From contig JJOH01000008.1 of NCBI GenBank assembly GCA_000696115.1, positions 1 to 64,000 on the forward strand: a stretch of DNA of 64,000 bases, given 5' to 3'. Positions 1 through 64,000 of the stretch are shown one piece after another. The notes below the pieces were generated by a model. The model was not told the origin of the DNA, did not search any database, and saw nothing but the letters and a program-made list of their open reading frames with translations. The DNA comes from Streptomyces olindensis. GTDB lineage: Bacteria; Actinomycetota; Actinomycetes; Streptomycetales; Streptomycetaceae. How positions within the stretch are numbered: position 1 is the first letter of the stretch; each line of letters starts with the position of its first letter. The translations under genes and the position numbers were made by a program.

Positions 1-267
1 ATCGAGATCAACGGCACCCGCCACCAGATCTCCCGCCCGACGCTCGTGCTGGGCCGCAGCACCGACGCCGACGTGCGGATCGACGACCCCGGCGTCTCCC
101 GCCGGCACTGCGAGATCCGGACCGGAACGCCCTCGACGATCCAGGATCTCGGATCCACCAACGGCATCGTGGTGGACGGGCAGCACACCACCCGCGCTAC
201 GCTCCGCGACGGCTCGCGGATCGTCGTGGGCAGTACCACCGTTATCTATAGGCAAGCCGAAGGGTGA
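1..267 (+). CDS. fhaA: FhaA-like FHA-domain protein, C-terminal end (partial)
   Basis: The frame is open from base 1, so the gene starts outside the window; 88 residues are visible. They form one forkhead-associated (FHA) domain, the phosphothreonine-binding fold, with Gly18-Arg19, the Ser33-Arg-Arg-His36 signature and the Gly-Ser-Thr-Asn-Gly loop. In actinobacteria the gene at this place, before fhaB-pstP-rodA-pbpA-pknB, encodes a DUF3662 plus FHA protein that binds substrates phosphorylated by PknB. In mycobacteria its known partner is the MviN pseudokinase domain. The DUF3662 half is not visible, so the name rests on the FHA domain and gene order. The next gene starts 10 bp after the stop. 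Confidence 0.8.
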   Translation: MEINGTRHQISRPTLVLGRSTDADVRIDDPGVSRRHCEIRTGTPSTIQDLGSTNGIVVDGQHTTRATLRDGSRIVVGSTTVIYRQAEG

Positions 268-277
268 AGCGGGGGCA

Positions 278-787
278 ATGTCAGAGCTGACCCTCACGGT
301 CATGCGGCTGGGGTTCCTGGCCGTTCTGTGGCTGTTCGTGATCGTGGCCGTGCAGGTCATCCGGAGCGACCTGTTCGGTACGCGCGTCACCCAGCGCGGA
401 TCGCGCCGCGAGGCCGGACGCCAGCAGCAGGCCGCCCGCCAGGCGCCGCCGCAGCAGCGCCAGCAGGCCACCGGCGGCCGACGCGGCCGCAACGCCCCCA
501 CCAAGCTGGTCGTGACCGAGGGCACCCTCACCGGCACGACGGTCGCGCTCCAGGGCCAGACCATCACCCTGGGCCGGGCGCACGACTCGACGATCGTGCT
601 GGACGACGACTACGCCTCCAGCCGCCATGCCAGGATCTACCCGGACCGCGACGGCCAGTGGATCGTCGAGGACCTCGGCTCCACCAACGGCACGTACCTG
701 GACCGGACCCGGCTGACGACTCCCACACCGATTGCGCTGGGCGCGCCGATCCGCATCGGCAAGACCGTCATCGAGCTGCGGAAGTAG
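278..787 (+). CDS. fhaB: FhaB-like membrane FHA-domain protein
   Basis: 169 aa. One N-terminal membrane segment (about residues 5-27) is followed by an Arg/Gln-rich linker (about 30-72). A C-terminal FHA domain (about 77-167) carries a Gly-Arg pair, Ser-Ser-Arg-His and Gly-Ser-Thr-Asn-Gly. It should bind phosphothreonine targets at the membrane. In mycobacteria the equivalent (FhaB/FipA) links PknB signalling to cell division and wall synthesis. ATG with GGGGG just upstream, 10 bp after the fhaA stop, so co-transcribed. The family call is firm; the specific partner is inference. Confidence 0.88.
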   Translation: MSELTLTVMRLGFLAVLWLFVIVAVQVIRSDLFGTRVTQRGSRREAGRQQQAARQAPPQQRQQATGGRRGRNAPTKLVVTEGTLTGTTVALQGQTITLGRAHDSTIVLDDDYASSRHARIYPDRDGQWIVEDLGSTNGTYLDRTRLTTPTPIALGAPIRIGKTVIELRK

Positions 788-919
788 TACGACAATGAGC
801 GAGCGGAGCGAGCACGCAGTGGCGGGCCCCACCCCGGGCCCCGGCGCGCTCCCGACCGGAGGGTGGGCAGTGTGGCTCGACACGACCGGCTGTACCCGGA
901 GCCGACAGGCGAGGTGCGC

Positions 920-2470
920 ATGAGTCTGTCACTGCGCTTCGCGGCCGGATCGCACAAGGGCATGATCCGGGAGGGCAACGAGGACTCCGGATACGCCGGC
1001 CCGCGCCTGCTCGCCATCGCCGACGGCATGGGCGGCGCCGCCGCCGGTGAGGTCGCCTCCTCCGAGGCCATCTCCACCATCGTCGCCCTCGACGACGACG
1101 TCCCCGGCTCCGACATCCTCACCTCGCTCGGCACGGCCGTACAGCGCGCCAACGACCAGCTGCGCTCCATGGTCGAGGAGGACCCCCAGCTGGAGGGCAT
1201 GGGGACCACCCTCACCGCCCTGCTGTGGACCGGCCAGCGCCTCGGCCTGGTGCACGTCGGCGACTCCCGCGCCTACCTGCTCCGCGACGGCGTGCTCACC
1301 CAGATCACCCAGGACCACACCTGGGTGCAGCGCCTGGTCGACGAGGGCCGCATCACCGAGGAAGAGGCCACCACCCACCCGCAGCGCTCGCTCCTCATGC
1401 GCGCGCTCGGCTCCGGCGACCACGTCGAGCCGGACCTCTCCATCCGCGAGGTCCGCGCCGGCGACCGCTACCTGATCTGCTCCGACGGCCTGTCCGGCGT
1501 GGTGTCCCACCAGACCCTGGAGGACACCCTCGCCAGCTACCAGGGCCCCCAGGAGACCGTCCAGAACCTCATCGAGCTGGCCCTGCGCGGCGGCGGCCCG
1601 GACAACATCACCGTCATCGTCGCCGACGTCCTCGACCTCGACACCGGCGACACCCTCGCCGGGCAGCTCTCCGACACCCCGGTCGTGGTCGGCGCCGTCG
1701 CCGAGAACCAGCACCAGCTGCACGACAACGGCATCATGCAGACCCCCGCCGGCCGCGCCTCCGGGCTCGGCCGCCAGGGGCACGGCGGCGGAGGCGGCGA
1801 GTTCGGCCCGCCCGGCTCCGGCGACACCACCGGCTACATCCCGGCGACCGGCTTCGGCTACGGCGACGACGACTTCGTCAAACCGCGCAAGAAGGGCCGC
1901 TGGCTGAAGAGATCCCTCTACGGCGCCCTCGCGCTCGCCGTCATCGGCGGCGGACTGTACGGCGGCTGGCGCTGGACGCAGACGCAGTACTACGTCGGCG
2001 CCCAGGACGAGCACGTCGCGCTGTACCGGGGCATCAGCCAGGACCTGGCGTGGGTCTCGCTCTCGAAGGTCGAGAAGGACCACCCCGAGATCGAACTCAA
2101 GTACCTGCCGCCCTACCAGCAGAAGCTGGTCAAGGCGACCATCGCCGAAGGCGGACTGAAGAACGCCCAGGCGAAGATCCAGGAACTGTCGGTGCAGGCC
2201 TCCGCGTGCAAGAAGGAAGCGCAGCGGCGCGAGGCCGAGAGCCGGAACAACGCCAAGACCGGCGAAGGCGAGGCCGGGGGCACCACGGGAACCACTCCCG
2301 CCTCCTTCACGTCCAAGGCCACACCGACGCCGAACCCGTCGAACCCGTCGGGCTCGCCGTCGGCGCCTGAGAAGTCCACGCCCCCGACCACGACCGCACC
2401 CACACCCAGCCCCGGCCCCAGCCTCTCGGAGGAAGAGCAGAAGGTCGTCTCGCTGTGCGGTAAGCAGTAG
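920..2470 (+). CDS. pstP: PP2C-family Ser/Thr protein phosphatase PstP
   Basis: 516 aa from the ATG at 920, chosen because GGCGAGG lies just upstream and the protein then opens directly into the phosphatase fold; an in-frame GTG at 863 would add 19 unconserved residues. The N-terminal PP2C domain (about 1-240) has the metal-binding motifs Asp-Gly-Met-Gly-Gly, Gly-Asp-Ser-Arg, Ser-Asp-Gly-Leu-Ser and Asp-Asn-Ile-Thr. A membrane segment at about 331-350 is followed by an outer tail of about 165 residues ending in Ser/Thr/Pro-rich sequence. It reverses PknB phosphorylation in the cytoplasm. The gene lies in the kinase/wall operon and is followed 27 bp later by the SEDS gene. Confidence 0.93.
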   Translation: MSLSLRFAAGSHKGMIREGNEDSGYAGPRLLAIADGMGGAAAGEVASSEAISTIVALDDDVPGSDILTSLGTAVQRANDQLRSMVEEDPQLEGMGTTLTALLWTGQRLGLVHVGDSRAYLLRDGVLTQITQDHTWVQRLVDEGRITEEEATTHPQRSLLMRALGSGDHVEPDLSIREVRAGDRYLICSDGLSGVVSHQTLEDTLASYQGPQETVQNLIELALRGGGPDNITVIVADVLDLDTGDTLAGQLSDTPVVVGAVAENQHQLHDNGIMQTPAGRASGLGRQGHGGGGGEFGPPGSGDTTGYIPATGFGYGDDDFVKPRKKGRWLKRSLYGALALAVIGGGLYGGWRWTQTQYYVGAQDEHVALYRGISQDLAWVSLSKVEKDHPEIELKYLPPYQQKLVKATIAEGGLKNAQAKIQELSVQASACKKEAQRREAESRNNAKTGEGEAGGTTGTTPASFTSKATPTPNPSNPSGSPSAPEKSTPPTTTAPTPSPGPSLSEEEQKVVSLCGKQ

Positions 2471-2497
2471 GCAAGCCGTGAGAGGCCCCGTCACACG

Positions 2498-3940
2498 ATG
2501 AGCAGTACTACGAACTCGCCGACGCACCACACGTCCACGATCGGCGCGATCGGCGCCCCGAGCCGACGCAACACCGAACTGGCTCTGCTGGTGTTCGCCG
2601 TCGTCATCCCGGTCTTCGCCTACGCCAACGTCGGGCTGGCCCTGAACGACTCGGTGCCGCCCGGCCTGCTGAGCTACGGCCTCGGACTCGGCCTGCTCGC
2701 GGGCGTCGGCCACCTCGTCGTACGGAAGTTCGCCCCGTACGCGGACCCGCTGATGCTGCCGCTCGCGACGCTGCTGAACGGGCTCGGTCTGGTCGTCATC
2801 TGGCGGCTGGACCAGTCCAAGCGGCTCAGCAACTACGCCGAAGCCGCCCCGCGCCAGCTGCTGTACTCCGCGATGGGCGTCGCCCTGCTGGCCGTCGTGC
2901 TGATCTTCCTCAAGGACCACCGCGTCCTGCAGCGCTACACCTACATCTCCATGGCCGGAGCGCTGTTCCTGCTGATCCTGCCGCTCGTGCCGGGCCTCGG
3001 CGCGAACATCTACGGCGCCAAGATCTGGATCAAGATCCCCGGCCTCGGCACGCTGCAGCCCGGCGAGTTCGCCAAGATCGTCCTCGCGGTCTTCTTCGCC
3101 GGCTACCTCATGGTGAAACGAGACGCCCTGGCCCTCGCCAGCCGCCGCTTCATGGGCCTCTACCTGCCCCGCGGCCGCGACCTCGGCCCGATCCTCGTCG
3201 TCTGGGTCATCTCGATCCTCATCCTGGTCTTCGAGACCGACCTCGGCACCTCCCTGCTGTTCTTCGGCATGTTCGTCATCATGCTGTACGTCGCCACCGA
3301 GCGGACCAGCTGGATCGTCTTCGGTCTGCTGATGTCCGCCGTCGGCGCCGTCGGCGTGGCGAGCTTCGAGCCGCACATCCAGACGCGTGTGCAGGCCTGG
3401 CTCGACCCGATGCGCGAGTTCGAGCTCTCCCGCGCCGGCGTCCAGGACGGCGTCGTCCACTCCGAGCAGGCCATGCAGGCCCTGTGGGCCTTCGGCTCCG
3501 GCGGCACCCTCGGCACCGGCCTCGGACAGGGCAACTCCGACCTCATCGGCTTCGCCGCCAACTCGGACTTCATCCTCGCCACCTTCGGCGAGGAACTCGG
3601 CCTGGCCGGCGTCATGGCGATCCTGCTCCTCTACGGCCTGATCATCGAAAGGGGCGTCCGCACCGCGCTCGCCGCCCGCGACCCGTTCGGCAAGCTGCTG
3701 GCCATCGGCCTCTCCGGCGCCTTCGGCCTCCAGGTCTTCGTCGTCGCCGGCGGTGTCATGGGCCTCATCCCGCTCACCGGCATGACGCTGCCGTTCGTGG
3801 CCTACGGCGGTTCCTCCGTGATCGCCAACTGGGCGCTCATCGGCATCCTGCTCCGCATCAGCGACACCGCCCGACGCCCGGCCCCCGCTCCCGCCGCCAA
3901 CCCCGACGCCGAGATGACCCAGGTGGTCCGCCCGTCATGA
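2498..3940 (+). CDS. rodA: RodA/FtsW-family SEDS peptidoglycan glycosyltransferase
   Basis: 480 aa polytopic membrane protein of the SEDS family with about ten hydrophobic segments. Conserved loops include the stretch around Pro-Gly-Glu-Phe-Ala-Lys and the C-terminal block with Pro-Phe-Val-Ala-Tyr-Gly-Gly-Ser. SEDS proteins polymerise lipid II into glycan strands together with a class B PBP, and that partner (pbpA) follows with an ATGA overlap, the normal operon arrangement. Whether the role is elongation, division or sporulation cannot be read from sequence alone; operon position resembles mycobacterial rodA. Confidence 0.92.
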   Translation: MSSTTNSPTHHTSTIGAIGAPSRRNTELALLVFAVVIPVFAYANVGLALNDSVPPGLLSYGLGLGLLAGVGHLVVRKFAPYADPLMLPLATLLNGLGLVVIWRLDQSKRLSNYAEAAPRQLLYSAMGVALLAVVLIFLKDHRVLQRYTYISMAGALFLLILPLVPGLGANIYGAKIWIKIPGLGTLQPGEFAKIVLAVFFAGYLMVKRDALALASRRFMGLYLPRGRDLGPILVVWVISILILVFETDLGTSLLFFGMFVIMLYVATERTSWIVFGLLMSAVGAVGVASFEPHIQTRVQAWLDPMREFELSRAGVQDGVVHSEQAMQALWAFGSGGTLGTGLGQGNSDLIGFAANSDFILATFGEELGLAGVMAILLLYGLIIERGVRTALAARDPFGKLLAIGLSGAFGLQVFVVAGGVMGLIPLTGMTLPFVAYGGSSVIANWALIGILLRISDTARRPAPAPAANPDAEMTQVVRPS

Positions 3941-5412
3941 ACAAGCCCCTGCGCCGGATCGCGATCTTCTGCGGCCTCCTCGTCCTGGCACTGCTGATCC
4001 GCGACAACTGGATCCAGTACGTCAAGGCCGACGAGCTGAGGACCGACACCAAGAACCGCCGCGTCTCCATCGAGCGCTACGCCTCACCGCGCGGCGACAT
4101 CATCGTCGGCGGCAACCCCATCACCGGGCACGCCACGACCACCTCGGGCGACTTCAAGTACAAGCGCACCTACAAGGACGGCCCCATGTGGGCGCCCGTC
4201 ACCGGCTTCGTCTCGCAGGCCTTCGGCGCCAACCAGCTGGAGTCCATCGAGGACGGCATCCTCACCGGCAACGACGACCGGCTCTTCTTCCGCAACACGC
4301 TCGACATGCTCACGGGCAAGAAGAAGGAGGGCGGCAACGTCGTCACGACGCTCAACGCCGACGCCCAGAAGGCCGCGTACAACGGCCTGAAGAGGCAGGG
4401 CGGCAAGGGCGCGGTCGTGGCGCTGGAGCCGTCCACCGGCAAGATCCTGGCGCTGGCCTCCTACCCGTCGTACGACCCCTCGTCGATCGCGGGCAACAGC
4501 GACAAGGACGCCGAGGCCTGGAAGAAGCTCGACAAGAAGAACAACCCCGACGACCCGATGCTCAACCGGGCCCTGCGCGAGACGTACCCGCCCGGCTCGA
4601 CCTTCAAGGTCCTCACCGCGGCCGCCGCCCTGGAGGACGGCCTCTACACGGACCCGGACGCGAAGACCGACTCGCCCGACCCGTGGGTCATGGAGGGCAC
4701 CACCACCAGGCTGCCCAACGAGGGCAACATCCCCTGCAAGAACGCGACGCTGCGCGTGGCGCTGCAGTACTCCTGCAACACCGTCTTCGGCAAGATCGGC
4801 TCCGACCTCGGCAACGACAAGATGCTGGACATGGCCAAGAAGTTCGGCTTCACCGAGGAGCAGTACACCCCGGTCCGCTCCAGCGCGTCGGTGTTCTCCG
4901 ACGACATGAACCCGTCGCAGACCGCGCTGTCCTCCATCGGCCAGTTCAACACCGCCGCGACCCCGCTGCAGATGGCCATGGTCGCCTCGGCCGTCGCCAA
5001 CAACGGCACCCTCATGAAGCCGTACATGGTCGACGAACTCCAGGCCCCGAACGTCGACACCATCGAGAAGACCGAGCCCGAGGAGATGAGCCAGCCGCTG
5101 TCGGCGAAGAACGCCCAGATCCTCCAGTCGATGATGGAGACGGTCGTCGACAAGGGCACGGGCTCCAACGCCAAGATCCCCGGCGTCAAGGTCGGCGGCA
5201 AGACCGGTACCGCCCAGCACGGCGTCGACAACAGCGAGAACCCCTACGCGTGGTTCATCTCCTACGCCAAGGGCGCCGACGGCACCGCCCCGGTCGCCGT
5301 GGCGGTCGTGATCGAGGACGACAACGCCGTCCGTGACGACATCTCCGGCGGCGGCCTCGCGGCACCGATCGCGAGGAACGTGATGGAGGCGGTCATCGAG
5401 AGCAAGAAGTGA
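3937..5412 (+). CDS. pbpA: Class B penicillin-binding protein PbpA (transpeptidase)
   Basis: 491 aa. The ATG at 3937 overlaps the rodA stop (ATGA), which fixes the start and suggests translational coupling. A single N-terminal membrane anchor (about 7-22) precedes a dimerisation region and a penicillin-binding transpeptidase domain. Its three catalytic motifs are Ser221-X-X-Lys224, Ser279-Cys-Asn281 and Lys422-Thr-Gly. There is no glycosyltransferase domain, so it depends on the SEDS partner. It cross-links peptidoglycan outside the membrane. It is the fifth gene of the fhaA-fhaB-pstP-rodA-pbpA-pknB cluster; pknB follows after a 168-bp gap that may hold its own promoter. Confidence 0.95.
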   Translation: MNKPLRRIAIFCGLLVLALLIRDNWIQYVKADELRTDTKNRRVSIERYASPRGDIIVGGNPITGHATTTSGDFKYKRTYKDGPMWAPVTGFVSQAFGANQLESIEDGILTGNDDRLFFRNTLDMLTGKKKEGGNVVTTLNADAQKAAYNGLKRQGGKGAVVALEPSTGKILALASYPSYDPSSIAGNSDKDAEAWKKLDKKNNPDDPMLNRALRETYPPGSTFKVLTAAAALEDGLYTDPDAKTDSPDPWVMEGTTTRLPNEGNIPCKNATLRVALQYSCNTVFGKIGSDLGNDKMLDMAKKFGFTEEQYTPVRSSASVFSDDMNPSQTALSSIGQFNTAATPLQMAMVASAVANNGTLMKPYMVDELQAPNVDTIEKTEPEEMSQPLSAKNAQILQSMMETVVDKGTGSNAKIPGVKVGGKTGTAQHGVDNSENPYAWFISYAKGADGTAPVAVAVVIEDDNAVRDDISGGGLAAPIARNVMEAVIESKK

Positions 5413-5580
5413 CCCCGCTCACGTCTGCTTCACATCGGTGCACGTTGCGATACCGGTCCTGTATCGGCTGACGGGCTTGGCCAGGTCACACAAAACAAGC
5501 CGGGTACGGTAGGCCCGGACGGCAGCCTCCGACCGTACAAGCTTCCGGTCGGGACCGACGGAGAGGGCTGGTAGGTAGCT

Positions 5581-7602
<2,022 letters not shown>

Positions 7603-7622
7603 CCCACCACCCCGCTCGCACA

Positions 7623-7654
7623 GAGCCCCGGCACCCGTGAGGGTGCCGGGGCTC
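7623..7654 (+). terminator. Intrinsic terminator after pknB
   Basis: A perfect 14-bp GC-rich stem (7623-7636 with 7641-7654) and a GTGA loop begin 20 bp after the pknB stop. There is no T-run, as is common for Streptomyces terminators. Confidence 0.8.
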
Positions 7655-7800
7655 GCCCGTCCTTCGGCACGCCCGTGACCGAGAGCTCAACTCGTATCTC
7701 CGTACGCCCCTCGATCGTGTCTTCACATGTCACGACTCGTTACCCGGGTGGGTAGGGGACTCGGAACTCCGCCCCGGCCACGAGTCGAAGGGCGCACGGA

Positions 7801-8832
7801 ATGATCAACGAAACGGCTCTGCTGGAATCCCGGACTCTGCGCAACAGCGTGCTGGACCGCACCGACGTACTCGACCGGGTCAAAGCGCTGTCGCTGCTGC
7901 CGGACGGGATGCATGTGACGACGGCGATGGTGGCGGCCTACTTCGAAGTCGGACTCGAAGCCATCAAGTCACTGGTCAAGGACCACCGAACCGAGCTGGA
8001 AGCCAACGGCTACCGCCTGCTGACCGGCCAGGAACTGAGGTCCTTCAAGAACCTCAGTGGCACCCAGTCCCGCAGCCGCTCCCTCGCCCTCTTCTCCCGT
8101 CGAGCCGTCCTCAACATCGCCATGCTGCTCCGGGACAGCGACGTCGCACGTCAGGTGCGTGTCCACCTCCTCGACATGGAGTACCTGGCCCGCACACAGC
8201 CTGTGGAAAACCCTGCCCCGGCCGACACCGCCCTCCTCGACGCACACATCGACCAACGCATCACCCACATCCTGGGCAAGACCGTCGTCCCCATGTTCAA
8301 CGCCCTGATCGAAACATCAGGCGAGCACCAGCGAGAGCTCGTCGCCCTCCGGGCAGGCGTCCAGCACATCGAGAAGCGGCTCCGGCAGCACCACGCCCGG
8401 CTGCAACGGCTCGAAGGCCCACGAGAAGACCGTCCCCTCGCCGGAGTCATGGCCGCCATGGATGCCATGAACGGGCGTGAGTTCGAAGAACGCGTCGCCG
8501 AACTGCTGCGCCGCGACGGCTGCACCGGCGTCATCGTCCGAGGCGGCGGACGGGACCGCGGCGTCGACATCACCGCGCTCACAGCCGACGGGCGGCGCGT
8601 CGTCGTCCAGTGCAAGAGGTTCGCGCCACATCTCTCCATCACCAGCCCCGACGTCCAGAAGTTCATCGGAGCCGCCAAGGTCCTGCACGCTTCGGACGTG
8701 GCCCTCTACGTGGCGACCTGCCCCTTCACCCGCGACGCCCTGAACATCGCGGCCGAGAGCGGCATCACCGCCGTCCATCGCGGACTGCTGGAGGAATGGA
8801 GCGCCGGGGCACCCCTGAGCGCATTGGGTTAG
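7801..8832 (+). CDS. Fusion of phage-regulator-like DNA-binding domain and Mrr-type restriction endonuclease
   Basis: 343 aa; ATG with GAAGGG about 9 bp upstream. Residues about 10-130 resemble phage Rha/antirepressor-type DNA-binding domains, a weak similarity recognised by eye. A predicted coiled coil lies at about 175-205. The C-terminal 125 residues form a PD-(D/E)XK nuclease of the Mrr family. Glu-Phe-Glu-Glu is near 227, a Gly-rich loop leads to Gly-Val-Asp256-Ile-Thr, and Gln270-Cys-Lys272 supplies the catalytic lysine, so it looks active. No methyltransferase or other restriction gene is adjacent. It may act as a modification-dependent or stand-alone defence nuclease. It sits between pknB and the sortase genes, places that in my recollection are neighbours in S. 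coelicolor, so it is probably an acquired gene. It is convergent with srtE2. Confidence 0.8.
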   Translation: MINETALLESRTLRNSVLDRTDVLDRVKALSLLPDGMHVTTAMVAAYFEVGLEAIKSLVKDHRTELEANGYRLLTGQELRSFKNLSGTQSRSRSLALFSRRAVLNIAMLLRDSDVARQVRVHLLDMEYLARTQPVENPAPADTALLDAHIDQRITHILGKTVVPMFNALIETSGEHQRELVALRAGVQHIEKRLRQHHARLQRLEGPREDRPLAGVMAAMDAMNGREFEERVAELLRRDGCTGVIVRGGGRDRGVDITALTADGRRVVVQCKRFAPHLSITSPDVQKFIGAAKVLHASDVALYVATCPFTRDALNIAAESGITAVHRGLLEEWSAGAPLSALG

Positions 8833-8875
8833 AACCGGCCCGACGGCCCGCGACACCAGGCCCGAAGGAGCACCG

Positions 8876-9625
8876 TCAGCGCAGTTCCTTCGGCGGTGTG
8901 CGGTCCGCGTCCACCTTCTCGACCCGCTCCAGTTCGCCCCACACGATGTACCGGTACGTGCTCGTGTACACCGGCGTGCAGGTCGTCAGCGTGATGTAGT
9001 GACCCGGCTTCTTCCTGCCGGACTCCTTGGGGACCGCAGACAGGACCTTGACGTTGTACTTCGAGGTCTCGGGAAGGATCGCGTAGGTCTTGTAGACGTA
9101 CCACTTGTCCTTCGTCTCGAAGACGATCGGGTCACCCTGCTTGATCTTGTCGATGTTGTGGAACTTGGCCCCGTGGCCGTCGCGGTGGGCGGCGAGGGAG
9201 AAGTTGCCGGGCTTGCCCGACATCGGCAGGGCCGACTTGACGGGCTCGGTGTAGTAACCGGCGACACCGTCGTTCAGGATCTTGTTCGACGTGCCCTTCT
9301 CGACCAGGACCTCACTGCCGCTCATCGCCGGCACGTGCAGGAAGCCGATGCCGTTCTTCGTGTCCAGCGCCCCCGGCCCGCCCCGGCCCTGCGCCCAGTC
9401 GTCCCGAACACGGTCGGCCTGCTTTCCGGCCGCACGGTCGGCGACGACGTTCGTCCACCACAGCGAGTAGACGACGAACAGGCCGAGGACCAGGCCCGCG
9501 GTGATGAGGAGTTCCCCGAAGACGCTGACCGCCCGCGCGATCGGGCCGGGCCTGCGGCGCGCCGCAGGCCGCCGCGACGCCGCGCCGGTGTGCTCTTCGT
9601 GGTCCGTGTCGGTGGTCGCTGCCAC
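8876..9625 (-). CDS. srtE2: Class E sortase (SrtE2-like)
   Basis: 249 aa. An Arg/Ala-rich cytoplasmic N-terminus precedes a membrane segment (about 33-56) and an outer sortase domain. The catalytic residues are His147 in Ala-Ala-His-Arg, Cys216 in Thr-Leu-Thr-Thr-Cys and Arg225. Class E sortases attach LAXTG-type proteins such as long chaplins to peptidoglycan in Streptomyces. It is last in a minus-strand run of six short-spaced genes, 13 bp after its paralogue. No LAXTG substrate was recognised in this window. The number is by position relative to S. coelicolor. Confidence 0.92.
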   Translation of the reverse strand: MAATTDTDHEEHTGAASRRPAARRRPGPIARAVSVFGELLITAGLVLGLFVVYSLWWTNVVADRAAGKQADRVRDDWAQGRGGPGALDTKNGIGFLHVPAMSGSEVLVEKGTSNKILNDGVAGYYTEPVKSALPMSGKPGNFSLAAHRDGHGAKFHNIDKIKQGDPIVFETKDKWYVYKTYAILPETSKYNVKVLSAVPKESGRKKPGHYITLTTCTPVYTSTYRYIVWGELERVEKVDADRTPPKELR

Positions 9626-9638
9626 TGGTCATCTGCCC

Positions 9639-10784
9639 TTAACTGACGAGCGCATCCGGCTTGCCCTTGCTGCGCGGCCGTTCCTCGACCATCTTGCCCC
9701 AGACGATCATCCGGTACTTGCTGGTGAACTCCGGCGTGCACGTGGTCAGCGTGATGTAACGGCCGGGCTCGGTGAACCCCGACCCCGCGGGGATCGGGTT
9801 CAGAACGCTCGTGTTGCTCGGCGAGGTCACCGGCAGGATCGACGCCATCTTGTACACGTAGTACTCGTCCTGTGTCTCCACGACGATCGGGTCGCCCGGC
9901 GTGAGCCTGTTGATGTACCGGAACGGTTCTCCGTGGGTGTTGCGGTGGCCCGCGAGCCCGAAGTTCCCGGTCTTGTCACCGGGCATGGCGGTCTTCAACG
10001 CACCCTCGGCGTAGTGGCCCACCATGCCCCGGTCGAGCACGCCCTTGTTGCTGGTGCCCTCCGCGATCGGCACCACCACGTCCAGCTTCGGGATGTGCAG
10101 GATGGCGAAGCCCTGCCCCGGCTCGAACGCCCCCGGATTGCGCTTGCCGTTCGCCCAGTCGTCCTGGAGGCTGCTGGCCTCCTTGCCGGCCTGCGCGTGC
10201 GCCCGCACGTTCGTCCACCACAGCTGGTAGGTGACGAAAAGCAGCATCAGCACACCGGTCGTGATGAAGACCTCACCTATGGCCCGGCTGGCGACGACCG
10301 CGGCGCCCGGCTTGCGCGCCCGCGCCTGCCGCCGCGCCTCGACCCGCGACAGCGGCGCCCGGGACTCTTCCACCGACCGGGTCTCCGGCGCGCCGCCATG
10401 GCGCCCGTGACGGCGCTTGGCGGCCTTCCTGCGGGCCGCCCGGCCGCCCTGGGTCCCTCCGTCGGTCCGCGAGCCGGCAGCGGCCCCAGAGCCCGGTACG
10501 GACTCACCGGCCGCTGGCGGCGGATCCGGTATCCGCAGCGCCACCGTCTCCTCGTCGACCGGAGGCACGTACGGCTCCTCCGGGACGGGTTCGAAGGACG
10601 CCGCGTACGGCTCCGCCTCCGACCCCAGCAGCTGCGACTCGTACGACGACTGCGCCTGCGCTCCCGGCTGCGGAGACGCACCGTACGCCCCTCCGCCCGA
10701 CCAGTCCTCGAACGCACCCGGCACCCCGTACGACTGCTGCCCGTACGAGGTGTCGGACTCGCGCTCGGGGCGCAGCGCCGTCAC
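9639..10784 (-). CDS. srtE1: Class E sortase with long N-terminal extension (SrtE1-like)
   Basis: 381 aa from the GTG at 10784, which overlaps the pabA stop (GTGA). The first 160 residues are low-complexity, Gly/Pro/Tyr-rich and then strongly basic, and should be cytoplasmic. A membrane segment (about 168-188) and sortase domain follow, with His280, Cys349 in Thr-Leu-Thr-Thr-Cys and Arg358. The fold and catalytic triad match class E sortases that anchor LAXTG proteins. A longer reading from 10850 is possible but would overlap pabA by 70 bp. It is co-directional with, and 13 bp upstream of, srtE2. Confidence 0.92.
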   Translation of the reverse strand: MTALRPERESDTSYGQQSYGVPGAFEDWSGGGAYGASPQPGAQAQSSYESQLLGSEAEPYAASFEPVPEEPYVPPVDEETVALRIPDPPPAAGESVPGSGAAAGSRTDGGTQGGRAARRKAAKRRHGRHGGAPETRSVEESRAPLSRVEARRQARARKPGAAVVASRAIGEVFITTGVLMLLFVTYQLWWTNVRAHAQAGKEASSLQDDWANGKRNPGAFEPGQGFAILHIPKLDVVVPIAEGTSNKGVLDRGMVGHYAEGALKTAMPGDKTGNFGLAGHRNTHGEPFRYINRLTPGDPIVVETQDEYYVYKMASILPVTSPSNTSVLNPIPAGSGFTEPGRYITLTTCTPEFTSKYRMIVWGKMVEERPRSKGKPDALVS

Positions 10785-11419
10785 GCCGTGGCCCTGCCCA
10801 CCACCGGGGCGAGCCCGGCCGACCTCGCCACCGCGCCCTCGTCGCCGCACTCCACCAGCCAGTTGGCCAGCATCCGGTGCCCGTGCTCGGTCAGCACCGA
10901 CTCGGGGTGGAACTGCACCCCCTCGACCGGCAGTTCACGGTGCCTGAGGCCCATCACAATGCCGTCGTGCGTCCGCGCCGTGACCTCCAGCTCGGCCGGG
11001 ACCGTCGCCGGCTCGGCGGCCAGCGAGTGGTACCGCGTCGCCGTGAAGGGCGAGGGCAGGCCGGCGAAGACCCCTCCGCCGCCATGCTCCACCAGCGAGG
11101 TCTTGCCGTGCAGCAGCTCCGGCGCCCGATCCACGACACCGCCGTACGCCACCTGCATCGACTGCATGCCCAGACAGACGCCGAACACCGGGACACCCGT
11201 GGCGGCGCAGTGCCGGACCATGTCCACGCAGACGCCCGCCTCCTCCGGCGTGCCCGGCCCCGGGGAGAGCAGGACACCGTCGAAGCCGTCCTGGGCGTGC
11301 GCCGTCGAGACCTCGTCGTTGCGCAGGACCTCGCACTCGGCGCCCAGCTGGTACAGGTACTGGACCAGGTTGAAGACGAAGCTGTCGTAGTTGTCCACGA
11401 CGAGAATGCGCGCGCTCAC
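10781..11419 (-). CDS. pabA: Aminodeoxychorismate/anthranilate synthase component II (glutamine amidotransferase)
   Basis: 212 aa class I glutamine amidotransferase. The triad is Cys82 in Gly-Val-Cys-Leu-Gly, His171 and Glu173 in Phe-His-Pro-Glu-Ser; the N-terminus has the usual Asp-Asn-Tyr-Asp-Ser. It supplies ammonia to a chorismate-using partner (PabB or TrpE), which is not in this window, so folate versus tryptophan assignment is open. The GTG at 11419 overlaps the stop of the upstream small membrane gene (GTGA) and its own stop overlaps the srtE1 start, so it is coupled inside a sortase operon, an odd place for a folate/tryptophan gene. Confidence 0.88.
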   Translation of the reverse strand: MSARILVVDNYDSFVFNLVQYLYQLGAECEVLRNDEVSTAHAQDGFDGVLLSPGPGTPEEAGVCVDMVRHCAATGVPVFGVCLGMQSMQVAYGGVVDRAPELLHGKTSLVEHGGGGVFAGLPSPFTATRYHSLAAEPATVPAELEVTARTHDGIVMGLRHRELPVEGVQFHPESVLTEHGHRMLANWLVECGDEGAVARSAGLAPVVGRATA

Positions 11420-11577
11420 TGGTTGTCCACCGTCACATCGTTGAAGGGCAGCAGCGGTTCCGCCCACGGGAAGACGTACTGGAAAAGCACGTAGACCACG
11501 GCCACGACCAGGGCGAGTGAGATCAACGCCCTCACCCACGTGTTCCCCGGCAGATGCCGCCAGATCCAGCCGTACAT
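11416..11577 (-). CDS. Small single-pass membrane protein in the sortase operon
   Basis: 53 aa. ATG at 11577 is chosen because GGAAGGGA lies 6 bp upstream; a GTG at 11604 would add 9 residues with a poorer ribosome site. One hydrophobic segment (about 16-34) lies between an aromatic N-terminus and a short acidic outer tail. The stop overlaps the pabA start (GTGA). I do not recognise a family with known function. Its conservation in the same slot of other Streptomyces is my recollection. A role with the sortases is guessed from position only. Confidence 0.75.
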   Translation of the reverse strand: MYGWIWRHLPGNTWVRALISLALVVAVVYVLFQYVFPWAEPLLPFNDVTVDNQ

Positions 11578-11630
11578 GCCGTCCCTTCCGTCGTACCACG
11601 GCACCAGACCTACGCCGTACAGCCACCAGA

Positions 11631-12305
11631 CTAGCGGCGCAGCGCCTCAGGTTTCCCTGCCTCCACGGGCTGGGTGGAGTCCAGGTGCGCCCAGACGATC
11701 AGCCGATGACTGTGGCCCCATTCCGGTTCGCACGTCGTCAGCGTCAGATAGCGGCCCGCACGCGTGTACCCGGATGTACGTGGGACAGGGTCGATCACCT
11801 CGATGTCCGAGGGCACTGTTTTGTACGGGCCTTTGTCGATCCGATACGTGAACCACGTCGTGCCGTCGGTCAGCACCACCGCGTCACCCCGCCGCAGCCT
11901 GGGGAAATCCTTGAAGGGATCACCGTATGTACGGCGGTGGCCGGCGACCGCGAAGTTCCCCTTCTGCCCCAGCTGGGCGGTCTCCGCGTAGTGCCCGAGG
12001 CCCTTCTTCAGGGTGCCGGTCGCGGTGCCCTCCAGCACCGGCTTGTTCCACGTGAAACCAAGACGCGGAATGTACATGATCGCGAAAGGCCTGCCCTCGG
12101 CGTACGGCGCCGGCTTCGCCGGGCTCCCGGCGGCCCCGGTCGGCGGGCGGGGTCTCGACCACTCCTCGCGGAGCAGATCAATCTGATCGTCCATGACGTC
12201 GTCGGCCTTCACACCGGTCCAGAACAGCACATAGACGACGAACAGCACGATCACGCTGCCGACGGTGATGCACAGTTCGCTGACGGTCCTGACGATCACA
12301 CGCAC
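11631..12305 (-). CDS. Class E sortase, third copy
   Basis: 224 aa, the shortest of the three sortases here. It has almost no cytoplasmic tail, a membrane segment (about 8-29), then the sortase domain with His123 in Ala-Gly-His-Arg, Cys192 in Thr-Leu-Thr-Thr-Cys and Arg201. All three catalytic residues are present. GTG start with GGGGGAG 6-8 bp upstream, 24 bp after the DUF881 gene stop. It is more diverged from SrtE1/SrtE2 than they are from each other. A near-match to parS lies inside it at 12045. Confidence 0.9.
   Translation of the reverse strand: MRVIVRTVSELCITVGSVIVLFVVYVLFWTGVKADDVMDDQIDLLREEWSRPRPPTGAAGSPAKPAPYAEGRPFAIMYIPRLGFTWNKPVLEGTATGTLKKGLGHYAETAQLGQKGNFAVAGHRRTYGDPFKDFPRLRRGDAVVLTDGTTWFTYRIDKGPYKTVPSDIEVIDPVPRTSGYTRAGRYLTLTTCEPEWGHSHRLIVWAHLDSTQPVEAGKPEALRR
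12045..12058. other. Near-match parS site (one mismatch)
   Basis: GTTCCACGTGAAAC differs from the parS consensus at one base. It lies inside the third sortase gene, about 20 kb from oriC. Streptomyces ParB tolerates one or two mismatches at some natural sites, so it may bind weakly. Confidence 0.45.
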
Positions 12306-12329
12306 CGGCGGCTCCCCCGGCCTGGGCTC

Positions 12330-13109
12330 CTACTCCACGGGCTTCGCGTAGTGCAGATCCACTGTGCCCGAGTAGCCGGGCAGAGTCACCTGGCCGTTCT
12401 CCTCGACTTTCCAGCCGAGCCCGTAGACGTTGACGTAGACCATGTAGTTCTGGATCGCCGGAGACGCCGCCAGCGCCTTCTTCAGCTTCCCGGGGTCCCC
12501 GACCGCCGTGATCTTGTACGGCGGTGAGTAGACCCGGCCCTGGAGGATCAGGGTGTTGCCCACGCAGCGCACCGCGCTCGTCGAGATCAGCCGCTGGTCC
12601 ATGACCTTGATGCCCTTGGCGCCGCCCTGCCACAGCGCGTTCACCACGGCCTGCAGGTCCTGCTGGTGGATGACCAGGTAGTCGGGCTGCGGCTCCGGGT
12701 AGCCGGGCAACTTGGCGGTGGCGTCCGGCGGGGCGTCGTTGAGCGTGACCGTCAGCGACTCGCCCTTGAGTTTCTGGGTGCCCGCACGCTTCTCCAGCGC
12801 CGCCAGCTTGTCGTCCTCGGCCTTGGTGGAACCGTCGTCCCGCTCGGCGAGCGCCTCTATGTCCTTGCGCAGGGCCCCGTTGGTCTCGTCCAGCTGGCCG
12901 TTCTCCCGGCTGCGCTCCTGGATCAGGTCGGACAGCTTCAGCAGCGAGGCGTCCGTGCGGATATCGGTGCCCTTGGCCGTGTTGAAGCTGGTGAAGAAGA
13001 TCAATCCGGCGAGAGCGAAGACGGCCGCGGTGAGGATCCGCACGGGCCGGAAACGGCGCGCGCGCTCAGGGCTGGATCCCGTCCCGGGGGAGTCGGCAGA
13101 ATTGCTCAA
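12330..13109 (-). CDS. DUF881-family membrane-anchored protein
   Basis: 259 aa. A short cytoplasmic N-terminus and one membrane segment (about 29-45) precede a coiled-coil stretch (about 55-105) and a globular outer domain of the DUF881 family. This family is found next to division and wall genes in Gram-positive bacteria; its molecular function is unknown. The start is a TTG at 13109 with AAGGAG and AAGGG upstream. It is divergent from crgA, with 139 bp between the starts, and heads the minus-strand sortase run. Confidence 0.85.
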
Positions 13110-13248
13110 CGTACCCTTATCTCCTTCGGCGCGGCGGAAGCACTACGCTAACGGACGCCCGGGGGAGCAATCGGAGTCCCCTTACGCTGCCCCGAGACCG
13201 ACCCAGTTACCTGCGCGGCCACGCAGCGCATCGACAGGAGAGACCCTC

Positions 13249-13503
13249 GTGCCGAAGTCACGTATCCGCAAGAAGGCCGACTACACGCCGCCGCCGTCGA
13301 AGCAGACGACCGCGATCAAGCTGAACAGCCGTGCCTGGGTCGCGCCCGTCATGCTGGCCATGTTCCTCATCGGTCTGGCCTGGATCGTCGTCTTCTACGT
13401 CACCGACGGCTCGCTGCCCATCGACTCGCTGGGGAACTGGAACATCGTGGTGGGCTTCGGCTTCATCGCGGCCGGATTCGGCGTCTCGACGCAGTGGAAG
13501 TAG
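13249..13503 (+). CDS. crgA: Cell division protein CrgA
   Basis: 84 aa from the GTG at 13249 with AGGAG 8 bp upstream. A basic N-terminus with the Pro-Lys-Ser-Arg-Ile-Arg-Lys motif is followed by two membrane segments (about 28-51 and 62-80) joined by a short loop. CrgA is an actinobacterial division protein that in Streptomyces inhibits FtsZ-ring assembly during growth of aerial hyphae. Size and topology match the family exactly. Single gene, divergent from DUF881. Confidence 0.95.
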
Positions 13504-13550
13504 CGGTCACCGCAAGGTGAACGCAGCTCTGCCCAGGGTTGTTCGCTGAG

Positions 13551-13751
13551 TTATCCACAACCACTGTCCACAGGTGGAAAAAGAACGACGATCTGTGGAT
13601 AACTCGCCGAGCGTTGACGCCGGTATGACGGAAGTACCGCAACTCGAAAACATGTTCGCCCCCTGCCTGACCTGCGGAAACACTGGTCAGCGACAGGGGG
13701 CACATGTGTTCCTGCACCGTATGCACAAGATCCGCCACCCGCTGTGGACAA
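13551..13751. promoter_or_regulatory. Cluster of four DnaA boxes outside oriC
   Basis: TTATCCACA at 13551-13559, CTGTCCACA at 13564-13572, an inverted TTATCCACA at 13594-13602 and an inverted TTGTCCACA at 13743-13751. Two are the exact E. coli-type box and one the exact Streptomyces box. They lie between crgA and the rhomboid gene, about 19 kb from oriC. The rest of the crgA-rhomboid gap (13504-13760) shows no gene I would support. Confidence 0.7.
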
Positions 13752-13760
13752 CGGCCGCGC

Positions 13761-14651
13761 TCAGCTGAGCTGGGTCGTCCTCAACAGCGTCAACAGCACG
13801 ACCACGGCCAGGACCAGCGCGCACGTGCCGTACTGGACCAGGGCGCGTCGCTCGCGCGGGGCGTGGACCATGGCGTATCCGACGGCGACGCCGGCGACGA
13901 GGCCGCCGATGTGGGCCTGCCAGGAGATGTTGAAGCCCGGGCTGAAGGTGAAGATCAGGTTGATCACCAGCAGGGCGATGATCGGCCGCATGTCGTAGTT
14001 GAGGCGGCGCATCAGGACGGCCGTCGCGCCGAAGAGGCCGAAGATGGCGCCGGAGGCGCCGAGGGTGGCGGTGTTCGGCGAGGCGAGCAGATAGGCCAGG
14101 GCGCTGCCCGCGAGTCCCGAGATGAAGTAGAGCGCGAGGTAGCGGACGCGGCCGAGGGCTGCTTCGAGGGGGCCGCCGAGCCACCAGAGGCTGAGCATGT
14201 TGAACGCGATGTGCCAGATCTCCTGGTGGGTGAAGATCGAGGTCACCATGCGGTACCACTCACCGCCCGCCACGCCCTGCGTGGGTGTGAAGGGTGCGGG
14301 TGGCCAGGCGCCGAGCAGGACGAAGTCGTTCAGGAGGGACTGGTTGACCTGGACGGCGATGAAGACCGCCAGGTTGATGCCGATGAGGATCTTGGTCAGC
14401 AGGCGGGGGTCGGCCGTGATGGTGCCTCCGGCGATGGTCCGGGGCATTGCGGCCGTGGGCGCGTGGCCGGTGCCGGAGCCGGAGCGGACGCACTCGGGGC
14501 ATTGGAAGCCGACGGAGGCGTTGACCATGCAGTCGGGGCAGATCGGCCGTTCGCAGCGGGTGCAGCGGATGCCGGTCTCACGGTCCGGGTGGCGATAGCA
14601 CGTGGGGACGCTGTGGGCGTTCTGCGGGCTGCCCGCAGCCTGGTCGTCCAT
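13761..14651 (-). CDS. Rhomboid-family intramembrane serine protease with N-terminal zinc finger
   Basis: 296 aa from ATG 14651 (AGGGGA upstream). Residues 18-54 form a B-box-like zinc-binding region with Cys18, His21, Cys30, Cys33, Cys38, Cys41, Cys51 and Cys54. About six membrane segments follow. The rhomboid catalytic pair is Ser200 in Gly-Ala-Ser-Gly and His247 in Gln-Ala-His-Ile-Gly; the His/Asn pair of the second segment is also present. It should cleave membrane proteins within the bilayer; the substrate is unknown. A terminator of the upstream cyclophilin gene separates the two. Confidence 0.92.
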   Translation of the reverse strand: MDDQAAGSPQNAHSVPTCYRHPDRETGIRCTRCERPICPDCMVNASVGFQCPECVRSGSGTGHAPTAAMPRTIAGGTITADPRLLTKILIGINLAVFIAVQVNQSLLNDFVLLGAWPPAPFTPTQGVAGGEWYRMVTSIFTHQEIWHIAFNMLSLWWLGGPLEAALGRVRYLALYFISGLAGSALAYLLASPNTATLGASGAIFGLFGATAVLMRRLNYDMRPIIALLVINLIFTFSPGFNISWQAHIGGLVAGVAVGYAMVHAPRERRALVQYGTCALVLAVVVLLTLLRTTQLS

Positions 14652-14693
14652 GAGATCCCCTAAGTCGTGATGAGAGCCGTGGGGGCAAAGCCC

Positions 14694-14725
14694 CGCCCCG
14701 CTCATCCTTACGGATGAGCGGGGCG
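14694..14725 (-). terminator. Intrinsic terminator after the cyclophilin gene
   Basis: A perfect 14-bp stem (14694-14707 with 14712-14725) with a 4-base loop lies 27 bp past the cyclophilin stop on the minus strand. Confidence 0.75.
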
Positions 14726-14752
14726 ATTGGTTCCCTGTGGGGGCTTTCGCGC

Positions 14753-15280
14753 TCAGCGGGTCTCGACGACGACCGACTCGATCACGACGTCGTTGACCGG
14801 GCGGTCGGTGCGCGGGTTGGTCTGGGTCGAGGCGATGGTGTCGACGACCTTCTGGCTGGCGGCGTCGGTGACCTCGCCGAAGATGGTGTGCTTGCGGTTC
14901 AGCCAGGCCGTCGGGGCGACGGTGATGAAGAACTGCGAGCCGTTGGTGCCGGGGCCGGCGTTGGCCATCGCCAGCAGGTAGGGCTTGTCGAAGCGCAGGT
15001 CCGGGTGGAACTCGTCCTCGAACTGGTAGCCGGGGCCGCCGGTGCCGTTGCCCAGCGGGTCACCGCCCTGGATCATGAATCCGCTGATCACCCGGTGGAA
15101 GACCGTGCCGTCGTAGAGCTTGTCCGTGGACTTCTTCCCGGTCTCGGGGTGGGTCCACTCCCGCTCGCCCTGGGCGAGCTCGACGAAGTTCTTGACCGTC
15201 TTGGGGGCGTGGTTCGGCAGAAGCCGGACTTCGATGTCGCCGTGGTTGGTCTTCAGGGTGGCGTAGAGCTGCTCAGCCAC
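14753..15280 (-). CDS. ppiA: Peptidyl-prolyl cis-trans isomerase (cyclophilin)
   Basis: 175 aa, one cyclophilin domain without signal peptide, so cytoplasmic. Recognisable blocks are Phe-His-Arg-Val near 62, the Gln-Gly-Gly-Asp-Pro loop, Met-Ala-Asn-Ala-Gly-Pro-Gly-Thr-Asn-Gly-Ser-Gln-Phe-Phe-Ile and His-Thr-Ile-Phe-Gly. It catalyses prolyl isomerisation in protein folding. GTG start at 15280 with GGAAGG upstream. Stand-alone gene with its own terminator. PpiA versus PpiB naming is arbitrary here. Confidence 0.93.
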   Translation of the reverse strand: MAEQLYATLKTNHGDIEVRLLPNHAPKTVKNFVELAQGEREWTHPETGKKSTDKLYDGTVFHRVISGFMIQGGDPLGNGTGGPGYQFEDEFHPDLRFDKPYLLAMANAGPGTNGSQFFITVAPTAWLNRKHTIFGEVTDAASQKVVDTIASTQTNPRTDRPVNDVVIESVVVETR

Positions 15281-15605
15281 GATCTGCCTTCCGTTGTCTT
15301 TCCGTGACTCCCTGATCCTCGCATGGACGGGGCTCCGCGTCGCCCGACCTCCGTTCTCCGGGGGTGAAGCGGGCCGTCCGGCTGCGGAAAACCAGTCGAG
15401 TAGTCGCGGGGCGGGGGCGCGCGGCGGCGATCCGTGGCATTGTCGACGACAAGCTCACGTTGCCCCCTATTCATCCATTCTTGTACTCGATCAACTCCAT
15501 CGGCACCCGTATGCCCGTCTCGCATGGCGCGGAGCGCCCGGGCAGGCATGATCCGTAAAAGGGTGGAAAGTCGAAATACCGTACGCCACCGAGGAGGAGG
15601 AACCC
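15281..15605. other. Divergent intergenic region, cyclophilin / DUF5324 gene
   Basis: 325 bp without a supported gene. It must hold promoters for both flanking genes, but I could not place convincing -35/-10 pairs. A 13-bp perfect palindrome, TTGTCGACGACAA (15440-15452), is the only clear regulatory-looking element. Confidence 0.5.
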
Positions 15606-16307
15606 GTGACCCGCATCGACAGCGTGCGCGCCGCGACCGGTTCGGCGAAGGACAGCGTGCTGCACGCCGCGGAAGTGGTGGCGCCCTACGCCGACACGGC
15701 CAAGGACAGGGCCGCGCACTACGCACACGAGGCACGCGTACGGCTAGCGCCCAAGGTGACGCAGGCCGCCGGGCAGGCCCGCGTCCAGTACGGCACGCAT
15801 GTGCAGCCGTATCTGGAGCAGGCCCGCACGCATGTGCCGCCGAAGGTCGACCAGGCCGCCCACGAGGCCGCCGTCCGTACACGCAAGGCCGCCCGTCAGG
15901 CGGCGGACTACTCCCGGCCGAGGATCGAGCAGGCGATGGCCGCGGCCGTCCCGGTCACGACCGAGGCCGCGGCTCGGAGCGCGGCCGCGATGGCCGCCTT
16001 GCGCGGCCAGGTCTCGTCCAAGGAGATCCAGAGGCTGGTCCGCAGGCATGAGCGGCGGGCCAGGGCCGGGAAGGCCATGAAGACGCTGGTGATCCTGGGC
16101 GCCGTCGCGGGCGGTGCCTTCGCCGCCTGGAAGTGGTGGGACAAGCAGGCGAACCCGGACTGGCTGGTGGAGCCGCCCGCCGCGACGGAGGTTCCCGAGT
16201 CCGGCCGACTGTCCTCCGTGGACGGCAGCGGCCAGTCGGCGCTGGACCCGGAGGTCCAGGCCAAGGAGGCCGAGGAAGACGCCGCCCAGCGCGACGACCG
16301 TTCCTGA
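15606..16307 (+). CDS. DUF5324-family membrane-associated protein
   Basis: 233 aa; GTG start behind a very strong GAGGAGGAGG site. The first 160 residues are a long run of Ala-rich amphipathic helices with repeated Pro-Lys-Val-Xaa-Gln-Ala and Tyr-Xaa-Xaa-Xaa-Ala patterns, like apolipoprotein or phasin helices. One membrane segment (about 160-178) and an acidic tail follow. Function unknown; family membership is from memory of similar Streptomyces proteins. It may coat or span the membrane. A bidirectional terminator shared with tRNA-Ala lies about 90 bp downstream. Confidence 0.8.
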   Translation: MTRIDSVRAATGSAKDSVLHAAEVVAPYADTAKDRAAHYAHEARVRLAPKVTQAAGQARVQYGTHVQPYLEQARTHVPPKVDQAAHEAAVRTRKAARQAADYSRPRIEQAMAAAVPVTTEAAARSAAAMAALRGQVSSKEIQRLVRRHERRARAGKAMKTLVILGAVAGGAFAAWKWWDKQANPDWLVEPPAATEVPESGRLSSVDGSGQSALDPEVQAKEAEEDAAQRDDRS

Positions 16308-16382
16308 CGGTCGCCGGATCTCGCAGTACGGCGGGACGGGAGCCTTGAGGATGTGCCTCGGGGCCTCCCGCCTCGCCGTGCT

Positions 16383-16396
16383 GTTTCACGTGAAAC
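16383..16396. other. parS: parS site (perfect)
   Basis: GTTTCACGTGAAAC, the exact ParB-binding consensus of Streptomyces. It lies between the DUF5324 gene and tRNA-Ala, 3 bp from the terminator stem at 16400. It is the only perfect site left of oriC in this window. Confidence 0.93.
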
Positions 16397-16399
16397 ACG

Positions 16400-16442
16400 A
16401 AATGCCCTCCGCGCTGCGTTTCCGCAGTTCGGAGGGCATTTC
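16400..16442 (-). terminator. Bidirectional terminator, tRNA-Ala / DUF5324 gene
   Basis: An outer stem with AAATGCCCTCCG pairs with CGGAGGGCATTT, and an inner CTGCG/CGCAG stem sits inside. It is about 7 bp past the 3' end of tRNA-Ala on the minus strand and about 93 bp past the DUF5324 stop on the plus strand. Confidence 0.8.
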
Positions 16443-16448
16443 CAGGGG

Positions 16449-16521
16449 TGGAGCCTAGGGGAGTCGAACCCCTGACATCTGCCATGCAAAGACAGCGCTC
16501 TACCAACTGAGCTAAGGCCCC
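16449..16521 (-). tRNA. tRNA-Ala (anticodon UGC)
   Basis: 73-nt cloverleaf on the minus strand. The acceptor GGGGCCT pairs with AGGCTCC and contains the G3-U70 pair that alanyl-tRNA synthetase requires. D arm TAGCTCAGTTGG, anticodon loop with TGC, and T arm with GGTTCGACTCC are all clear. The discriminator is A and the 3' CCA is not encoded, so it must be added by the CCA enzyme (gene at 52806). Confidence 0.97.
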
Positions 16522-16703
16522 GGAAGAGGACGTCCGACCGGAGGAAACCGCGTACCGGCGGGCGTCGGAGACCAGAGTACCGGGTCACCCCCGTGATTCC
16601 GCAAAAGGATTGGGGGTCCCCGTCGCCGACCACTCTCCGTAAGATGCTCGGCGTGGTTCGCTACCGCGAACCGCCGTACATGGGGAAGCGATGGGGAGAC
16701 GCA

Positions 16704-17252
16704 ATGGACGCCGCACAGCAGGAAGCGACCGCAAGAGCGCGGGAACTGCAGCGGAACTGGTACGGGGAGCCGTTGGGGGCGCTCTTCCGTAGGCTCATCG
16801 ACGATCTTGGTCTCAACCAGGCTCGTCTCGCGGGGGTTCTGGGACTGTCCGCGCCGATGCTCTCGCAGCTGATGAGCGGTCAGCGGGCGAAGATCGGCAA
16901 TCCGGCCGTGGTGCAGCGGGTGCAGTTGCTGCAGGACCTGGCGGGGCAGGTCGCGGACGGCAGCGTGAGCGCCGCCGAGGCCACCGAGCGCATGGAGGAG
17001 ATCAAGAAGTCACAGGGGGGCTCGGTGCTCAGCAACACCACGCAGACGACGAGCAGTTCGGGGGCGCCCACGGTCAAGCGGGTCGTCCGCGAGATCCAGT
17101 CGCTGCTGCGCTCGGTCGCGGCGGCGGGCGACATCATCGAGGCAGCGGACACCCTCGCCCCGAGCCACCCGGAACTGGCAGAGTTCCTCCGGGTGTACGG
17201 GGCGGGCCGCACCTCGGACGCGGTCGCGCACTACCAGTCCCACCAGAGCTGA
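16704..17252 (+). CDS. XRE-type helix-turn-helix DNA-binding protein
   Basis: 182 aa from ATG 16704 (GGGGAG 5-7 bp upstream); in-frame starts upstream would add unconserved residues. An N-terminal helix-turn-helix (about 22-62) has the recognition pattern Gln-Ala-Arg-Leu-Ala-Xaa-Val-Leu-Gly-Leu-Ser-Ala-Pro-Met-Leu-Ser-Gln. A Ser/Thr-rich linker and helical C-terminus follow. It probably represses or activates a few promoters; targets are unknown. The kinase gene follows 231 bp downstream in the same direction, an arrangement kept in other Streptomyces as far as I recall. Confidence 0.85.
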   Translation: MDAAQQEATARARELQRNWYGEPLGALFRRLIDDLGLNQARLAGVLGLSAPMLSQLMSGQRAKIGNPAVVQRVQLLQDLAGQVADGSVSAAEATERMEEIKKSQGGSVLSNTTQTTSSSGAPTVKRVVREIQSLLRSVAAAGDIIEAADTLAPSHPELAEFLRVYGAGRTSDAVAHYQSHQS

Positions 17253-17483
17253 TCCCGCCGCCCGGCGCCGAAGGGGGTTCGGCAGCGGGCACCGGGTGAG
17301 GTGACGGGGGACGCGTCACGGTACGGACGGGCACGAGGGGGCGTGTCCCGTACGGGGGACCGGTCGACGCCAGGGGGATGTGTATCGCTCATCGGGGGAG
17401 TCGTTCCGCCCGGCGGGGAGTCGTAGCGCCCGTCGAGGGGGAAGCAAGGGGGGAAGCCACAGGGGGAGGAGCGACGTACAGCC

Positions 17484-19298
17484 ATGGGTGAGGTCTTCGC
17501 CGGCCGGTACGAACTGGTCGACCCGATCGGGCGCGGAGGAGTCGGCGCTGTCTGGCGCGCCTGGGATCACCGCCGTCGCCGCTATGTGGCCGCCAAGGTC
17601 CTGCTCCAGAGCGACGCGCACTCGCTGCTGCGCTTCGTCCGCGAACAGGCGCTGCGGATCGATCATCCCCATGTGCTCGCACCCACCAGCTGGGCCGCCG
17701 ACGACGACAAGGTCCTGTTCACCATGGATCTGGTGGCCGGCGGTTCGCTGGTCCATCTCGTCGGGGACTACGGCCCCCTGCCGCCGGCCTTCGTCTGCAC
17801 CCTGCTCGACCAGCTGCTGTCCGGGCTGTCGGCGGTGCACGCTGAGGGCGTCGTGCACCGTGACGTGAAACCCGCGAACGTGCTGCTGGAGGCCACGGGC
17901 ACGGGCCGGCCGCGGCTGCGGCTGTCCGACTTCGGCATCGCGATGCGGCTGGGCGAGCCCCGGCTGACGGAGACCAACCTCGTGGTGGGGACGCCCGGTT
18001 ACCTGGCGCCCGAGCAGATGATGGGTGCCGAGCCGGACTTCCCCGCCGACCTGTTCGCCGTGGGGCTGGTCGCGCTGTACCTGCTGGAGGGTGCCAAGCC
18101 GGACAGCAAGGCGCTGATCCAGTACTTCGCCGAGCACGGGACCCCCGGTGCGCCCAAGGGCATCCCGGAGCCGCTGTGGCAGGTGGTGGCCACGCTGCTC
18201 CAGCCGGACCCGCAGGCGCGGTTCCGTACGGCCACGGGGGCGCGCAAGGCCCTTGCCGCAGCGGCGGAGCTCCTTCCGGAGCCCGGTCCGGACGACGAGC
18301 TGATCGAGATCTTCGACCAACTCGGGCCGCTGCCCGCCGGGTTCGCCCCGGAGGGGCCGTTGGTGAGAGCGCGAGGGCTGGGCTCGGGGGACGAGCCGCC
18401 GGGCGCGGCGTCGGGTACGGAGCGGCCGGGGCGGATGTCAGGCGCGTTGCCGTCCGGCCTGGCGTCGGGGGCGTTGCGGCCGGGGCCGGAGTCGGGAGCG
18501 TTGCCGTCCGGCCCGGTGTCAGGCGGGGGGTGTCCCGGTCCGGCGTCAGGTGTACTGCCGTCCGGCCCGGGGGCGGGCGAGCAGTGGCCCCAGCGGGACG
18601 TCCCGGCTCCGGCAGGCGCGGACTCCTGGCAGCGCGCCGACGCCACCGGCACGAGCGACACCACGGGCGCAGGGGCCCCCACGCCAGGCAGAGAGGCCAA
18701 TACCCCGGGCAGAGGGGACGACACCCCCGGCAAGGGGACGACCGACACTCCGGCCGCAGGGGCGGACACCCCTCCCTCCGGGGCCGTACAGCCCGATCCC
18801 CGCCAGGACACCGACCCTCCGCCGGGGCCGCCCGCCCCGCCAGCCCCATCCGCCACACCTCCGCCGTCCTCCATGTCGGACACCGGCAGCTTCCACCTGC
18901 CGCCTCCGCAGGCCACGGCCACCTCCTCCCCCACCCCCGTGCAACCGCACCACGGCCAGCACCAACCCCAACTCCGAGCCCAGCAGCAGCCCCCCGTCTC
19001 CCCCTACGACCCGACGTACCCGCTGTCCTTGTCCCAGCCGCTCCCGCCGCCCTACCCCGCCGCACAGGGCTACGCCGGTCACCTCTTGCCCCCAGCGGCA
19101 CAGGAGCTCGCCGACGCCACCACGGCCTCGTACACCGCGCAGTCCCCGCAGACTCCGACCCCGCCCAGGACGACTTCGCGACACCGGGCGGAACGGCCGC
19201 GCCGCCACGCCGGCCCGCCGGCCAAGGTGGCGGTGCCGCTTCTGCTGCTCGCCCTGGCCTGTTACGCGGTCGGCTTCTGGGCCCTGAGCCGCATCTGA
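17484..19298 (+). CDS. Tail-anchored Ser/Thr protein kinase with repeat-rich linker
   Basis: 604 aa. N-terminal Hanks kinase (about 8-270) with Gly-Arg-Gly-Gly-Val-Gly, Lys38 and His-Arg-Asp127-Val-Lys. The metal motif is Asp-Phe-Gly and the activation end Gly-Thr-Pro-Gly-Tyr-Leu-Ala-Pro-Glu, so it should be active. The next 300 residues are low-complexity Pro/Gly/Ser/Thr, including six tandem 9-residue repeats (residues 310-363). The last 20 residues are a membrane segment ending Ser-Arg-Ile, so the kinase faces the cytoplasm and has no outer sensor. GGGGGAGG lies upstream of the ATG. Convergent with the next gene. Confidence 0.92.
   Translation: MGEVFAGRYELVDPIGRGGVGAVWRAWDHRRRRYVAAKVLLQSDAHSLLRFVREQALRIDHPHVLAPTSWAADDDKVLFTMDLVAGGSLVHLVGDYGPLPPAFVCTLLDQLLSGLSAVHAEGVVHRDVKPANVLLEATGTGRPRLRLSDFGIAMRLGEPRLTETNLVVGTPGYLAPEQMMGAEPDFPADLFAVGLVALYLLEGAKPDSKALIQYFAEHGTPGAPKGIPEPLWQVVATLLQPDPQARFRTATGARKALAAAAELLPEPGPDDELIEIFDQLGPLPAGFAPEGPLVRARGLGSGDEPPGAASGTERPGRMSGALPSGLASGALRPGPESGALPSGPVSGGGCPGPASGVLPSGPGAGEQWPQRDVPAPAGADSWQRADATGTSDTTGAGAPTPGREANTPGRGDDTPGKGTTDTPAAGADTPPSGAVQPDPRQDTDPPPGPPAPPAPSATPPPSSMSDTGSFHLPPPQATATSSPTPVQPHHGQHQPQLRAQQQPPVSPYDPTYPLSLSQPLPPPYPAAQGYAGHLLPPAAQELADATTASYTAQSPQTPTPPRTTSRHRAERPRRHAGPPAKVAVPLLLLALACYAVGFWALSRI
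18411..18572 (+). repeat. Six tandem 27-bp repeats in the kinase linker
   Basis: Copies start at 18411, 18438, 18465, 18492, 18519 and 18546, each encoding nine residues of the pattern Ser-Gly-(Ala/Val)-Leu-(Pro/Arg)-(Ser/Pro)-Gly-Xaa-Xaa. The fifth copy is the most diverged. The array is in frame and its copy number may vary between strains. Confidence 0.8.
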
Positions 19299-19338
19299 GC
19301 GGATGCGGTCGCGACCCGGGCGCCCGGCGCCGCCCGCC

Positions 19339-20694
19339 CTACGCGGCGGGGCGCCGCCGAGCCACCAGGGTCCACACCCCGAGCCCCACGAGCAGCGCGC
19401 TCCCGGTGCCGATCCCTCCCACGGCCACCGCCCGCATCACGGTGTCGTCGCCGGCGGCCACGCCTTCCGCCGCCGCCTCCCGGTCCTCGTCCGTGACCTC
19501 GAAGACGTCTTTCGGCGCGGACTCCCCCGCGTACGCCGGCCCGGCCTGGGCGGTCCCGTCCACCCGGACGCGCAGGGTCATCGGGAAGGGTCCGTCCCCG
19601 AAGCTGTCGGCGACGCTCTCGGAGAGGTGGGCGACGAGGTAGTAGGAGCCGGCGAAGCGCACGGCGCTGACCTGGCGGGTGACGGCGTAGCGGTTGGCGT
19701 GGTCGACGGGCGGCAGGGGCGGCAGGCTGCCGGACTTCTGGTCGCCGTCGTAGCCGACGCCCACGTCGGCTACGGGTCCGCGTGCGGGGTTGTAGAGGGC
19801 CAGGTCCAGCGCGTCGGGTGTGTAGCCCGTGCCGGTGGAGTCCGAGCTGCCGAGGTCGGCGGTGACGTGGAGCTGTCGGCCCCAGTCGACCGGTACCTCG
19901 TAGAAGAGCGTCTGGCCGGGCCGGATGTCGTCGCGCCAGACGCCCTGGTCCAGGGGGGTCGCCGCGGCGAACCCGGCCCCGCCCCGGCGGCGTTCGGCCT
20001 GCCCCTGGAGGGGCTGGGGCGAGGCGGAGTCCCACGCCTCGGGAGCGCTCGTCGCGCCGGTCTTCGCGGTCGGCGGCTCCGTCGTGGCGACGAGTTCCAG
20101 ATCCCAGGCGTCCGGCGAGGAGCCCTCGCCGTCCGGGTCGACCCGCTCGACGGACACGTAGTACGTGCCGGCCTCCCGGCACAGAGGTTTGGCGGGAGAC
20201 CTCTCGCGCATGCCCCATGCCGCGATCGGGTGCGGACTGCGGGCGGCGCCGAAGCTCGCGGTGTCGACGGAGCAGGAGACGCCCTCGGCGTCCTGCACGG
20301 ACACTTTGATCCCGTCGATGACGGAGACGCTGCTGCCGGGGGAGGGGACGGCGGTGACGGAGACGTACGCGTTCGACACGGCGTCGAGTTGGAGGCTGTA
20401 GTTGACCTTGCCGTTGCTCGGGAGGGAGCTCTTGTAGGGCGTGCCGGGCTTCAGGAGTGGGGCGTCCGCGGTGCTGCGGGCTCCGTCGATGCTCTGGGCG
20501 CCGTCGGCGAAGGCGTACGGGCTCGGCGCCAGTGTCGTGCCGGGGGCTCCGGCGGCGGCCAGGGCGGCCTGGCCGGGTGCCAGGGCGGCCGTCGTTCCCA
20601 GTGCCACCGCCACCGCGCCCAGGCGTACGGCCACCGGCGGGCGGCCGTGCCACGTGCCCGCGCGCCCCCACGCCGTACGACACCGTCCCCTCAC
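19339..20694 (-). CDS. Exported membrane-anchored protein of unknown function
   Basis: 451 aa from GTG 20694, chosen for GAGGGG upstream and a good signal peptide (basic start, hydrophobic core near 20-38, Ala-rich cleavage region near 45). The large outer region looks beta-rich, with two bacterial pre-peptidase-like modules (Tyr-Tyr-Val-Ser-Val and Tyr-Tyr-Leu-Val-Ala-His strands). A C-terminal membrane segment (about 424-444) ends in Arg-Arg-Arg. The topology resembles sortase substrates but there is no LAXTG motif. Function unknown. Convergent with the kinase gene. Confidence 0.75.
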   Translation of the reverse strand: MRGRCRTAWGRAGTWHGRPPVAVRLGAVAVALGTTAALAPGQAALAAAGAPGTTLAPSPYAFADGAQSIDGARSTADAPLLKPGTPYKSSLPSNGKVNYSLQLDAVSNAYVSVTAVPSPGSSVSVIDGIKVSVQDAEGVSCSVDTASFGAARSPHPIAAWGMRERSPAKPLCREAGTYYVSVERVDPDGEGSSPDAWDLELVATTEPPTAKTGATSAPEAWDSASPQPLQGQAERRRGGAGFAAATPLDQGVWRDDIRPGQTLFYEVPVDWGRQLHVTADLGSSDSTGTGYTPDALDLALYNPARGPVADVGVGYDGDQKSGSLPPLPPVDHANRYAVTRQVSAVRFAGSYYLVAHLSESVADSFGDGPFPMTLRVRVDGTAQAGPAYAGESAPKDVFEVTDEDREAAAEGVAAGDDTVMRAVAVGGIGTGSALLVGLGVWTLVARRRPAA

Positions 20695-20787
20695 GCGCCA
20701 CCCCTCACCGTCGACCGCGGAACCGTGCACCGTGCACCGTGGCCCATCCTGCCCCGCCGATGCGGACCGCGGCTGTCCCTTGACACA

Positions 20788-20816
20788 CAAAACCCCGACC
20801 GCGAGGCGGCCGGGGT
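20788..20816 (-). terminator. Intrinsic terminator after the DLW-39 gene
   Basis: An 11-bp stem with one mismatch (20792-20802 with 20806-20816), loop GAG, is followed on the minus strand by TTTTG. It lies 25 bp past the DLW-39 stop. Confidence 0.75.
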
Positions 20817-20840
20817 GTGCTCGGTATGGGGTGTCGTGAC

Positions 20841-20969
20841 TCAGGAACCCGTGGGCACGGAGTCAGTCGCCTCCGTCCACAGATCCTGCTCGGCGCGATC
20901 CGCCTGGATCTGGCGGTACACGAGGAGCCCGCCGATGGCGGCCAGTGCGACCAGGAGAAGCTTCTTCAC
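20841..20969 (-). CDS. DLW-39 family small membrane protein
   Basis: 42 aa. The GTG start is followed by a Lys-Lys-Leu-Leu-Leu membrane segment (about 3-19) and a short polar tail containing Asp-Leu-Trp, the residues for which this actinobacterial family is named. GAGG lies upstream. Function unknown. It has its own promoter (TATAGT) and terminator. The size and motif match the family as I know it. Confidence 0.85.
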   Translation of the reverse strand: MKKLLLVALAAIGGLLVYRQIQADRAEQDLWTEATDSVPTGS

Positions 20970-21307
20970 CGCGCGACCTCGTCTTTCCTTGACGTAGGGG
21001 ACCTCTGGCGCCCGACTATACACACCGACCGATACCGATCGGTGACCTGCGTCGGCCCTCAACTCCCGCCCGGGGAACCCGGATAGAAGCGGAGTTCGCC
21101 GCTCCGATCGGAGGGTGACCACACGCCGACGGACGGTTACTTTGACCGCCCTCCTCCACTCTTCTCACCTTTTCAACCTGCTTGCGCCCATACGGGTGGT
21201 GTTCATCTGAACATCGCCGCGCCACGGGCGTCGGTCCACCACTTCTCGGCCCCCATACACATCATGAGGAAAGTACGCAAATCGCCCAACCCGAAAGTGA
21301 GGGGCCC
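20970..21307. other. Divergent intergenic region, DLW-39 / small secreted protein gene
   Basis: 338 bp without a supported gene. It holds the DLW-39 promoter (21015-21044) and a TGTTCA-TC-TGAACA palindrome (21200-21213) upstream of the plus-strand gene. The plus-strand -35/-10 could not be placed. Confidence 0.5.
21015..21044 (-). promoter_or_regulatory. DLW-39 promoter -10 box and overlapping palindrome
   Basis: On the minus strand a TATAGT -10 box (21015-21020) has no clear -35. In its place lies a 22-bp imperfect palindrome (21023-21044) with CACCGA and TCGGTG arms, which looks like an operator for an activator or repressor. Confidence 0.5.
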
Positions 21308-21691
21308 ATGGCCCGCAACAAGGTCATGAAGCTGTGGACCGCCATCGTCACCGCCTTCCTCGCCCTGTGCACGGCGCTCGGATTCATCACCACGACTGCC
21401 GCCGCGGCGGTACCGCAGGCCGAGCAGAAGCGCAACAGCAACGAGAAGGGCAACGGCATCAGCGTCCCGCAGCAGCGGACGGCGCCGGCGGCACCCCCCT
21501 GGTCCTTCGCCAGGGCCCTGCCTCCCACGATGAAGCAGCGCATCCGCGCCGAGGCCCACGGCAAGTCCCCCCGCTGCCGCCACCGCCCCCTCACGGACAC
21601 GGCGACGCCACCGAGCACCACGTGCACGGACGACGAGGAAGACGCCGACAGCGACACCACGGCGGACCGCCTCATGCCACTCCAGCGCTGA
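21308..21691 (+). CDS. Small secreted protein (DUF6344-like)
   Basis: 127 aa from ATG 21308 (GAGGGG upstream). A classical signal peptide is visible: Lys near the start, a hydrophobic core (about 9-26) and Ala-Ala-Ala-Ala near 27-31. The mature part is about 95 residues, polar and basic, with two Cys and an acidic Asp/Glu stretch near the end. It resembles Streptomyces proteins grouped as DUF6344, by memory of the signal region. Function unknown. A terminator lies 63 bp downstream. Confidence 0.7.
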   Translation: MARNKVMKLWTAIVTAFLALCTALGFITTTAAAAVPQAEQKRNSNEKGNGISVPQQRTAPAAPPWSFARALPPTMKQRIRAEAHGKSPRCRHRPLTDTATPPSTTCTDDEEDADSDTTADRLMPLQR

Positions 21692-21754
21692 ACTCCCGCT
21701 CCCTGGTACGTCCTGGCGATCTTGCGTACACCCCACGACACACCAGTGACCCAG

Positions 21755-21783
21755 AAGGCCCCGACCGCACCGGTCGGGGCCTT
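21755..21783 (+). terminator. Intrinsic terminator after the secreted-protein gene
   Basis: A perfect 13-bp stem, AAGGCCCCGACCG with CGGTCGGGGCCTT, has a CAC loop. It can work in both directions, so it may also have ended the decayed marR gene. Confidence 0.8.
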
Positions 21784-21839
21784 CGCACGCCACCCCTCAC
21801 CCAGCTCGGCCCACAGCTCCGTGAGATTCCGCATCGCCT

Positions 21840-22019
21840 CCGGGCGATCCGACCGGTGGTGAACGGGCCGGACTCGGCGGTCATCAGGTTGAGGCACTGG
21901 ACGTCGGTGGGGTGCAGCTCGAGATGGTCCGCGACCGCCTGGTTGAACATGACGTAGGAGGCCAGGTAGCGGCGGGACTCCTGCTGGAGATCGTCGATCA
22001 ACAAGGGGCCGGCCCTCAT
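21840..22019 (-). pseudogene. MarR-family regulator, N-terminal remnant
   Basis: From ATG 22019 about 60 residues read as the start of a MarR-type regulator: a helical dimer region, then a Thr-Asp-Val-Gln-Cys-Leu-Asn-Leu-Met stretch and the beginning of the wing helix (Gly-Pro-Phe-Thr-Thr-Gly-Arg-Ile-Ala). The match then ends inside the DNA-binding domain. The frame continues to 21672 as basic, unconserved sequence. The recognition helix and C-terminus are missing, so it is probably non-functional. Its 5' end touches a divergent remnant, see next entry. Confidence 0.6.
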
Positions 22020-22317
22020 AACGGTCCTCGGCCCGGCCGTGTTCATGGACAACTACACGGTCGAATGGTCGCTCGAAGGTCTGCGCAAGGGCAGATTCGT
22101 CCTGCCGGTGCCGGCCGACTGCGGCAGGCCGATCGTCTTCGAGCAGCTGCCGATCGCCCGCGTCGAGGCGTTCTCGACGGACCTTGCCGCGATGTTCCGC
22201 TACTTCACCGAGGTCGGCCTCGACATCGACGTGAACGCCCTACGACGCGACTTCCCGGAGATCGGCTGGCAGCGCTTCGCCACCTGGGCGGCCGAGCGCA
22301 CCTGGTCGGTCGACTGA
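22012..22317 (+). pseudogene. NmrA-like NAD(P)-binding protein, C-terminal remnant
   Basis: The plus-strand frame reads through 22012-22317 with strong codon bias. It begins in the middle of an NmrA/SDR-type protein (Thr-Val-Leu-Gly-Pro-Ala-Val-Phe-Met-Asp-Asn). It then jumps, near Pro-Ala-Asp-Cys-Gly-Arg-Pro, to the C-terminal region (Phe-Glu-Gln-Leu-Pro, Asp-Leu-Ala-Ala-Met-Phe-Arg-Tyr-Phe, Phe-Ala-Thr-Trp). The Rossmann Gly-rich motif is absent and an internal block seems deleted. A 91-residue product from ATG 22045 could still be made but has no ribosome site. Confidence 0.55.
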
Positions 22318-22396
22318 CCACCCCGTCGGTGCGTTCTCCCCAGGGCACGGCCTCTCCCAGGTCCCGCAAGGAACCTGCGGACGTACCGCACCAAAA

Positions 22397-22421
22397 ACCC
22401 CCGGCCCTGTGGACCGGGGGT
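22397..22421 (-). terminator. Intrinsic terminator after tRNA-Ile
   Basis: ACCCCCGGCCC pairs with GGACCGGGGGT (one mismatch, loop TGT) and is followed on the minus strand by TTTTT. It lies just past the 3' end of tRNA-Ile. Confidence 0.85.
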
Positions 22422-22429
22422 CTTCGTGC

Positions 22430-22506
22430 TGGTGGGGCTAACAGGATTTGAACCTGTGGCCTCATCCTTATCAGGGATGCGCTCTAACCAACTGAGCTAT
22501 AGCCCC
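22430..22506 (-). tRNA. tRNA-Ile (anticodon GAU)
   Basis: 74-nt cloverleaf plus encoded CCA (22430-22432). Acceptor GGGGCTA pairs with TAGCCCC. The D arm TAGCTCAGTTGG, anticodon loop CTGATAA and T arm GGTTCAAATCC are clear. Unlike the tRNA-Ala in this window, the 3' CCA is genomic. Confidence 0.97.
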
Positions 22507-22628
22507 GCCGCGCTCTGCGGTGTGTGTCCCGCGCGCTGACTCCTGAAGATTAGCGCACGACATGGGCAGTCCCAAAATCGGTTGTCGGAGCACCGTCAGC
22601 GGGACACCCGCTGCACGTCGGAGGGACG

Positions 22629-23450
22629 TCACTCGTCCTCGGCGAGCGTCAGCTCCACACCGCCCACGAACCCCGCGGAGAGGTTGTAGATGAACGCGCC
22701 GAGCGTCGCGAGGGCCGTCGCCAGGACGACGTCGATGACCGCGATGATCGACGTGAACATCAGGACGTTGGGCAGCGACAGGAAGGCCTGCAGGTCGAAG
22801 CCGTTGGACTCGTTCGAGCCGGTCGCCTCGGAGATCGTGCCGCCGACCGTGGAGAAGACGCCCATGGCGTCCATGACCATCCACAGCACGGCCGCCGCGA
22901 CGATCGTGCAGATGCCCAGCGCGATGGAGAGCAGGAAGCTGACCTTCATCACCGACCACGGGTCGGCCTTCGCCACCCGCAGCCGCGCCTTGCGGACCCG
23001 GGGCGTGGTCCGCGCCCCCGTGCGCGGACGCCGTACGGCAGCCGCGGCGGCACCGGGAGCCGCCCCCTGCTGCGCCGGGTAGGCCTGCGGCGGGTGGTAC
23101 GGCCCGGCCGGCTGCTGCGTCTGCCGCTCCCCCGGGAGCGGGGAGGCCGCGGCGGCTCCCTGCTCCTCCGCGGCCGGCTGGGCCTGCGGCTGCGGCTGTG
23201 GCTGGGCGGCGGACGCCGCCGGGGCCGCGCCGCCCTTGTGCTGCTGTGTCTGCGGACCTCGGGTGTCCGTCACGCTTCCCCCCTGGGATTCCTGCGCGTC
23301 AGGCGAGGGCTTGTCCTTGGTCGGGGACTTGATCGCCTTCAGGTTGGTCGTGTGCGGGTCCGCCGCACGCGCGGCGGAGCCACGGCCGCCGTCGTCCGTG
23401 TCCGTACCCGTCGAGGTACCGCTCGGTCCGGCGCCCGTGGCTCCGCTCAC
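22629..23450 (-). CDS. DUF3566 membrane protein
   Basis: 273 aa. A long Gln/Pro/Ala-rich, probably disordered N-terminus (about 1-150) is followed by a DUF3566 domain (about 160-265). The domain has the conserved Ala-Asp-Pro-Trp-Ser-Val-Met-Lys start and two membrane segments. The gene downstream of gyrA in actinobacteria nearly always encodes this family; its function is unknown. GTG start with GAGGAG upstream, 19 bp after the gyrA stop, so probably the last gene of a gyrB-gyrA transcript. Confidence 0.9.
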   Translation of the reverse strand: MSGATGAGPSGTSTGTDTDDGGRGSAARAADPHTTNLKAIKSPTKDKPSPDAQESQGGSVTDTRGPQTQQHKGGAAPAASAAQPQPQPQAQPAAEEQGAAAASPLPGERQTQQPAGPYHPPQAYPAQQGAAPGAAAAAVRRPRTGARTTPRVRKARLRVAKADPWSVMKVSFLLSIALGICTIVAAAVLWMVMDAMGVFSTVGGTISEATGSNESNGFDLQAFLSLPNVLMFTSIIAVIDVVLATALATLGAFIYNLSAGFVGGVELTLAEDE

Positions 23451-23469
23451 GCTGACTCACTCCTCGTGC

Positions 23470-26064
<2,595 letters not shown>

Positions 26065-26106
26065 TGCTGGTGAAGGTCCTTCCTGGTGCGGTCAGCTGAG
26101 ACCGAC

Positions 26107-28554
<2,448 letters not shown>

Positions 28555-29106
28555 TCACCTGTAGGTGTCGCCAGGACCACTGCTGCCGGGGGCACGCAGG
28601 GGGCCGTAGCGGCGCGTGGGACCACTGGGTCCCATGACCTTGATCTGCCGCACGGCGCCGTGGCCCAGGTCCTCGTTGAGACGGGCGACGAGGGTCGGGG
28701 CGAGGAGCCGGAGGTTCGTCGCCCAGGCCGTCGAGTCGCAGCGCACGGTCAGCACACGCTCGTCCTCGTCGTACCTCTCCGGCACACAGTGCTTGGCCAC
28801 GTCCTCCCCGACGATCTGCGGCCAGCGGCCCATCACCCCGCCCACCGCGGCCGGGGCCTCCCAGCCGCGCTCGGTGATCAGCCGGTTGATCGCGGCGCCG
28901 AGCGCCATGGGGTCGCGGCCGTCGGCGCGCGCGCCGGAGCGCAGTCCGCCACCGCGGCGCGCCTGCTTCTTCTGCTGCGCCGCGTCCCCACGCGCGCGTG
29001 CGGCCTCCTTCGCCGCGCGGAGCGCCACGCGCGCGAGATCCACCCCGGACGGCTCGGGGGCCTTCCTCGGTTCCTCGGGGGTCTTCTTCGGTTCCTGTGG
29101 ACTCAT
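28555..29106 (-). CDS. dciA: DciA family protein (DUF721), helicase-loading factor
   Basis: 183 aa. A basic, Ala/Arg-rich N-terminus (about 15-55) is followed by a DUF721 domain (about 65-165). The domain contains Trp-Pro-Gln-Ile-Val-Gly, His-Cys-Val-Pro-Glu and [11 protein letters not shown]. DciA loads the replicative helicase DnaB in bacteria without DnaC. The ATG overlaps the recF stop (ATGA), so the two are translationally coupled. Called by many annotations a hypothetical protein between recF and gyrB. Confidence 0.88.
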
Positions 29107-30224
29107 ACGCGCTCCACCGTCCCCTCGGACACGGTGAACCGCGCCCCGGACAGCACATGCGGTACGTCGTCGTCGACCGCGGCGGTCACCAGGACCTGCT
29201 CACCGGGCGCGACCAGCTCGGCGAGGCGCTCACGGCGCCGGGTGTCCAGCTCGGCGAAGACGTCGTCGAGCACCAGCACGGGCTCATTGCCCTCGGCCCT
29301 AAGCAGGTCGTACGAGGCCAGGCGCAGCGCCAGCGCGTACGACCAGGACTCACCGTGGGAAGCGTAGCCCTTGGCGGGCAGCTGGCCGAGCTTCAGCTGG
29401 AGGTCGTCACGGTGCGGGCCGACCAGCGTGACGCCCCGCTCGATCTCCTGCTTGCGGGCCTCGGCGAGCGCGGCCATCAGCTGCTCGAACAGGTCCTCGC
29501 GCGTGTGCGCCTCACCCGGCGCGGACGGCTTGTACTCCAGCGCGATCGGGCCGCCGCCGGGCGCGAGCTGCTCGTACGCCTTGTCGGCCAGTGGCTGGAT
29601 CGTGGCGATCAGATCCAGCCGCTGGGCGAGCAGCTCGGCGCCGGCGCGCGCGAGGTGCTGGTCCCACACGTCGAGCGTGGACATGTCCATGCCGCGGCCG
29701 CCGTGCCGCCGGGCCAGCGCGGCCGACTTCAGCAAGGTGTTGCGCTGCTTGAGGACCCGGTCGTAGTCGGACCGGACCCCGGCCATACGCGGAGAGCGGG
29801 CGGTGATCAGCTCGTCGAGGAAGCGGCGCCGCTCCCCGGGATCGCCCTTGACCAGGGCGAGATCCTCCGGCGCGAACAGCACGGTCCGTACGATCCCCAG
29901 CACATCACGCGGCCTGACCTGCGAGGACCTGTTGATCCGGGCCCGGTTGGCGCGCCCCGGGTTCAGCTCCAGCTCGACCAGCTGCTGCCGCTCGCCCTGC
30001 CTCACCTGGGCTCGGATGATCGCGCGCTCGGCGCCCATGCGGACCAGAGGGGCGTCGGAGGAGACCCGGTGGCTGCCGAGGGTGGCGAGATAGCCGACGG
30101 CCTCGACGAGGTTGGTCTTGCCCTGCCCGTTCGGCCCGACGAAGGCCGTCACCCCCGGGTCGAGCGGGACCTCGACCCGGGGATAGGAGCGGAAGTCGGC
30201 CAGCGACAGATGCGTGACGTGCAT
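29103..30224 (-). CDS. recF: DNA replication and repair protein RecF
   Basis: 373 aa SMC-like ATPase. Walker A is Gly-Pro-Asn-Gly-Gln-Gly-Lys-Thr-Asn near 30; the signature and Walker B ([11 protein letters not shown]) lie near the C-terminus. It binds gapped DNA and helps load RecA. Standard place in the dnaA-dnaN-recF-gyr cluster, here separated from dnaN by gnd as in other Streptomyces. 36 bp after the gnd stop. Confidence 0.97.
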
Positions 30225-30260
30225 GGTCGTTTCGCCGACCTCCCAGGACCTCGGTGGTGC

Positions 30261-31136
30261 TTACTTCTTCTCGACCGCGTGGCCGCCGAACTGGTTCCGC
30301 AGCGCCGCGATCATCTTCATCTGGGGCGAGTCCTCCTGGCGGGAGGCGAACCGCGCGAACAGCGACGCGGTGATCGCCGGCAGCGGCACCGCGTTGTCGA
30401 TGGCGGCCTCCACAGTCCAGCGTCCCTCGCCGGAGTCCTGTGCATAGCCCCGGAGCCTGTCCAGGTGCTCGTCCTCGTCGAGCGCGTTGACCGCGAGGTC
30501 GAGCAGCCAGGAGCGGATGACCGTGCCCTCCTGCCAGGAGCGGAAGACCTCCCGGACGTCGGTCACGGAGTCCACCTTCTCCAGCAGTTCCCAGCCCTCG
30601 GCGTAAGCCTGCATCATCGCGTACTCGATGCCGTTGTGGACCATCTTCGCGAAGTGGCCCGCGCCGACCTTGCCGGCGTGCACCGAACCGAAGTCGCCCT
30701 CCGGCTTGAGGGCGTCGAAGACCGGCTGCACCTTGGCGACGTTCTCCGCGTCACCGCCGTACATCAGCGCGTAGCCGTTCTCCAGGCCCCAGACACCGCC
30801 GGAGACACCACAGTCGACGAAGCCGATGCCCTTGGCCGCCAGCTCCTCGGCGTGCTTCTCGTCATCCGTCCAGCGGGAGTTGCCGCCGTCCACGACGACG
30901 TCGCCCGGCTCCAGCAGCTCGGCGAGCTCGTCGATCGTGGACTGCGTGGGCTCGCCTGCCGGGACCATGACCCAGACCACGCGCGGCCCGCTCAGCTTGC
31001 CCACGAGTTCCCGCAGGCTGTGGACATCGGCGAGGTCCGGGTTGCGGTCGTATCCGAAGACGGTGTGGCCCGCGCGGCGGATCCGCTCGCGCATGTTGCC
31101 GCCCATCTTGCCGAGGCCGACGAGACCGAGCTCCAT
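30261..31136 (-). CDS. gnd: 6-phosphogluconate dehydrogenase, decarboxylating, short form
   Basis: 291 aa, much shorter than the about 470-residue E. coli enzyme, and matches the short YqeC/GntZ-type family. Rossmann motif Gly-Leu-Val-Gly-Leu-Gly-Lys-Met-Gly at the N-terminus, substrate motif Asp-Cys-Gly-Val-Ser-Gly-Gly-Val-Trp-Gly and catalytic Lys in His-Phe-Ala-Lys-Met-Val-His-Asn-Gly-Ile-Glu. It oxidises 6-phosphogluconate to ribulose 5-phosphate. Its place between dnaN and recF is a Streptomyces trait. AAGGAA precedes the ATG. Confidence 0.95.
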   Translation of the reverse strand: MELGLVGLGKMGGNMRERIRRAGHTVFGYDRNPDLADVHSLRELVGKLSGPRVVWVMVPAGEPTQSTIDELAELLEPGDVVVDGGNSRWTDDEKHAEELAAKGIGFVDCGVSGGVWGLENGYALMYGGDAENVAKVQPVFDALKPEGDFGSVHAGKVGAGHFAKMVHNGIEYAMMQAYAEGWELLEKVDSVTDVREVFRSWQEGTVIRSWLLDLAVNALDEDEHLDRLRGYAQDSGEGRWTVEAAIDNAVPLPAITASLFARFASRQEDSPQMKMIAALRNQFGGHAVEKK

Positions 31137-31281
31137 CAGTTGTGTTCCTTAGGTTCTGCGACGTGGCGTGGCGGCACGTTCGTACCGCCAGGCACTTTCG
31201 TACCCACGTCCGAGCCTAGACCCGGACGCTCGCGCACATCTGTGGGCATACGCGCTCAGTCGCACGCCCCCACCTGCAGGT

Positions 31282-31302
31282 TTGTCCTCAGCCTGTGGAC
31301 AA
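31282..31302. promoter_or_regulatory. DnaA boxes between gnd and dnaN
   Basis: TTGTCCTCA (31282-31290, one mismatch) and an inverted perfect TTGTCCACA (31294-31302) lie in the 184-bp gnd-dnaN gap, just past the dnaN stop. Confidence 0.55.
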
Positions 31303-31320
31303 CGGCTCGCGAGGAGGGCC

Positions 31321-32451
31321 TCAGCCGCTGAGGCGCACCGGCATGATCAGGTACTTGTAGGCCTCGTCCGCCTCGGCGTCCAGCGCGGGCTTGCCACTGA
31401 GCAGCGCGGGCTTCGTGGACGTCGTGAAGGAGAGCTGGGCCACCGGGGAGTCGATGGCGCTCAGGCCGTCCAGCAGGAACGTCGGGTTGAAGGCGATCGA
31501 GATGTCGTCGCCGTCGAGCTGGGCGTCCACCCTTTCCACAGCCTGTGCGTCGTCGCTGGAACCGGCCTCCAGGATGAGCACGCCCTGCTCGAAGCTCAGC
31601 CGCACCGGGGTGTTGCGCTCGGCGACCAGGGCCACGCGCTTGACGGCCTCCACGAACGGGGCCGTCTCGATGACGGCGACGCTGTTGAACTCCGTCGGGA
31701 ACAGCGTGCGGTACTTCGGGAGGTCGCCCTCCAGCAGCCGGGTCGTCGTACGGCGGCCGGCGCCCTCGAAGCCGATCAGGCCCTCGCCCGAACCCGAGCC
31801 GGACAGCGCCAGGGTGACCTGGTCGCCGCTCGTCAGGGCCTTGGCGGTGTCCAGGAGCGTCTTGGCGGGCACCAGGGCGACCGCAGAGGCCTCCGGGTTC
31901 TCCGGCTTCCACAGGAACTCGCGGACCGCGAAGCGGTAGCGGTCGGTGGACGCCAGCGTGACCGTGTCGCCCTCGATCTCGATGCGGACGCCCGTGAGGA
32001 CGGGCAGCGTGTCGTCACGGCCCGCCGCGATGGCCACCTGGGCGGCCGCGGAGGCGAAGACCTCGCCCGGGACCGTGCCCGTCGCGTTCGGCATCTGCGG
32101 CAGGGCCGGGTACTCCTCCACAGGCAGGGTGTGGAGTGTGAACCGCGAGGAACCGCAGACCACCGTCGCCCGTACACCGTCTGTGGAAATCTCCACCGGC
32201 CGGTTCGGGAGCGCGCGGCAGATGTCCGCGAGCAGACGGCCCGAGACCAGGACCGTGCCCTCCTCCTCGACCTCGGTCTCCACCGACACGCGTGCGGAGA
32301 CCTCGTAGTCGAAGCTGGACAGGCTCAGCTGACCGTCCTCGGCCTTCAGCAGCAGGCCGGCGAGGACCGGCGCCGGCGGACGGGCCGGGAGGCTGCGCGC
32401 CGCCCAGGCCACTGCCTCCGCGAGTACGTCGCGTTCCACCCGGATCTTCAC
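31321..32451 (-). CDS. dnaN: DNA polymerase III beta subunit (sliding clamp)
   Basis: 376 aa from GTG 32451 with a perfect AGGAGG 7 bp upstream; this is the known Streptomyces length. The three-repeat clamp fold is shown by family blocks such as Ala-Pro-Val-Leu-Ala-Gly-Leu-Leu near 28 and the Met-Pro-Val-Arg-Leu C-terminus. The clamp encircles DNA and tethers the polymerase. The gene lies on the far side of oriC from dnaA and its upstream region is the origin. Confidence 0.97.
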   Translation of the reverse strand: MKIRVERDVLAEAVAWAARSLPARPPAPVLAGLLLKAEDGQLSLSSFDYEVSARVSVETEVEEEGTVLVSGRLLADICRALPNRPVEISTDGVRATVVCGSSRFTLHTLPVEEYPALPQMPNATGTVPGEVFASAAAQVAIAAGRDDTLPVLTGVRIEIEGDTVTLASTDRYRFAVREFLWKPENPEASAVALVPAKTLLDTAKALTSGDQVTLALSGSGSGEGLIGFEGAGRRTTTRLLEGDLPKYRTLFPTEFNSVAVIETAPFVEAVKRVALVAERNTPVRLSFEQGVLILEAGSSDDAQAVERVDAQLDGDDISIAFNPTFLLDGLSAIDSPVAQLSFTTSTKPALLSGKPALDAEADEAYKYLIMPVRLSG

Positions 32452-33332
32452 TGTTGCCGCCTCCTGCTGTTGCCGGCGCTTCTCGCTCTGCCTGGCCCTC
32501 GTCGTCTGTCTCGGTGTCGACGGTCCCCGGGATGGGGAGGACACCGGGGACCAGTCTGACGCACGGCACTGACAGTAGGTGCCTCTCGGGGTCAAGTCGT
32601 GACGAGGGGCGGTCGGGCACCGGAGAGCGAGTTGTGCACAGGACCCGCTTCGAAACGAATTCCGCTCTCTCTCTAGTCGGACGTAGTAGTAGGGCCTGTG
32701 GATACCGTGGATAACCACGTTTGCCCAGCTCAGAGCGGAAATTTTGTCCACCGGGCCTGTGGGCACGAGCAGTGGACAACCTGGTGTCGCTGTGGAGAAC
32801 GGAAAGTTCTGCACACCCCGTGCACAGGTCGAGGCGAGTTCTCCCCAGTGCTGTCCCCAGCTTTACCCACCTTTCCCACAGACCAACCCGGCAGCTTTGT
32901 GTGACGCCTTTCACTCGACTCGGTGAGAGGGCGCGTCGGGTTGCCGAACAGTGGACAGGGATGTGGAGAAGCCGCTGATCGCTGGGGACAACCGACCCCA
33001 GCCTGTGGGTTGCCCGTGGACAACTCGGTGCACAGCCTGTGGATCCCCGCTCCGTCCACAGTCTGTGGAGATCATTCGTCCACGGATCCACAACCACCTG
33101 AGCTGGTCTGATGGTCTTTCAACCCCGGGCCCTGTGGACACGATCTGGACAACTCCCCGGTCCCCAGGATGTGGACGGCAGAAAGTCCGCGAATCTGTGG
33201 AGGGAGGCCGTAACGCGGCGGGTATTCGAACAGAGCGTTGCGATCGGGTGTCCGCGGCGGAGGCCGGACGGCATGTGAAGAGGGCGCCCCCGAAGCCTCG
33301 GGGGCGCCCTCAGTGGCGTACTGCCGTCGCTG
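32452..33332. other. oriC: Chromosomal replication origin oriC
   Basis: 881-bp non-coding region between dnaA and dnaN, with about 19 DnaA-box-like 9-mers on both strands. Examples are GTATCCACA inverted at 32697, TTGTCCACC at 32744 and inverted TTGTCCACT at 32771. Others are inverted TTCTCCACA at 32791 and 32962, inverted TTGTCCACG at 33015, CCGTCCACA at 33052 and inverted TTGTCCAGA at 33145. Most differ by one base from TTGTCCACA, as known for Streptomyces oriC, which binds DnaA cooperatively. There is no long AT-rich unwinding element; small AT-richer patches occur near 32650-32690 and 32740. The dnaA terminator is at its right edge. Confidence 0.95.
33280..33311 (-). terminator. Intrinsic terminator after dnaA
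   Basis: A perfect 14-bp stem, GAGGGCGCCCCCGA with TCGGGGGCGCCCTC and loop AGCC, lies 21 bp past the dnaA stop. It keeps dnaA transcription from entering oriC. Confidence 0.85.
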
Positions 33333-35366
33333 TCAGCCGTTCTTGATGCGGTTGGTCAGCTCCGTGACCTGGTTGTAGATGGAACGGCGCTCGGCCATCA
33401 GATTGCGGATCTTGCGGTCCGCGTGCATCACCGTCGTGTGGTCGCGGCCGCCGAACAGCGCGCCGATCTTCGGCAGCGACAGGTCCGTCAGCTCACGGCA
33501 CAGGTACATGGCGATCTGGCGGGCCGTGACGAGGGCGCGGCCGCGGGAGGTGCCGCACAGGTCCTCGACGGTCAGCCCGAAGTAGTCCGCCGTCGCGCTC
33601 ATGATGGCCGTGGACGTGATCTCGGGAGCCGAGTCCTCGCCGCCGGGGATGAGGTCCTTGAGGACGATCTCCGTCAGCCCCAGGTCCACCGGCTGCCGGT
33701 TGAGCGAGGCGAACGCGGTGACGCGGATCAGCGCGCCCTCCAGCTCGCGGATGTTCCGCGAGATCCGGGACGCGATGAACTCCAGCACCTCCGGCGGCGC
33801 GTTCAGCTGCTCCTGCACCGCCTTCTTGCGGAGGATCGCGATGCGCGTCTCCAGCTCCGGCGGCTGGACGTCGGTGATCAGACCCCACTCGAAACGGTTC
33901 CGCAGCCGGTCCTCCAGCGTCACCAGTTGCTTCGGCGGCCGGTCGCTGGAGAGCACGATCTGCTTGTTGGCGTTGTGGAGCGTGTTGAACGTGTGGAAGA
34001 ACTCCTCCTGCGTCGACTCCTTGTCCGCGAGGAACTGGATGTCGTCGACGAGCAGGATGTCCATCTCGCGGTAGCGCTTGCGGAAGCTGTCGCCCTTGCC
34101 GTCGCGGATGGAGTTGATGAACTCGTTGGTGAACTCCTCCGAGCTCACGTACCGCACGCGCGTGCCCGGGTAGAGGCTGCGCGCGTAGTGCCCGATGGCG
34201 TGCAGCAGGTGCGTCTTGCCGAGTCCGGACTCCCCGTAGATGAACAACGGGTTGTACGCCTTCGCCGGTGCCTCGGCGACGGCGACCGCGGCCGCGTGCG
34301 CGAAGCGGTTGGAGGCGCCGATGACGAACGTGTCGAAGAGGTACTTCGGGTTCAGGCGCGCGGTGGGCTCGCCCGGGCCGGTCGCCGGCGCGGGCTGCGC
34401 GGCCAGTGGGCCGGGCGCGCCGGTCGTGGGCAGGTTCGGGCCGACCGGGCCGCCCCGGTGCACGTGGCCCGAGCCGGGCGGCGGCTCCGGCAGCTCCCGG
34501 CGGACCGGGTCGCGCTGGTCGTAGTCGGGGCGTGACGGCTCGTAGTCGGAGCGCGGTGGCTCGTAGGAGGGGCGCTCCATGGACTGCGGGCGGTAGTCCT
34601 GGGAGGGGGAACCGTAGGCGTCCTGGGAGGGCCCGCCGTACGAGTCCTTGGAGCCGTAGGTGTCCTTGGGGCCGTATGAGTCCTGCGAGTCGTACGCGTC
34701 TTGGGATCCGTAGGTGTTCTGAGAGCTGTACGCGTCCTGGGGGGCGTAGGAGTCCTGGGAGCCGTGTCCGGGTGACGCGTACGGGTCACGCTCCGGGAAG
34801 CCGAGGCGCTGCTGCTGCCAGCCGTACTCGTCCTGCGTCGGCCGCGGCCAGGAGCCGGGCTCGGGGCGCTGGTACTCGGACGGGTAGGCGGGGCGAGCGG
34901 TCGGGAGTTGATCTCCGCGCGTAGGCGGAAGCTGATCGCCGGCCGACCCGGGCTGCTGGTCGGCGCGGTGGCGGCCGTACCCCTCGTACCCGTCATATCC
35001 GTCGCGGTCCTGGCGCGCGGCCGGGAGCTCCGGTTCCTCGTAGCGCGGCTGGGCGCGAGCCTGGGGCGCGGGTGGGGCCGGGGGGTCGCCCGCGGAGTCG
35101 TCGACGGTGATCGCGATCCGGATCGGGCGGCCGCACTCACGGCTCAGCGTCTCGCTGACGATCGGCGCCAGGCGGCCCTCGAGGACGCCTTTCGCGAATT
35201 CGTTCGGTACGGCGAGCAGGGCGGTGTCCGCGACCAGCGCGAGCGGCTGGCAGCGCCGGATCCAGTGCTCGTCCTTCGCCTCGACACCCTGGCCGCGGCC
35301 CTCCCCGAGGAGCTGCTCCAATACGCGTGGCCACACTGCGGCAAGATCGGCAGGTACGTCAGCCAC
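33333..35366 (-). CDS. dnaA: Chromosomal replication initiator protein DnaA
   Basis: 677 aa. Domain I spans about 1-90. A very long domain II (about 91-335) is Pro/Tyr/Asp-rich and contains hexapeptide repeats (203-257). The AAA+ domain III has Walker A Gly-Glu-Ser-Gly-Leu-Gly-Lys-Thr near 378-386 and Walker B Leu-Leu-Val-Asp-Asp-Ile-Gln near 438-444. Domain IV has the DNA-binding signature Asp-His-Thr-Thr-Val-Met-His-Ala. Long domain II is usual in Streptomyces. GTG start. It binds the boxes in oriC and probably those upstream of its own gene. Confidence 0.99.
34597..34760 (-). repeat. Hexapeptide repeats in DnaA domain II
   Basis: Residues 203-257 of DnaA are about nine copies of a Gln/Lys-Asp-(Ala/Ser/Thr)-Tyr-Gly-Ser pattern, encoded by degenerate 18-bp units with two longer units near the end. 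The repeats lie in the flexible linker. Confidence 0.75.
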
Positions 35367-35501
35367 AGGGCACGCTCTCTCACAGGTCCCACGAACGTGT
35401 GGTTCTGGGACGGGTCGGGATGTAAATCGGGTGGGGCAGGGATAAGGGAACGAATCGGAGTTCCGTCACGGTAGTCAGGGCGGCCGGTGCGGTTCAAGTT
35501 G

Positions 35502-35522
35502 TTGTCCCCAGGCTGTGGACAA
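35502..35522. promoter_or_regulatory. DnaA boxes in the dnaA/rpmH intergenic region
   Basis: TTGTCCCCA (35502-35510) and an inverted perfect TTGTCCACA (35514-35522) are 3 bp apart and face each other. Such a pair upstream of dnaA is known in Streptomyces as an autoregulatory site. Confidence 0.7.
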
Positions 35523-35544
35523 GTGTCTCCCGGGGACTCCTGGT

Positions 35545-35574
35545 TTGACCGGATGGCGTAGCCGCGCGTACCGT
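35545..35574 (+). promoter_or_regulatory. Promoter of rpmH
   Basis: TTGACC (35545-35550), an 18-bp spacer and TACCGT (35569-35574) fit the vegetative sigma (HrdB) consensus of Streptomyces. Transcription would start near 35581 and give a leader of about 160 nt before rpmH. Confidence 0.65.
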
Positions 35575-35740
35575 AACCAGGTCGAGTTGTCGATGGCTGC
35601 TGCCGCCTGCCTCCGATGGGCACAGGTCACTGGGGTGATCGGTAAGCGGTGCACTCGGGCGTAACTGCGAGCTACTCGTGGGCGCACGGTGACAGCCAGG
35701 ACGGCACCCCGCAACTACCGATTTCTTCTGGAGCCCCCGA

Positions 35741-35878
35741 GTGAGCAAGCGCACCTTCCAGCCGAACAACCGTCGTCGCGCGAAGACCCACGGCTTCCGG
35801 CTGCGTATGCGCACCCGTGCCGGCCGCGCGATTCTCGCGTCCCGCCGTAGCAAGGGTCGCGCCCGTCTGTCCGCCTGA
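35741..35878 (+). CDS. rpmH: 50S ribosomal protein L34
   Basis: 45 aa, strongly basic, with the family pattern [12 protein letters not shown] at the N-terminus and Arg-Ala-Ile-Leu-Ala-Ser-Arg-Arg near the end. GTG start. Structural protein of the large ribosomal subunit. First gene of the rpmH-rnpA-yidD-yidC-jag run to the right of the origin. Confidence 0.98.
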
Positions 35879-35899
35879 TCCCGGTCAGGTCATGACGTC

Positions 35900-36271
35900 G
35901 TGCTGCCCACCGAGAACCGGCTGAGGCGGCGCGAGGACTTCGCGACCGCGGTGCGACGGGGTCGTAGGGCCGGCCGCCCTACCCTCGTCGTCCACCTTCG
36001 TAGCGGTGCCACGGACCCGCACGCGCCTGGGGAGAGCGCTCCCCCGACGCGTGCGGGTTTCGTCGTGAGCAAGGCCGTCGGTGGCGCGGTGGTCCGCAAC
36101 AAGGTGAAGCGCAGGCTTCGCCACCTGATGCGCGAGCGAGTCGCCCAGCTGCCCCCCGGTAGCCTGGTAGTCGTACGAGCGCTGCCCGGATCGGGCGACG
36201 CCGACCATGCACAGCTGGCCCGAGACCTGGACGCCGCTCTTCAGCGGCTGCTGGGAGGGGGCGCGCGATGA
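35900..36271 (+). CDS. rnpA: Ribonuclease P protein component
   Basis: 123 aa basic protein. The RNase P signature is present as [11 protein letters not shown]. It assists the RNA subunit in maturing tRNA 5' ends. GTG at 35900, 21 bp after the rpmH stop; its TGA overlaps the yidD ATG (ATGA). Confidence 0.97.
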
Positions 36272-36642
36272 AGTACCCGCTGCTGGCTCTGATCAAGCTC
36301 TACCAGTGGACGATCAGTCCGCTGCTCGGGCCGGTCTGCAAGTACTACCCGTCGTGCTCCCACTACGGCTACACGGCCATCGACCGGCACGGTGCCATCA
36401 AGGGAACGGCACTCACGGCCTGGCGCATCCTGCGGTGCAATCCGTGGTCGCTGGGCGGTGTGGACCATGTCCCGCCGCGCAAGCGTCCGCGGTGGCACGA
36501 AATGCTGCGTCACGCGTGGCGCGCACGCAAGGGCGGGCCCTCCGCCGCCGACCCGGCCATCGAGGGACAGACTTCTCCCACAAGTCAGTCCAGTCCTTCG
36601 AGCCCGGCCGCAGAGACACCGTCCCATGCCCAAGGAGCATGA
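36268..36642 (+). CDS. yidD: Membrane protein insertion efficiency factor YidD
   Basis: 124 aa. The family core (about 1-75) contains Tyr-Gln-Trp-Thr-Ile-Ser-Pro-Leu and [10 protein letters not shown]. A basic and Ser/Pro-rich tail extends beyond the usual length of about 70-85. It helps YidC-dependent membrane insertion. The ATG overlaps the rnpA stop; yidC follows 3 bp after its stop. Confidence 0.95.
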
Positions 36643-36645
36643 TTA

Positions 36646-37926
36646 GTGGACACGATTGCCAGCCTCTTCAGCTTCATCACCACACCCGTCTCCTGGGTCA
36701 TCGTCCAGTTCCACACGGTGTACGGCGCCATCTTCGGCCCCGACACCGGGTGGGCCTGGGGCCTGTCGATCGTGTCCCTGGTGATCCTGATCCGTATCTG
36801 CCTGATCCCGCTCTTCGTGAAGCAGATCAAGGCGACCCGGGCCATGCAGACGCTCCAGCCCGAGATGAAGAAGATCCAGGAGCGCTACAAGAACGACAAG
36901 CAGCGTCAGTCCGAAGAGATGATGAAGCTGTACAAGGACACGGGCACCAACCCGCTGTCCTCGTGCCTTCCCATCCTGGCGCAGTCCCCGTTCTTCTTCG
37001 CCCTGTACCACGTGCTCAACAGCATCGCGTCGAACGACACCATCGGCGTGATCAACGAGAACCTGCTGCAGAGCGCCCAGAAGGCACACATCGTCGGCGC
37101 GCCCCTGGCGGTGAAGTTCACCGACAGCTCGTCGAAGGTGGAAGCGCTCGGTGCCTCGCTCACCGACGTGCGCGTGGTCACCGCCGTCATGATCGTCCTG
37201 ATGTCGGCGTCGCAGTTCTTCACCCAGCGCCAGCTGATGACGAAGAACGTCGACACCACGGTGAAGACGCCGTTCATGCAGCAGCAGAAGATGTTGATGT
37301 ACATCTTCCCCGTCATGTTCGCCGTCTTCGGCATCAACTTCCCGGTCGGTGTCCTCGTCTACTGGCTGACCACCAACGTGTGGACCATGGGCCAGCAGAT
37401 GTACGTCATCCGCAACAACCCGACTCCGGGCTCCAAGGCCCAGGCCGAGTACCTGGAGCGCCTGACCAAGCACGTCACGCAGCGCAGCAAGGTCAGCCGG
37501 CGCCGTGACCGGGTCATCGTCAAGGCGATCGTCGCCAAGGGACGCGACCGCAACGAGTTCGAGCGCAAATTCATCAACGGCCTCAGCAAGGCCGGTCTCG
37601 CGGCCCAGGCCGATGGCACTGTGATCAAGAGCGAAGCCGCTGCCGCCGCCCAGGTTGAGGACGGCGCGCCGACCACCGCCGGCACCCCGAAGCGTCAGCA
37701 GCCCAAGCGGCAGAGCAAGGCCCAGCGTCAGTCCGGTGCCGCGAAGGCGGCCGGTGAGCAGCACGAGCCGAAGACGTCGCTGACCAAGTCTGACGAACCC
37801 GAGGACGCCAAGCCCGCAGCCGTCGCCAAGAAGGGCGGCGCGAAGCCCGGCAGCGGTACCCGCAGCAAGGCCCAGTCCGGACAGCGCAAGGGTCCGCAGC
37901 GGCCCAAGTCCCCGTCCAAGAAGTAA
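36646..37926 (+). CDS. yidC: Membrane protein insertase YidC
   Basis: 426 aa. Five membrane segments of the YidC/Oxa1 core (about 1-290), including Ile-Arg-Ile-Cys-Leu-Ile-Pro-Leu with the hydrophilic-groove arginine. A Lys/Ala-rich basic C-terminal tail (about 335-426) probably contacts ribosomes. It inserts and folds membrane proteins with or without Sec. GTG start behind AAGGAG. Unlike the E. coli protein it has no large periplasmic domain, as expected for Gram-positives. Confidence 0.97.
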
Positions 37927-37941
37927 GAAGGAGTCCATCCC

Positions 37942-38454
37942 GTGACGGAAGGCACCACCTCCGCCGCTGCCGAGGGTGCAGACACCCTGACTCGCCTGGA
38001 GCAGGAGGGCGAGATCGCGGCGGACTACCTGGAGGGTCTGCTCGATATCGCCGATCTCGACGGCGACATCGACATGGACGTCGAGGCCGACCGCGCCTCC
38101 GTCTCGATCATCAGCGACACGGGCAGCCGTGACCTGCAGAAGCTGGTCGGCCGTGACGGCGAGGTGCTGGAGGCGCTCCAGGAGCTCACCCGTCTGGCGG
38201 TGCACCGTGAGACCGGTGATCGCAGCCGTCTGATGCTCGACATCGCGGGATACCGCGCCCGGAAGCGTTCCGAGCTGTCCGAGCTGGGCGCCAAGGCCGC
38301 CGCCGAGGCCAAGAGCAGCGGTGAGGCCGTGAAGCTGAAGCCCATGACTCCGTTCGAGCGCAAGGTCGTGCACGACGCGGTCAAGGCCGCGGGCCTGCGC
38401 AGCGAGTCCGAGGGCGAGGAACCGCAGCGCTTCGTCGTCGTGCTTCCCGCCTGA
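37942..38454 (+). CDS. jag: Jag/KhpB RNA-binding protein
   Basis: 170 aa. A KH-like domain (about 35-100) contains Gly-Arg-Asp-Gly-Glu-Val-Leu-Glu-Ala-Leu-Gln. A C-terminal R3H domain contains Met-Thr-Pro-Phe-Glu-Arg-Lys-Val-Val-His-Asp. The Jag-N domain of firmicutes is absent. It binds RNA, and in other Gram-positives affects cell elongation. GTG start, 15 bp after yidC. A terminator follows. Confidence 0.93.
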   Translation: MTEGTTSAAAEGADTLTRLEQEGEIAADYLEGLLDIADLDGDIDMDVEADRASVSIISDTGSRDLQKLVGRDGEVLEALQELTRLAVHRETGDRSRLMLDIAGYRARKRSELSELGAKAAAEAKSSGEAVKLKPMTPFERKVVHDAVKAAGLRSESEGEEPQRFVVVLPA

Positions 38455-38471
38455 TCGGCCCGTACGTTCCC

Positions 38472-38500
38472 CGGCCCCGTCTGTTGCGCAGACGGGGCCG
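38472..38500 (+). terminator. Intrinsic terminator after jag
   Basis: A 12-bp stem, CGGCCCCGTCTG with CAGACGGGGCCG, is followed by AACTTTG. It starts 18 bp after the jag stop. Confidence 0.8.
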
Positions 38501-38578
38501 AACTTTGTCAGCCTGATAGTTCTGGTGGTTCTTGTGTCGGCGCTGGATGCGCCGACGCGGTACGGAAGGACGGTCCCC

Positions 38579-39295
38579 GTGACGGAGGCAGCGGAGCTTC
38601 CCCCCGCGCCCGAGCAGGCGCGCGAGGTGTTCGGTGAGCGCTTCGCGGATGCGGTGCGGTACGCCGAGCTGCTCGCAGAGGCGGGCGTGCAGCGCGGTCT
38701 CATCGGCCCGCGTGAGGTGCCCCGCCTGTGGGAGCGGCATCTGCTGAACTGCGCGGTTCTCTCGGAGGTCGTGCCGCAGGGTGTGACGGTGTGTGATGTC
38801 GGCTCGGGTGCCGGCCTGCCCGGCATTCCCCTGGCGCTGGTCCGGGAGGATCTGAAGATCACGCTGCTGGAGCCGCTGCTGCGGCGTACCAACTTCCTCA
38901 CCGAGGTCGTGGAGCTGCTCGGCCTCGACCATGTGACCGTGGTGCGTGGTCGGGCCGAGGAGGTCATGGGGAAGATCCAGCCCGTCCACGTCGTGACCGC
39001 CCGAGCCGTCGCGCCGCTCGACCGTCTCGCCACCTGGGGCATCCCGCTGCTGCGGCCGTACGGGGAGATGCTCGCGCTCAAGGGTGATGCGGCCGAGGAG
39101 GAGCTGAAGAGCGCGTCGGCGGCACTGAGCAAGCTGGGTGCTGTGGAGACGTCCATCCTGCATGTGGGTGAGGGAGTGGTGGACCCGATGTCCACCGTCG
39201 TACGAGTCGAGGTCGGGGAGAGTCCGGGCGGCGTGCGCTTCGCCGCGAAGCGGGCCAAGGCGGCTCGTACGGGCCGTGCACGTCGGCGACGCTGA
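38579..39295 (+). CDS. rsmG: 16S rRNA (guanine527-N7)-methyltransferase RsmG
   Basis: 238 aa from GTG 38579 with GGAAGGA upstream. The SAM-binding motif is Asp-Val-Gly-Ser-Gly-Ala-Gly-Leu-Pro-Gly-Ile-Pro near 76, and Arg-Ala-Val-Ala-Pro-Leu marks the family. It methylates G527 of 16S rRNA; loss gives low-level streptomycin resistance and, in Streptomyces, raised antibiotic production. A basic tail closes the protein. Located between jag and parA as in other actinobacteria. Confidence 0.95.
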   Translation: MTEAAELPPAPEQAREVFGERFADAVRYAELLAEAGVQRGLIGPREVPRLWERHLLNCAVLSEVVPQGVTVCDVGSGAGLPGIPLALVREDLKITLLEPLLRRTNFLTEVVELLGLDHVTVVRGRAEEVMGKIQPVHVVTARAVAPLDRLATWGIPLLRPYGEMLALKGDAAEEELKSASAALSKLGAVETSILHVGEGVVDPMSTVVRVEVGESPGGVRFAAKRAKAARTGRARRRR

Positions 39296-39388
39296 TCCGT
39301 CCTGCGGACGAGACGTACTCCACACAAGCTGCCAAACCTATGCATGCCGGAGTGTCGCGGCAGTCCGGCCACGGCTGCTGTGCATCGT

Positions 39389-39402
39389 GTTTCACGTGAA
39401 AC
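39389..39402. other. parS: parS site (perfect), upstream of parA
   Basis: GTTTCACGTGAAAC in the rsmG-parA gap (39296-39560), about 160 bp upstream of the chosen parA start. ParB bound here could influence parAB transcription. Confidence 0.93.
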
Positions 39403-39560
39403 GTCGCTCACTGCTGCACGGCATCATCAGTCGTGGCCGCGCTGCGGCCGAACCCCGCGACCGTAAGCCTCTCGGTTCACTCGATGAGGGACCTGAGTTG
39501 TCCACAGAGGTGGATTTCTCCACAGAACGCCAGGCCTCACTGGTTCACGACCCCGAAGAC

Positions 39561-40637
39561 ATGGGAGGCTCTGTTCATTGCGAGCCTGAAGTCGAGGAGA
39601 GTGAATCCTTGCGGTCCGACGCCAACATCGCGGGACCGATGACCGATCCGGTCCCCGGTCCCCGTACCGAGTCGATGGGGGCGGATGTTTCACGTGAAAC
39701 ACCGCCTCCGATGGACGACACTCCCATCGGTCGTGCTGCCCAACTGGCGGTGGAGGCTCTGGGCCGCGCCGGCGAGGGCCTGCCACGGCCCGAGCAGACC
39801 CGAATCATCGTGGTCGCCAACCAGAAGGGCGGCGTGGGGAAGACGACGACGACCGTCAACCTCGCCGCGTCACTGGCCTTGCACGGCGGCCGGGTTCTTG
39901 TCGTCGACCTCGATCCACAGGGCAATGCGTCCACCGCGCTGGGCATCGACCACCACGCCGAAGTCCCGTCCATCTACGACGTGTTGGTGGAGAGCAAGCC
40001 GCTCTCCGAGGTCGTCCAGCCGGTCCCCGATGTCGAGGGCCTCTTCTGTGCCCCGGCCACGATCGATCTCGCCGGTGCGGAGATCGAGCTGGTGTCGCTG
40101 GTGGCACGGGAGAGCAGGCTGCAGCGCGCCATCCAGGCGTACGAGCAGCCGCTGGACTACATCCTCATCGACTGTCCGCCCTCACTCGGTCTCCTGACGG
40201 TCAACGCGCTGGTGGCGGGCCAGGAGGTCCTCATCCCGATCCAGTGCGAGTACTACGCGCTGGAGGGGCTGGGCCAGCTGCTGCGCAACGTCGACCTGGT
40301 GCGCGGGCACCTCAACCCCGCCCTGCACGTGTCGACCATCCTGCTCACCATGTACGACGGCCGGACGCGACTCGCGTCCCAGGTCGCGGAAGAGGTCCGC
40401 ACCCACTTCGGCGACGAGGTGCTGCGGACGAGCATCCCCCGATCCGTCCGTATCTCGGAGGCGCCGAGTTATGGGCAGACGGTACTGACTTACGATCCTG
40501 GTTCCAGTGGTGCCCTCTCCTATCTTGAGGCGGCACGAGAGATCGCGCTGAAGGGCGTGGGCGTCAGTTACGACGCGACGCACGCCCACATCGGCGTACA
40601 GCAGAACGACCCGAGCATGGTGGAGGGCATCCAGTGA
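39561..40637 (+). CDS. parA: Chromosome partitioning ATPase ParA
   Basis: 358 aa from ATG 39561; in-frame ATGs at 39639 and 39675 are alternatives and none has a strong ribosome site. The first 80 residues are variable. The deviant Walker A (Lys-Gly-Gly-Val-Gly-Lys-Thr-Thr) is near 98-105, with Val-Asp-Leu-Asp-Pro-Gln-Gly-Asn and Ile-Asp-Cys-Pro-Pro-Ser following. ParA is an ATP-dependent DNA-binding switch that with ParB segregates origins, in Streptomyces during sporulation. The stop overlaps the parB GTG (GTGA). A parS lies inside the coding sequence. Confidence 0.94.
39687..39700. other. parS: parS site (perfect) inside parA
   Basis: GTTTCACGTGAAAC in the variable N-terminal part of parA, read as Val-Ser-Arg-Glu-Thr. 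Confidence 0.93.
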
Positions 40638-41734
40638 GCGAGCGACGGAGGGGGCTGGGCCGTGGTCTCGGCGCACTGATCCCTGCTGCACCGACGGAGA
40701 AGTCGGTGGCCCAGGCCGCGGCGGGGGGCGCCGCTCCTACATCCCCGGCGACCGTGCCCACGCTGCCGAACGACCGTGGGGTCGCCGCAGCGAAGGTGAC
40801 GACTCTGCCGACTGTTTCACGTGAAACGGAGGAGCCGGCGCAGCCCAGTGCTCCCGCCGCGCCTGCGGCGCCCATCGGTGCGCACTTCGCCGAAATCCCC
40901 CTCGACTCCATCAAGCCGAACCCGCGGCAGCCGCGTGAGGTCTTCGATGAGGACGCGCTCGCCGAACTCATCACCTCCATCAAGGAGGTGGGGCTCCTCC
41001 AGCCGGTCGTCGTACGGCAGGTGGGTCCCGGCCGCTACGAGCTCATCATGGGCGAGCGCCGCTGGCGTGCCTGCCGTGAGGCGGGGCTCGAGGCGATCCC
41101 GGCGATCGTGCGGGCCACGGAGGACGAGAAGCTCCTCCTGGACGCTCTGCTCGAGAACCTGCACCGCGCCCAGCTGAACCCCCTGGAAGAGGCAGCCGCC
41201 TACGACCAGTTGCTCAGGGACTTCAACTGCACGCACGACCAGCTGGCGGACCGCATCGGCCGTTCCCGCCCGCAGGTCTCCAACACACTGCGTCTGCTGA
41301 AGCTCTCGCCGGCCGTGCAGCGCCGGGTCGCCGCCGGGGTGCTCTCCGCCGGTCATGCGCGGGCTCTGCTGTCCGTGGAGGACTCGGAGGAGCAGGACAG
41401 GCTGGCGCACCGGATTGTGGCCGAAGGGCTCTCGGTGCGGGCGGTGGAGGAGATCGTGACCCTGATGGGCTCGCGGCCTCAGAAGGCTCAGCGGCCCAAG
41501 GGCCCCCGGGCCGGTGCCCGGGTCTCTCCCGCGCTCTCCGATCTCGCCACCCGGCTCTCGGACCGGTTCGAGACGCGGGTGAAGGTCGACCTGGGCCAGA
41601 AGAAGGGCAAGATCACCGTCGAGTTCGCCTCCATGGAGGACCTTGAGCGGATCCTCGGGTCTCTCGCACCTGGCGAGGGCCCGGTCCTGCAGAAGAGTCT
41701 CCTGGAGGGCGACTCCGAGGAAGACGAGTCCTGA
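40634..41734 (+). CDS. parB: Chromosome partitioning protein ParB
   Basis: 366 aa. The N-terminal Leu-Gly-Arg-Gly-Leu-Gly-Ala-Leu-Ile peptide contacts ParA. A Pro/Ala-rich linker leads to the CTPase domain with Asn-Pro-Arg-Gln-Pro-Arg and Gly-Glu-Arg-Arg-Trp-Arg-Ala-Cys. A helix-turn-helix with [11 protein letters not shown] and a C-terminal dimer domain follow. It loads at parS and spreads as a CTP-dependent clamp. GTG overlaps the parA stop. A parS is inside the linker and a terminator follows. Confidence 0.97.
40814..40827. other. parS: parS site (perfect) inside parB
   Basis: GTTTCACGTGAAAC in the linker after the ParA-contact peptide, read as Val-Ser-Arg-Glu-Thr. Confidence 0.93.
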
Positions 41735-41767
41735 GCCTCCGGCAGGCGCCTCTGCTGCGCATCCGAC

Positions 41768-41815
41768 AGAGCGGGTCGTGTCCGGTGTGTACCGGAACGT
41801 GGCCCGCTCTTTCCT
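41768..41815 (+). terminator. Intrinsic terminator after parB
   Basis: AGAGCGGG pairs with CCCGCTCT around an inner TCCGGT/ACCGGA hairpin and is followed by TTCCTTTC. It starts 33 bp after the parB stop. Confidence 0.8.
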
Positions 41816-41908
41816 TTCTGGCGGTATCGATGGAATCGCATCGTCGATACGATGCGTTCGGGTAGGGCGCGACCACCCGGGAGCACCTCTGAGACGGAGG
41901 CAGGGGCC

Positions 41909-42166
41909 ATGCGAACGATGAGCCGCACCGGACTGGTGAGCGCCGGTTTGGGGCTGGGAGCCGTCGGTGGATTCATCGGCAGTCTCCTCAGGGAACGGAG
42001 CGCTCTGACAGCCGCCCGCGATGCGGCGGGCGAAGGAAGCGAGGAACAGCCTTCATGGGGCGTCGGCTCGTACCGCTCACGCTGGACAACCTTCAGGACC
42101 TTCCCAAGCGCTGCCGCACATGTGTCTTCTGGGAACTCGACCCAGTCAGCGGCGAGGCCGCGGTAA
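41909..42166 (+). CDS. Possible small membrane protein overlapping the GNAT gene
   Basis: 85 aa from ATG 41909 with ACGGAGG upstream. The start has a glycine-rich hydrophobic stretch (about 7-26), then Arg/Glu/Ala-rich polar sequence. The last third overlaps the start of the GNAT gene by 112 bp in another frame. Third-position G+C in the unshared part is lower than in neighbours. The good ribosome site and the hydrophobic start argue for a real gene; the overlap and codon use argue against. If it is not real, 41735-42054 holds only the parB terminator. Confidence 0.35.
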   Translation: MRTMSRTGLVSAGLGLGAVGGFIGSLLRERSALTAARDAAGEGSEEQPSWGVGSYRSRWTTFRTFPSAAAHVSSGNSTQSAARPR

Positions 42167-42672
42167 AGGCTGGCACGCCGGCGCTGGAGAAGGAGGCCTG
42201 GATCTCGGCGGTCCTGTTGGACTGGGGGTCCTGTGGTCGGGTGGTCTATGTCGACGAGGTGCCGGTGGGTTTCGTGATGTACGCCCCTCCCGCCTATGTG
42301 CCTCGCTCCACGGCGTTTCCCACGAGTCCTGTCTCCCCTGACGCCGTCCAGCTGATGACCGCGTTCATCGTGCCGGGCTACCAGGGGCAGGGGCTGGGCC
42401 GCGTGATGGTCCAGACGGTCGCCAAGGACCTGCTGCGGCGCGGCTTCAAGGCGATCGAGGCATTCGGAGATGCGCGGTGGAAGGAACCGGCCTGTGTGCT
42501 GCCCGCCGACCATCTCCTGGCGGTGGGCTTCAAGACGGTCCGGCAGCATCCCACTCATCCCCGGCTGAGACTGGAACTGAGATCGACGCTCTCCTGGAAG
42601 GAAGACGTCGAGATGGCGCTGGACCGGCTTCTGGGAGCCGTGCAGAAGGAGCCGGCGCTGCGACCGCTGTAG
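42055..42672 (+). CDS. GNAT-family N-acetyltransferase
   Basis: 205 aa. An N-terminal Cys-containing segment (Arg-Cys-Arg-Thr-Cys-Val-Phe-Trp-Glu) typical of a group of actinobacterial GNAT proteins precedes an acetyltransferase domain. Its CoA-binding motif is Gln-Gly-Gln-Gly-Leu-Gly-Arg-Val-Met near 125. Substrate unknown. ATG start; no strong ribosome site, consistent with coupling to a small upstream frame. Lies between parB and the trx genes, where a gene of this kind is conserved; terminator shared with trxA. Confidence 0.88.
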   Translation: MGRRLVPLTLDNLQDLPKRCRTCVFWELDPVSGEAAVKAGTPALEKEAWISAVLLDWGSCGRVVYVDEVPVGFVMYAPPAYVPRSTAFPTSPVSPDAVQLMTAFIVPGYQGQGLGRVMVQTVAKDLLRRGFKAIEAFGDARWKEPACVLPADHLLAVGFKTVRQHPTHPRLRLELRSTLSWKEDVEMALDRLLGAVQKEPALRPL

Positions 42673-42688
42673 CGGGACGTGGATCAAA

Positions 42689-42722
42689 CGAATGGGCCAA
42701 CCCTTCCGGGTTGGCCCATTCG
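42689..42722 (+). terminator. Bidirectional terminator between GNAT gene and trxA
   Basis: A perfect 15-bp stem, CGAATGGGCCAACCC with GGGTTGGCCCATTCG and loop TTCC, lies between convergent genes. A parS site begins 1 bp after the stem. Confidence 0.88.
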
Positions 42723-42723
42723 T

Positions 42724-42737
42724 GTTTCACGTGAAAC
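42724..42737. other. parS: parS site (perfect) at the GNAT/trxA junction
   Basis: GTTTCACGTGAAAC, separated from the terminator stem by one base, between convergent genes. Confidence 0.93.
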
Positions 42738-42767
42738 ATGCACCGTCGCGGCGACGGCTCAGTCGCC

Positions 42768-43100
42768 TTACTCGGCGATGAACTCCTCGAGGTCGCGAAC
42801 GATCGCGGCCTTCGGCTTTGCGCCCACGATGGTCTTGGCGACCTCGCCACCCTGGTAGACGTTCAGGGTCGGGATGGACATGACGCCGTACTTGGCGGCC
42901 GTACCCGGGTTCTCGTCGATGTTCAGCTTGACGACCTCGATCTTGTCGCCGTACTCGGAGGCGATCGCCTCGAGGGACGGCGCGATCTGGCGGCAGGGAC
43001 CGCACCAGGCGGCCCAGAAGTCCACGAGGACGGGCTTGTCGCTCTTGAGGACGTCCTGCTCGAAGGAGTCGTCGGTCACGTTCTTCAGGGTGCCGGCCAC
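42768..43100 (-). CDS. trxA: Thioredoxin TrxA
   Basis: 110 aa thioredoxin fold with active site Trp-Cys-Gly-Pro-Cys near 32-36 and the cis-Pro in Ser-Ile-Pro-Thr. Cytoplasmic disulfide reductant, itself reduced by TrxB. GTG start with AAGGAG upstream, 45 bp after the trxB stop, so part of a trxB-trxA transcript under the SigR-type promoter at 44186. Confidence 0.97.
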   Translation of the reverse strand: MAGTLKNVTDDSFEQDVLKSDKPVLVDFWAAWCGPCRQIAPSLEAIASEYGDKIEVVKLNIDENPGTAAKYGVMSIPTLNVYQGGEVAKTIVGAKPKAAIVRDLEEFIAE

Positions 43101-43145
43101 GGCGGGCTCCTTAACTGGTTGGTGCGTGGGGCGGGTAGGGAGAGG

Positions 43146-44114
43146 TCAGACAGAGGTCTTCTCGGGCTCGGGCTGCTCCTCGTCCGCGAGGGCGGCGAGG
43201 TAGCGCTCGGCGTCGAGAGCGGCGGAGCAGCCGGTCCCGGCCGCGGTGATCGCCTGACGGTAGGTGTGATCCACCACATCGCCGGCAGCGAAGACACCGG
43301 TCAGGTTGGTGCGCGTCGAGGGCGCGTCCACCTTCAGGTAGCCCTCTTCGTCCAGGTCGAGCTGACCCTTGAAGAGCTCGGTGCGCGGGTCGTGGCCGAT
43401 GGCGATGAACAGACCGGTCACCGCGAGGTCCGAGAGCTCGCCGGTCTTGACGTTGCGCAGCTTCAGACCCGAGAGCTTCGGGTCGCCCTGGATCTCGGCG
43501 ACCTCGCTGTCCCACACGAACGAGATCTTCGGGTCGGCGAAGGCGCGCTCCTGCATGGCCTTCGAGGCGCGCAGGGTGTCGCGGCGGTGGACGACGGTCA
43601 CGGACTTCGCGAACCGCGAAAGGAAGGTGGCCTCCTCCATCGCGGTGTCGCCGCCACCGATGACGGCGATGTCCTGGTCCTTGAAGAAGAACCCGTCACA
43701 GGTGGCGCACCAGGACACGCCCCGGCCGGACAGCGCGTCCTCGTTCGGCAGACCGAGCTTGCGGTGCTGCGAGCCGGTGGCGACGATGACGGCCTTGGCC
43801 CGGTGGACGGTGCCGGCCGTGTCCGTGACGGTCTTGATCTCACCGGTCAGGTCGACGGCCACCACGTCGTCCGGAACGAGCTCGGCTCCGAAGCGCTCCG
43901 ACTGGGCGCGCATGTTGTCCATGAGCTCGGGGCCCATGATCCCGTCCTGGAAGCCGGGGAAGTTCTCGACCTCGGTGGTGTTCATGAGCGCGCCACCTGC
44001 CGTGACGGCGCCCTCGAACACCAGTGGCTTCAGCGACGCGCGCGCGGTGTAGAGCGCCGCCGTGTAGCCGGCGGGCCCGGAGCCGATGATGATCACGTTA
44101 CGGACGTCGCTCAC
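43146..44114 (-). CDS. trxB: Thioredoxin reductase TrxB
   Basis: 322 aa. FAD-binding Gly-Ser-Gly-Pro-Ala-Gly near 11-16, redox centre Cys-Ala-Thr-Cys-Asp near 142-146, NADPH-binding Gly-Gly-Gly-Asp-Thr-Ala, and the C-terminal Phe-Ala-Ala-Gly-Asp-Val. Transfers electrons from NADPH to thioredoxin. GTG 44114 with GAGGA upstream. The promoter matches the disulfide-stress sigma factor SigR. Confidence 0.97.
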
Positions 44115-44185
44115 GGCTTGATTCCTCGTCTCTGGACTGCGTCGTTCGACCGGTGGGAGCTTCTCTCGGAACTCTCACCCCACCC

Positions 44186-44211
44186 AACGGATCCTAAGGG
44201 GCGCGCATTCC
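44186..44211 (-). promoter_or_regulatory. SigR-type promoter of trxB-trxA
   Basis: On the minus strand GGAAT (44207-44211), an 18-bp spacer and GTT (44186-44188) fit the consensus of the thiol-oxidative-stress sigma factor SigR. It lies 72 bp upstream of trxB. The S. coelicolor trxBA operon is a known SigR target. Confidence 0.8.
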
Positions 44212-44305
44212 CACTGTGTCCGGGCACACGGAGATGCCGATCCGTGCCGGATACCACGAAGGGAGAAGACGAAGCACTCTCGCTGGGGAAGAAGACGAAG
44301 CTCAC

Positions 44306-45229
44306 TCAGGAGGACGGGTAGGAGCGCTCCAGGAGGATCTTGCCGCGGGCGGTGGACGCCTGGGGATCCACACAGGTCGCGTCGACGATGTAGGCCGTGA
44401 CCCGGGTGGTGTCGTCAGCGTCGGGGAGCAGCACGAGCATGGCCTTCTTCCCCTGATACCTGCCGTTCTCCACGGCGAGGGCGTCGTCGTCGCGCCCGAT
44501 GCCGTCGCGGACGCAGCCGGGCACCACAGGCTCCTCGGCGACCTTGGGGTGGTTGCCGCCGGGGGCGGTCGCGGCACCGAAGGGCGTGCGGGAGTCGCCG
44601 CCCTCGGTCTTGTTCTCGGCCAGGAGGTCGGTGACTTGCTTCCGCAGCTTCCCCTCGGAGAACGAGTCCGCAGGGGTGGTCTTCGGGCCGCCCGCCGTGT
44701 CGTGGGGCGGCTTGTTGTCGCCGAGTGACGACAGCAGAACGGAGCCCAGTCCCAGGGCGGCGACCGTGAAGACGGTCCCCAGCACGGCGATCCTGCGGCG
44801 GCCGTTCCGCGTGCGGTCCTTGCGGCCCGGGCCGGTGGTGGAAGAGCGCGGGCGCCCGGCGGGCCGGTCGGCGGGCGTCGATGTTTCACGTGAAACATGC
44901 GCACCGCTGTCGTCCTCGGCTCCGGAAGGGGACGCGCTCACCGGGGCCCGGGTCTCGGCGGACTCCGGCTCCGTGGCGTTCAGGAGCGCCTCTGCGGCGA
45001 GGGCGGCATCGATACGGCCCGCGACATCAGCGGGCATGCGCGGCGGGCCCGGCAGTGTGCCGAGCAGCCCGCGGATCTCCTCCAGGGAGGCGTAGACGTC
45101 CGCGCAGAGCTCGCACGCGTCCAGATGCCGGCGTACGTCGGTGGTCCGGGAGGGTGGGAGGAGGCCCTCGGCGAGGTCGGAGATCTCCGAGACGTCCGGG
45201 TGCCCGGCCATGTCTGTCGTCGACGTCAC
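44306..45229 (-). CDS. rsmA: Zinc-binding anti-sigma factor (RsmA-like, cognate to SigM)
   Basis: 307 aa from GTG 45229, which overlaps the sigM stop (GTGA). The N-terminal anti-sigma domain has the zinc motif His35-Xaa3-Cys39-Xaa2-Cys42. A disordered linker (about 75-150), one membrane segment (about 155-176) and an outer domain of about 130 residues follow. It should hold SigM at the membrane. Gene order matches the mycobacterial sigM-rsmA pair. A parS lies in the linker coding sequence. The gene name is by analogy. Confidence 0.87.
   Translation of the reverse strand: MTSTTDMAGHPDVSEISDLAEGLLPPSRTTDVRRHLDACELCADVYASLEEIRGLLGTLPGPPRMPADVAGRIDAALAAEALLNATEPESAETRAPVSASPSGAEDDSGAHVSRETSTPADRPAGRPRSSTTGPGRKDRTRNGRRRIAVLGTVFTVAALGLGSVLLSSLGDNKPPHDTAGGPKTTPADSFSEGKLRKQVTDLLAENKTEGGDSRTPFGAATAPGGNHPKVAEEPVVPGCVRDGIGRDDDALAVENGRYQGKKAMLVLLPDADDTTRVTAYIVDATCVDPQASTARGKILLERSYPSS
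44883..44896. other. parS: parS site (perfect) inside the anti-sigma gene
   Basis: GTTTCACGTGAAAC in the linker coding region, read as Val-Ser-Arg-Glu-Thr on the minus strand. Confidence 0.93.
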
Positions 45230-45951
45230 GCTCGTCCACCTCCGCCCTTCACTGCAGCTGGGTCGCTCGGTCCTGTGTCCGGTGGTCCCGCTCGCTGCGG
45301 TCCCGCTGCGGGTGGGACGGCCGGCCCCTGCGTCCGGTTCCGTTCTCCGCCCGGCTTCTTCTCCCCACCGGTGCCGTCCGGCCGGAGATGGGTGAGCAGC
45401 GGCAGGAGTCTGGCTCTGCCGCGTGCGCATCTGCTCTTCACCGTGCCGGTCGGCACGTCCAGGATGCGGGCCGCCTCCGCGACCGGGTAGCCCTGCATGT
45501 CCACCAGGACGAGCGCAGCGCGCTGGTCGGCGGGCAGGGTGCCCAGGGCCTCGATGAGCTGCCGGTGGAGATCGTTGCGCTCGGCCGGTGCCGAGGCCGA
45601 CTCGTGCGGCTCCAGCAGCTGCTCCAGGCGCTCGGTGTCGTCGACGGGAGAGGTTTTGCGGGAGGCCACCTTGCGGGCGCGGTCCAGGCAGGCGTTCACC
45701 GTGATCCGGTGCAGCCAGGTTGTGACGGCCGACTGGCCCCGGAAGGTGTGGGCGGCCCGGTAGGCGGAGACGAGGGCGTCCTGCACCGCGTCAGCGGCCT
45801 CCTCGCGGTCCCCCAGCGTTCGCAGGGCGACGGCCCAGAGCCGGTCGCGGTGCCGCCGCACGATCTCACCGAAGGCTTCGGGGTCGCCCTCGACATGCCG
45901 GGCGAGGAGGTCCTGATCACTTGCACCGCTGTGCTCGGCGCGGTCCGCCAT
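45226..45951 (-). CDS. sigM: ECF RNA polymerase sigma factor SigM
   Basis: 241 aa group IV sigma factor. Region 2 (about 25-95) contains Asp-Ala-Val-Gln-Asp-Ala-Leu and the -10 recognition helix ending Thr-Trp-Leu-His-Arg-Ile. Region 4 (about 130-185) contains Gly-Tyr-Pro-Val-Ala-Glu-Ala-Ala-Arg-Ile-Leu and Gly-Thr-Val-Lys-Ser-Arg. A Pro/Gly-rich tail follows. ATG start 23 bp after the pseudokinase stop. Cognate anti-sigma gene overlaps its stop. Name from synteny with Mycobacterium. Confidence 0.92.
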   Translation of the reverse strand: MADRAEHSGASDQDLLARHVEGDPEAFGEIVRRHRDRLWAVALRTLGDREEAADAVQDALVSAYRAAHTFRGQSAVTTWLHRITVNACLDRARKVASRKTSPVDDTERLEQLLEPHESASAPAERNDLHRQLIEALGTLPADQRAALVLVDMQGYPVAEAARILDVPTGTVKSRCARGRARLLPLLTHLRPDGTGGEKKPGGERNRTQGPAVPPAAGPQRAGPPDTGPSDPAAVKGGGGRA

Positions 45952-45974
45952 CGAACCCCCTTCCCTGTCGGAGC

Positions 45975-47693
45975 TCAGCCCGTGAACTTCACTTCGGTGA
46001 TGGCCTGCTTGTAGCCCGGGTTGCTGTAGTTGGCGGGGTCGTCACCGGAGTACGGCAGCGCCGTCAGCCAGACCAGGACGTACCGGCTCTTCACCGGCTT
46101 GTCGACGGTCACCTTGGCGGAGGTGCTGCTCGTCGTCGCGGTGCCCAGCTTCTTCATGGAGCTCAGCGGGGTGGACGAACCGAGGGAGTCGGTCGCGTAC
46201 AGCTCGACCGTGGTGTGGTCGCCGCCGTACCGCAGGGAGAGGGCCGCGGCCGACACTTCCTTCTCGGAGCCGAGGTCGTAGACGATGCCGACGCCCGGCT
46301 TTATCACCATCTTCGGGCCGTCCAGGTAGCTGCTGGTGCGCCAGCCCGTGGACGTGTTGCCGTCGTAGGTCTCGTCCACGTCGGCGGGGTGCTGGGCGTC
46401 GCCCTTGGCGACGTACTCCTCGGCGCCCTTGATGGCGATGGGCTTCGGTGCCTCGGACTTGTTGTCCTTGTCGCCGTCCTCGGTGTTCTGCGTCTTGTTG
46501 GGGTCGTCCGTCTTGCCGCCCTGGTCCATGAGCGCGTCCGCCAGCTGCCAGCTGCCGAGGCCCAGCGCGGCGATCAGGAGAGCGGACACGGCCCACTTCA
46601 GGGCCTTGCCGGTACGGCTCTGCAGCGGGGGCGGCGGGGCCGGGACCGGCTGGGTGGCGCCGGGGCGCGCCGACTGACGGCCGTATGTGCCCTGCTGGTA
46701 CGTCGTGCGCTGGTACTCGGGCGGGGCGGTGAACGCCGGCTCCGGCGGGCGGATGCGGGGCATCTCGCCGATCGCCTTCACCAGCTCCTCCGGAGTGGTG
46801 CACGGCGACTCGTGCCGGGAGGCGGTGGCTCCGTCGTTGACGAGCGCGCGCATGGAGAGCTCGGACAGACCGCGGTGCACACCGGCCCGTACCTGATCGG
46901 GCGCGATGAGGCCGATGTCCTTCGGCAGTCCAGACAGCCCGTAGGCGTCGCTCTCGTACGGCCAGCGCTGGGTGAGCGCGGCGTACAGCAGGGCACCGAT
47001 GGCCTCCGTGTCGGTGCGCTGCGGGGTGTCGGACGAGATGCCGCGCAGGGCGGCGTTCACGGCGAGGCCGCGGATGCGCCACTGGCCGGTCGAGGTGCGC
47101 AGGACGGCGTTGGGGTTCAGTCGCAGATGGGCGAGGCCCTCACGGTGGGCGGCGGCCATGGCGGCGGAGATCTGGCTGACCATCTGGTAGGCGTCGTACG
47201 GCTCCAGGGGCCCGGAGGCGAGGAGCGTGGTCAGTTCCGTCGCGTCGGGAAGCCACTCGTGGACGACGTAGACGAGGTCGTTCTCCTCCACCGCGTCCAG
47301 GACCTGGACGAAGCGGGGATCGCCCAGGAGGGCGGAGGAGCGGGCGGCGGCCAGTACGGAGCGGGCCCGCGAGTGGTCCGCGGGCAGGATGTGCACGCCG
47401 ACGGCGCGGCGGAGTTTCTCGTCCACGGCCCGCCAGCTGCTGAAACCGTCCAGACGGGTGACGCACTCCTCGAGGCGGTAGCGTCTGGCGAGCTTGTGAC
47501 CACTGTGCAGTTCGGGCGGCGAGGTCTTTCCGGGACCGTCGGTCCGGGTGCTCTCCTGTACCTCGTCGCTGTCCGTGTCCCGCTCCCGGTTCTTGGCCAC
47601 CCCGTCGGCCGTGGACTGGTCCGCCTGTGCGGTCAGCGACGTCTCGTCGCTGTTGTCTGCCACGTCGACGGCAGCCGTACTCCGTTCCGCCAC
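45975..47693 (-). CDS. Membrane pseudokinase with outer discoidin-like domain
   Basis: 572 aa from GTG 47693, chosen for GGGGAGGCAGG upstream. The kinase-like fold (about 70-320) lacks key residues. The ATP lysine position reads Val-Gly-Val-His, the His-Arg-Asp loop is His-Leu-Arg-Leu-Asn, and Asp-Phe-Gly is Arg-Gly-Leu. It is therefore very likely catalytically dead. One membrane segment (about 385-405) leads to an F5/8-type beta domain outside (about 435-572). It corresponds to the C-terminal half of mycobacterial MviN, where the pseudokinase binds FhaA when phosphorylated by PknB. It lies 140 bp downstream of murJ. Confidence 0.9.
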   Translation of the reverse strand: MAERSTAAVDVADNSDETSLTAQADQSTADGVAKNRERDTDSDEVQESTRTDGPGKTSPPELHSGHKLARRYRLEECVTRLDGFSSWRAVDEKLRRAVGVHILPADHSRARSVLAAARSSALLGDPRFVQVLDAVEENDLVYVVHEWLPDATELTTLLASGPLEPYDAYQMVSQISAAMAAAHREGLAHLRLNPNAVLRTSTGQWRIRGLAVNAALRGISSDTPQRTDTEAIGALLYAALTQRWPYESDAYGLSGLPKDIGLIAPDQVRAGVHRGLSELSMRALVNDGATASRHESPCTTPEELVKAIGEMPRIRPPEPAFTAPPEYQRTTYQQGTYGRQSARPGATQPVPAPPPPLQSRTGKALKWAVSALLIAALGLGSWQLADALMDQGGKTDDPNKTQNTEDGDKDNKSEAPKPIAIKGAEEYVAKGDAQHPADVDETYDGNTSTGWRTSSYLDGPKMVIKPGVGIVYDLGSEKEVSAAALSLRYGGDHTTVELYATDSLGSSTPLSSMKKLGTATTSSTSAKVTVDKPVKSRYVLVWLTALPYSGDDPANYSNPGYKQAITEVKFTG

Positions 47694-47833
47694 CGTCGTT
47701 CCTGCCTCCCCATCCATTGCGCGCCGGCCGGTATCCGTTGCGCGCCGTCCGACGCCGAAACCAATTGTGCCCACAGTCCGCCGCTATGCACGACACGCGG
47801 TGGCTGACGATGGTTGTGCGCCTACCCCCCGTC

Positions 47834-50101
47834 TCAGCGTCCCAGGCGCCCGCGGACCATGCCGACCAGCGAGTTGAGTTCCTCGATGCGCATGCGGCGG
47901 GCGGCGATGAAGAAGATCCCGAGGAGAACGGCACCGCCGGCGAACACCGCGGCGAGCGAGCCCGCGACGCCCTGGCCGAGTGTGTGGCCGATGCCGTAGC
48001 AGGCCGCGCCGCTGAGCAGGGCGGCCGGGACGGACGCGATGCACAGCCGGGCGTAAGTCCGCAGGACCCGGGCGCCGTCGAGGTCCCCGCCCAGCCGCTT
48101 GCGCAGCCGGCGCCAGGCGACTCCGACGCCGATCGCGTAGGCCAGTCCGTACGAGGCCGCCATACCGACCACGGCCCAGCGGGACGGGATGACGAAGTAG
48201 CAGACCGCCGAGGCGCCGGCGTTGACCGCGGCGACGATGACCGTGTTGTAGAAGGGAGTTCGGGTGTCCTCGTAGGCGTAGAAGGCACGCAGGACCACGT
48301 ACTGCACGGAGTACGGGATCAGGCCGAGACCGAACGCCATCAGCATGTAGCCCATGTTGGTGGCCTCGCTGGTGCCGGAGGAGCCGAACATCAGCGTGCA
48401 CATGGGGATGCCGAGCGAGAGGAATCCAAACGCGATCGGCACGATCGCGACGGCGGTGGTGCGCAGGCCCTGGGAGATGTCGTCGCGGACGGCGCCACCG
48501 TCGCCCTCGGCCGCCGAGCGCGACAGGCGCGGTAGGAGGGCGGCCATGAGGGAGACCGTGATGATGGCCTGCGGCAGGCCCCAGATCAGCTGCGCGTTGG
48601 CGTAGGCGGAGACGCCGGTGCCGTCGACTGGCGAGGCCTTGCCCGCCGCGGTGGACAGCCAGATGACGACCATGGCGCCGGCCTGGTTCGCGAGGACGAA
48701 CAGGACCGTCCACTTGGCGAGCGTGACGGCCTTGCCGAGACCCTGGCCCTTCCAGTCGAAGCGCAGCCGCAGCCGGAAGCCGGTCTCCCGCAGGTAGGGG
48801 ATCATCGCCAGCGCCTGGACCACGAGACCGAGCAGGACACCGACGCCGAGGAGGCGCTGGCCCTCCGGCGGGATGGTCGTGACCTTCATCCCGGAGTCGG
48901 CGGCGGTGCCGTAGACGTAGATGAACATACCCAGCGTCACGATGATGACGATGTTGTTCAGGACCGGGGTCCACATCATCGCGCCGAACTTCCCGCGGGC
49001 GTTGAGGATCTGGCCCATCACCACGTGGACGCCCATGAAGAAGATCGTGGGCAGGAAGTACTGGGCGAAGGTGATGGCGACCTGGTTCGCCGCGGGATCA
49101 CTGGCGATCGAGGGAGACATCACTCGGATCAGGACGGGGGCGCCGAAAACCCCCAGTGCGGTGAGTGTGCCGAGCGCCACCATGACGAGGGTCAGTAGAC
49201 GGTTGGCGTATGCCTCGCCGCCGTCCTCGTCGTTCTTCATGGCGCGCACGAGCTGTGGCACGAAGACGGAGTTCAGACCGCCACCGACCGTGAGGATGTA
49301 GATCATCGTCGGCAACTGGTAGGCGACCTGGAAGGTGTCACCGAGGAAGCCGACGCCGATGGCCGACACGATCAGCGCGGAGCGCACGAAGCCGGTGAGG
49401 CGGGAGACCATCGTGCCCGCGGCCATCACGGCGCTGGACTTCATCAGGCCCGCGGCCCGGCCGGTCTTCTTGGGGGCGGGTGAGGCGGCGGGCTCCTGGG
49501 CGGACGTCTCGTCCACGGGGGGCGGCGTCGCCGCGGCCTGGTCGGGTGCCGCGTACTGGCCCTGTGCCATCGGGGCCGGGGAGGGGCCGGGGACCGAGGG
49601 CGACTCGTACGAGGGGTGGCCGCTGCTCTGCTGCTGGTCCCTGAAGAGGTGCGCGAAGGCGTCCGGCTCCTGGCGCGGCTCGCCCGCCTGGGAGACGAGG
49701 TCGTCGACACCCACGAACTGGGTGGTGCGGGGGTCGTCGCCGTACGGCAGGTGCCGGGTCGGGCCCTCCGGCTCCGGCGCGGGGGTCTGGGCCCATACCC
49801 GCGGGTCGGGGGCGTACGGCGACTGAGGAGGCTGGGCGTACATCTGATGCGGCGGGTACGTGCCCGGAGGGGGCGGCGGGTGCGCGGCGCGGTCGTAGAG
49901 CGCCTCGGCGACCGGGTCCTGGGCGGAGAGGTCCTGCGCCCGGTAGGGGTCCTGGGCGTAGGCGTCCTGGAGGTACATGTCCGCGGGCGGCTGCGGCGGC
50001 ACCTGGCCGTGCTGGGGCGGCGCGCCCTCGGGCCCGCCCGACTCGGGGTAGCCCGAGTCGCCCACGGCACGGCCGTGGTCACCGTCGTACGGCGCGTTCA
50101 T
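47834..50101 (-). CDS. murJ: Lipid II flippase MurJ (MviN)
   Basis: 755 aa. The first 210 residues are Pro/Gln/Tyr-rich, disordered and cytoplasmic. The rest is a MATE-like core of about 14 membrane segments with family blocks such as Ala-Gly-Thr-Met-Val-Ser-Arg-Leu-Thr-Gly-Phe-Val-Arg. It moves lipid II across the membrane for wall synthesis. Unlike mycobacterial MviN it ends after the transporter; the pseudokinase part is the next gene. ATG start, 43 bp after DUF6049. Confidence 0.95.
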   Translation of the reverse strand: MNAPYDGDHGRAVGDSGYPESGGPEGAPPQHGQVPPQPPADMYLQDAYAQDPYRAQDLSAQDPVAEALYDRAAHPPPPPGTYPPHQMYAQPPQSPYAPDPRVWAQTPAPEPEGPTRHLPYGDDPRTTQFVGVDDLVSQAGEPRQEPDAFAHLFRDQQQSSGHPSYESPSVPGPSPAPMAQGQYAAPDQAAATPPPVDETSAQEPAASPAPKKTGRAAGLMKSSAVMAAGTMVSRLTGFVRSALIVSAIGVGFLGDTFQVAYQLPTMIYILTVGGGLNSVFVPQLVRAMKNDEDGGEAYANRLLTLVMVALGTLTALGVFGAPVLIRVMSPSIASDPAANQVAITFAQYFLPTIFFMGVHVVMGQILNARGKFGAMMWTPVLNNIVIIVTLGMFIYVYGTAADSGMKVTTIPPEGQRLLGVGVLLGLVVQALAMIPYLRETGFRLRLRFDWKGQGLGKAVTLAKWTVLFVLANQAGAMVVIWLSTAAGKASPVDGTGVSAYANAQLIWGLPQAIITVSLMAALLPRLSRSAAEGDGGAVRDDISQGLRTTAVAIVPIAFGFLSLGIPMCTLMFGSSGTSEATNMGYMLMAFGLGLIPYSVQYVVLRAFYAYEDTRTPFYNTVIVAAVNAGASAVCYFVIPSRWAVVGMAASYGLAYAIGVGVAWRRLRKRLGGDLDGARVLRTYARLCIASVPAALLSGAACYGIGHTLGQGVAGSLAAVFAGGAVLLGIFFIAARRMRIEELNSLVGMVRGRLGR

Positions 50102-50144
50102 GGTTACCCCACCTCATCGTCCCGGGCCCACCGGCCACGACATC

Positions 50145-52550
50145 TCAACGGTCCACTCTCTCACCCGTGCCGGACGGGTCGGCGCTTTCCGCTGCGGTGT
50201 CCGGGGCCGGGTCACTCGGCTGCTCGGGGGCTTCTGCCCGGGAGCCGGTCTCGGACTCCTCCTTGAGACGGTCGCCGGGGGCCTCCGGGTTCTGCCGGGC
50301 GCCGACGGGGTCCTGCGGGCTGTCGGCGTCGTCGTCCGTCCCGGCGGTGCCGTCCTCGGCGGCCTCGCGTGCGGCCGCGCGCTTGCGCTGGGTGTACATC
50401 CGGAAGCCGGCGAGGACCAGGAGCAGGACGCCGCCGCCGATGACCAGCATGACGGTGGGCGTGACCTCGGTGACCTTCACATCGAAGGTGACGGCGGCAC
50501 CGTACGGCCGGCCGTCCTCCGTGTACAACTGCGCGACGACCTTGGCCCGGCCGTTGGCGTTGGCGGACGTGGTGAACTTCACCGACTGACTGTGGCCGCC
50601 GTTGACGGTGACCTGCTGCTCCTCGTAGGCGTCACCGCCGATCTTGAGGCGCGTCGGGTTCTGCGACGTGAGCCGCAGCTCCAGGTGCTCGACGCCTTGG
50701 ACCAGGTTGTTCTGGACGGTCACCGGGATCGTGGCGCTGCGGCCGGAGAGCTTGGTCTCCGACTTCTCGATCAGCTTCACGCTGCCGATGAGCCCGTCGA
50801 GGTACCCCTCGATGCCGCTGCGGTAGGTCGACGCCGCGACGTCGTCGCCGCGCCACGACGTGGACATCTCGCGGTTCATGGCCCGTCCGAAGGGGGTCAC
50901 GACCCGGGACTGGCGGGTCAGGATCACCTTGAACTTGTCGAGCTTGTCCTGCGTCTTCGCGATCTGCTCGAACGCGGCCTGTGGGAGCTCCTGGGCGCGC
51001 AGCGGGCGGGGATACGTGGAGGCCGGCGGCACCTTCGTGTTGGCCGCAGGGTCCGGCTTGGCCTTGGCGGCGGCGGAGAGGTCCTGCGGCTCGGACCAGT
51101 TTCCGCCTTCGAGGGCCGCCAGCGCCTCGGCCATGGCCTGGGCCTGGCTGACGGATGGCATGCGCTGCGGGGCGACGACGACGCTGCGCTGCTTGCCGGT
51201 CTGCAGGCCGAGCGTGAGGCTCTGGGCGAGGAAACGCTGCACGGCGAGCGTGGAGGCGGAGGCCTTCGTCAGGTTGCCCTGGAACGCCGTGGACAGCCTG
51301 GAGTCCGCGACGACCGCCGTGGTGCCGCCGCCGATGGGCCGGGCCGCGGAGGGCGTGTACGACAGGTTGTCCTGGAGGCTGTCGCTGCGGGCGATCACCT
51401 TGTCGGCACCCGCGGAGGTCGCGACCTTCACGATCGACGGGTCGACGGCGCCGTCCACGGGCCACGCGAAGTCCGTGGACGGTTTCACGTGGAGGATCGT
51501 CTCCACCGTGTCGTCGACGACGTCGGTGGCTTCCTTGAAGTGGCTCAGGGAACCGGTGACCTTCGTGCCATGGTGGGCGAGCGAGGCGAGGTCCGGGTCG
51601 CCGAACGGCAGGGCGACGACGTCCTTGCCCGCGACCGCCTGCTGGAGCTCCGCGAGCCAGTTCTTGGCGATCTCCTGGCTCTTGCCCGGGGTGGTGGTGC
51701 CGTCCGCGCCGCGGATCTCGTAGCTCTTCGTCATCGCGTCGACGGAGGCCAGCAGATCCGGATCGACTACCCACGTGACGTCGAGGCCCTTGCCCAGCGA
51801 CACCATCTGGTCGAGGCGGCCGCCCGGCGCGATCTCCTCGGCCAGCTTGTCGTCGCGGAAGACCGGCGTCTGCTGCTCGTTCGACCCCGTCTCGGCGGCC
51901 ATGTGGGCCGTGGAGACGAGCGGCCAGAGGAAGGTGGTCTTCGTCTTCGTGCCGGCCTCTTCCGGCTGCCACGGCAGGAACGTGCGCTGGATGCCGAGGA
52001 CCTGGTCCCAGGGCTGCGCGGCGGTCTCCCCGGAGAGCGAGACGGCCAGCTGGTAGACGCCGTCCTCGCCGAGGTCCAGCTCGTCCACCGGCACGGAGAT
52101 GTTGAAGGGCTCCGCCACGCCGGGGATGAGCTTGGGGAACTTCTCCGCGTACTTGCCGCCGATCTCCTCGCCGACGGGGCCCTGGACGTCGTCGCTCTTC
52201 TTGGCGAGGGTGTCGATGGACGAGCGGGTGTCGATCGAGGGTCCCACCCGCAGATCGACGTGGGCGTCGGTGACGGCCTGCTTGCCGTTGTTGGTGACCG
52301 TGCCCGACACGGTCACCGTGTCCCCCTCCGTGGGGGCGCTGGGGCTGAGCGAGTCGACCGCGACGGACACCGAGCCGGCGCCGGAGGCAGCCTGCGGGGA
52401 CTCCTGCCCGGCCGCGTCGGCGGGGGCCGCGGCCGGCAACTGGAGGAGTCCGGCCAGCAGGGGCGCACCGGCGAGCAGTGCTCCTGTGCGCCGCAGCCAC
52501 CGGCGGGCAGGTGAGGCACTGGTCCCCTGGAAGTCTGCCGCCTCGGCCAC
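50145..52550 (-). CDS. DUF6049 family exported protein
   Basis: 801 aa. Signal peptide (basic start, hydrophobic core near 20-40, Ala-rich cleavage near 46). A long outer region of Ig-like modules and an alpha/beta part follows, then one membrane segment near 710-732. A basic then acidic Pro/Glu-rich cytoplasmic tail ends it. The mycobacterial gene in this slot is Rv3909, of unknown function. Its fixed link to murJ suggests a role with lipid II or wall export, which is inference. GTG start; divergent from the CCA-enzyme gene. Confidence 0.9.
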   Translation of the reverse strand: MAEAADFQGTSASPARRWLRRTGALLAGAPLLAGLLQLPAAAPADAAGQESPQAASGAGSVSVAVDSLSPSAPTEGDTVTVSGTVTNNGKQAVTDAHVDLRVGPSIDTRSSIDTLAKKSDDVQGPVGEEIGGKYAEKFPKLIPGVAEPFNISVPVDELDLGEDGVYQLAVSLSGETAAQPWDQVLGIQRTFLPWQPEEAGTKTKTTFLWPLVSTAHMAAETGSNEQQTPVFRDDKLAEEIAPGGRLDQMVSLGKGLDVTWVVDPDLLASVDAMTKSYEIRGADGTTTPGKSQEIAKNWLAELQQAVAGKDVVALPFGDPDLASLAHHGTKVTGSLSHFKEATDVVDDTVETILHVKPSTDFAWPVDGAVDPSIVKVATSAGADKVIARSDSLQDNLSYTPSAARPIGGGTTAVVADSRLSTAFQGNLTKASASTLAVQRFLAQSLTLGLQTGKQRSVVVAPQRMPSVSQAQAMAEALAALEGGNWSEPQDLSAAAKAKPDPAANTKVPPASTYPRPLRAQELPQAAFEQIAKTQDKLDKFKVILTRQSRVVTPFGRAMNREMSTSWRGDDVAASTYRSGIEGYLDGLIGSVKLIEKSETKLSGRSATIPVTVQNNLVQGVEHLELRLTSQNPTRLKIGGDAYEEQQVTVNGGHSQSVKFTTSANANGRAKVVAQLYTEDGRPYGAAVTFDVKVTEVTPTVMLVIGGGVLLLVLAGFRMYTQRKRAAAREAAEDGTAGTDDDADSPQDPVGARQNPEAPGDRLKEESETGSRAEAPEQPSDPAPDTAAESADPSGTGERVDR

Positions 52551-52805
52551 GCGCTCGCCCGTCCCTCGTCGTCGTCAGTGGTCGTCGGAATGTGCGTCCA
52601 CGCATGGTAACGATGCGCGCTGAGGGGAAGTGCCGCGGTCCGCTCGACAAGATCGCGGGCTGATGGCGGGCTGTCCGGTATGCGGCGTATGGCGGTGAGC
52701 GGTCCTTTGCTTCTCGAGGGCGGGCCTTGTGCGCCTATTGACGGACGTGTCCGCACCGGTAATGGGGGAGCTCGCGGTCGCCCGGGCCACGTACCCTCTT
52801 CTGTT

Positions 52806-54251
52806 GTGCCGAACGCCAACGAAGAAAAGTCCAGTGCCCTGAGCCAGGTGCAGCACCGCGCGGTGAGTGAACTGCTGCGGGTCGCTCCTGTCGCCGACGA
52901 CCTCGCCCGCCGCTTCCAGGAGGCCGGGTTCTCACTTGCCCTGGTCGGCGGCTCGGTCCGGGACGCGCTGCTGGGCCGGCTCGGCAACGACCTGGACTTC
53001 ACGACCGACGCCCGCCCGCAGGACGTGCTCAAGATCGTCCGCCCGTGGGCGGACGCCGTCTGGGAGGTCGGGATCGCCTTCGGCACGGTCGGCGCCCACA
53101 AGGGCGGATACCAGATCGAGGTGACCACCTACCGGTCGGAGGCGTACGACCGCACCTCACGCAAGCCCGAGGTCTCCTACGGCGACTCCATCGAGGAGGA
53201 CCTCGTCCGCCGTGATTTCACGGTGAACGCGATGGCCGTCGCGTTGCCGGAGAAGGAGTTCGTCGACCCGCACGGTGGGCTGGAGGACCTTGCGTCGCGT
53301 GTGCTGCGCACGCCTGGCACTCCTGAGGAGTCCTTCTCGGACGACCCGCTCCGGATGATGCGGGCCGCGCGGTTCGCGGCTCAGCTCGACTTCGAGGTCG
53401 CCCCGGACGTCGTCACGGCGATGAAGGAGATGGCCGGGCGGATCGAGATCGTCTCGGCCGAGCGGGTACGGGACGAGCTGAACAAGCTGATCCTCTCGCC
53501 CCACCCGCGCAAGGGACTGTCGCTGCTCGTGGAGACCGGCCTCGCCGACCACGTGCTGCCTGAGCTGCCGGCCCTGCGCCTGGAGCGTGACGAGCACCAC
53601 CGGCACAAGGACGTCTACGACCACACGCTGATCGTCCTGGAGCAGGCGATGGCGCTGGAGGACGACGGCCCTGATCTGACGCTGCGGCTGGCCGCCCTGC
53701 TGCACGACATCGGCAAGCCGCGCACACGGCGCTTCGAGAAGGACGGCCGGGTCTCGTTCCACCACCACGAGGTGGTCGGGGCGAAGATGACCAAGAAGCG
53801 CATGACGGCTTTGAAGTACTCCAACGAGCTGGTGAAGGACGTCTCACGGCTGGTCGAGCTCCACCTGCGCTTCCACGGCTACGGCACCGGTGAGTGGACG
53901 GACTCGGCGGTCCGCCGTTACGTCCGTGACGCCGGCCCGCTCCTCGACCGGCTGCACAAGCTGACCCGCTCGGACTGCACCACACGCAACAAGCGGAAGG
54001 CAGCGGCTCTGTCGCGGGCGTACGACGGCCTGGAGGAGCGGATCGCCAAACTCCAGGAGCAGGAGGAGCTGGACTCGATCCGCCCGGACCTCGACGGCAA
54101 CCAGATCATGGAGATCCTGGGCGTCGGTCCCGGTCCGGTCATCGGCCGCGCGTACAAGCACATGCTGGAGCTGCGGCTGGAGCACGGGCCGATGGAGCAT
54201 GACGCAGCCGTGGCCGCCCTCAAGGAGTGGTGGGCCGTCCAGGAAGGCTGA
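52806..54251 (+). CDS. cca: CCA tRNA nucleotidyltransferase (PcnB/Cca family)
   Basis: 481 aa from GTG 52806. The nucleotidyltransferase head has Gly-Gly-Ser-Val-Arg-Asp and the catalytic Asp-Leu-Asp-Phe-Thr-Thr-Asp-Ala. A tRNA-binding region and a C-terminal HD domain (His-Asp-Ile-Gly-Lys-Pro) follow. It adds or repairs the 3' CCA of tRNAs; poly(A) activity cannot be excluded by sequence. No ribosome site is seen, and TACCCT at 52792-52797 would place transcription start at or near the GTG, so it may be leaderless. Divergent from DUF6049 (255-bp gap). Confidence 0.93.
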   Translation: MPNANEEKSSALSQVQHRAVSELLRVAPVADDLARRFQEAGFSLALVGGSVRDALLGRLGNDLDFTTDARPQDVLKIVRPWADAVWEVGIAFGTVGAHKGGYQIEVTTYRSEAYDRTSRKPEVSYGDSIEEDLVRRDFTVNAMAVALPEKEFVDPHGGLEDLASRVLRTPGTPEESFSDDPLRMMRAARFAAQLDFEVAPDVVTAMKEMAGRIEIVSAERVRDELNKLILSPHPRKGLSLLVETGLADHVLPELPALRLERDEHHRHKDVYDHTLIVLEQAMALEDDGPDLTLRLAALLHDIGKPRTRRFEKDGRVSFHHHEVVGAKMTKKRMTALKYSNELVKDVSRLVELHLRFHGYGTGEWTDSAVRRYVRDAGPLLDRLHKLTRSDCTTRNKRKAAALSRAYDGLEERIAKLQEQEELDSIRPDLDGNQIMEILGVGPGPVIGRAYKHMLELRLEHGPMEHDAAVAALKEWWAVQEG

Positions 54252-54270
54252 GGCTGTGAAACGGGGCGAT

Positions 54271-54284
54271 GTTTCACGTGAAAC
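54271..54284. other. parS: parS site (perfect) after the CCA-enzyme gene
   Basis: GTTTCACGTGAAAC 19 bp after the stop codon, inside an 18-bp palindrome ATG-to-CAT. A second parS lies 51 bp further. Confidence 0.93.
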
Positions 54285-54308
54285 ATGACCCCGCGGGAGA
54301 CAGAACAT

Positions 54309-54348
54309 AGCGAGGGGCGGTGTTTCACGTGAAACACCGCCCCTCGCT
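54309..54348. terminator. 40-bp perfect palindrome: bidirectional terminator centred on parS
   Basis: AGCGAGGGGCGGTGTTTCAC (54309-54328) is followed without a gap by its exact reverse complement (54329-54348). It lies between convergent genes and, as a GC-rich stem, should end transcription from both sides. Its middle 14 bp are a perfect parS. Confidence 0.8.
54322..54335. other. parS: parS site (perfect) at the centre of a terminator palindrome
   Basis: GTTTCACGTGAAAC forming the exact centre of the 40-bp palindrome 54309-54348, between convergent genes. Confidence 0.93.
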
Positions 54349-54357
54349 GCGTCTGCC

Positions 54358-54870
54358 CTACTTCTTGTGGTCCTTCAGGCAGAGCAGGAAGTCCTTGCCG
54401 TCACCGCTCTGGGTGTACACGTACTGGAAGTCCTTGGCCTCGGCCTCGCACTTGCTGGACGCCATGGCGTCCGTGAGGAACTTGCCCTCGACCTTGGCGA
54501 GCACCTCGTACTGGGCCTTCGCGTCACCACAGTCGACGACCTCGAGGTCCGGGTTGTTGTCGTTGGTGCTGCCGCGGTGCATGCAGTCGCCGACCGCTGC
54601 CGTGTTGGCGTCGTCCCGGCTGGCTATGTAACCGCCGATGGCGACGCTCGCCACGGCGAGGACGATCACGATGTTCTTGATGGTCTTGAAGCTGAGCTTG
54701 CGGCCGGACGGCTGCGGGGGAACCGGGGCGTAAGGAGCCGCGCCCTGGGGCGGGAAGCCGGGCTGGCCGGGCTGCTGGGGATAGCCGCCCTGCGGCGGGT
54801 ACGGGGCCTGGGGCTGACCCGCGGGCTGGCCCTGTGCGAACGGGTTGCCCTGGGGCGGCGGAGTAGTCAC
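54358..54870 (-). CDS. LppU/SCO3897 family membrane protein
   Basis: 170 aa. A Pro/Gln/Gly-rich cytoplasmic N-terminus (about 1-55) and one membrane segment (about 67-83) precede a small outer domain. The domain has three Cys (near 95, 113 and 140, plus one near the end) that could form disulfides. It starts after Ala-Val-Gly-Asp-Cys, as in LppU-type proteins. No lipobox. Function unknown; the family is named after the S. coelicolor protein in this slot. GTG start with AGGGGGA upstream. Confidence 0.85.
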   Translation of the reverse strand: MTTPPPQGNPFAQGQPAGQPQAPYPPQGGYPQQPGQPGFPPQGAAPYAPVPPQPSGRKLSFKTIKNIVIVLAVASVAIGGYIASRDDANTAAVGDCMHRGSTNDNNPDLEVVDCGDAKAQYEVLAKVEGKFLTDAMASSKCEAEAKDFQYVYTQSGDGKDFLLCLKDHKK

Positions 54871-54994
54871 TTGGGGGTCCCCCTAGAACATGGAAGAGTG
54901 ACGCGAACATGTCGCGAGATAAGACCCACGTAAGGTAGCGGTCCCCACTGACACCCCAGTAGTCAGATGTGACTCTGTGGCATTGATGTGACAC

Positions 54995-56257
54995 TTACTG
55001 GCGGCCAAACCCGCCCATAGTCACCGCTACTGCCGCGTAGATAACGGCGATCGTGATCACCAGAGGCACGGACCGGCCGTCCGGCGGCAGCATCAGCGCG
55101 GCAACGGCGGCCGCTCCGACGAAGAAGACGTTGAAAAGGACGTCGTAGACCGAGAAGATCCGGCCACGGAAGCCGTCGTCGACGGACGACTGGACGATGG
55201 TGTCCGTAGCGATCTTGGCTCCCTGGGTCGTCAGGCCCAGGACGAAGGCCGCGGCCAGCAGCGGGGCGGTGGCGAACGGCAGGCCGAGAGCCGGCTCCAG
55301 CAGCGCGGCAGCGCCCGCGCACACCACGATCCAGCGGCCGGGGCCCAGCCGCCCCGCGGTCCAGGGCGTCACCACGGCGGCCGCGAAGAAGCCCGCGCCG
55401 GAGACGCCCAACGCCAGCCCGAGCAGCGCGAGTCCCTCGTCCGTCGACGAGGTGAGCGCGTACCGGCAGAGCATCAGGAGCATGACCAGCAGGGCGCCGT
55501 AGCAGAACCGCATCAGCGACATCGCCGCGAGCGCCCAGGCCGCCTCCCGGCGCTGCGGCGCTGCCAGGTGACGTACCCCCGCCACCAGATCGCGGACGGT
55601 GCCCGTGATCGCCGTCCCGATGCGCACACGGGCCAAGGTCCGGTCTGGGCCGAGGAGTTCCCGCGCCATGCTCAGCGAGGCCAGGGCCGCGCACAGATAC
55701 AGCCCGGCCGCCACGAGCACCACGGCGGCGTCGGAGTCCGCCACCACCAGGCGGACGACGAAGGCGAGGCCGCCGCCCGCGGTCGCCGCCAGCGTTCCGG
55801 CGGTCGGGGAGAGGGAGTTGGCGAGGACCAGGCGCTCGGCGTCGACCACCCGCGGCAGGGCGGCGGACAGGCCCGAGAGGACGAAGCGGTTGACGGCGGT
55901 GACGCACAGGGCGGAGACGTAGAAGAGCCAGTCGGGTACCGGACTGAGTATCAGCACGGCCGTCGCCGAGGCGAGCAGGGCGCGCAACAGGCTGCCGTAC
56001 AGCAGGACCTGACGGCGCCGCCAGCGGTCCAGCAGGACGCCGGCGAACGGGCCGACGAGCGAGTACGGGAGCAGCAGCACCGCCATCGCCGAGGCGACCG
56101 CGGCCGCCGAGGTCTGCTTCTCCGGGGAGAAGACGACGTACGCGGCGAGCGCGACCTGGTAGACGCCGTCGGCACCCTGGGAGAGCAGGCGCACGGCGAG
56201 CAGGCGCCGGAAGCCCTGGAAGCGCAACAGGACGCGCAGGTCACGGACGACGGCCAT
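54995..56257 (-). CDS. Major facilitator superfamily transporter
   Basis: 420 aa from ATG 56257 with GAGG upstream; an in-frame GTG 15 bp upstream has no ribosome site. Twelve hydrophobic segments and the MFS loop signature near segment 2-3 (Gly-Val-Leu-Leu-Asp-Arg-Trp-Arg-Arg-Arg) are visible. Substrate unknown; an efflux role is common for this group. It lies downstream of ino1 in the same direction, but the strong palindrome at 56280 separates them. Confidence 0.9.
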   Translation of the reverse strand: MAVVRDLRVLLRFQGFRRLLAVRLLSQGADGVYQVALAAYVVFSPEKQTSAAAVASAMAVLLLPYSLVGPFAGVLLDRWRRRQVLLYGSLLRALLASATAVLILSPVPDWLFYVSALCVTAVNRFVLSGLSAALPRVVDAERLVLANSLSPTAGTLAATAGGGLAFVVRLVVADSDAAVVLVAAGLYLCAALASLSMARELLGPDRTLARVRIGTAITGTVRDLVAGVRHLAAPQRREAAWALAAMSLMRFCYGALLVMLLMLCRYALTSSTDEGLALLGLALGVSGAGFFAAAVVTPWTAGRLGPGRWIVVCAGAAALLEPALGLPFATAPLLAAAFVLGLTTQGAKIATDTIVQSSVDDGFRGRIFSVYDVLFNVFFVGAAAVAALMLPPDGRSVPLVITIAVIYAAVAVTMGGFGRQ

Positions 56258-56279
56258 GGGGCACAGCCTCACATACGGG

Positions 56280-56313
56280 GAGGGTCCCCGGGTCGTACGA
56301 CCCGGGGACCCTC
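56280..56313 (-). terminator. Perfect 34-bp palindrome, terminator after ino1
   Basis: GAGGGTCCCCGGGTCGT and its exact reverse complement, 33 bp past the ino1 stop and 22 bp before the MFS start. Confidence 0.75.
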
Positions 56314-56346
56314 ACAGCCCTGGCAGGAGCGATCAGTTGCGGCGCG

Positions 56347-57429
56347 TCAGCGCTCGACCTCACCCTGGATGAACTTCTCGACGTTCTCGCGGGCCTCGTC
56401 GTCGAAGTACTGCACGGGCGGGGACTTCATGAAGTAGCTCGACGCGGAGAGCACGGGGCCGCCGATGCCGCGGTCCTTGGCGATCTTCGCGGCGCGCAGG
56501 GCGTCGATGATGACGCCGGCGGAGTTCGGGGAGTCCCAGACCTCGAGCTTGTACTCGAGGTTCAGCGGGACGTCACCGAAGGCGCGGCCCTCGAGGCGGA
56601 CGTAGGCCCACTTGCGGTCGTCCAGCCAGGCGACGTAGTCGGACGGGCCGATGTGGACGTTGCCCTCGCCCAGGTCGCGGTCGCGGATCTGGGAGGTGAC
56701 GGCCTGCGTCTTGGAGATCTTCTTCGACTCGAGGCGGTCGCGCTCGAGCATGTTCTTGAAGTCCATGTTGCCGCCGACGTTCAGCTGCATCGTGCGGTCC
56801 AGGATGACGCCGCGGTCCTCGAACAGCTTCGCCATGACGCGGTGCGTGATGGTGGCGCCGACCTGCGACTTGATGTCGTCGCCGACGATCGGGACGCCCG
56901 CCTCGGTGAACTTGTCCGCCCACTCCTTGGTGCCGGCGATGAAGACCGGAAGGGCGTTGACGAAGGCGACCTTGGCGTCGATGGCGCACTGGGCGTAGAA
57001 CTTCGCCGCGTCCTCGGAACCGACGGGCAGGTAGCAGACGAGGACGTCGACCTGCTTGTCCTTGAGGACCTGGACGACGTCGACGGGCTCCTCGGCGGAC
57101 TCCTCGATGGTCTCGCGGTAGTACTTGCCGAGGCCGTCGAGGGTGTGGCCGCGCTGGACCGTCACACCGGTGCGGGGTACATCGCAGATCTTGATGGTGT
57201 TGTTCTCGGAGGCGCCGATGGCGTCCGCGAGGTCGAGACCGACCTTCTTGGCGTCCACGTCGAACGCGGCGACGAACTCCACGTCGCGGACGTGGTAGTC
57301 GCCGAACTGGACGTGCATCAGGCCCGGCACCTTGGACGCCGGGTCGGCGTCCTTGTAGTACTCGACTCCCTGCACCAGCGATGCGGCGCAGTTGCCCACG
57401 CCGACGATGGCTACGCGAACCGAACCCAT
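56347..57429 (-). CDS. ino1: Inositol-3-phosphate synthase
   Basis: 360 aa from ATG 57429 (GGGAGC upstream). NAD-binding Gly-Val-Gly-Asn-Cys-Ala near 10-15 and family blocks including [10 protein letters not shown], Leu-Asn-Val-Gly-Gly-Asn-Met-Asp-Phe, and Gly-Pro-Ser-Asp-Tyr-Val. It converts glucose 6-phosphate to inositol 3-phosphate, precursor of phosphatidylinositol and mycothiol. It follows the PadR gene after 44 bp and is probably co-transcribed and repressed with it. Confidence 0.95.
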
Positions 57430-57473
57430 TCCGGTTGCTCCCTGTGTGTACGAGTGAGGCCCTCGGCGGGCTC

Positions 57474-58148
57474 TCACGTGGCGGTGTCGTCGGGCGTATC
57501 CGGACGGGGGTCGTCCCCCGGCCGGGGCAGGCCGCCCGACGCTCCAGATGTGGTGTCACGCGAACCGGGCTCCCCGGAGGCGGGACCCTTGAGGTCCCGC
57601 CCCGCCCGCTCGCTCTCGATGAGCTCGTTCAGCCAGCGCACCTCGCGCTCCACGGACTCCATCCCGTGGCGCTGGAGCTCAAGCGTGTAGTCGTCGAGGC
57701 GCTCCCGGGTCCGGGCCAGGGAGGCGCGCATCTTCTCCAGGCGCTCCTCCAGCCGGCTGCGGCGACCCTCCAGCACGCGCATGCGTACGTCGCGTGAGGT
57801 TTGCCCGAAGAAAGCGAAACGGGCGGCGAAGTGCTCGTCCTCGTACGCGTCGGGCCCGGTCTGCGAGAGCAGCTGCTCGAAGTGCTCCTTGCCCTCCGCC
57901 GTCAACCGGTAGACGATCTTGGCGCGGCGGCCGGTGAGGGGGACGGCCTCGGCGTCGTTCCCCTGTTCCTCGATCAACCAGCCGTTGGCGACCAGCGTCT
58001 TGAGGCAGGGGTAGAGGGTCCCGTAGCTGAACGCACGGAAGACGCCCAGTGATGTGTTGAGTCGTTTGCGCAGCTCATAGCCGTGCATCGGAGATTCGCG
58101 GAGCAGGCCGAGGACGGCGAACTCGAGGATCCCGGAACGCCGGCTCAT
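57474..58148 (-). CDS. PadR-family transcriptional regulator
   Basis: 224 aa from ATG 58148 with GGAGG upstream. A PadR winged helix (about 1-90) with Leu-Gly-Leu-Leu-Xaa-Glu-Ser-Pro-Met-His-Gly-Tyr-Glu-Leu and Tyr-Gly-Thr-Leu-Tyr-Pro-Cys-Leu is followed by a coiled-coil dimer domain (about 120-190) and a disordered tail. It probably represses its own promoter through the 19-bp palindrome just downstream of the -10 box, and so also ino1. Effector unknown. Confidence 0.92.
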
Positions 58149-58201
58149 CGTCGCCTCCTCTCTGCCGCGGTGCTCATGTATCCGCTCGATGTGTCGAGCT
58201 G

Positions 58202-58220
58202 ATGTATCGACTCGATACAT
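58202..58220. promoter_or_regulatory. Probable PadR operator
   Basis: Perfect palindrome ATGTATCGA-C-TCGATACAT starting 4 bp downstream of the padR -10 box, so over the expected transcription start. A partial copy (ATGTATC...TCGAT) lies at 58176-58194. PadR proteins usually bind ATGTAT-type palindromes. Confidence 0.75.
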
Positions 58221-58224
58221 CACG

Positions 58225-58253
58225 ACGATAGAACGGCCTTCCGCATGCGACAA
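58225..58253 (-). promoter_or_regulatory. Promoter of padR-ino1
   Basis: On the minus strand TTGTCG (58248-58253), a 17-bp spacer and TATCGT (58225-58230) fit the vegetative sigma consensus. The PadR palindrome follows directly. Confidence 0.7.
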
Positions 58254-58538
58254 GAGGGGGTGTGGTGAACGGGATCACATCACCGATTCATCGGACGCGA
58301 GTTGCCTGATTTGAGGTGAACTTTGGGGCTCGGCAGGTTTTGGCGGTGCGTAGTCTGTGCGCCATGCACATCACCGGGAACCAAGTGACGTCTGAGAGCG
58401 TCGTCGTCTTCGGTGTAGTACGGGTGCATGCGGGACCGATGAATGCGGAGCCGACCGCATCCGTACTTCGGGGGGACCGGAAACCAGCCGCCGTTTCCAG
58501 GCGCGCAGGAGTGCGCCTGCCCGAGGAGTAGTCGTTCG

Positions 58539-61187
58539 ATGAGCGAGCACCGTCGCAAACCGCCGCAGCCGCAGGGAGGCGGACGTGCCGCGGCCCGACG
58601 CGGCCAGTCCGGCTCGTCCTCCGGCCGCCGCGCGGCACCGCGAGGCGCCACCGAGTCTCCGTCCGACTCCTATGGGTCGGGTTCCTACGGCTCGGGGGGT
58701 GAGGAGCGTCCGTACGGCGGCCGTGCCGAGGCCCGGCGTGCGGCGCAGAGAAGCGGAGGTGGCCGACGCAGAGCCGCCGAGCCGGCCCGTGGTGGCCGGC
58801 GCGCCGCTCCCGCCGGTCCGGTCGGCCCGGGGCGCGGCCGAGGGCGCGCACCCGTGTCCGACAAGAAACGGCTGATCGACTACCCGCGCGCCGGCAAGTA
58901 CGGCTGGCAGCGCTGGGTGCCCTCCTGGAAGCTCGTCTCTGGCCTGTGCATCGGGTTCTTCGGCAGCCTGGTGGCCGTGGCGGGCATCGGGTACGCCATG
59001 GTGGGCGTCCCCAACGAGGAGAACGCGGCGGCCCTGTCGCAGAACAACGTCTACTACTGGTCCAACGGCCAGCAGATGGTGGCGACGGGCAGCGGCCAGA
59101 ACCGGCAGAACGTCACGATCGACCGGATCCCCAAGGCCATGCAGCAGGCGGTGATCTCGGCCGAGAACAAGACCTTCTACAAGGACTCGGGCGTCGACCC
59201 GATGGGCATCGCCCGCGCCCTGGCGAACATGGCCCGGGGCGGTGACACGCAGGGTGGCTCGACGATCACCCAGCAGTTCGTCAAGAACACGTACCTGAGC
59301 CAGGAACAGACGATCACCCGTAAGTTCAAGGAGATGTTCATCTCGATCAAGGTGGGCACGAAGCTCTCCAAGGACGAGATCCTCCAGGGGTACCTGAACA
59401 CCTCGTACTACGGGCGTGGCGCCTACGGCATCCAGGCCGCCGCCCAGACCTACTACGGCAAGGATGCGAAAGACCTCACGGCGAGCCAGTGCGCCTTCCT
59501 CGCCGCTCTGCTCAAGGGTCCGACGTACTACGACCCCGCGGGCAACGAGAGCCTCGACCCGTCGGCGAACAAGGACGCCAACCTCAAGCGGTCCAAGGAA
59601 CGCTGGGGCTGGATCCTGCAGCAGATGCACAACGACAACAAGCTCACGGACGCCCAGTACCAGGAAGCGATCAAGGAGTACCCCATGCCGCAGGGTCGCA
59701 AGGCGACCAAGGGCATGAGCGGCCAGATCAGCTACCTGGTGGACACGGCCAAGAAGTACGTCCTGAACCACTCCAACATCACGGAGCAGCAGTTCGACCA
59801 GGGCGGCTACCAGATCAAGACGACCTTCGAGAAGAGCAAGGTCGAGGCGCTGGCCAAGGCCGTCAAGAAGGTCGAGGACGAGAAGCTCGATCCGGAGAAG
59901 CGTGAGCTGGACAAGCACGTCCAGTTCGGCGCGGCGTCGGTGAAGCCCAAGGACGGCGCGATCGTCGCGCTCTACGGTGGTGCGGGCTACGAGAAGGGCC
60001 ACTTCAACAACAACGCGGACACCTCGGGCGTCCCCGTCGGTTCGACGTGGAAGCCGTTCGTGCTCGCCGCGGCCATGGAGCACGGCACCTACCGGAGCGA
60101 CGGTCCCCTCTCGCCGCTCAGCAAGTACAACGGCAACGACAATCTGAGGGTCAGGAACAACGACGGCTCCTACGTTCTGAAGAAGGACAACACGCCCTTC
60201 CGCCAGAAGAACGAGAGCGACCGCCCCTGGGGCTACATCACCTTGCGCAAGGCGATGGAGCAGTCCGTCAACACCCCGTTCGTGCAGCTCGGCATGGACG
60301 TGGGGATGAGGAACGTGCGGGACGTGGCCGAGAAGGCCGGCATCCTGGACGCCAGCTTCGCCACGCTCAACCCGTCGTTCGCGCTCGGTACCTCGACCCC
60401 CAGCGCGATCCGCATGGCCGACGCCTACGCGACGTTCGCCGCCGCCGGCAAGCAGGCCGCCCCCTACTCGGTGACCAGCGTCAAGTTCAACGGGCAGGAG
60501 GTCGACGGCTTCGACAAGCCGAGGATCACCCAGGCGATGCCCGAGAACGTGGCGAACAACGTCACCGACGTGCTGGAGAACGTCATCCAGAACGGTACGG
60601 GTAAGAACGCGCTGGCTCTGGGCCGTACGGCGGCCGGCAAGACCGGTACGACGGACGAGAACAAGTCGGCCTGGTTCGTCGGCTACACCCAGCAGCTGTC
60701 GACCTCGATCGCGATGTTCCGTGAGGATCCCAAGAGCGCCAAGCTGCTCTCCATGAACGGCACCGCGGGCGAGGAGTCCATCCACGGTGGTGACACCCCC
60801 ACCGAAGTGTGGACCGAGTACATGAAGGCCGCGCTGAAGGGCGAGCCCGACCTCGGCTTCCCGGAGGCCGAGAAGATCGGCGAGGTCCAGGACGCGGTGG
60901 GCGCTCCGTCGCCGACCCCGAGCCCGAGCGTGGAGCCCAGCGAGACACCGACCGAGTCGCCGAGCGCGACGCCCAGTGAGAGCCCGACGCTCCCGTCGCC
61001 CTCGCCGAGTGACACCTGCGGTTTCTTCGGTTGCGAGAACGACGGCGGCGGCCAGAACGGTGGCGCGGACAGCGGAGGCACGGACGGAGGGGCGAGTACC
61101 GAGCCCACGCCGACCGACACGAATCTGGACGGCGGCAACACCAGAGGCAATGGCAACGGAGGCATCTTCGGAGGCCCCGCCGGATAG
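58539..61187 (+). CDS. Bifunctional penicillin-binding protein (transglycosylase/transpeptidase, class A)
   Basis: 882 aa from ATG 58539 (GAGGAG upstream). An Arg/Gly-rich cytoplasmic N-terminus (about 1-125) precedes a membrane segment (about 133-156). The GT51 glycosyltransferase domain has catalytic Glu209 in Ala-Glu-Asn-Lys-Thr-Phe-Tyr and Gly-Gly-Ser-Thr-Ile-Thr-Gln-Gln. The transpeptidase domain has Ser502-Thr-Trp-Lys505, Ser-Val-Asn and Lys701-Thr-Gly. A Ser/Pro/Thr and Asn/Gly-rich tail ends it. The first GT motif is Glu-Asn rather than the usual Glu-Asp. It builds and cross-links peptidoglycan. Confidence 0.95.
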   Translation: MSEHRRKPPQPQGGGRAAARRGQSGSSSGRRAAPRGATESPSDSYGSGSYGSGGEERPYGGRAEARRAAQRSGGGRRRAAEPARGGRRAAPAGPVGPGRGRGRAPVSDKKRLIDYPRAGKYGWQRWVPSWKLVSGLCIGFFGSLVAVAGIGYAMVGVPNEENAAALSQNNVYYWSNGQQMVATGSGQNRQNVTIDRIPKAMQQAVISAENKTFYKDSGVDPMGIARALANMARGGDTQGGSTITQQFVKNTYLSQEQTITRKFKEMFISIKVGTKLSKDEILQGYLNTSYYGRGAYGIQAAAQTYYGKDAKDLTASQCAFLAALLKGPTYYDPAGNESLDPSANKDANLKRSKERWGWILQQMHNDNKLTDAQYQEAIKEYPMPQGRKATKGMSGQISYLVDTAKKYVLNHSNITEQQFDQGGYQIKTTFEKSKVEALAKAVKKVEDEKLDPEKRELDKHVQFGAASVKPKDGAIVALYGGAGYEKGHFNNNADTSGVPVGSTWKPFVLAAAMEHGTYRSDGPLSPLSKYNGNDNLRVRNNDGSYVLKKDNTPFRQKNESDRPWGYITLRKAMEQSVNTPFVQLGMDVGMRNVRDVAEKAGILDASFATLNPSFALGTSTPSAIRMADAYATFAAAGKQAAPYSVTSVKFNGQEVDGFDKPRITQAMPENVANNVTDVLENVIQNGTGKNALALGRTAAGKTGTTDENKSAWFVGYTQQLSTSIAMFREDPKSAKLLSMNGTAGEESIHGGDTPTEVWTEYMKAALKGEPDLGFPEAEKIGEVQDAVGAPSPTPSPSVEPSETPTESPSATPSESPTLPSPSPSDTCGFFGCENDGGGQNGGADSGGTDGGASTEPTPTDTNLDGGNTRGNGNGGIFGGPAG

Positions 61188-61210
61188 CCGACCGATCGCC
61201 CGGCTTGGGT

Positions 61211-61224
61211 GTTTCACGTGAAAC
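61211..61224. other. parS: parS site (perfect), first of a close pair
   Basis: GTTTCACGTGAAAC 23 bp after the PBP stop; its centre is 22 bp from that of the next site. Confidence 0.93.
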
Positions 61225-61232
61225 GTCAGGCT

Positions 61233-61246
61233 GTTTCACGTGAAAC
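61233..61246. other. parS: parS site (perfect), second of a close pair
   Basis: GTTTCACGTGAAAC, 8 bp after the first site and 1 bp before the terminator stem at 61248. Confidence 0.93.
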
Positions 61247-61247
61247 A

Positions 61248-61281
61248 AGGGCCGCCGCACCCACTCGGGTACGGCGGCCCT
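61248..61281 (+). terminator. Intrinsic terminator after the PBP gene
   Basis: AGGGCCGCCG pairs with CGGCGGCCCT around an inner CCC/GGG pair. Confidence 0.75.
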
Positions 61282-61318
61282 CGGCGTATTACTAGACACG
61301 TACGGCAGGATGTGCGGC

Positions 61319-62821
61319 ATGCCCAGTGCAGAATCGACGCGAGCGAGCGTCCACGAGCCGGAGCCGGTGCGGCCGACCAAGGAGGACGAGGTCGCCGCGG
61401 CCGGCAGCGAGCTGATCGGCGGCCCGCTCGGGCGGCGTGCCCTGCTCGGGTCGTCCTGGTGGACTCCGGTGCGAGTGATCGCGCTGGTGGCGATCGGCAT
61501 GTTCGCCCTCGGCCTGGTCCAGAAGGCGCCCTGCTACAACGGCGCCTGGTTCTTCGGCGCGAGCTCCCAGTACACGCATGCCTGCTACTCGGACATCCCG
61601 CACCTCTACCAGGGGCGTGGCTTCGCCGACGGTCTCGTGCCGTACTTCGACCGGCTCCCCGGCGACATGCAGTACCTGGAGTACCCGGTGCTCACCGGTG
61701 TCTTCATGGAGGTCGCCTCCTGGCTCACGCCCGGCAGCGGCACCATCCAGTACCAGGAGCAGTGGTACTGGATGGTCAACGCCGGGATGCTCATGGTGTG
61801 CGCGTCGGTCATCGCCGTCTGCGTGACCCGCACCCACGCCCGGCGTCCCTGGGACGGCCTGCTGGTCGCCCTGGCGCCCGCCGCCGCACTGACGGCCACC
61901 ATCAACTGGGACCTGCTGGCGGTCGCTCTGACGGCCGCGGCGATGCTGATGTGGTCGCGAGGCCGGTCCCTGGCCTTCGGCGTCCTGCTGGGGCTCGCCA
62001 CGGCGGCCAAGCTCTATCCCTTCCTGCTCCTCGGGCCGCTGCTGGTGTTGTGCTGGCGCGCGGGCAAGTGGCGGGAGTTCGCGAAGGCACTGGGCGGCGG
62101 GATCGTCGCCTGGGTCGTCGTGAACGGGCCGGTGATGCTCTTCGCGTTCGAGGGCTGGTCGAAGTTCTACACGTTCAGCCAGGAACGGGGCGTCGACTTC
62201 GGCTCCTTCTGGCTGATCATGGCCCAGAACTCCGACAACCCGCTCGGCACCGAGACCGTCAACACGCTCGCCACGCTGCTGATGCTGGTGTGCTGCGCCG
62301 GTGTGGCGGCCCTCGCCCTGACCGCACCGCGCCGTCCGCGATTCGCCCAGCTCGCCTTCCTGATCGTCGCGGCGTTCATCCTCACCAACAAGGTCTACTC
62401 GCCGCAGTACGTGCTGTGGCTGGTGCCGCTGGCCGCGCTAGCGAGGCCGAAGTGGCGGGACTACCTGATCTGGCAGGCCTGCGAGGTGGCCTACTTCCTG
62501 GGGATCTGGATGTACCTCGCGTACACGACCAGCGGAGACGCCCACAAGGGCCTGCCCACCGACGGCTACCACTGGGCCATCGGCATGCATCTGCTGGGGA
62601 CGCTGTACCTGTGCGTCATGGTCGTGCGGGACATCTTGATGCCGGAGCGGGACCCGGTGCGGCGGTCCGGCGACGACGACCCGTCGGGCGGGGTGCTCGA
62701 CGGTGCGGAGGACGTGTTCGTCCTCGGTCCCGCGGCCCGGTCCCGGCAGCAGGACGCCGTCCGGTTCGACGGGCCGCCGGTCGAGTGGGGCAAGCAGGGC
62801 GCCTCGGGCGGTTCACTCTGA
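61319..62821 (+). CDS. Polytopic membrane glycosyltransferase-like protein (GT87/DUF2029 family)
   Basis: 500 aa from ATG 61319; an ATG 9 bp upstream is also possible. About ten membrane segments. After the first segment lies an outer loop with Tyr-Xaa-Asp-Ile-Pro-His-Leu-Tyr and Pro-Tyr-Phe-Asp. Further on are Tyr-Pro-Val and Lys-Leu-Tyr-Pro-Phe, typical of GT87 (mannosyl- or arabinofuranosyl-like, polyprenyl-phosphate sugar) transferases. A charged tail of about 60 residues ends it. Sugar and acceptor unknown. Ends at a terminator shared with the next, convergent gene. Confidence 0.82.
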   Translation: MPSAESTRASVHEPEPVRPTKEDEVAAAGSELIGGPLGRRALLGSSWWTPVRVIALVAIGMFALGLVQKAPCYNGAWFFGASSQYTHACYSDIPHLYQGRGFADGLVPYFDRLPGDMQYLEYPVLTGVFMEVASWLTPGSGTIQYQEQWYWMVNAGMLMVCASVIAVCVTRTHARRPWDGLLVALAPAAALTATINWDLLAVALTAAAMLMWSRGRSLAFGVLLGLATAAKLYPFLLLGPLLVLCWRAGKWREFAKALGGGIVAWVVVNGPVMLFAFEGWSKFYTFSQERGVDFGSFWLIMAQNSDNPLGTETVNTLATLLMLVCCAGVAALALTAPRRPRFAQLAFLIVAAFILTNKVYSPQYVLWLVPLAALARPKWRDYLIWQACEVAYFLGIWMYLAYTTSGDAHKGLPTDGYHWAIGMHLLGTLYLCVMVVRDILMPERDPVRRSGDDDPSGGVLDGAEDVFVLGPAARSRQQDAVRFDGPPVEWGKQGASGGSL

Positions 62822-62890
62822 GCGAACGGCCCCAGCGGCCGCCGAGCAGCCGCTCAAGAAGTCGCGCAGAAGCCGACGCCTGAAGCCAAG

Positions 62891-62920
62891 AGGCCGTACA
62901 CGGAAGCCCGTGTACGGCCT
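62891..62920. terminator. Bidirectional terminator between convergent genes
   Basis: A perfect 13-bp stem, AGGCCGTACACGG with CCGTGTACGGCCT and loop AAGC, is followed by TTT on the plus strand. Confidence 0.85.
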
Positions 62921-62939
62921 TTGCGCTGAACCGCGTCGG

Positions 62940-63971
62940 TCAGCGGTCCACGATCCGGTCGAACTGCGTGGTGGTATGCCGCAGATGGGCCACCAGCTCA
63001 TCGCCCACCTTCGGCTCCGGCGCGTCCGCGGGCACGAACAGGATCGAGACCTGCATGTGCGGCGGCTCGGCGAACCAGCGCTGCTTGCCGCCCCAGACGA
63101 ACGGAGAAAGGTTCCGGTTCACCGTCGCGAGGCCGGCGCGGGCGACGCCCTTGGCGCGCGGCATGACGCCGTGCAGCGCCTTGGGGGCCTCCAGGCCCAC
63201 CCCATGGGACGTGCCGCCCGCCACGACCACCAGGAAGCCGTCCGAGGCGGCCTTCTGCTGCCGGTAGCCGAAGCGGTCGCCCTTGGCGACGCGTGTGACG
63301 TCCAGGACCGCGCCACGGTATTCGGTGGCCTCGTGGTCTCCGAGCCACAGCCGCGTGCCGATGCGGGCGCGGAAGCGGGTCTGCGGGAACTGCTGCTGGA
63401 GCCGGGTGAGTTCCTCCGCCTTGAGGTGGCTGACGAACATGGTGTGCAGGGGCAGCCGGGCCGCACGCAGCCGGTCCATCCAGCCGATGACCTCCTCGAC
63501 GGCGTCCGAGCCGTCGGTGCGGTCCAGCGGCAGGTGGATGGCGAAGCCCTCCAGGCGGACGTTCTCGATCGCGGCGTGCAACTGGGGCAGGTCCTGCTCG
63601 CTGATGCCGTGGCGCTTCATCGAGGACATCACCTCGATCACCACGCGGGCGCCGACGAGACCGTACACACCGTCTATCGACGAGACGGAGCGGATCACCC
63701 GGTCCGGCAGCGGCACCGGCTCCTCGCCGCGCCGGTACGGCGTCAGCACCAGCAGGTCACCGCCGAACCAGTCCTTGATCCGGGCGGCCTCGTACGTCGT
63801 GCCGACGGCGAGGACGTCCGAACCCAGCCGTGTGGCCTCCTCGGCCAGCCGCTCGTGCCCGAAGCCGTAGCCGTTGCCCTTGCAGACCGGCACGAGGCCC
63901 GGGAACTGCTCCTGCACGTGCTTGTGGTGCGCCCGCCAGCGCGCGGTGTCGACGTAGAGCGTGAGCGCCAT
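62940..63971 (-). CDS. Alanine-racemase-like PLP enzyme
   Basis: 343 aa. The N-terminal half fits the fold-type III PLP barrel of alanine racemases. Lys31 is in Val-Cys-Lys-Gly-Asn-Gly-Tyr-Gly-Phe-Gly, equivalent to the usual Lys-Ala-Asn-Ala-Tyr-Gly-His-Gly, and an Ile-Glu-Val strand follows. The C-terminal half is divergent and I cannot see the usual Tyr base, so racemase activity is uncertain. It may form D-alanine or act on another amino acid. ATG start; its upstream neighbour is outside the window, and in other Streptomyces this gene lies next to a femX-type gene, as I recall. Confidence 0.75.
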   Translation of the reverse strand: MALTLYVDTARWRAHHKHVQEQFPGLVPVCKGNGYGFGHERLAEEATRLGSDVLAVGTTYEAARIKDWFGGDLLVLTPYRRGEEPVPLPDRVIRSVSSIDGVYGLVGARVVIEVMSSMKRHGISEQDLPQLHAAIENVRLEGFAIHLPLDRTDGSDAVEEVIGWMDRLRAARLPLHTMFVSHLKAEELTRLQQQFPQTRFRARIGTRLWLGDHEATEYRGAVLDVTRVAKGDRFGYRQQKAASDGFLVVVAGGTSHGVGLEAPKALHGVMPRAKGVARAGLATVNRNLSPFVWGGKQRWFAEPPHMQVSILFVPADAPEPKVGDELVAHLRHTTTQFDRIVDR

Positions 63972-64000
63972 GGCCGGACCTGGAACCTTTCTCGTGGTCG

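Follow-up and report, generated by a model that had tools for sequence, protein, structure and literature searches.

Can a bacterial centromere site and a transcript-end hairpin be one and the same sequence? The question was raised by a 40-bp palindrome at positions 54309-54348 of the window, by which we mean the whole stretch of 64,000 nucleotides of Streptomyces olindensis DNA that was analysed. The first-pass annotation had described this palindrome as a perfect, loop-less repeat with a parS site at its exact centre, lying between convergent genes and close to a second parS. On these points of anatomy it was confirmed: the arms pair perfectly, the centre has no unpaired bases at the DNA level, the middle 14 bp are parS, and another exact parS at 54271-54284 lies 51 bp off, measured start to start. 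The genes that converge on the palindrome encode a CCA tRNA nucleotidyltransferase, whose S. coelicolor counterpart is SCO3896, and a protein of the LppU/SCO3897 family. The features concerned are as follows.

39711-40637, parA, in the same window, ending 13.7 kb left of the palindrome
40754-41734, parB, in the same window, ending 12.6 kb left of the palindrome
52680-54251, plus strand, CCA tRNA nucleotidyltransferase gene (TIGR02692); 52680 marks the longest frame and not a settled start codon
54262-54293, unstranded, proximal parS-centred hairpin, a perfect 18-bp centre flanked by outer arms CGGGG/CCCCG
54271-54284, unstranded, parS nearer to the CCA gene, exact GTTTCACGTGAAAC by sequence match
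54309-54348, unstranded, distal parS-centred hairpin, a perfect palindrome with 20-bp arms
54322-54335, unstranded, parS (predicted ParB site), exact GTTTCACGTGAAAC, at the exact centre of the distal palindrome
54358-54870, minus strand, converging LppU/SCO3897-family gene (NF049863, score over its cut-off)

Both parS sites fall inside the 106-bp gap of the converging gene pair. The site at 54271-54284 begins 19 nt from the end of the CCA gene and that at 54322-54335 lies 22 nt from the stop codon of the LppU/SCO3897-family gene. The 14-bp word GTTTCACGTGAAAC is taken here to be the ParB site parS of Streptomyces. The genome (9.37 Mb, 112 contigs) holds 22 exact copies, as against none for a reversed-pattern control, and they are clustered near parAB, with 19 of the 22 on the contig that bears parA and parB; in this placement and in the exact 14-bp core the sites resemble the chromosomal parS of the Streptomyces ParABS system.

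Two other parS-bearing repeats were noted in the window. At 39687-39700 a parS stands 10 bp ahead of the predicted parA start (39711), inside an imperfect inverted repeat that is possibly a leader hairpin of parA; similar flanks are found at a comparable site in 7/7 Streptomyces genomes. At 61211-61246, 23 nt past the stop of a penicillin-binding-protein gene (58854-61187), two parS lie 22 bp apart start to start, and this palindromic pair could fold together as one hairpin (z -3.9 and -3.2). Close pairs of this kind are present in other genomes too.

The parS hairpins and the conservation of their arms

The distal element is the longest perfect loop-less palindrome of the window. When both of its 13-nt flanks were shuffled around a fixed parS core, all 13 further nested pairs were recovered in 6 of 200,000 shuffles, and the RNA of 54303-54357 has a predicted folding energy of -40.9 kcal/mol on one strand (z -9.5) and -41.2 kcal/mol on the other (z -8.1). 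The proximal hairpin, with -18.6 kcal/mol (z -3.6) and -21.0 kcal/mol (z -5.0) in the same order, is preserved in relatives. A search of Rfam gave three hits, none of which reached its gathering score; each was to a microRNA model from animals or plants and was attributed to chance resemblance with a long hairpin. The runner-up among perfect loop-less palindromes, at 56280-56313, has 17-bp arms and contains no parS. It lies 33 nt past the stop of a minus-strand gene of the inositol-1-phosphate synthase family (56347-57429) and is a parS-free counterpart of the distal element, which shows that there is nothing special in a missing central loop.

Genome contigs were scanned for the CCA enzyme, and at least 591 relatives were confirmed. 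The best 80 of these, all close relatives and Streptomyces by title, were retained; with the window, they make up a set of 81 junctions. Counting parS up to 200 bp past the CCA stop, with two core positions free to vary, 75 junctions carry two sites, six carry one and none is without. The distance from the CCA-gene stop to the first parS has a median of 19 nt over the 81 junctions; the opposing-stop finder chose wrong frames in many loci, and the CCA-side distance alone was used. In 78 of the 81 junctions there is a strong hairpin whose centre is a parS or falls between two of them; the exceptions are L042, L075 and L078. The parS-centred hairpin is a real element, as had been claimed, although it usually occurs twice per junction and not once. 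Arms and core are conserved together within Streptomyces, with compensatory changes in the arms. The pattern that the first-pass annotation had regarded as fatal to its idea, parS kept without arms, is not the case in these 78 junctions; the picture is more mixed outside the genus.

Stem positions 9-18 were examined for covariation in 75 junctions. Watson-Crick pairs fill 77.7% of cells at the proximal element and 83.6% at the distal one, compared with 52.0% and 63.9% when right arms were shuffled among species. The highest pairing in 500 such shuffles was 56.4% (proximal) and 68.1% (distal), and sliding the partner by 1-4 nt lowered pairing to 16-35% and 27-44% respectively. Kinship was controlled for with 26 sister pairs on the CCA-gene tree, counting the cells that were paired in the first member. 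The proximal stem shows 46 compensated double, 6 uncompensated double and 24 single changes, that is 52 doubles in all where 19.7 would be expected with independent sides; for the distal stem the counts are 33, 4 and 20, that is 37 doubles where 9.9 would be expected. Judged from these alignments, the arms appear to be free in sequence, with their pairing alone being kept. Wobble pairs were also tried as a pointer to the selected transcript, but they have no strand bias (17 vs 14; 13 vs 12), so this test could not tell; the absence of bias means that the constraint is symmetric between the strands.

In the wider family, parS is present at the CCA junction in 18 of 30 loci and absent from 12. 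A parS hairpin passes the same threshold in ten of the 18 parS-bearing loci, three of these ten being Streptomyces itself, but not in the other eight. The two parts can also be found separately. In L042 and L078 parS occurs without strong arms, in L075 and L090 strong hairpin arms are retained around an altered parS core, and in L147 an arm-less parS stands beside a separate strong hairpin that is free of parS. That each part occurs alone argues against a strict coupling of the two, while not excluding one.

Proposed transcript ends at the junction

We propose that the junction holds two dual-use elements, each of them a ParB site in the DNA and a two-way, U-poor terminator or 3'-end barrier in the RNA, and we consider this explanation probable. 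At the DNA level each element would be a parS for ParB loading, presumably occupied by ParB at this junction. At the RNA level it would form a long GC-rich hairpin in which the tip, GUUUC-ACGU-GAAAC, is the transcript of parS and the stem consists of the lineage-specific arms. Its near symmetry would allow the hairpin to form in transcripts from either side, and it could then serve both converging genes as a two-way terminator of the U-poor ('I-shaped'-like) type or as a barrier at the 3' end. The likely origin of such an element is exaptation: because parS is already an inverted repeat, it may have been lengthened outward by selection for a 3'-end hairpin at a crowded junction.

The setting of the junction is consistent with a terminator, in that 3' ends converge there and ordinary strong hairpins stand in six of the 12 parS-free loci of related genera (L140-L143, L145 and L146; the other six were below threshold). 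In S. clavuligerus, a 40-nt fold energy at 30 °C of -23 kcal/mol or lower is given as the cut for highly structured transcript ends in the part of PMC8269248 used here. The proximal element reaches it in 60/75 junctions on the plus strand and 55/75 on the minus strand, and the distal element in 67/75 and 66/75; the window's own proximal element, at -20.5, lies above the cut on the plus strand. Three or more U in 8 nt were found at the proximal element in 8/75 junctions (plus) and 25/75 (minus), and at the distal element in 25/75 and 19/75. In the window, the first 8 nt past the distal palindrome contain two T on the plus strand and four on the minus strand. The GC stem is therefore accompanied by no canonical U-tract on the plus strand and by a weak one on the minus strand, and a generic terminator scan flags 54309-54348 on the minus strand only (3 sites found vs 1.7 expected).

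Streptomyces terminators are described in PMC12207403, in the sections drawn on here, as having few U and the longest and most stable hairpins among the species compared. Term-seq 3' ends have been published for seven Streptomyces species listed there, S. coelicolor, S. venezuelae, S. lividans, S. avermitilis, S. griseus, S. clavuligerus and S. tsukubaensis. The elements resemble such U-poor, I-shaped-like structured ends in their long stable stem, short loop and few downstream U, and in that a very stable hairpin follows soon after a stop codon. They differ in having a protein-binding DNA site as the tip and in lying between converging genes, where like hairpins on both strands fit a two-way terminator.

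A rival explanation, which we think unlikely but worth serious attention, is that the hairpins are stabilisers of 3' ends only. Transcription would end further on, in a Rho-dependent manner or otherwise, and exonucleases would trim the transcripts back to the stem, of which parS would still be the tip. With U-tracts weak or missing, the elements may indeed be exonuclease barriers after Rho-dependent termination, and the same alternative is given for U-poor structured Streptomyces ends in the Term-seq work, as far as the cited portions go (PMC8269248; PMC12207403). Against this, a convergent gap of 106 bp would seem to leave hardly any space in which polymerase could be released separately without entering the opposing gene, a point that is suggestive and not decisive.

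Arm-bearing parS sites at other gene ends

A parS-centred hairpin of the same design is found again at a second junction. At contig position 74563 (L096 10563), a parS with 26-bp perfect arms lies between converging beta-lactamase-family and GNAT genes. Of 31 Streptomyces genomes, 29 yielded a match to this junction, and parS is present in 26 of the 29 orthologous loci. Its stem cells are paired in 69.6% of cases vs 39.8% after shuffling (maximum 49.6%), with eight or more of 10 arm pairs in 12 of the 26 loci and six or more in 19. As the arms covary here also, the design is not restricted to one gene pair. One locus of this junction, L184 in genome G044, contains four parS-like copies, all of them variants of the GTTCCACGTGAAAC type and none exact.

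The wider distribution of arms was assessed at 122 exact parS in seven Streptomyces genomes, with gene context assigned by a simple caller based on codon usage. Eight or more of 10 arm pairs are present at 15 of 49 convergent sites vs 4 of 73 others (Fisher p 2.6e-4, where sites in different genomes are orthologues and not independent). Those outside convergent gaps comprise 2/55 tandem, 1/6 divergent and 1/12 intragenic sites, and the lone intragenic one is the CCA junction of G004, overlain by a spurious frame; in two genomes the gene caller covered the CCA junction with such a frame, and parS there is falsely intragenic. A fold z of -3 or lower was obtained for 28 convergent, 12 tandem, 1 divergent and 3 intragenic sites of the same 122. 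Convergent gaps account for 10.7% of the intergenic bases in 80 contiguous kb of the present genome and contain 7 of the 13 intergenic parS found there (binomial p 1.5e-4, with the reservation that adjacent copies are not independent of one another).

Five genomes from other genera of the family, covering 35 of their 38 sites, also have hairpin parS, some at tandem gene ends, and the enrichment of arm pairs at convergent sites in these five is not significant (2/6 vs 2/29, p 0.13). At L215 4170, in genome G019 from a genus of the family other than Streptomyces, a parS whose perfect arms measure 25 bp was observed 26 nt past a gene in tandem order. Among 51 sites in 23 genomes from other families of the class, one has six or more pairs, and arms this rare are not a general part of the ParB site. 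Distance to the nearest stop codon was considered as well: a z of -3 or lower was found in 36/70 parS within 40 nt of a stop codon vs 14/70 for the rest. Among tandem sites of the seven Streptomyces genomes stop-codon proximity has no effect (5/23 vs 7/32), the effect being seen in other genera only (3/3 vs 2/21). With tandem sites flat, nearest-stop distance was dropped as a general rule for Streptomyces, and our claim is one of enrichment at convergent ends only.

Of the convergent parS junctions in the seven genomes, 33 were scored for strong hairpins and 29 have one, where 0.1 would be expected in shuffles: 12 are centred on parS, 4 are centred between two parS and 13 are elsewhere only. 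Two of the four junctions scored as having no hairpin, L109 and L123, were clipped by a spurious frame; both do have one (9 of 10 pairs in one junction, 10 of 10 in the other). A separate strong hairpin was found in 0/12 junctions with a parS-centred one vs 17/21 others (p 5e-6; counted by eye). Such mutual exclusion was not significant at the GNAT junction (0/13 vs 3/13, p 0.22; at a lower threshold 2/17 vs 1/9, p 1.0) or in the family set (p 0.44). Strong hairpins are a general marker of gene ends in these regions, gaps free of parS having one in 12/28 convergent, 20/148 tandem and 0/34 divergent cases. This pattern fits a need for a 3'-end hairpin that parS can supply.

Another possibility is that the palindrome works as DNA, either as an extended ParB site or as a cruciform, and that the RNA hairpin is incidental. 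The symmetric tolerance of wobble pairs and the perfect two-fold symmetry about a protein site would both agree with this, but we consider it improbable. Pairing alone seems to be kept while the arm sequence is free; fewer than 6 of 10 arm pairs are present at 93/122 parS of the same genomes and fewer than 6 at 50/51 sites in other families; parS-free hairpins stand at the CCA junction in other genera; and the arms outlive a damaged parS core in L075 and L090. A mutational explanation has also to be weighed, as template-switching during replication could perfect near-palindromes and would then yield the same perfect palindromes and compensated double changes, giving covariation without selection. 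This we regard as very improbable: among the parS of the same genomes, six or more pairs occur at only 8/55 tandem and 1/12 intragenic sites vs 19/49 convergent ones, and the hairpins at the CCA junction include ordinary ones that contain no parS. That parS merely lies beside an ordinary terminator, as might be suspected from the 13/33 convergent parS junctions with strong hairpins elsewhere only, deserves practically no credence and is already contradicted for the CCA and GNAT junctions by the centring on parS in 78/81 CCA junctions, by the covarying arms at the GNAT junction and by the rarity of such arms in flank shuffles (6/200,000).

Known systems and significance

Both parts of the proposed dual-use element, parS and the U-poor structured end, are of kinds already known, and the closest known dual use is the uptake-sequence terminator of Neisseria. 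Neisseria DNA uptake sequences form terminators in which a DNA recognition word doubles as part of a hairpin, according to the portion of PMC2397512 cited here. The likeness is that a word recognized at the DNA level is also part of a terminator hairpin. In Neisseria, however, the stem is made of two inverted copies of the word, whereas here one self-palindromic parS is the tip and the arms are unrelated to it. A two-copy stem is not found at 54309-54348, which would thus act alike without being a member of that class; despite the one-copy tip of the window palindrome, single hairpins built from two parS copies also exist, in L135 and L137.

For parS itself, the cited parts of PMC4852455 give 16 sites in S. 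venezuelae and 23 plus one in S. coelicolor, and report that nearly all ParB ChIP peaks in S. venezuelae match parS sites. The sites described here differ from these chromosomal parS in that their core forms the tip of a covarying hairpin that extends beyond it, a feature absent from those parts of the description. No report of parS terminators was found among the titles and abstract starts searched, a partial coverage that leaves room for earlier notice. The words 'terminator' and 'hairpin' are absent from the main text of a review (PMC7022226), and in PMC5521831 'terminator' is used for vector parts only.

It had also been suggested that polymerase arrival and ParB clamp loading may affect each other. 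Mutual regulation of termination and ParB loading is not supported so far. Perhaps Streptomyces sites ParB loading at terminators, such that polymerases from both sides would stop at the clamp-loading site and parS would be spared sweeping, while parS-bound ParB would be a roadblock that sharpens termination and ties the assembly of the segregation complex to local transcription; we hold this to be doubtful. Bacillus ParB passes roadblocks on DNA, as stated in the cited part of PMC9242446, and hindrance by polymerase therefore cannot be presumed.

The data indicate that one conserved sequence can be both a bacterial centromere site and a hairpin at transcript ends, and that this holds for more than one junction and throughout a genus. 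Such junctions provide a natural setting for asking how ParB clamps coexist with RNA polymerase on the same DNA. Mutating these parS in segregation studies may also remove terminators, and vice versa.
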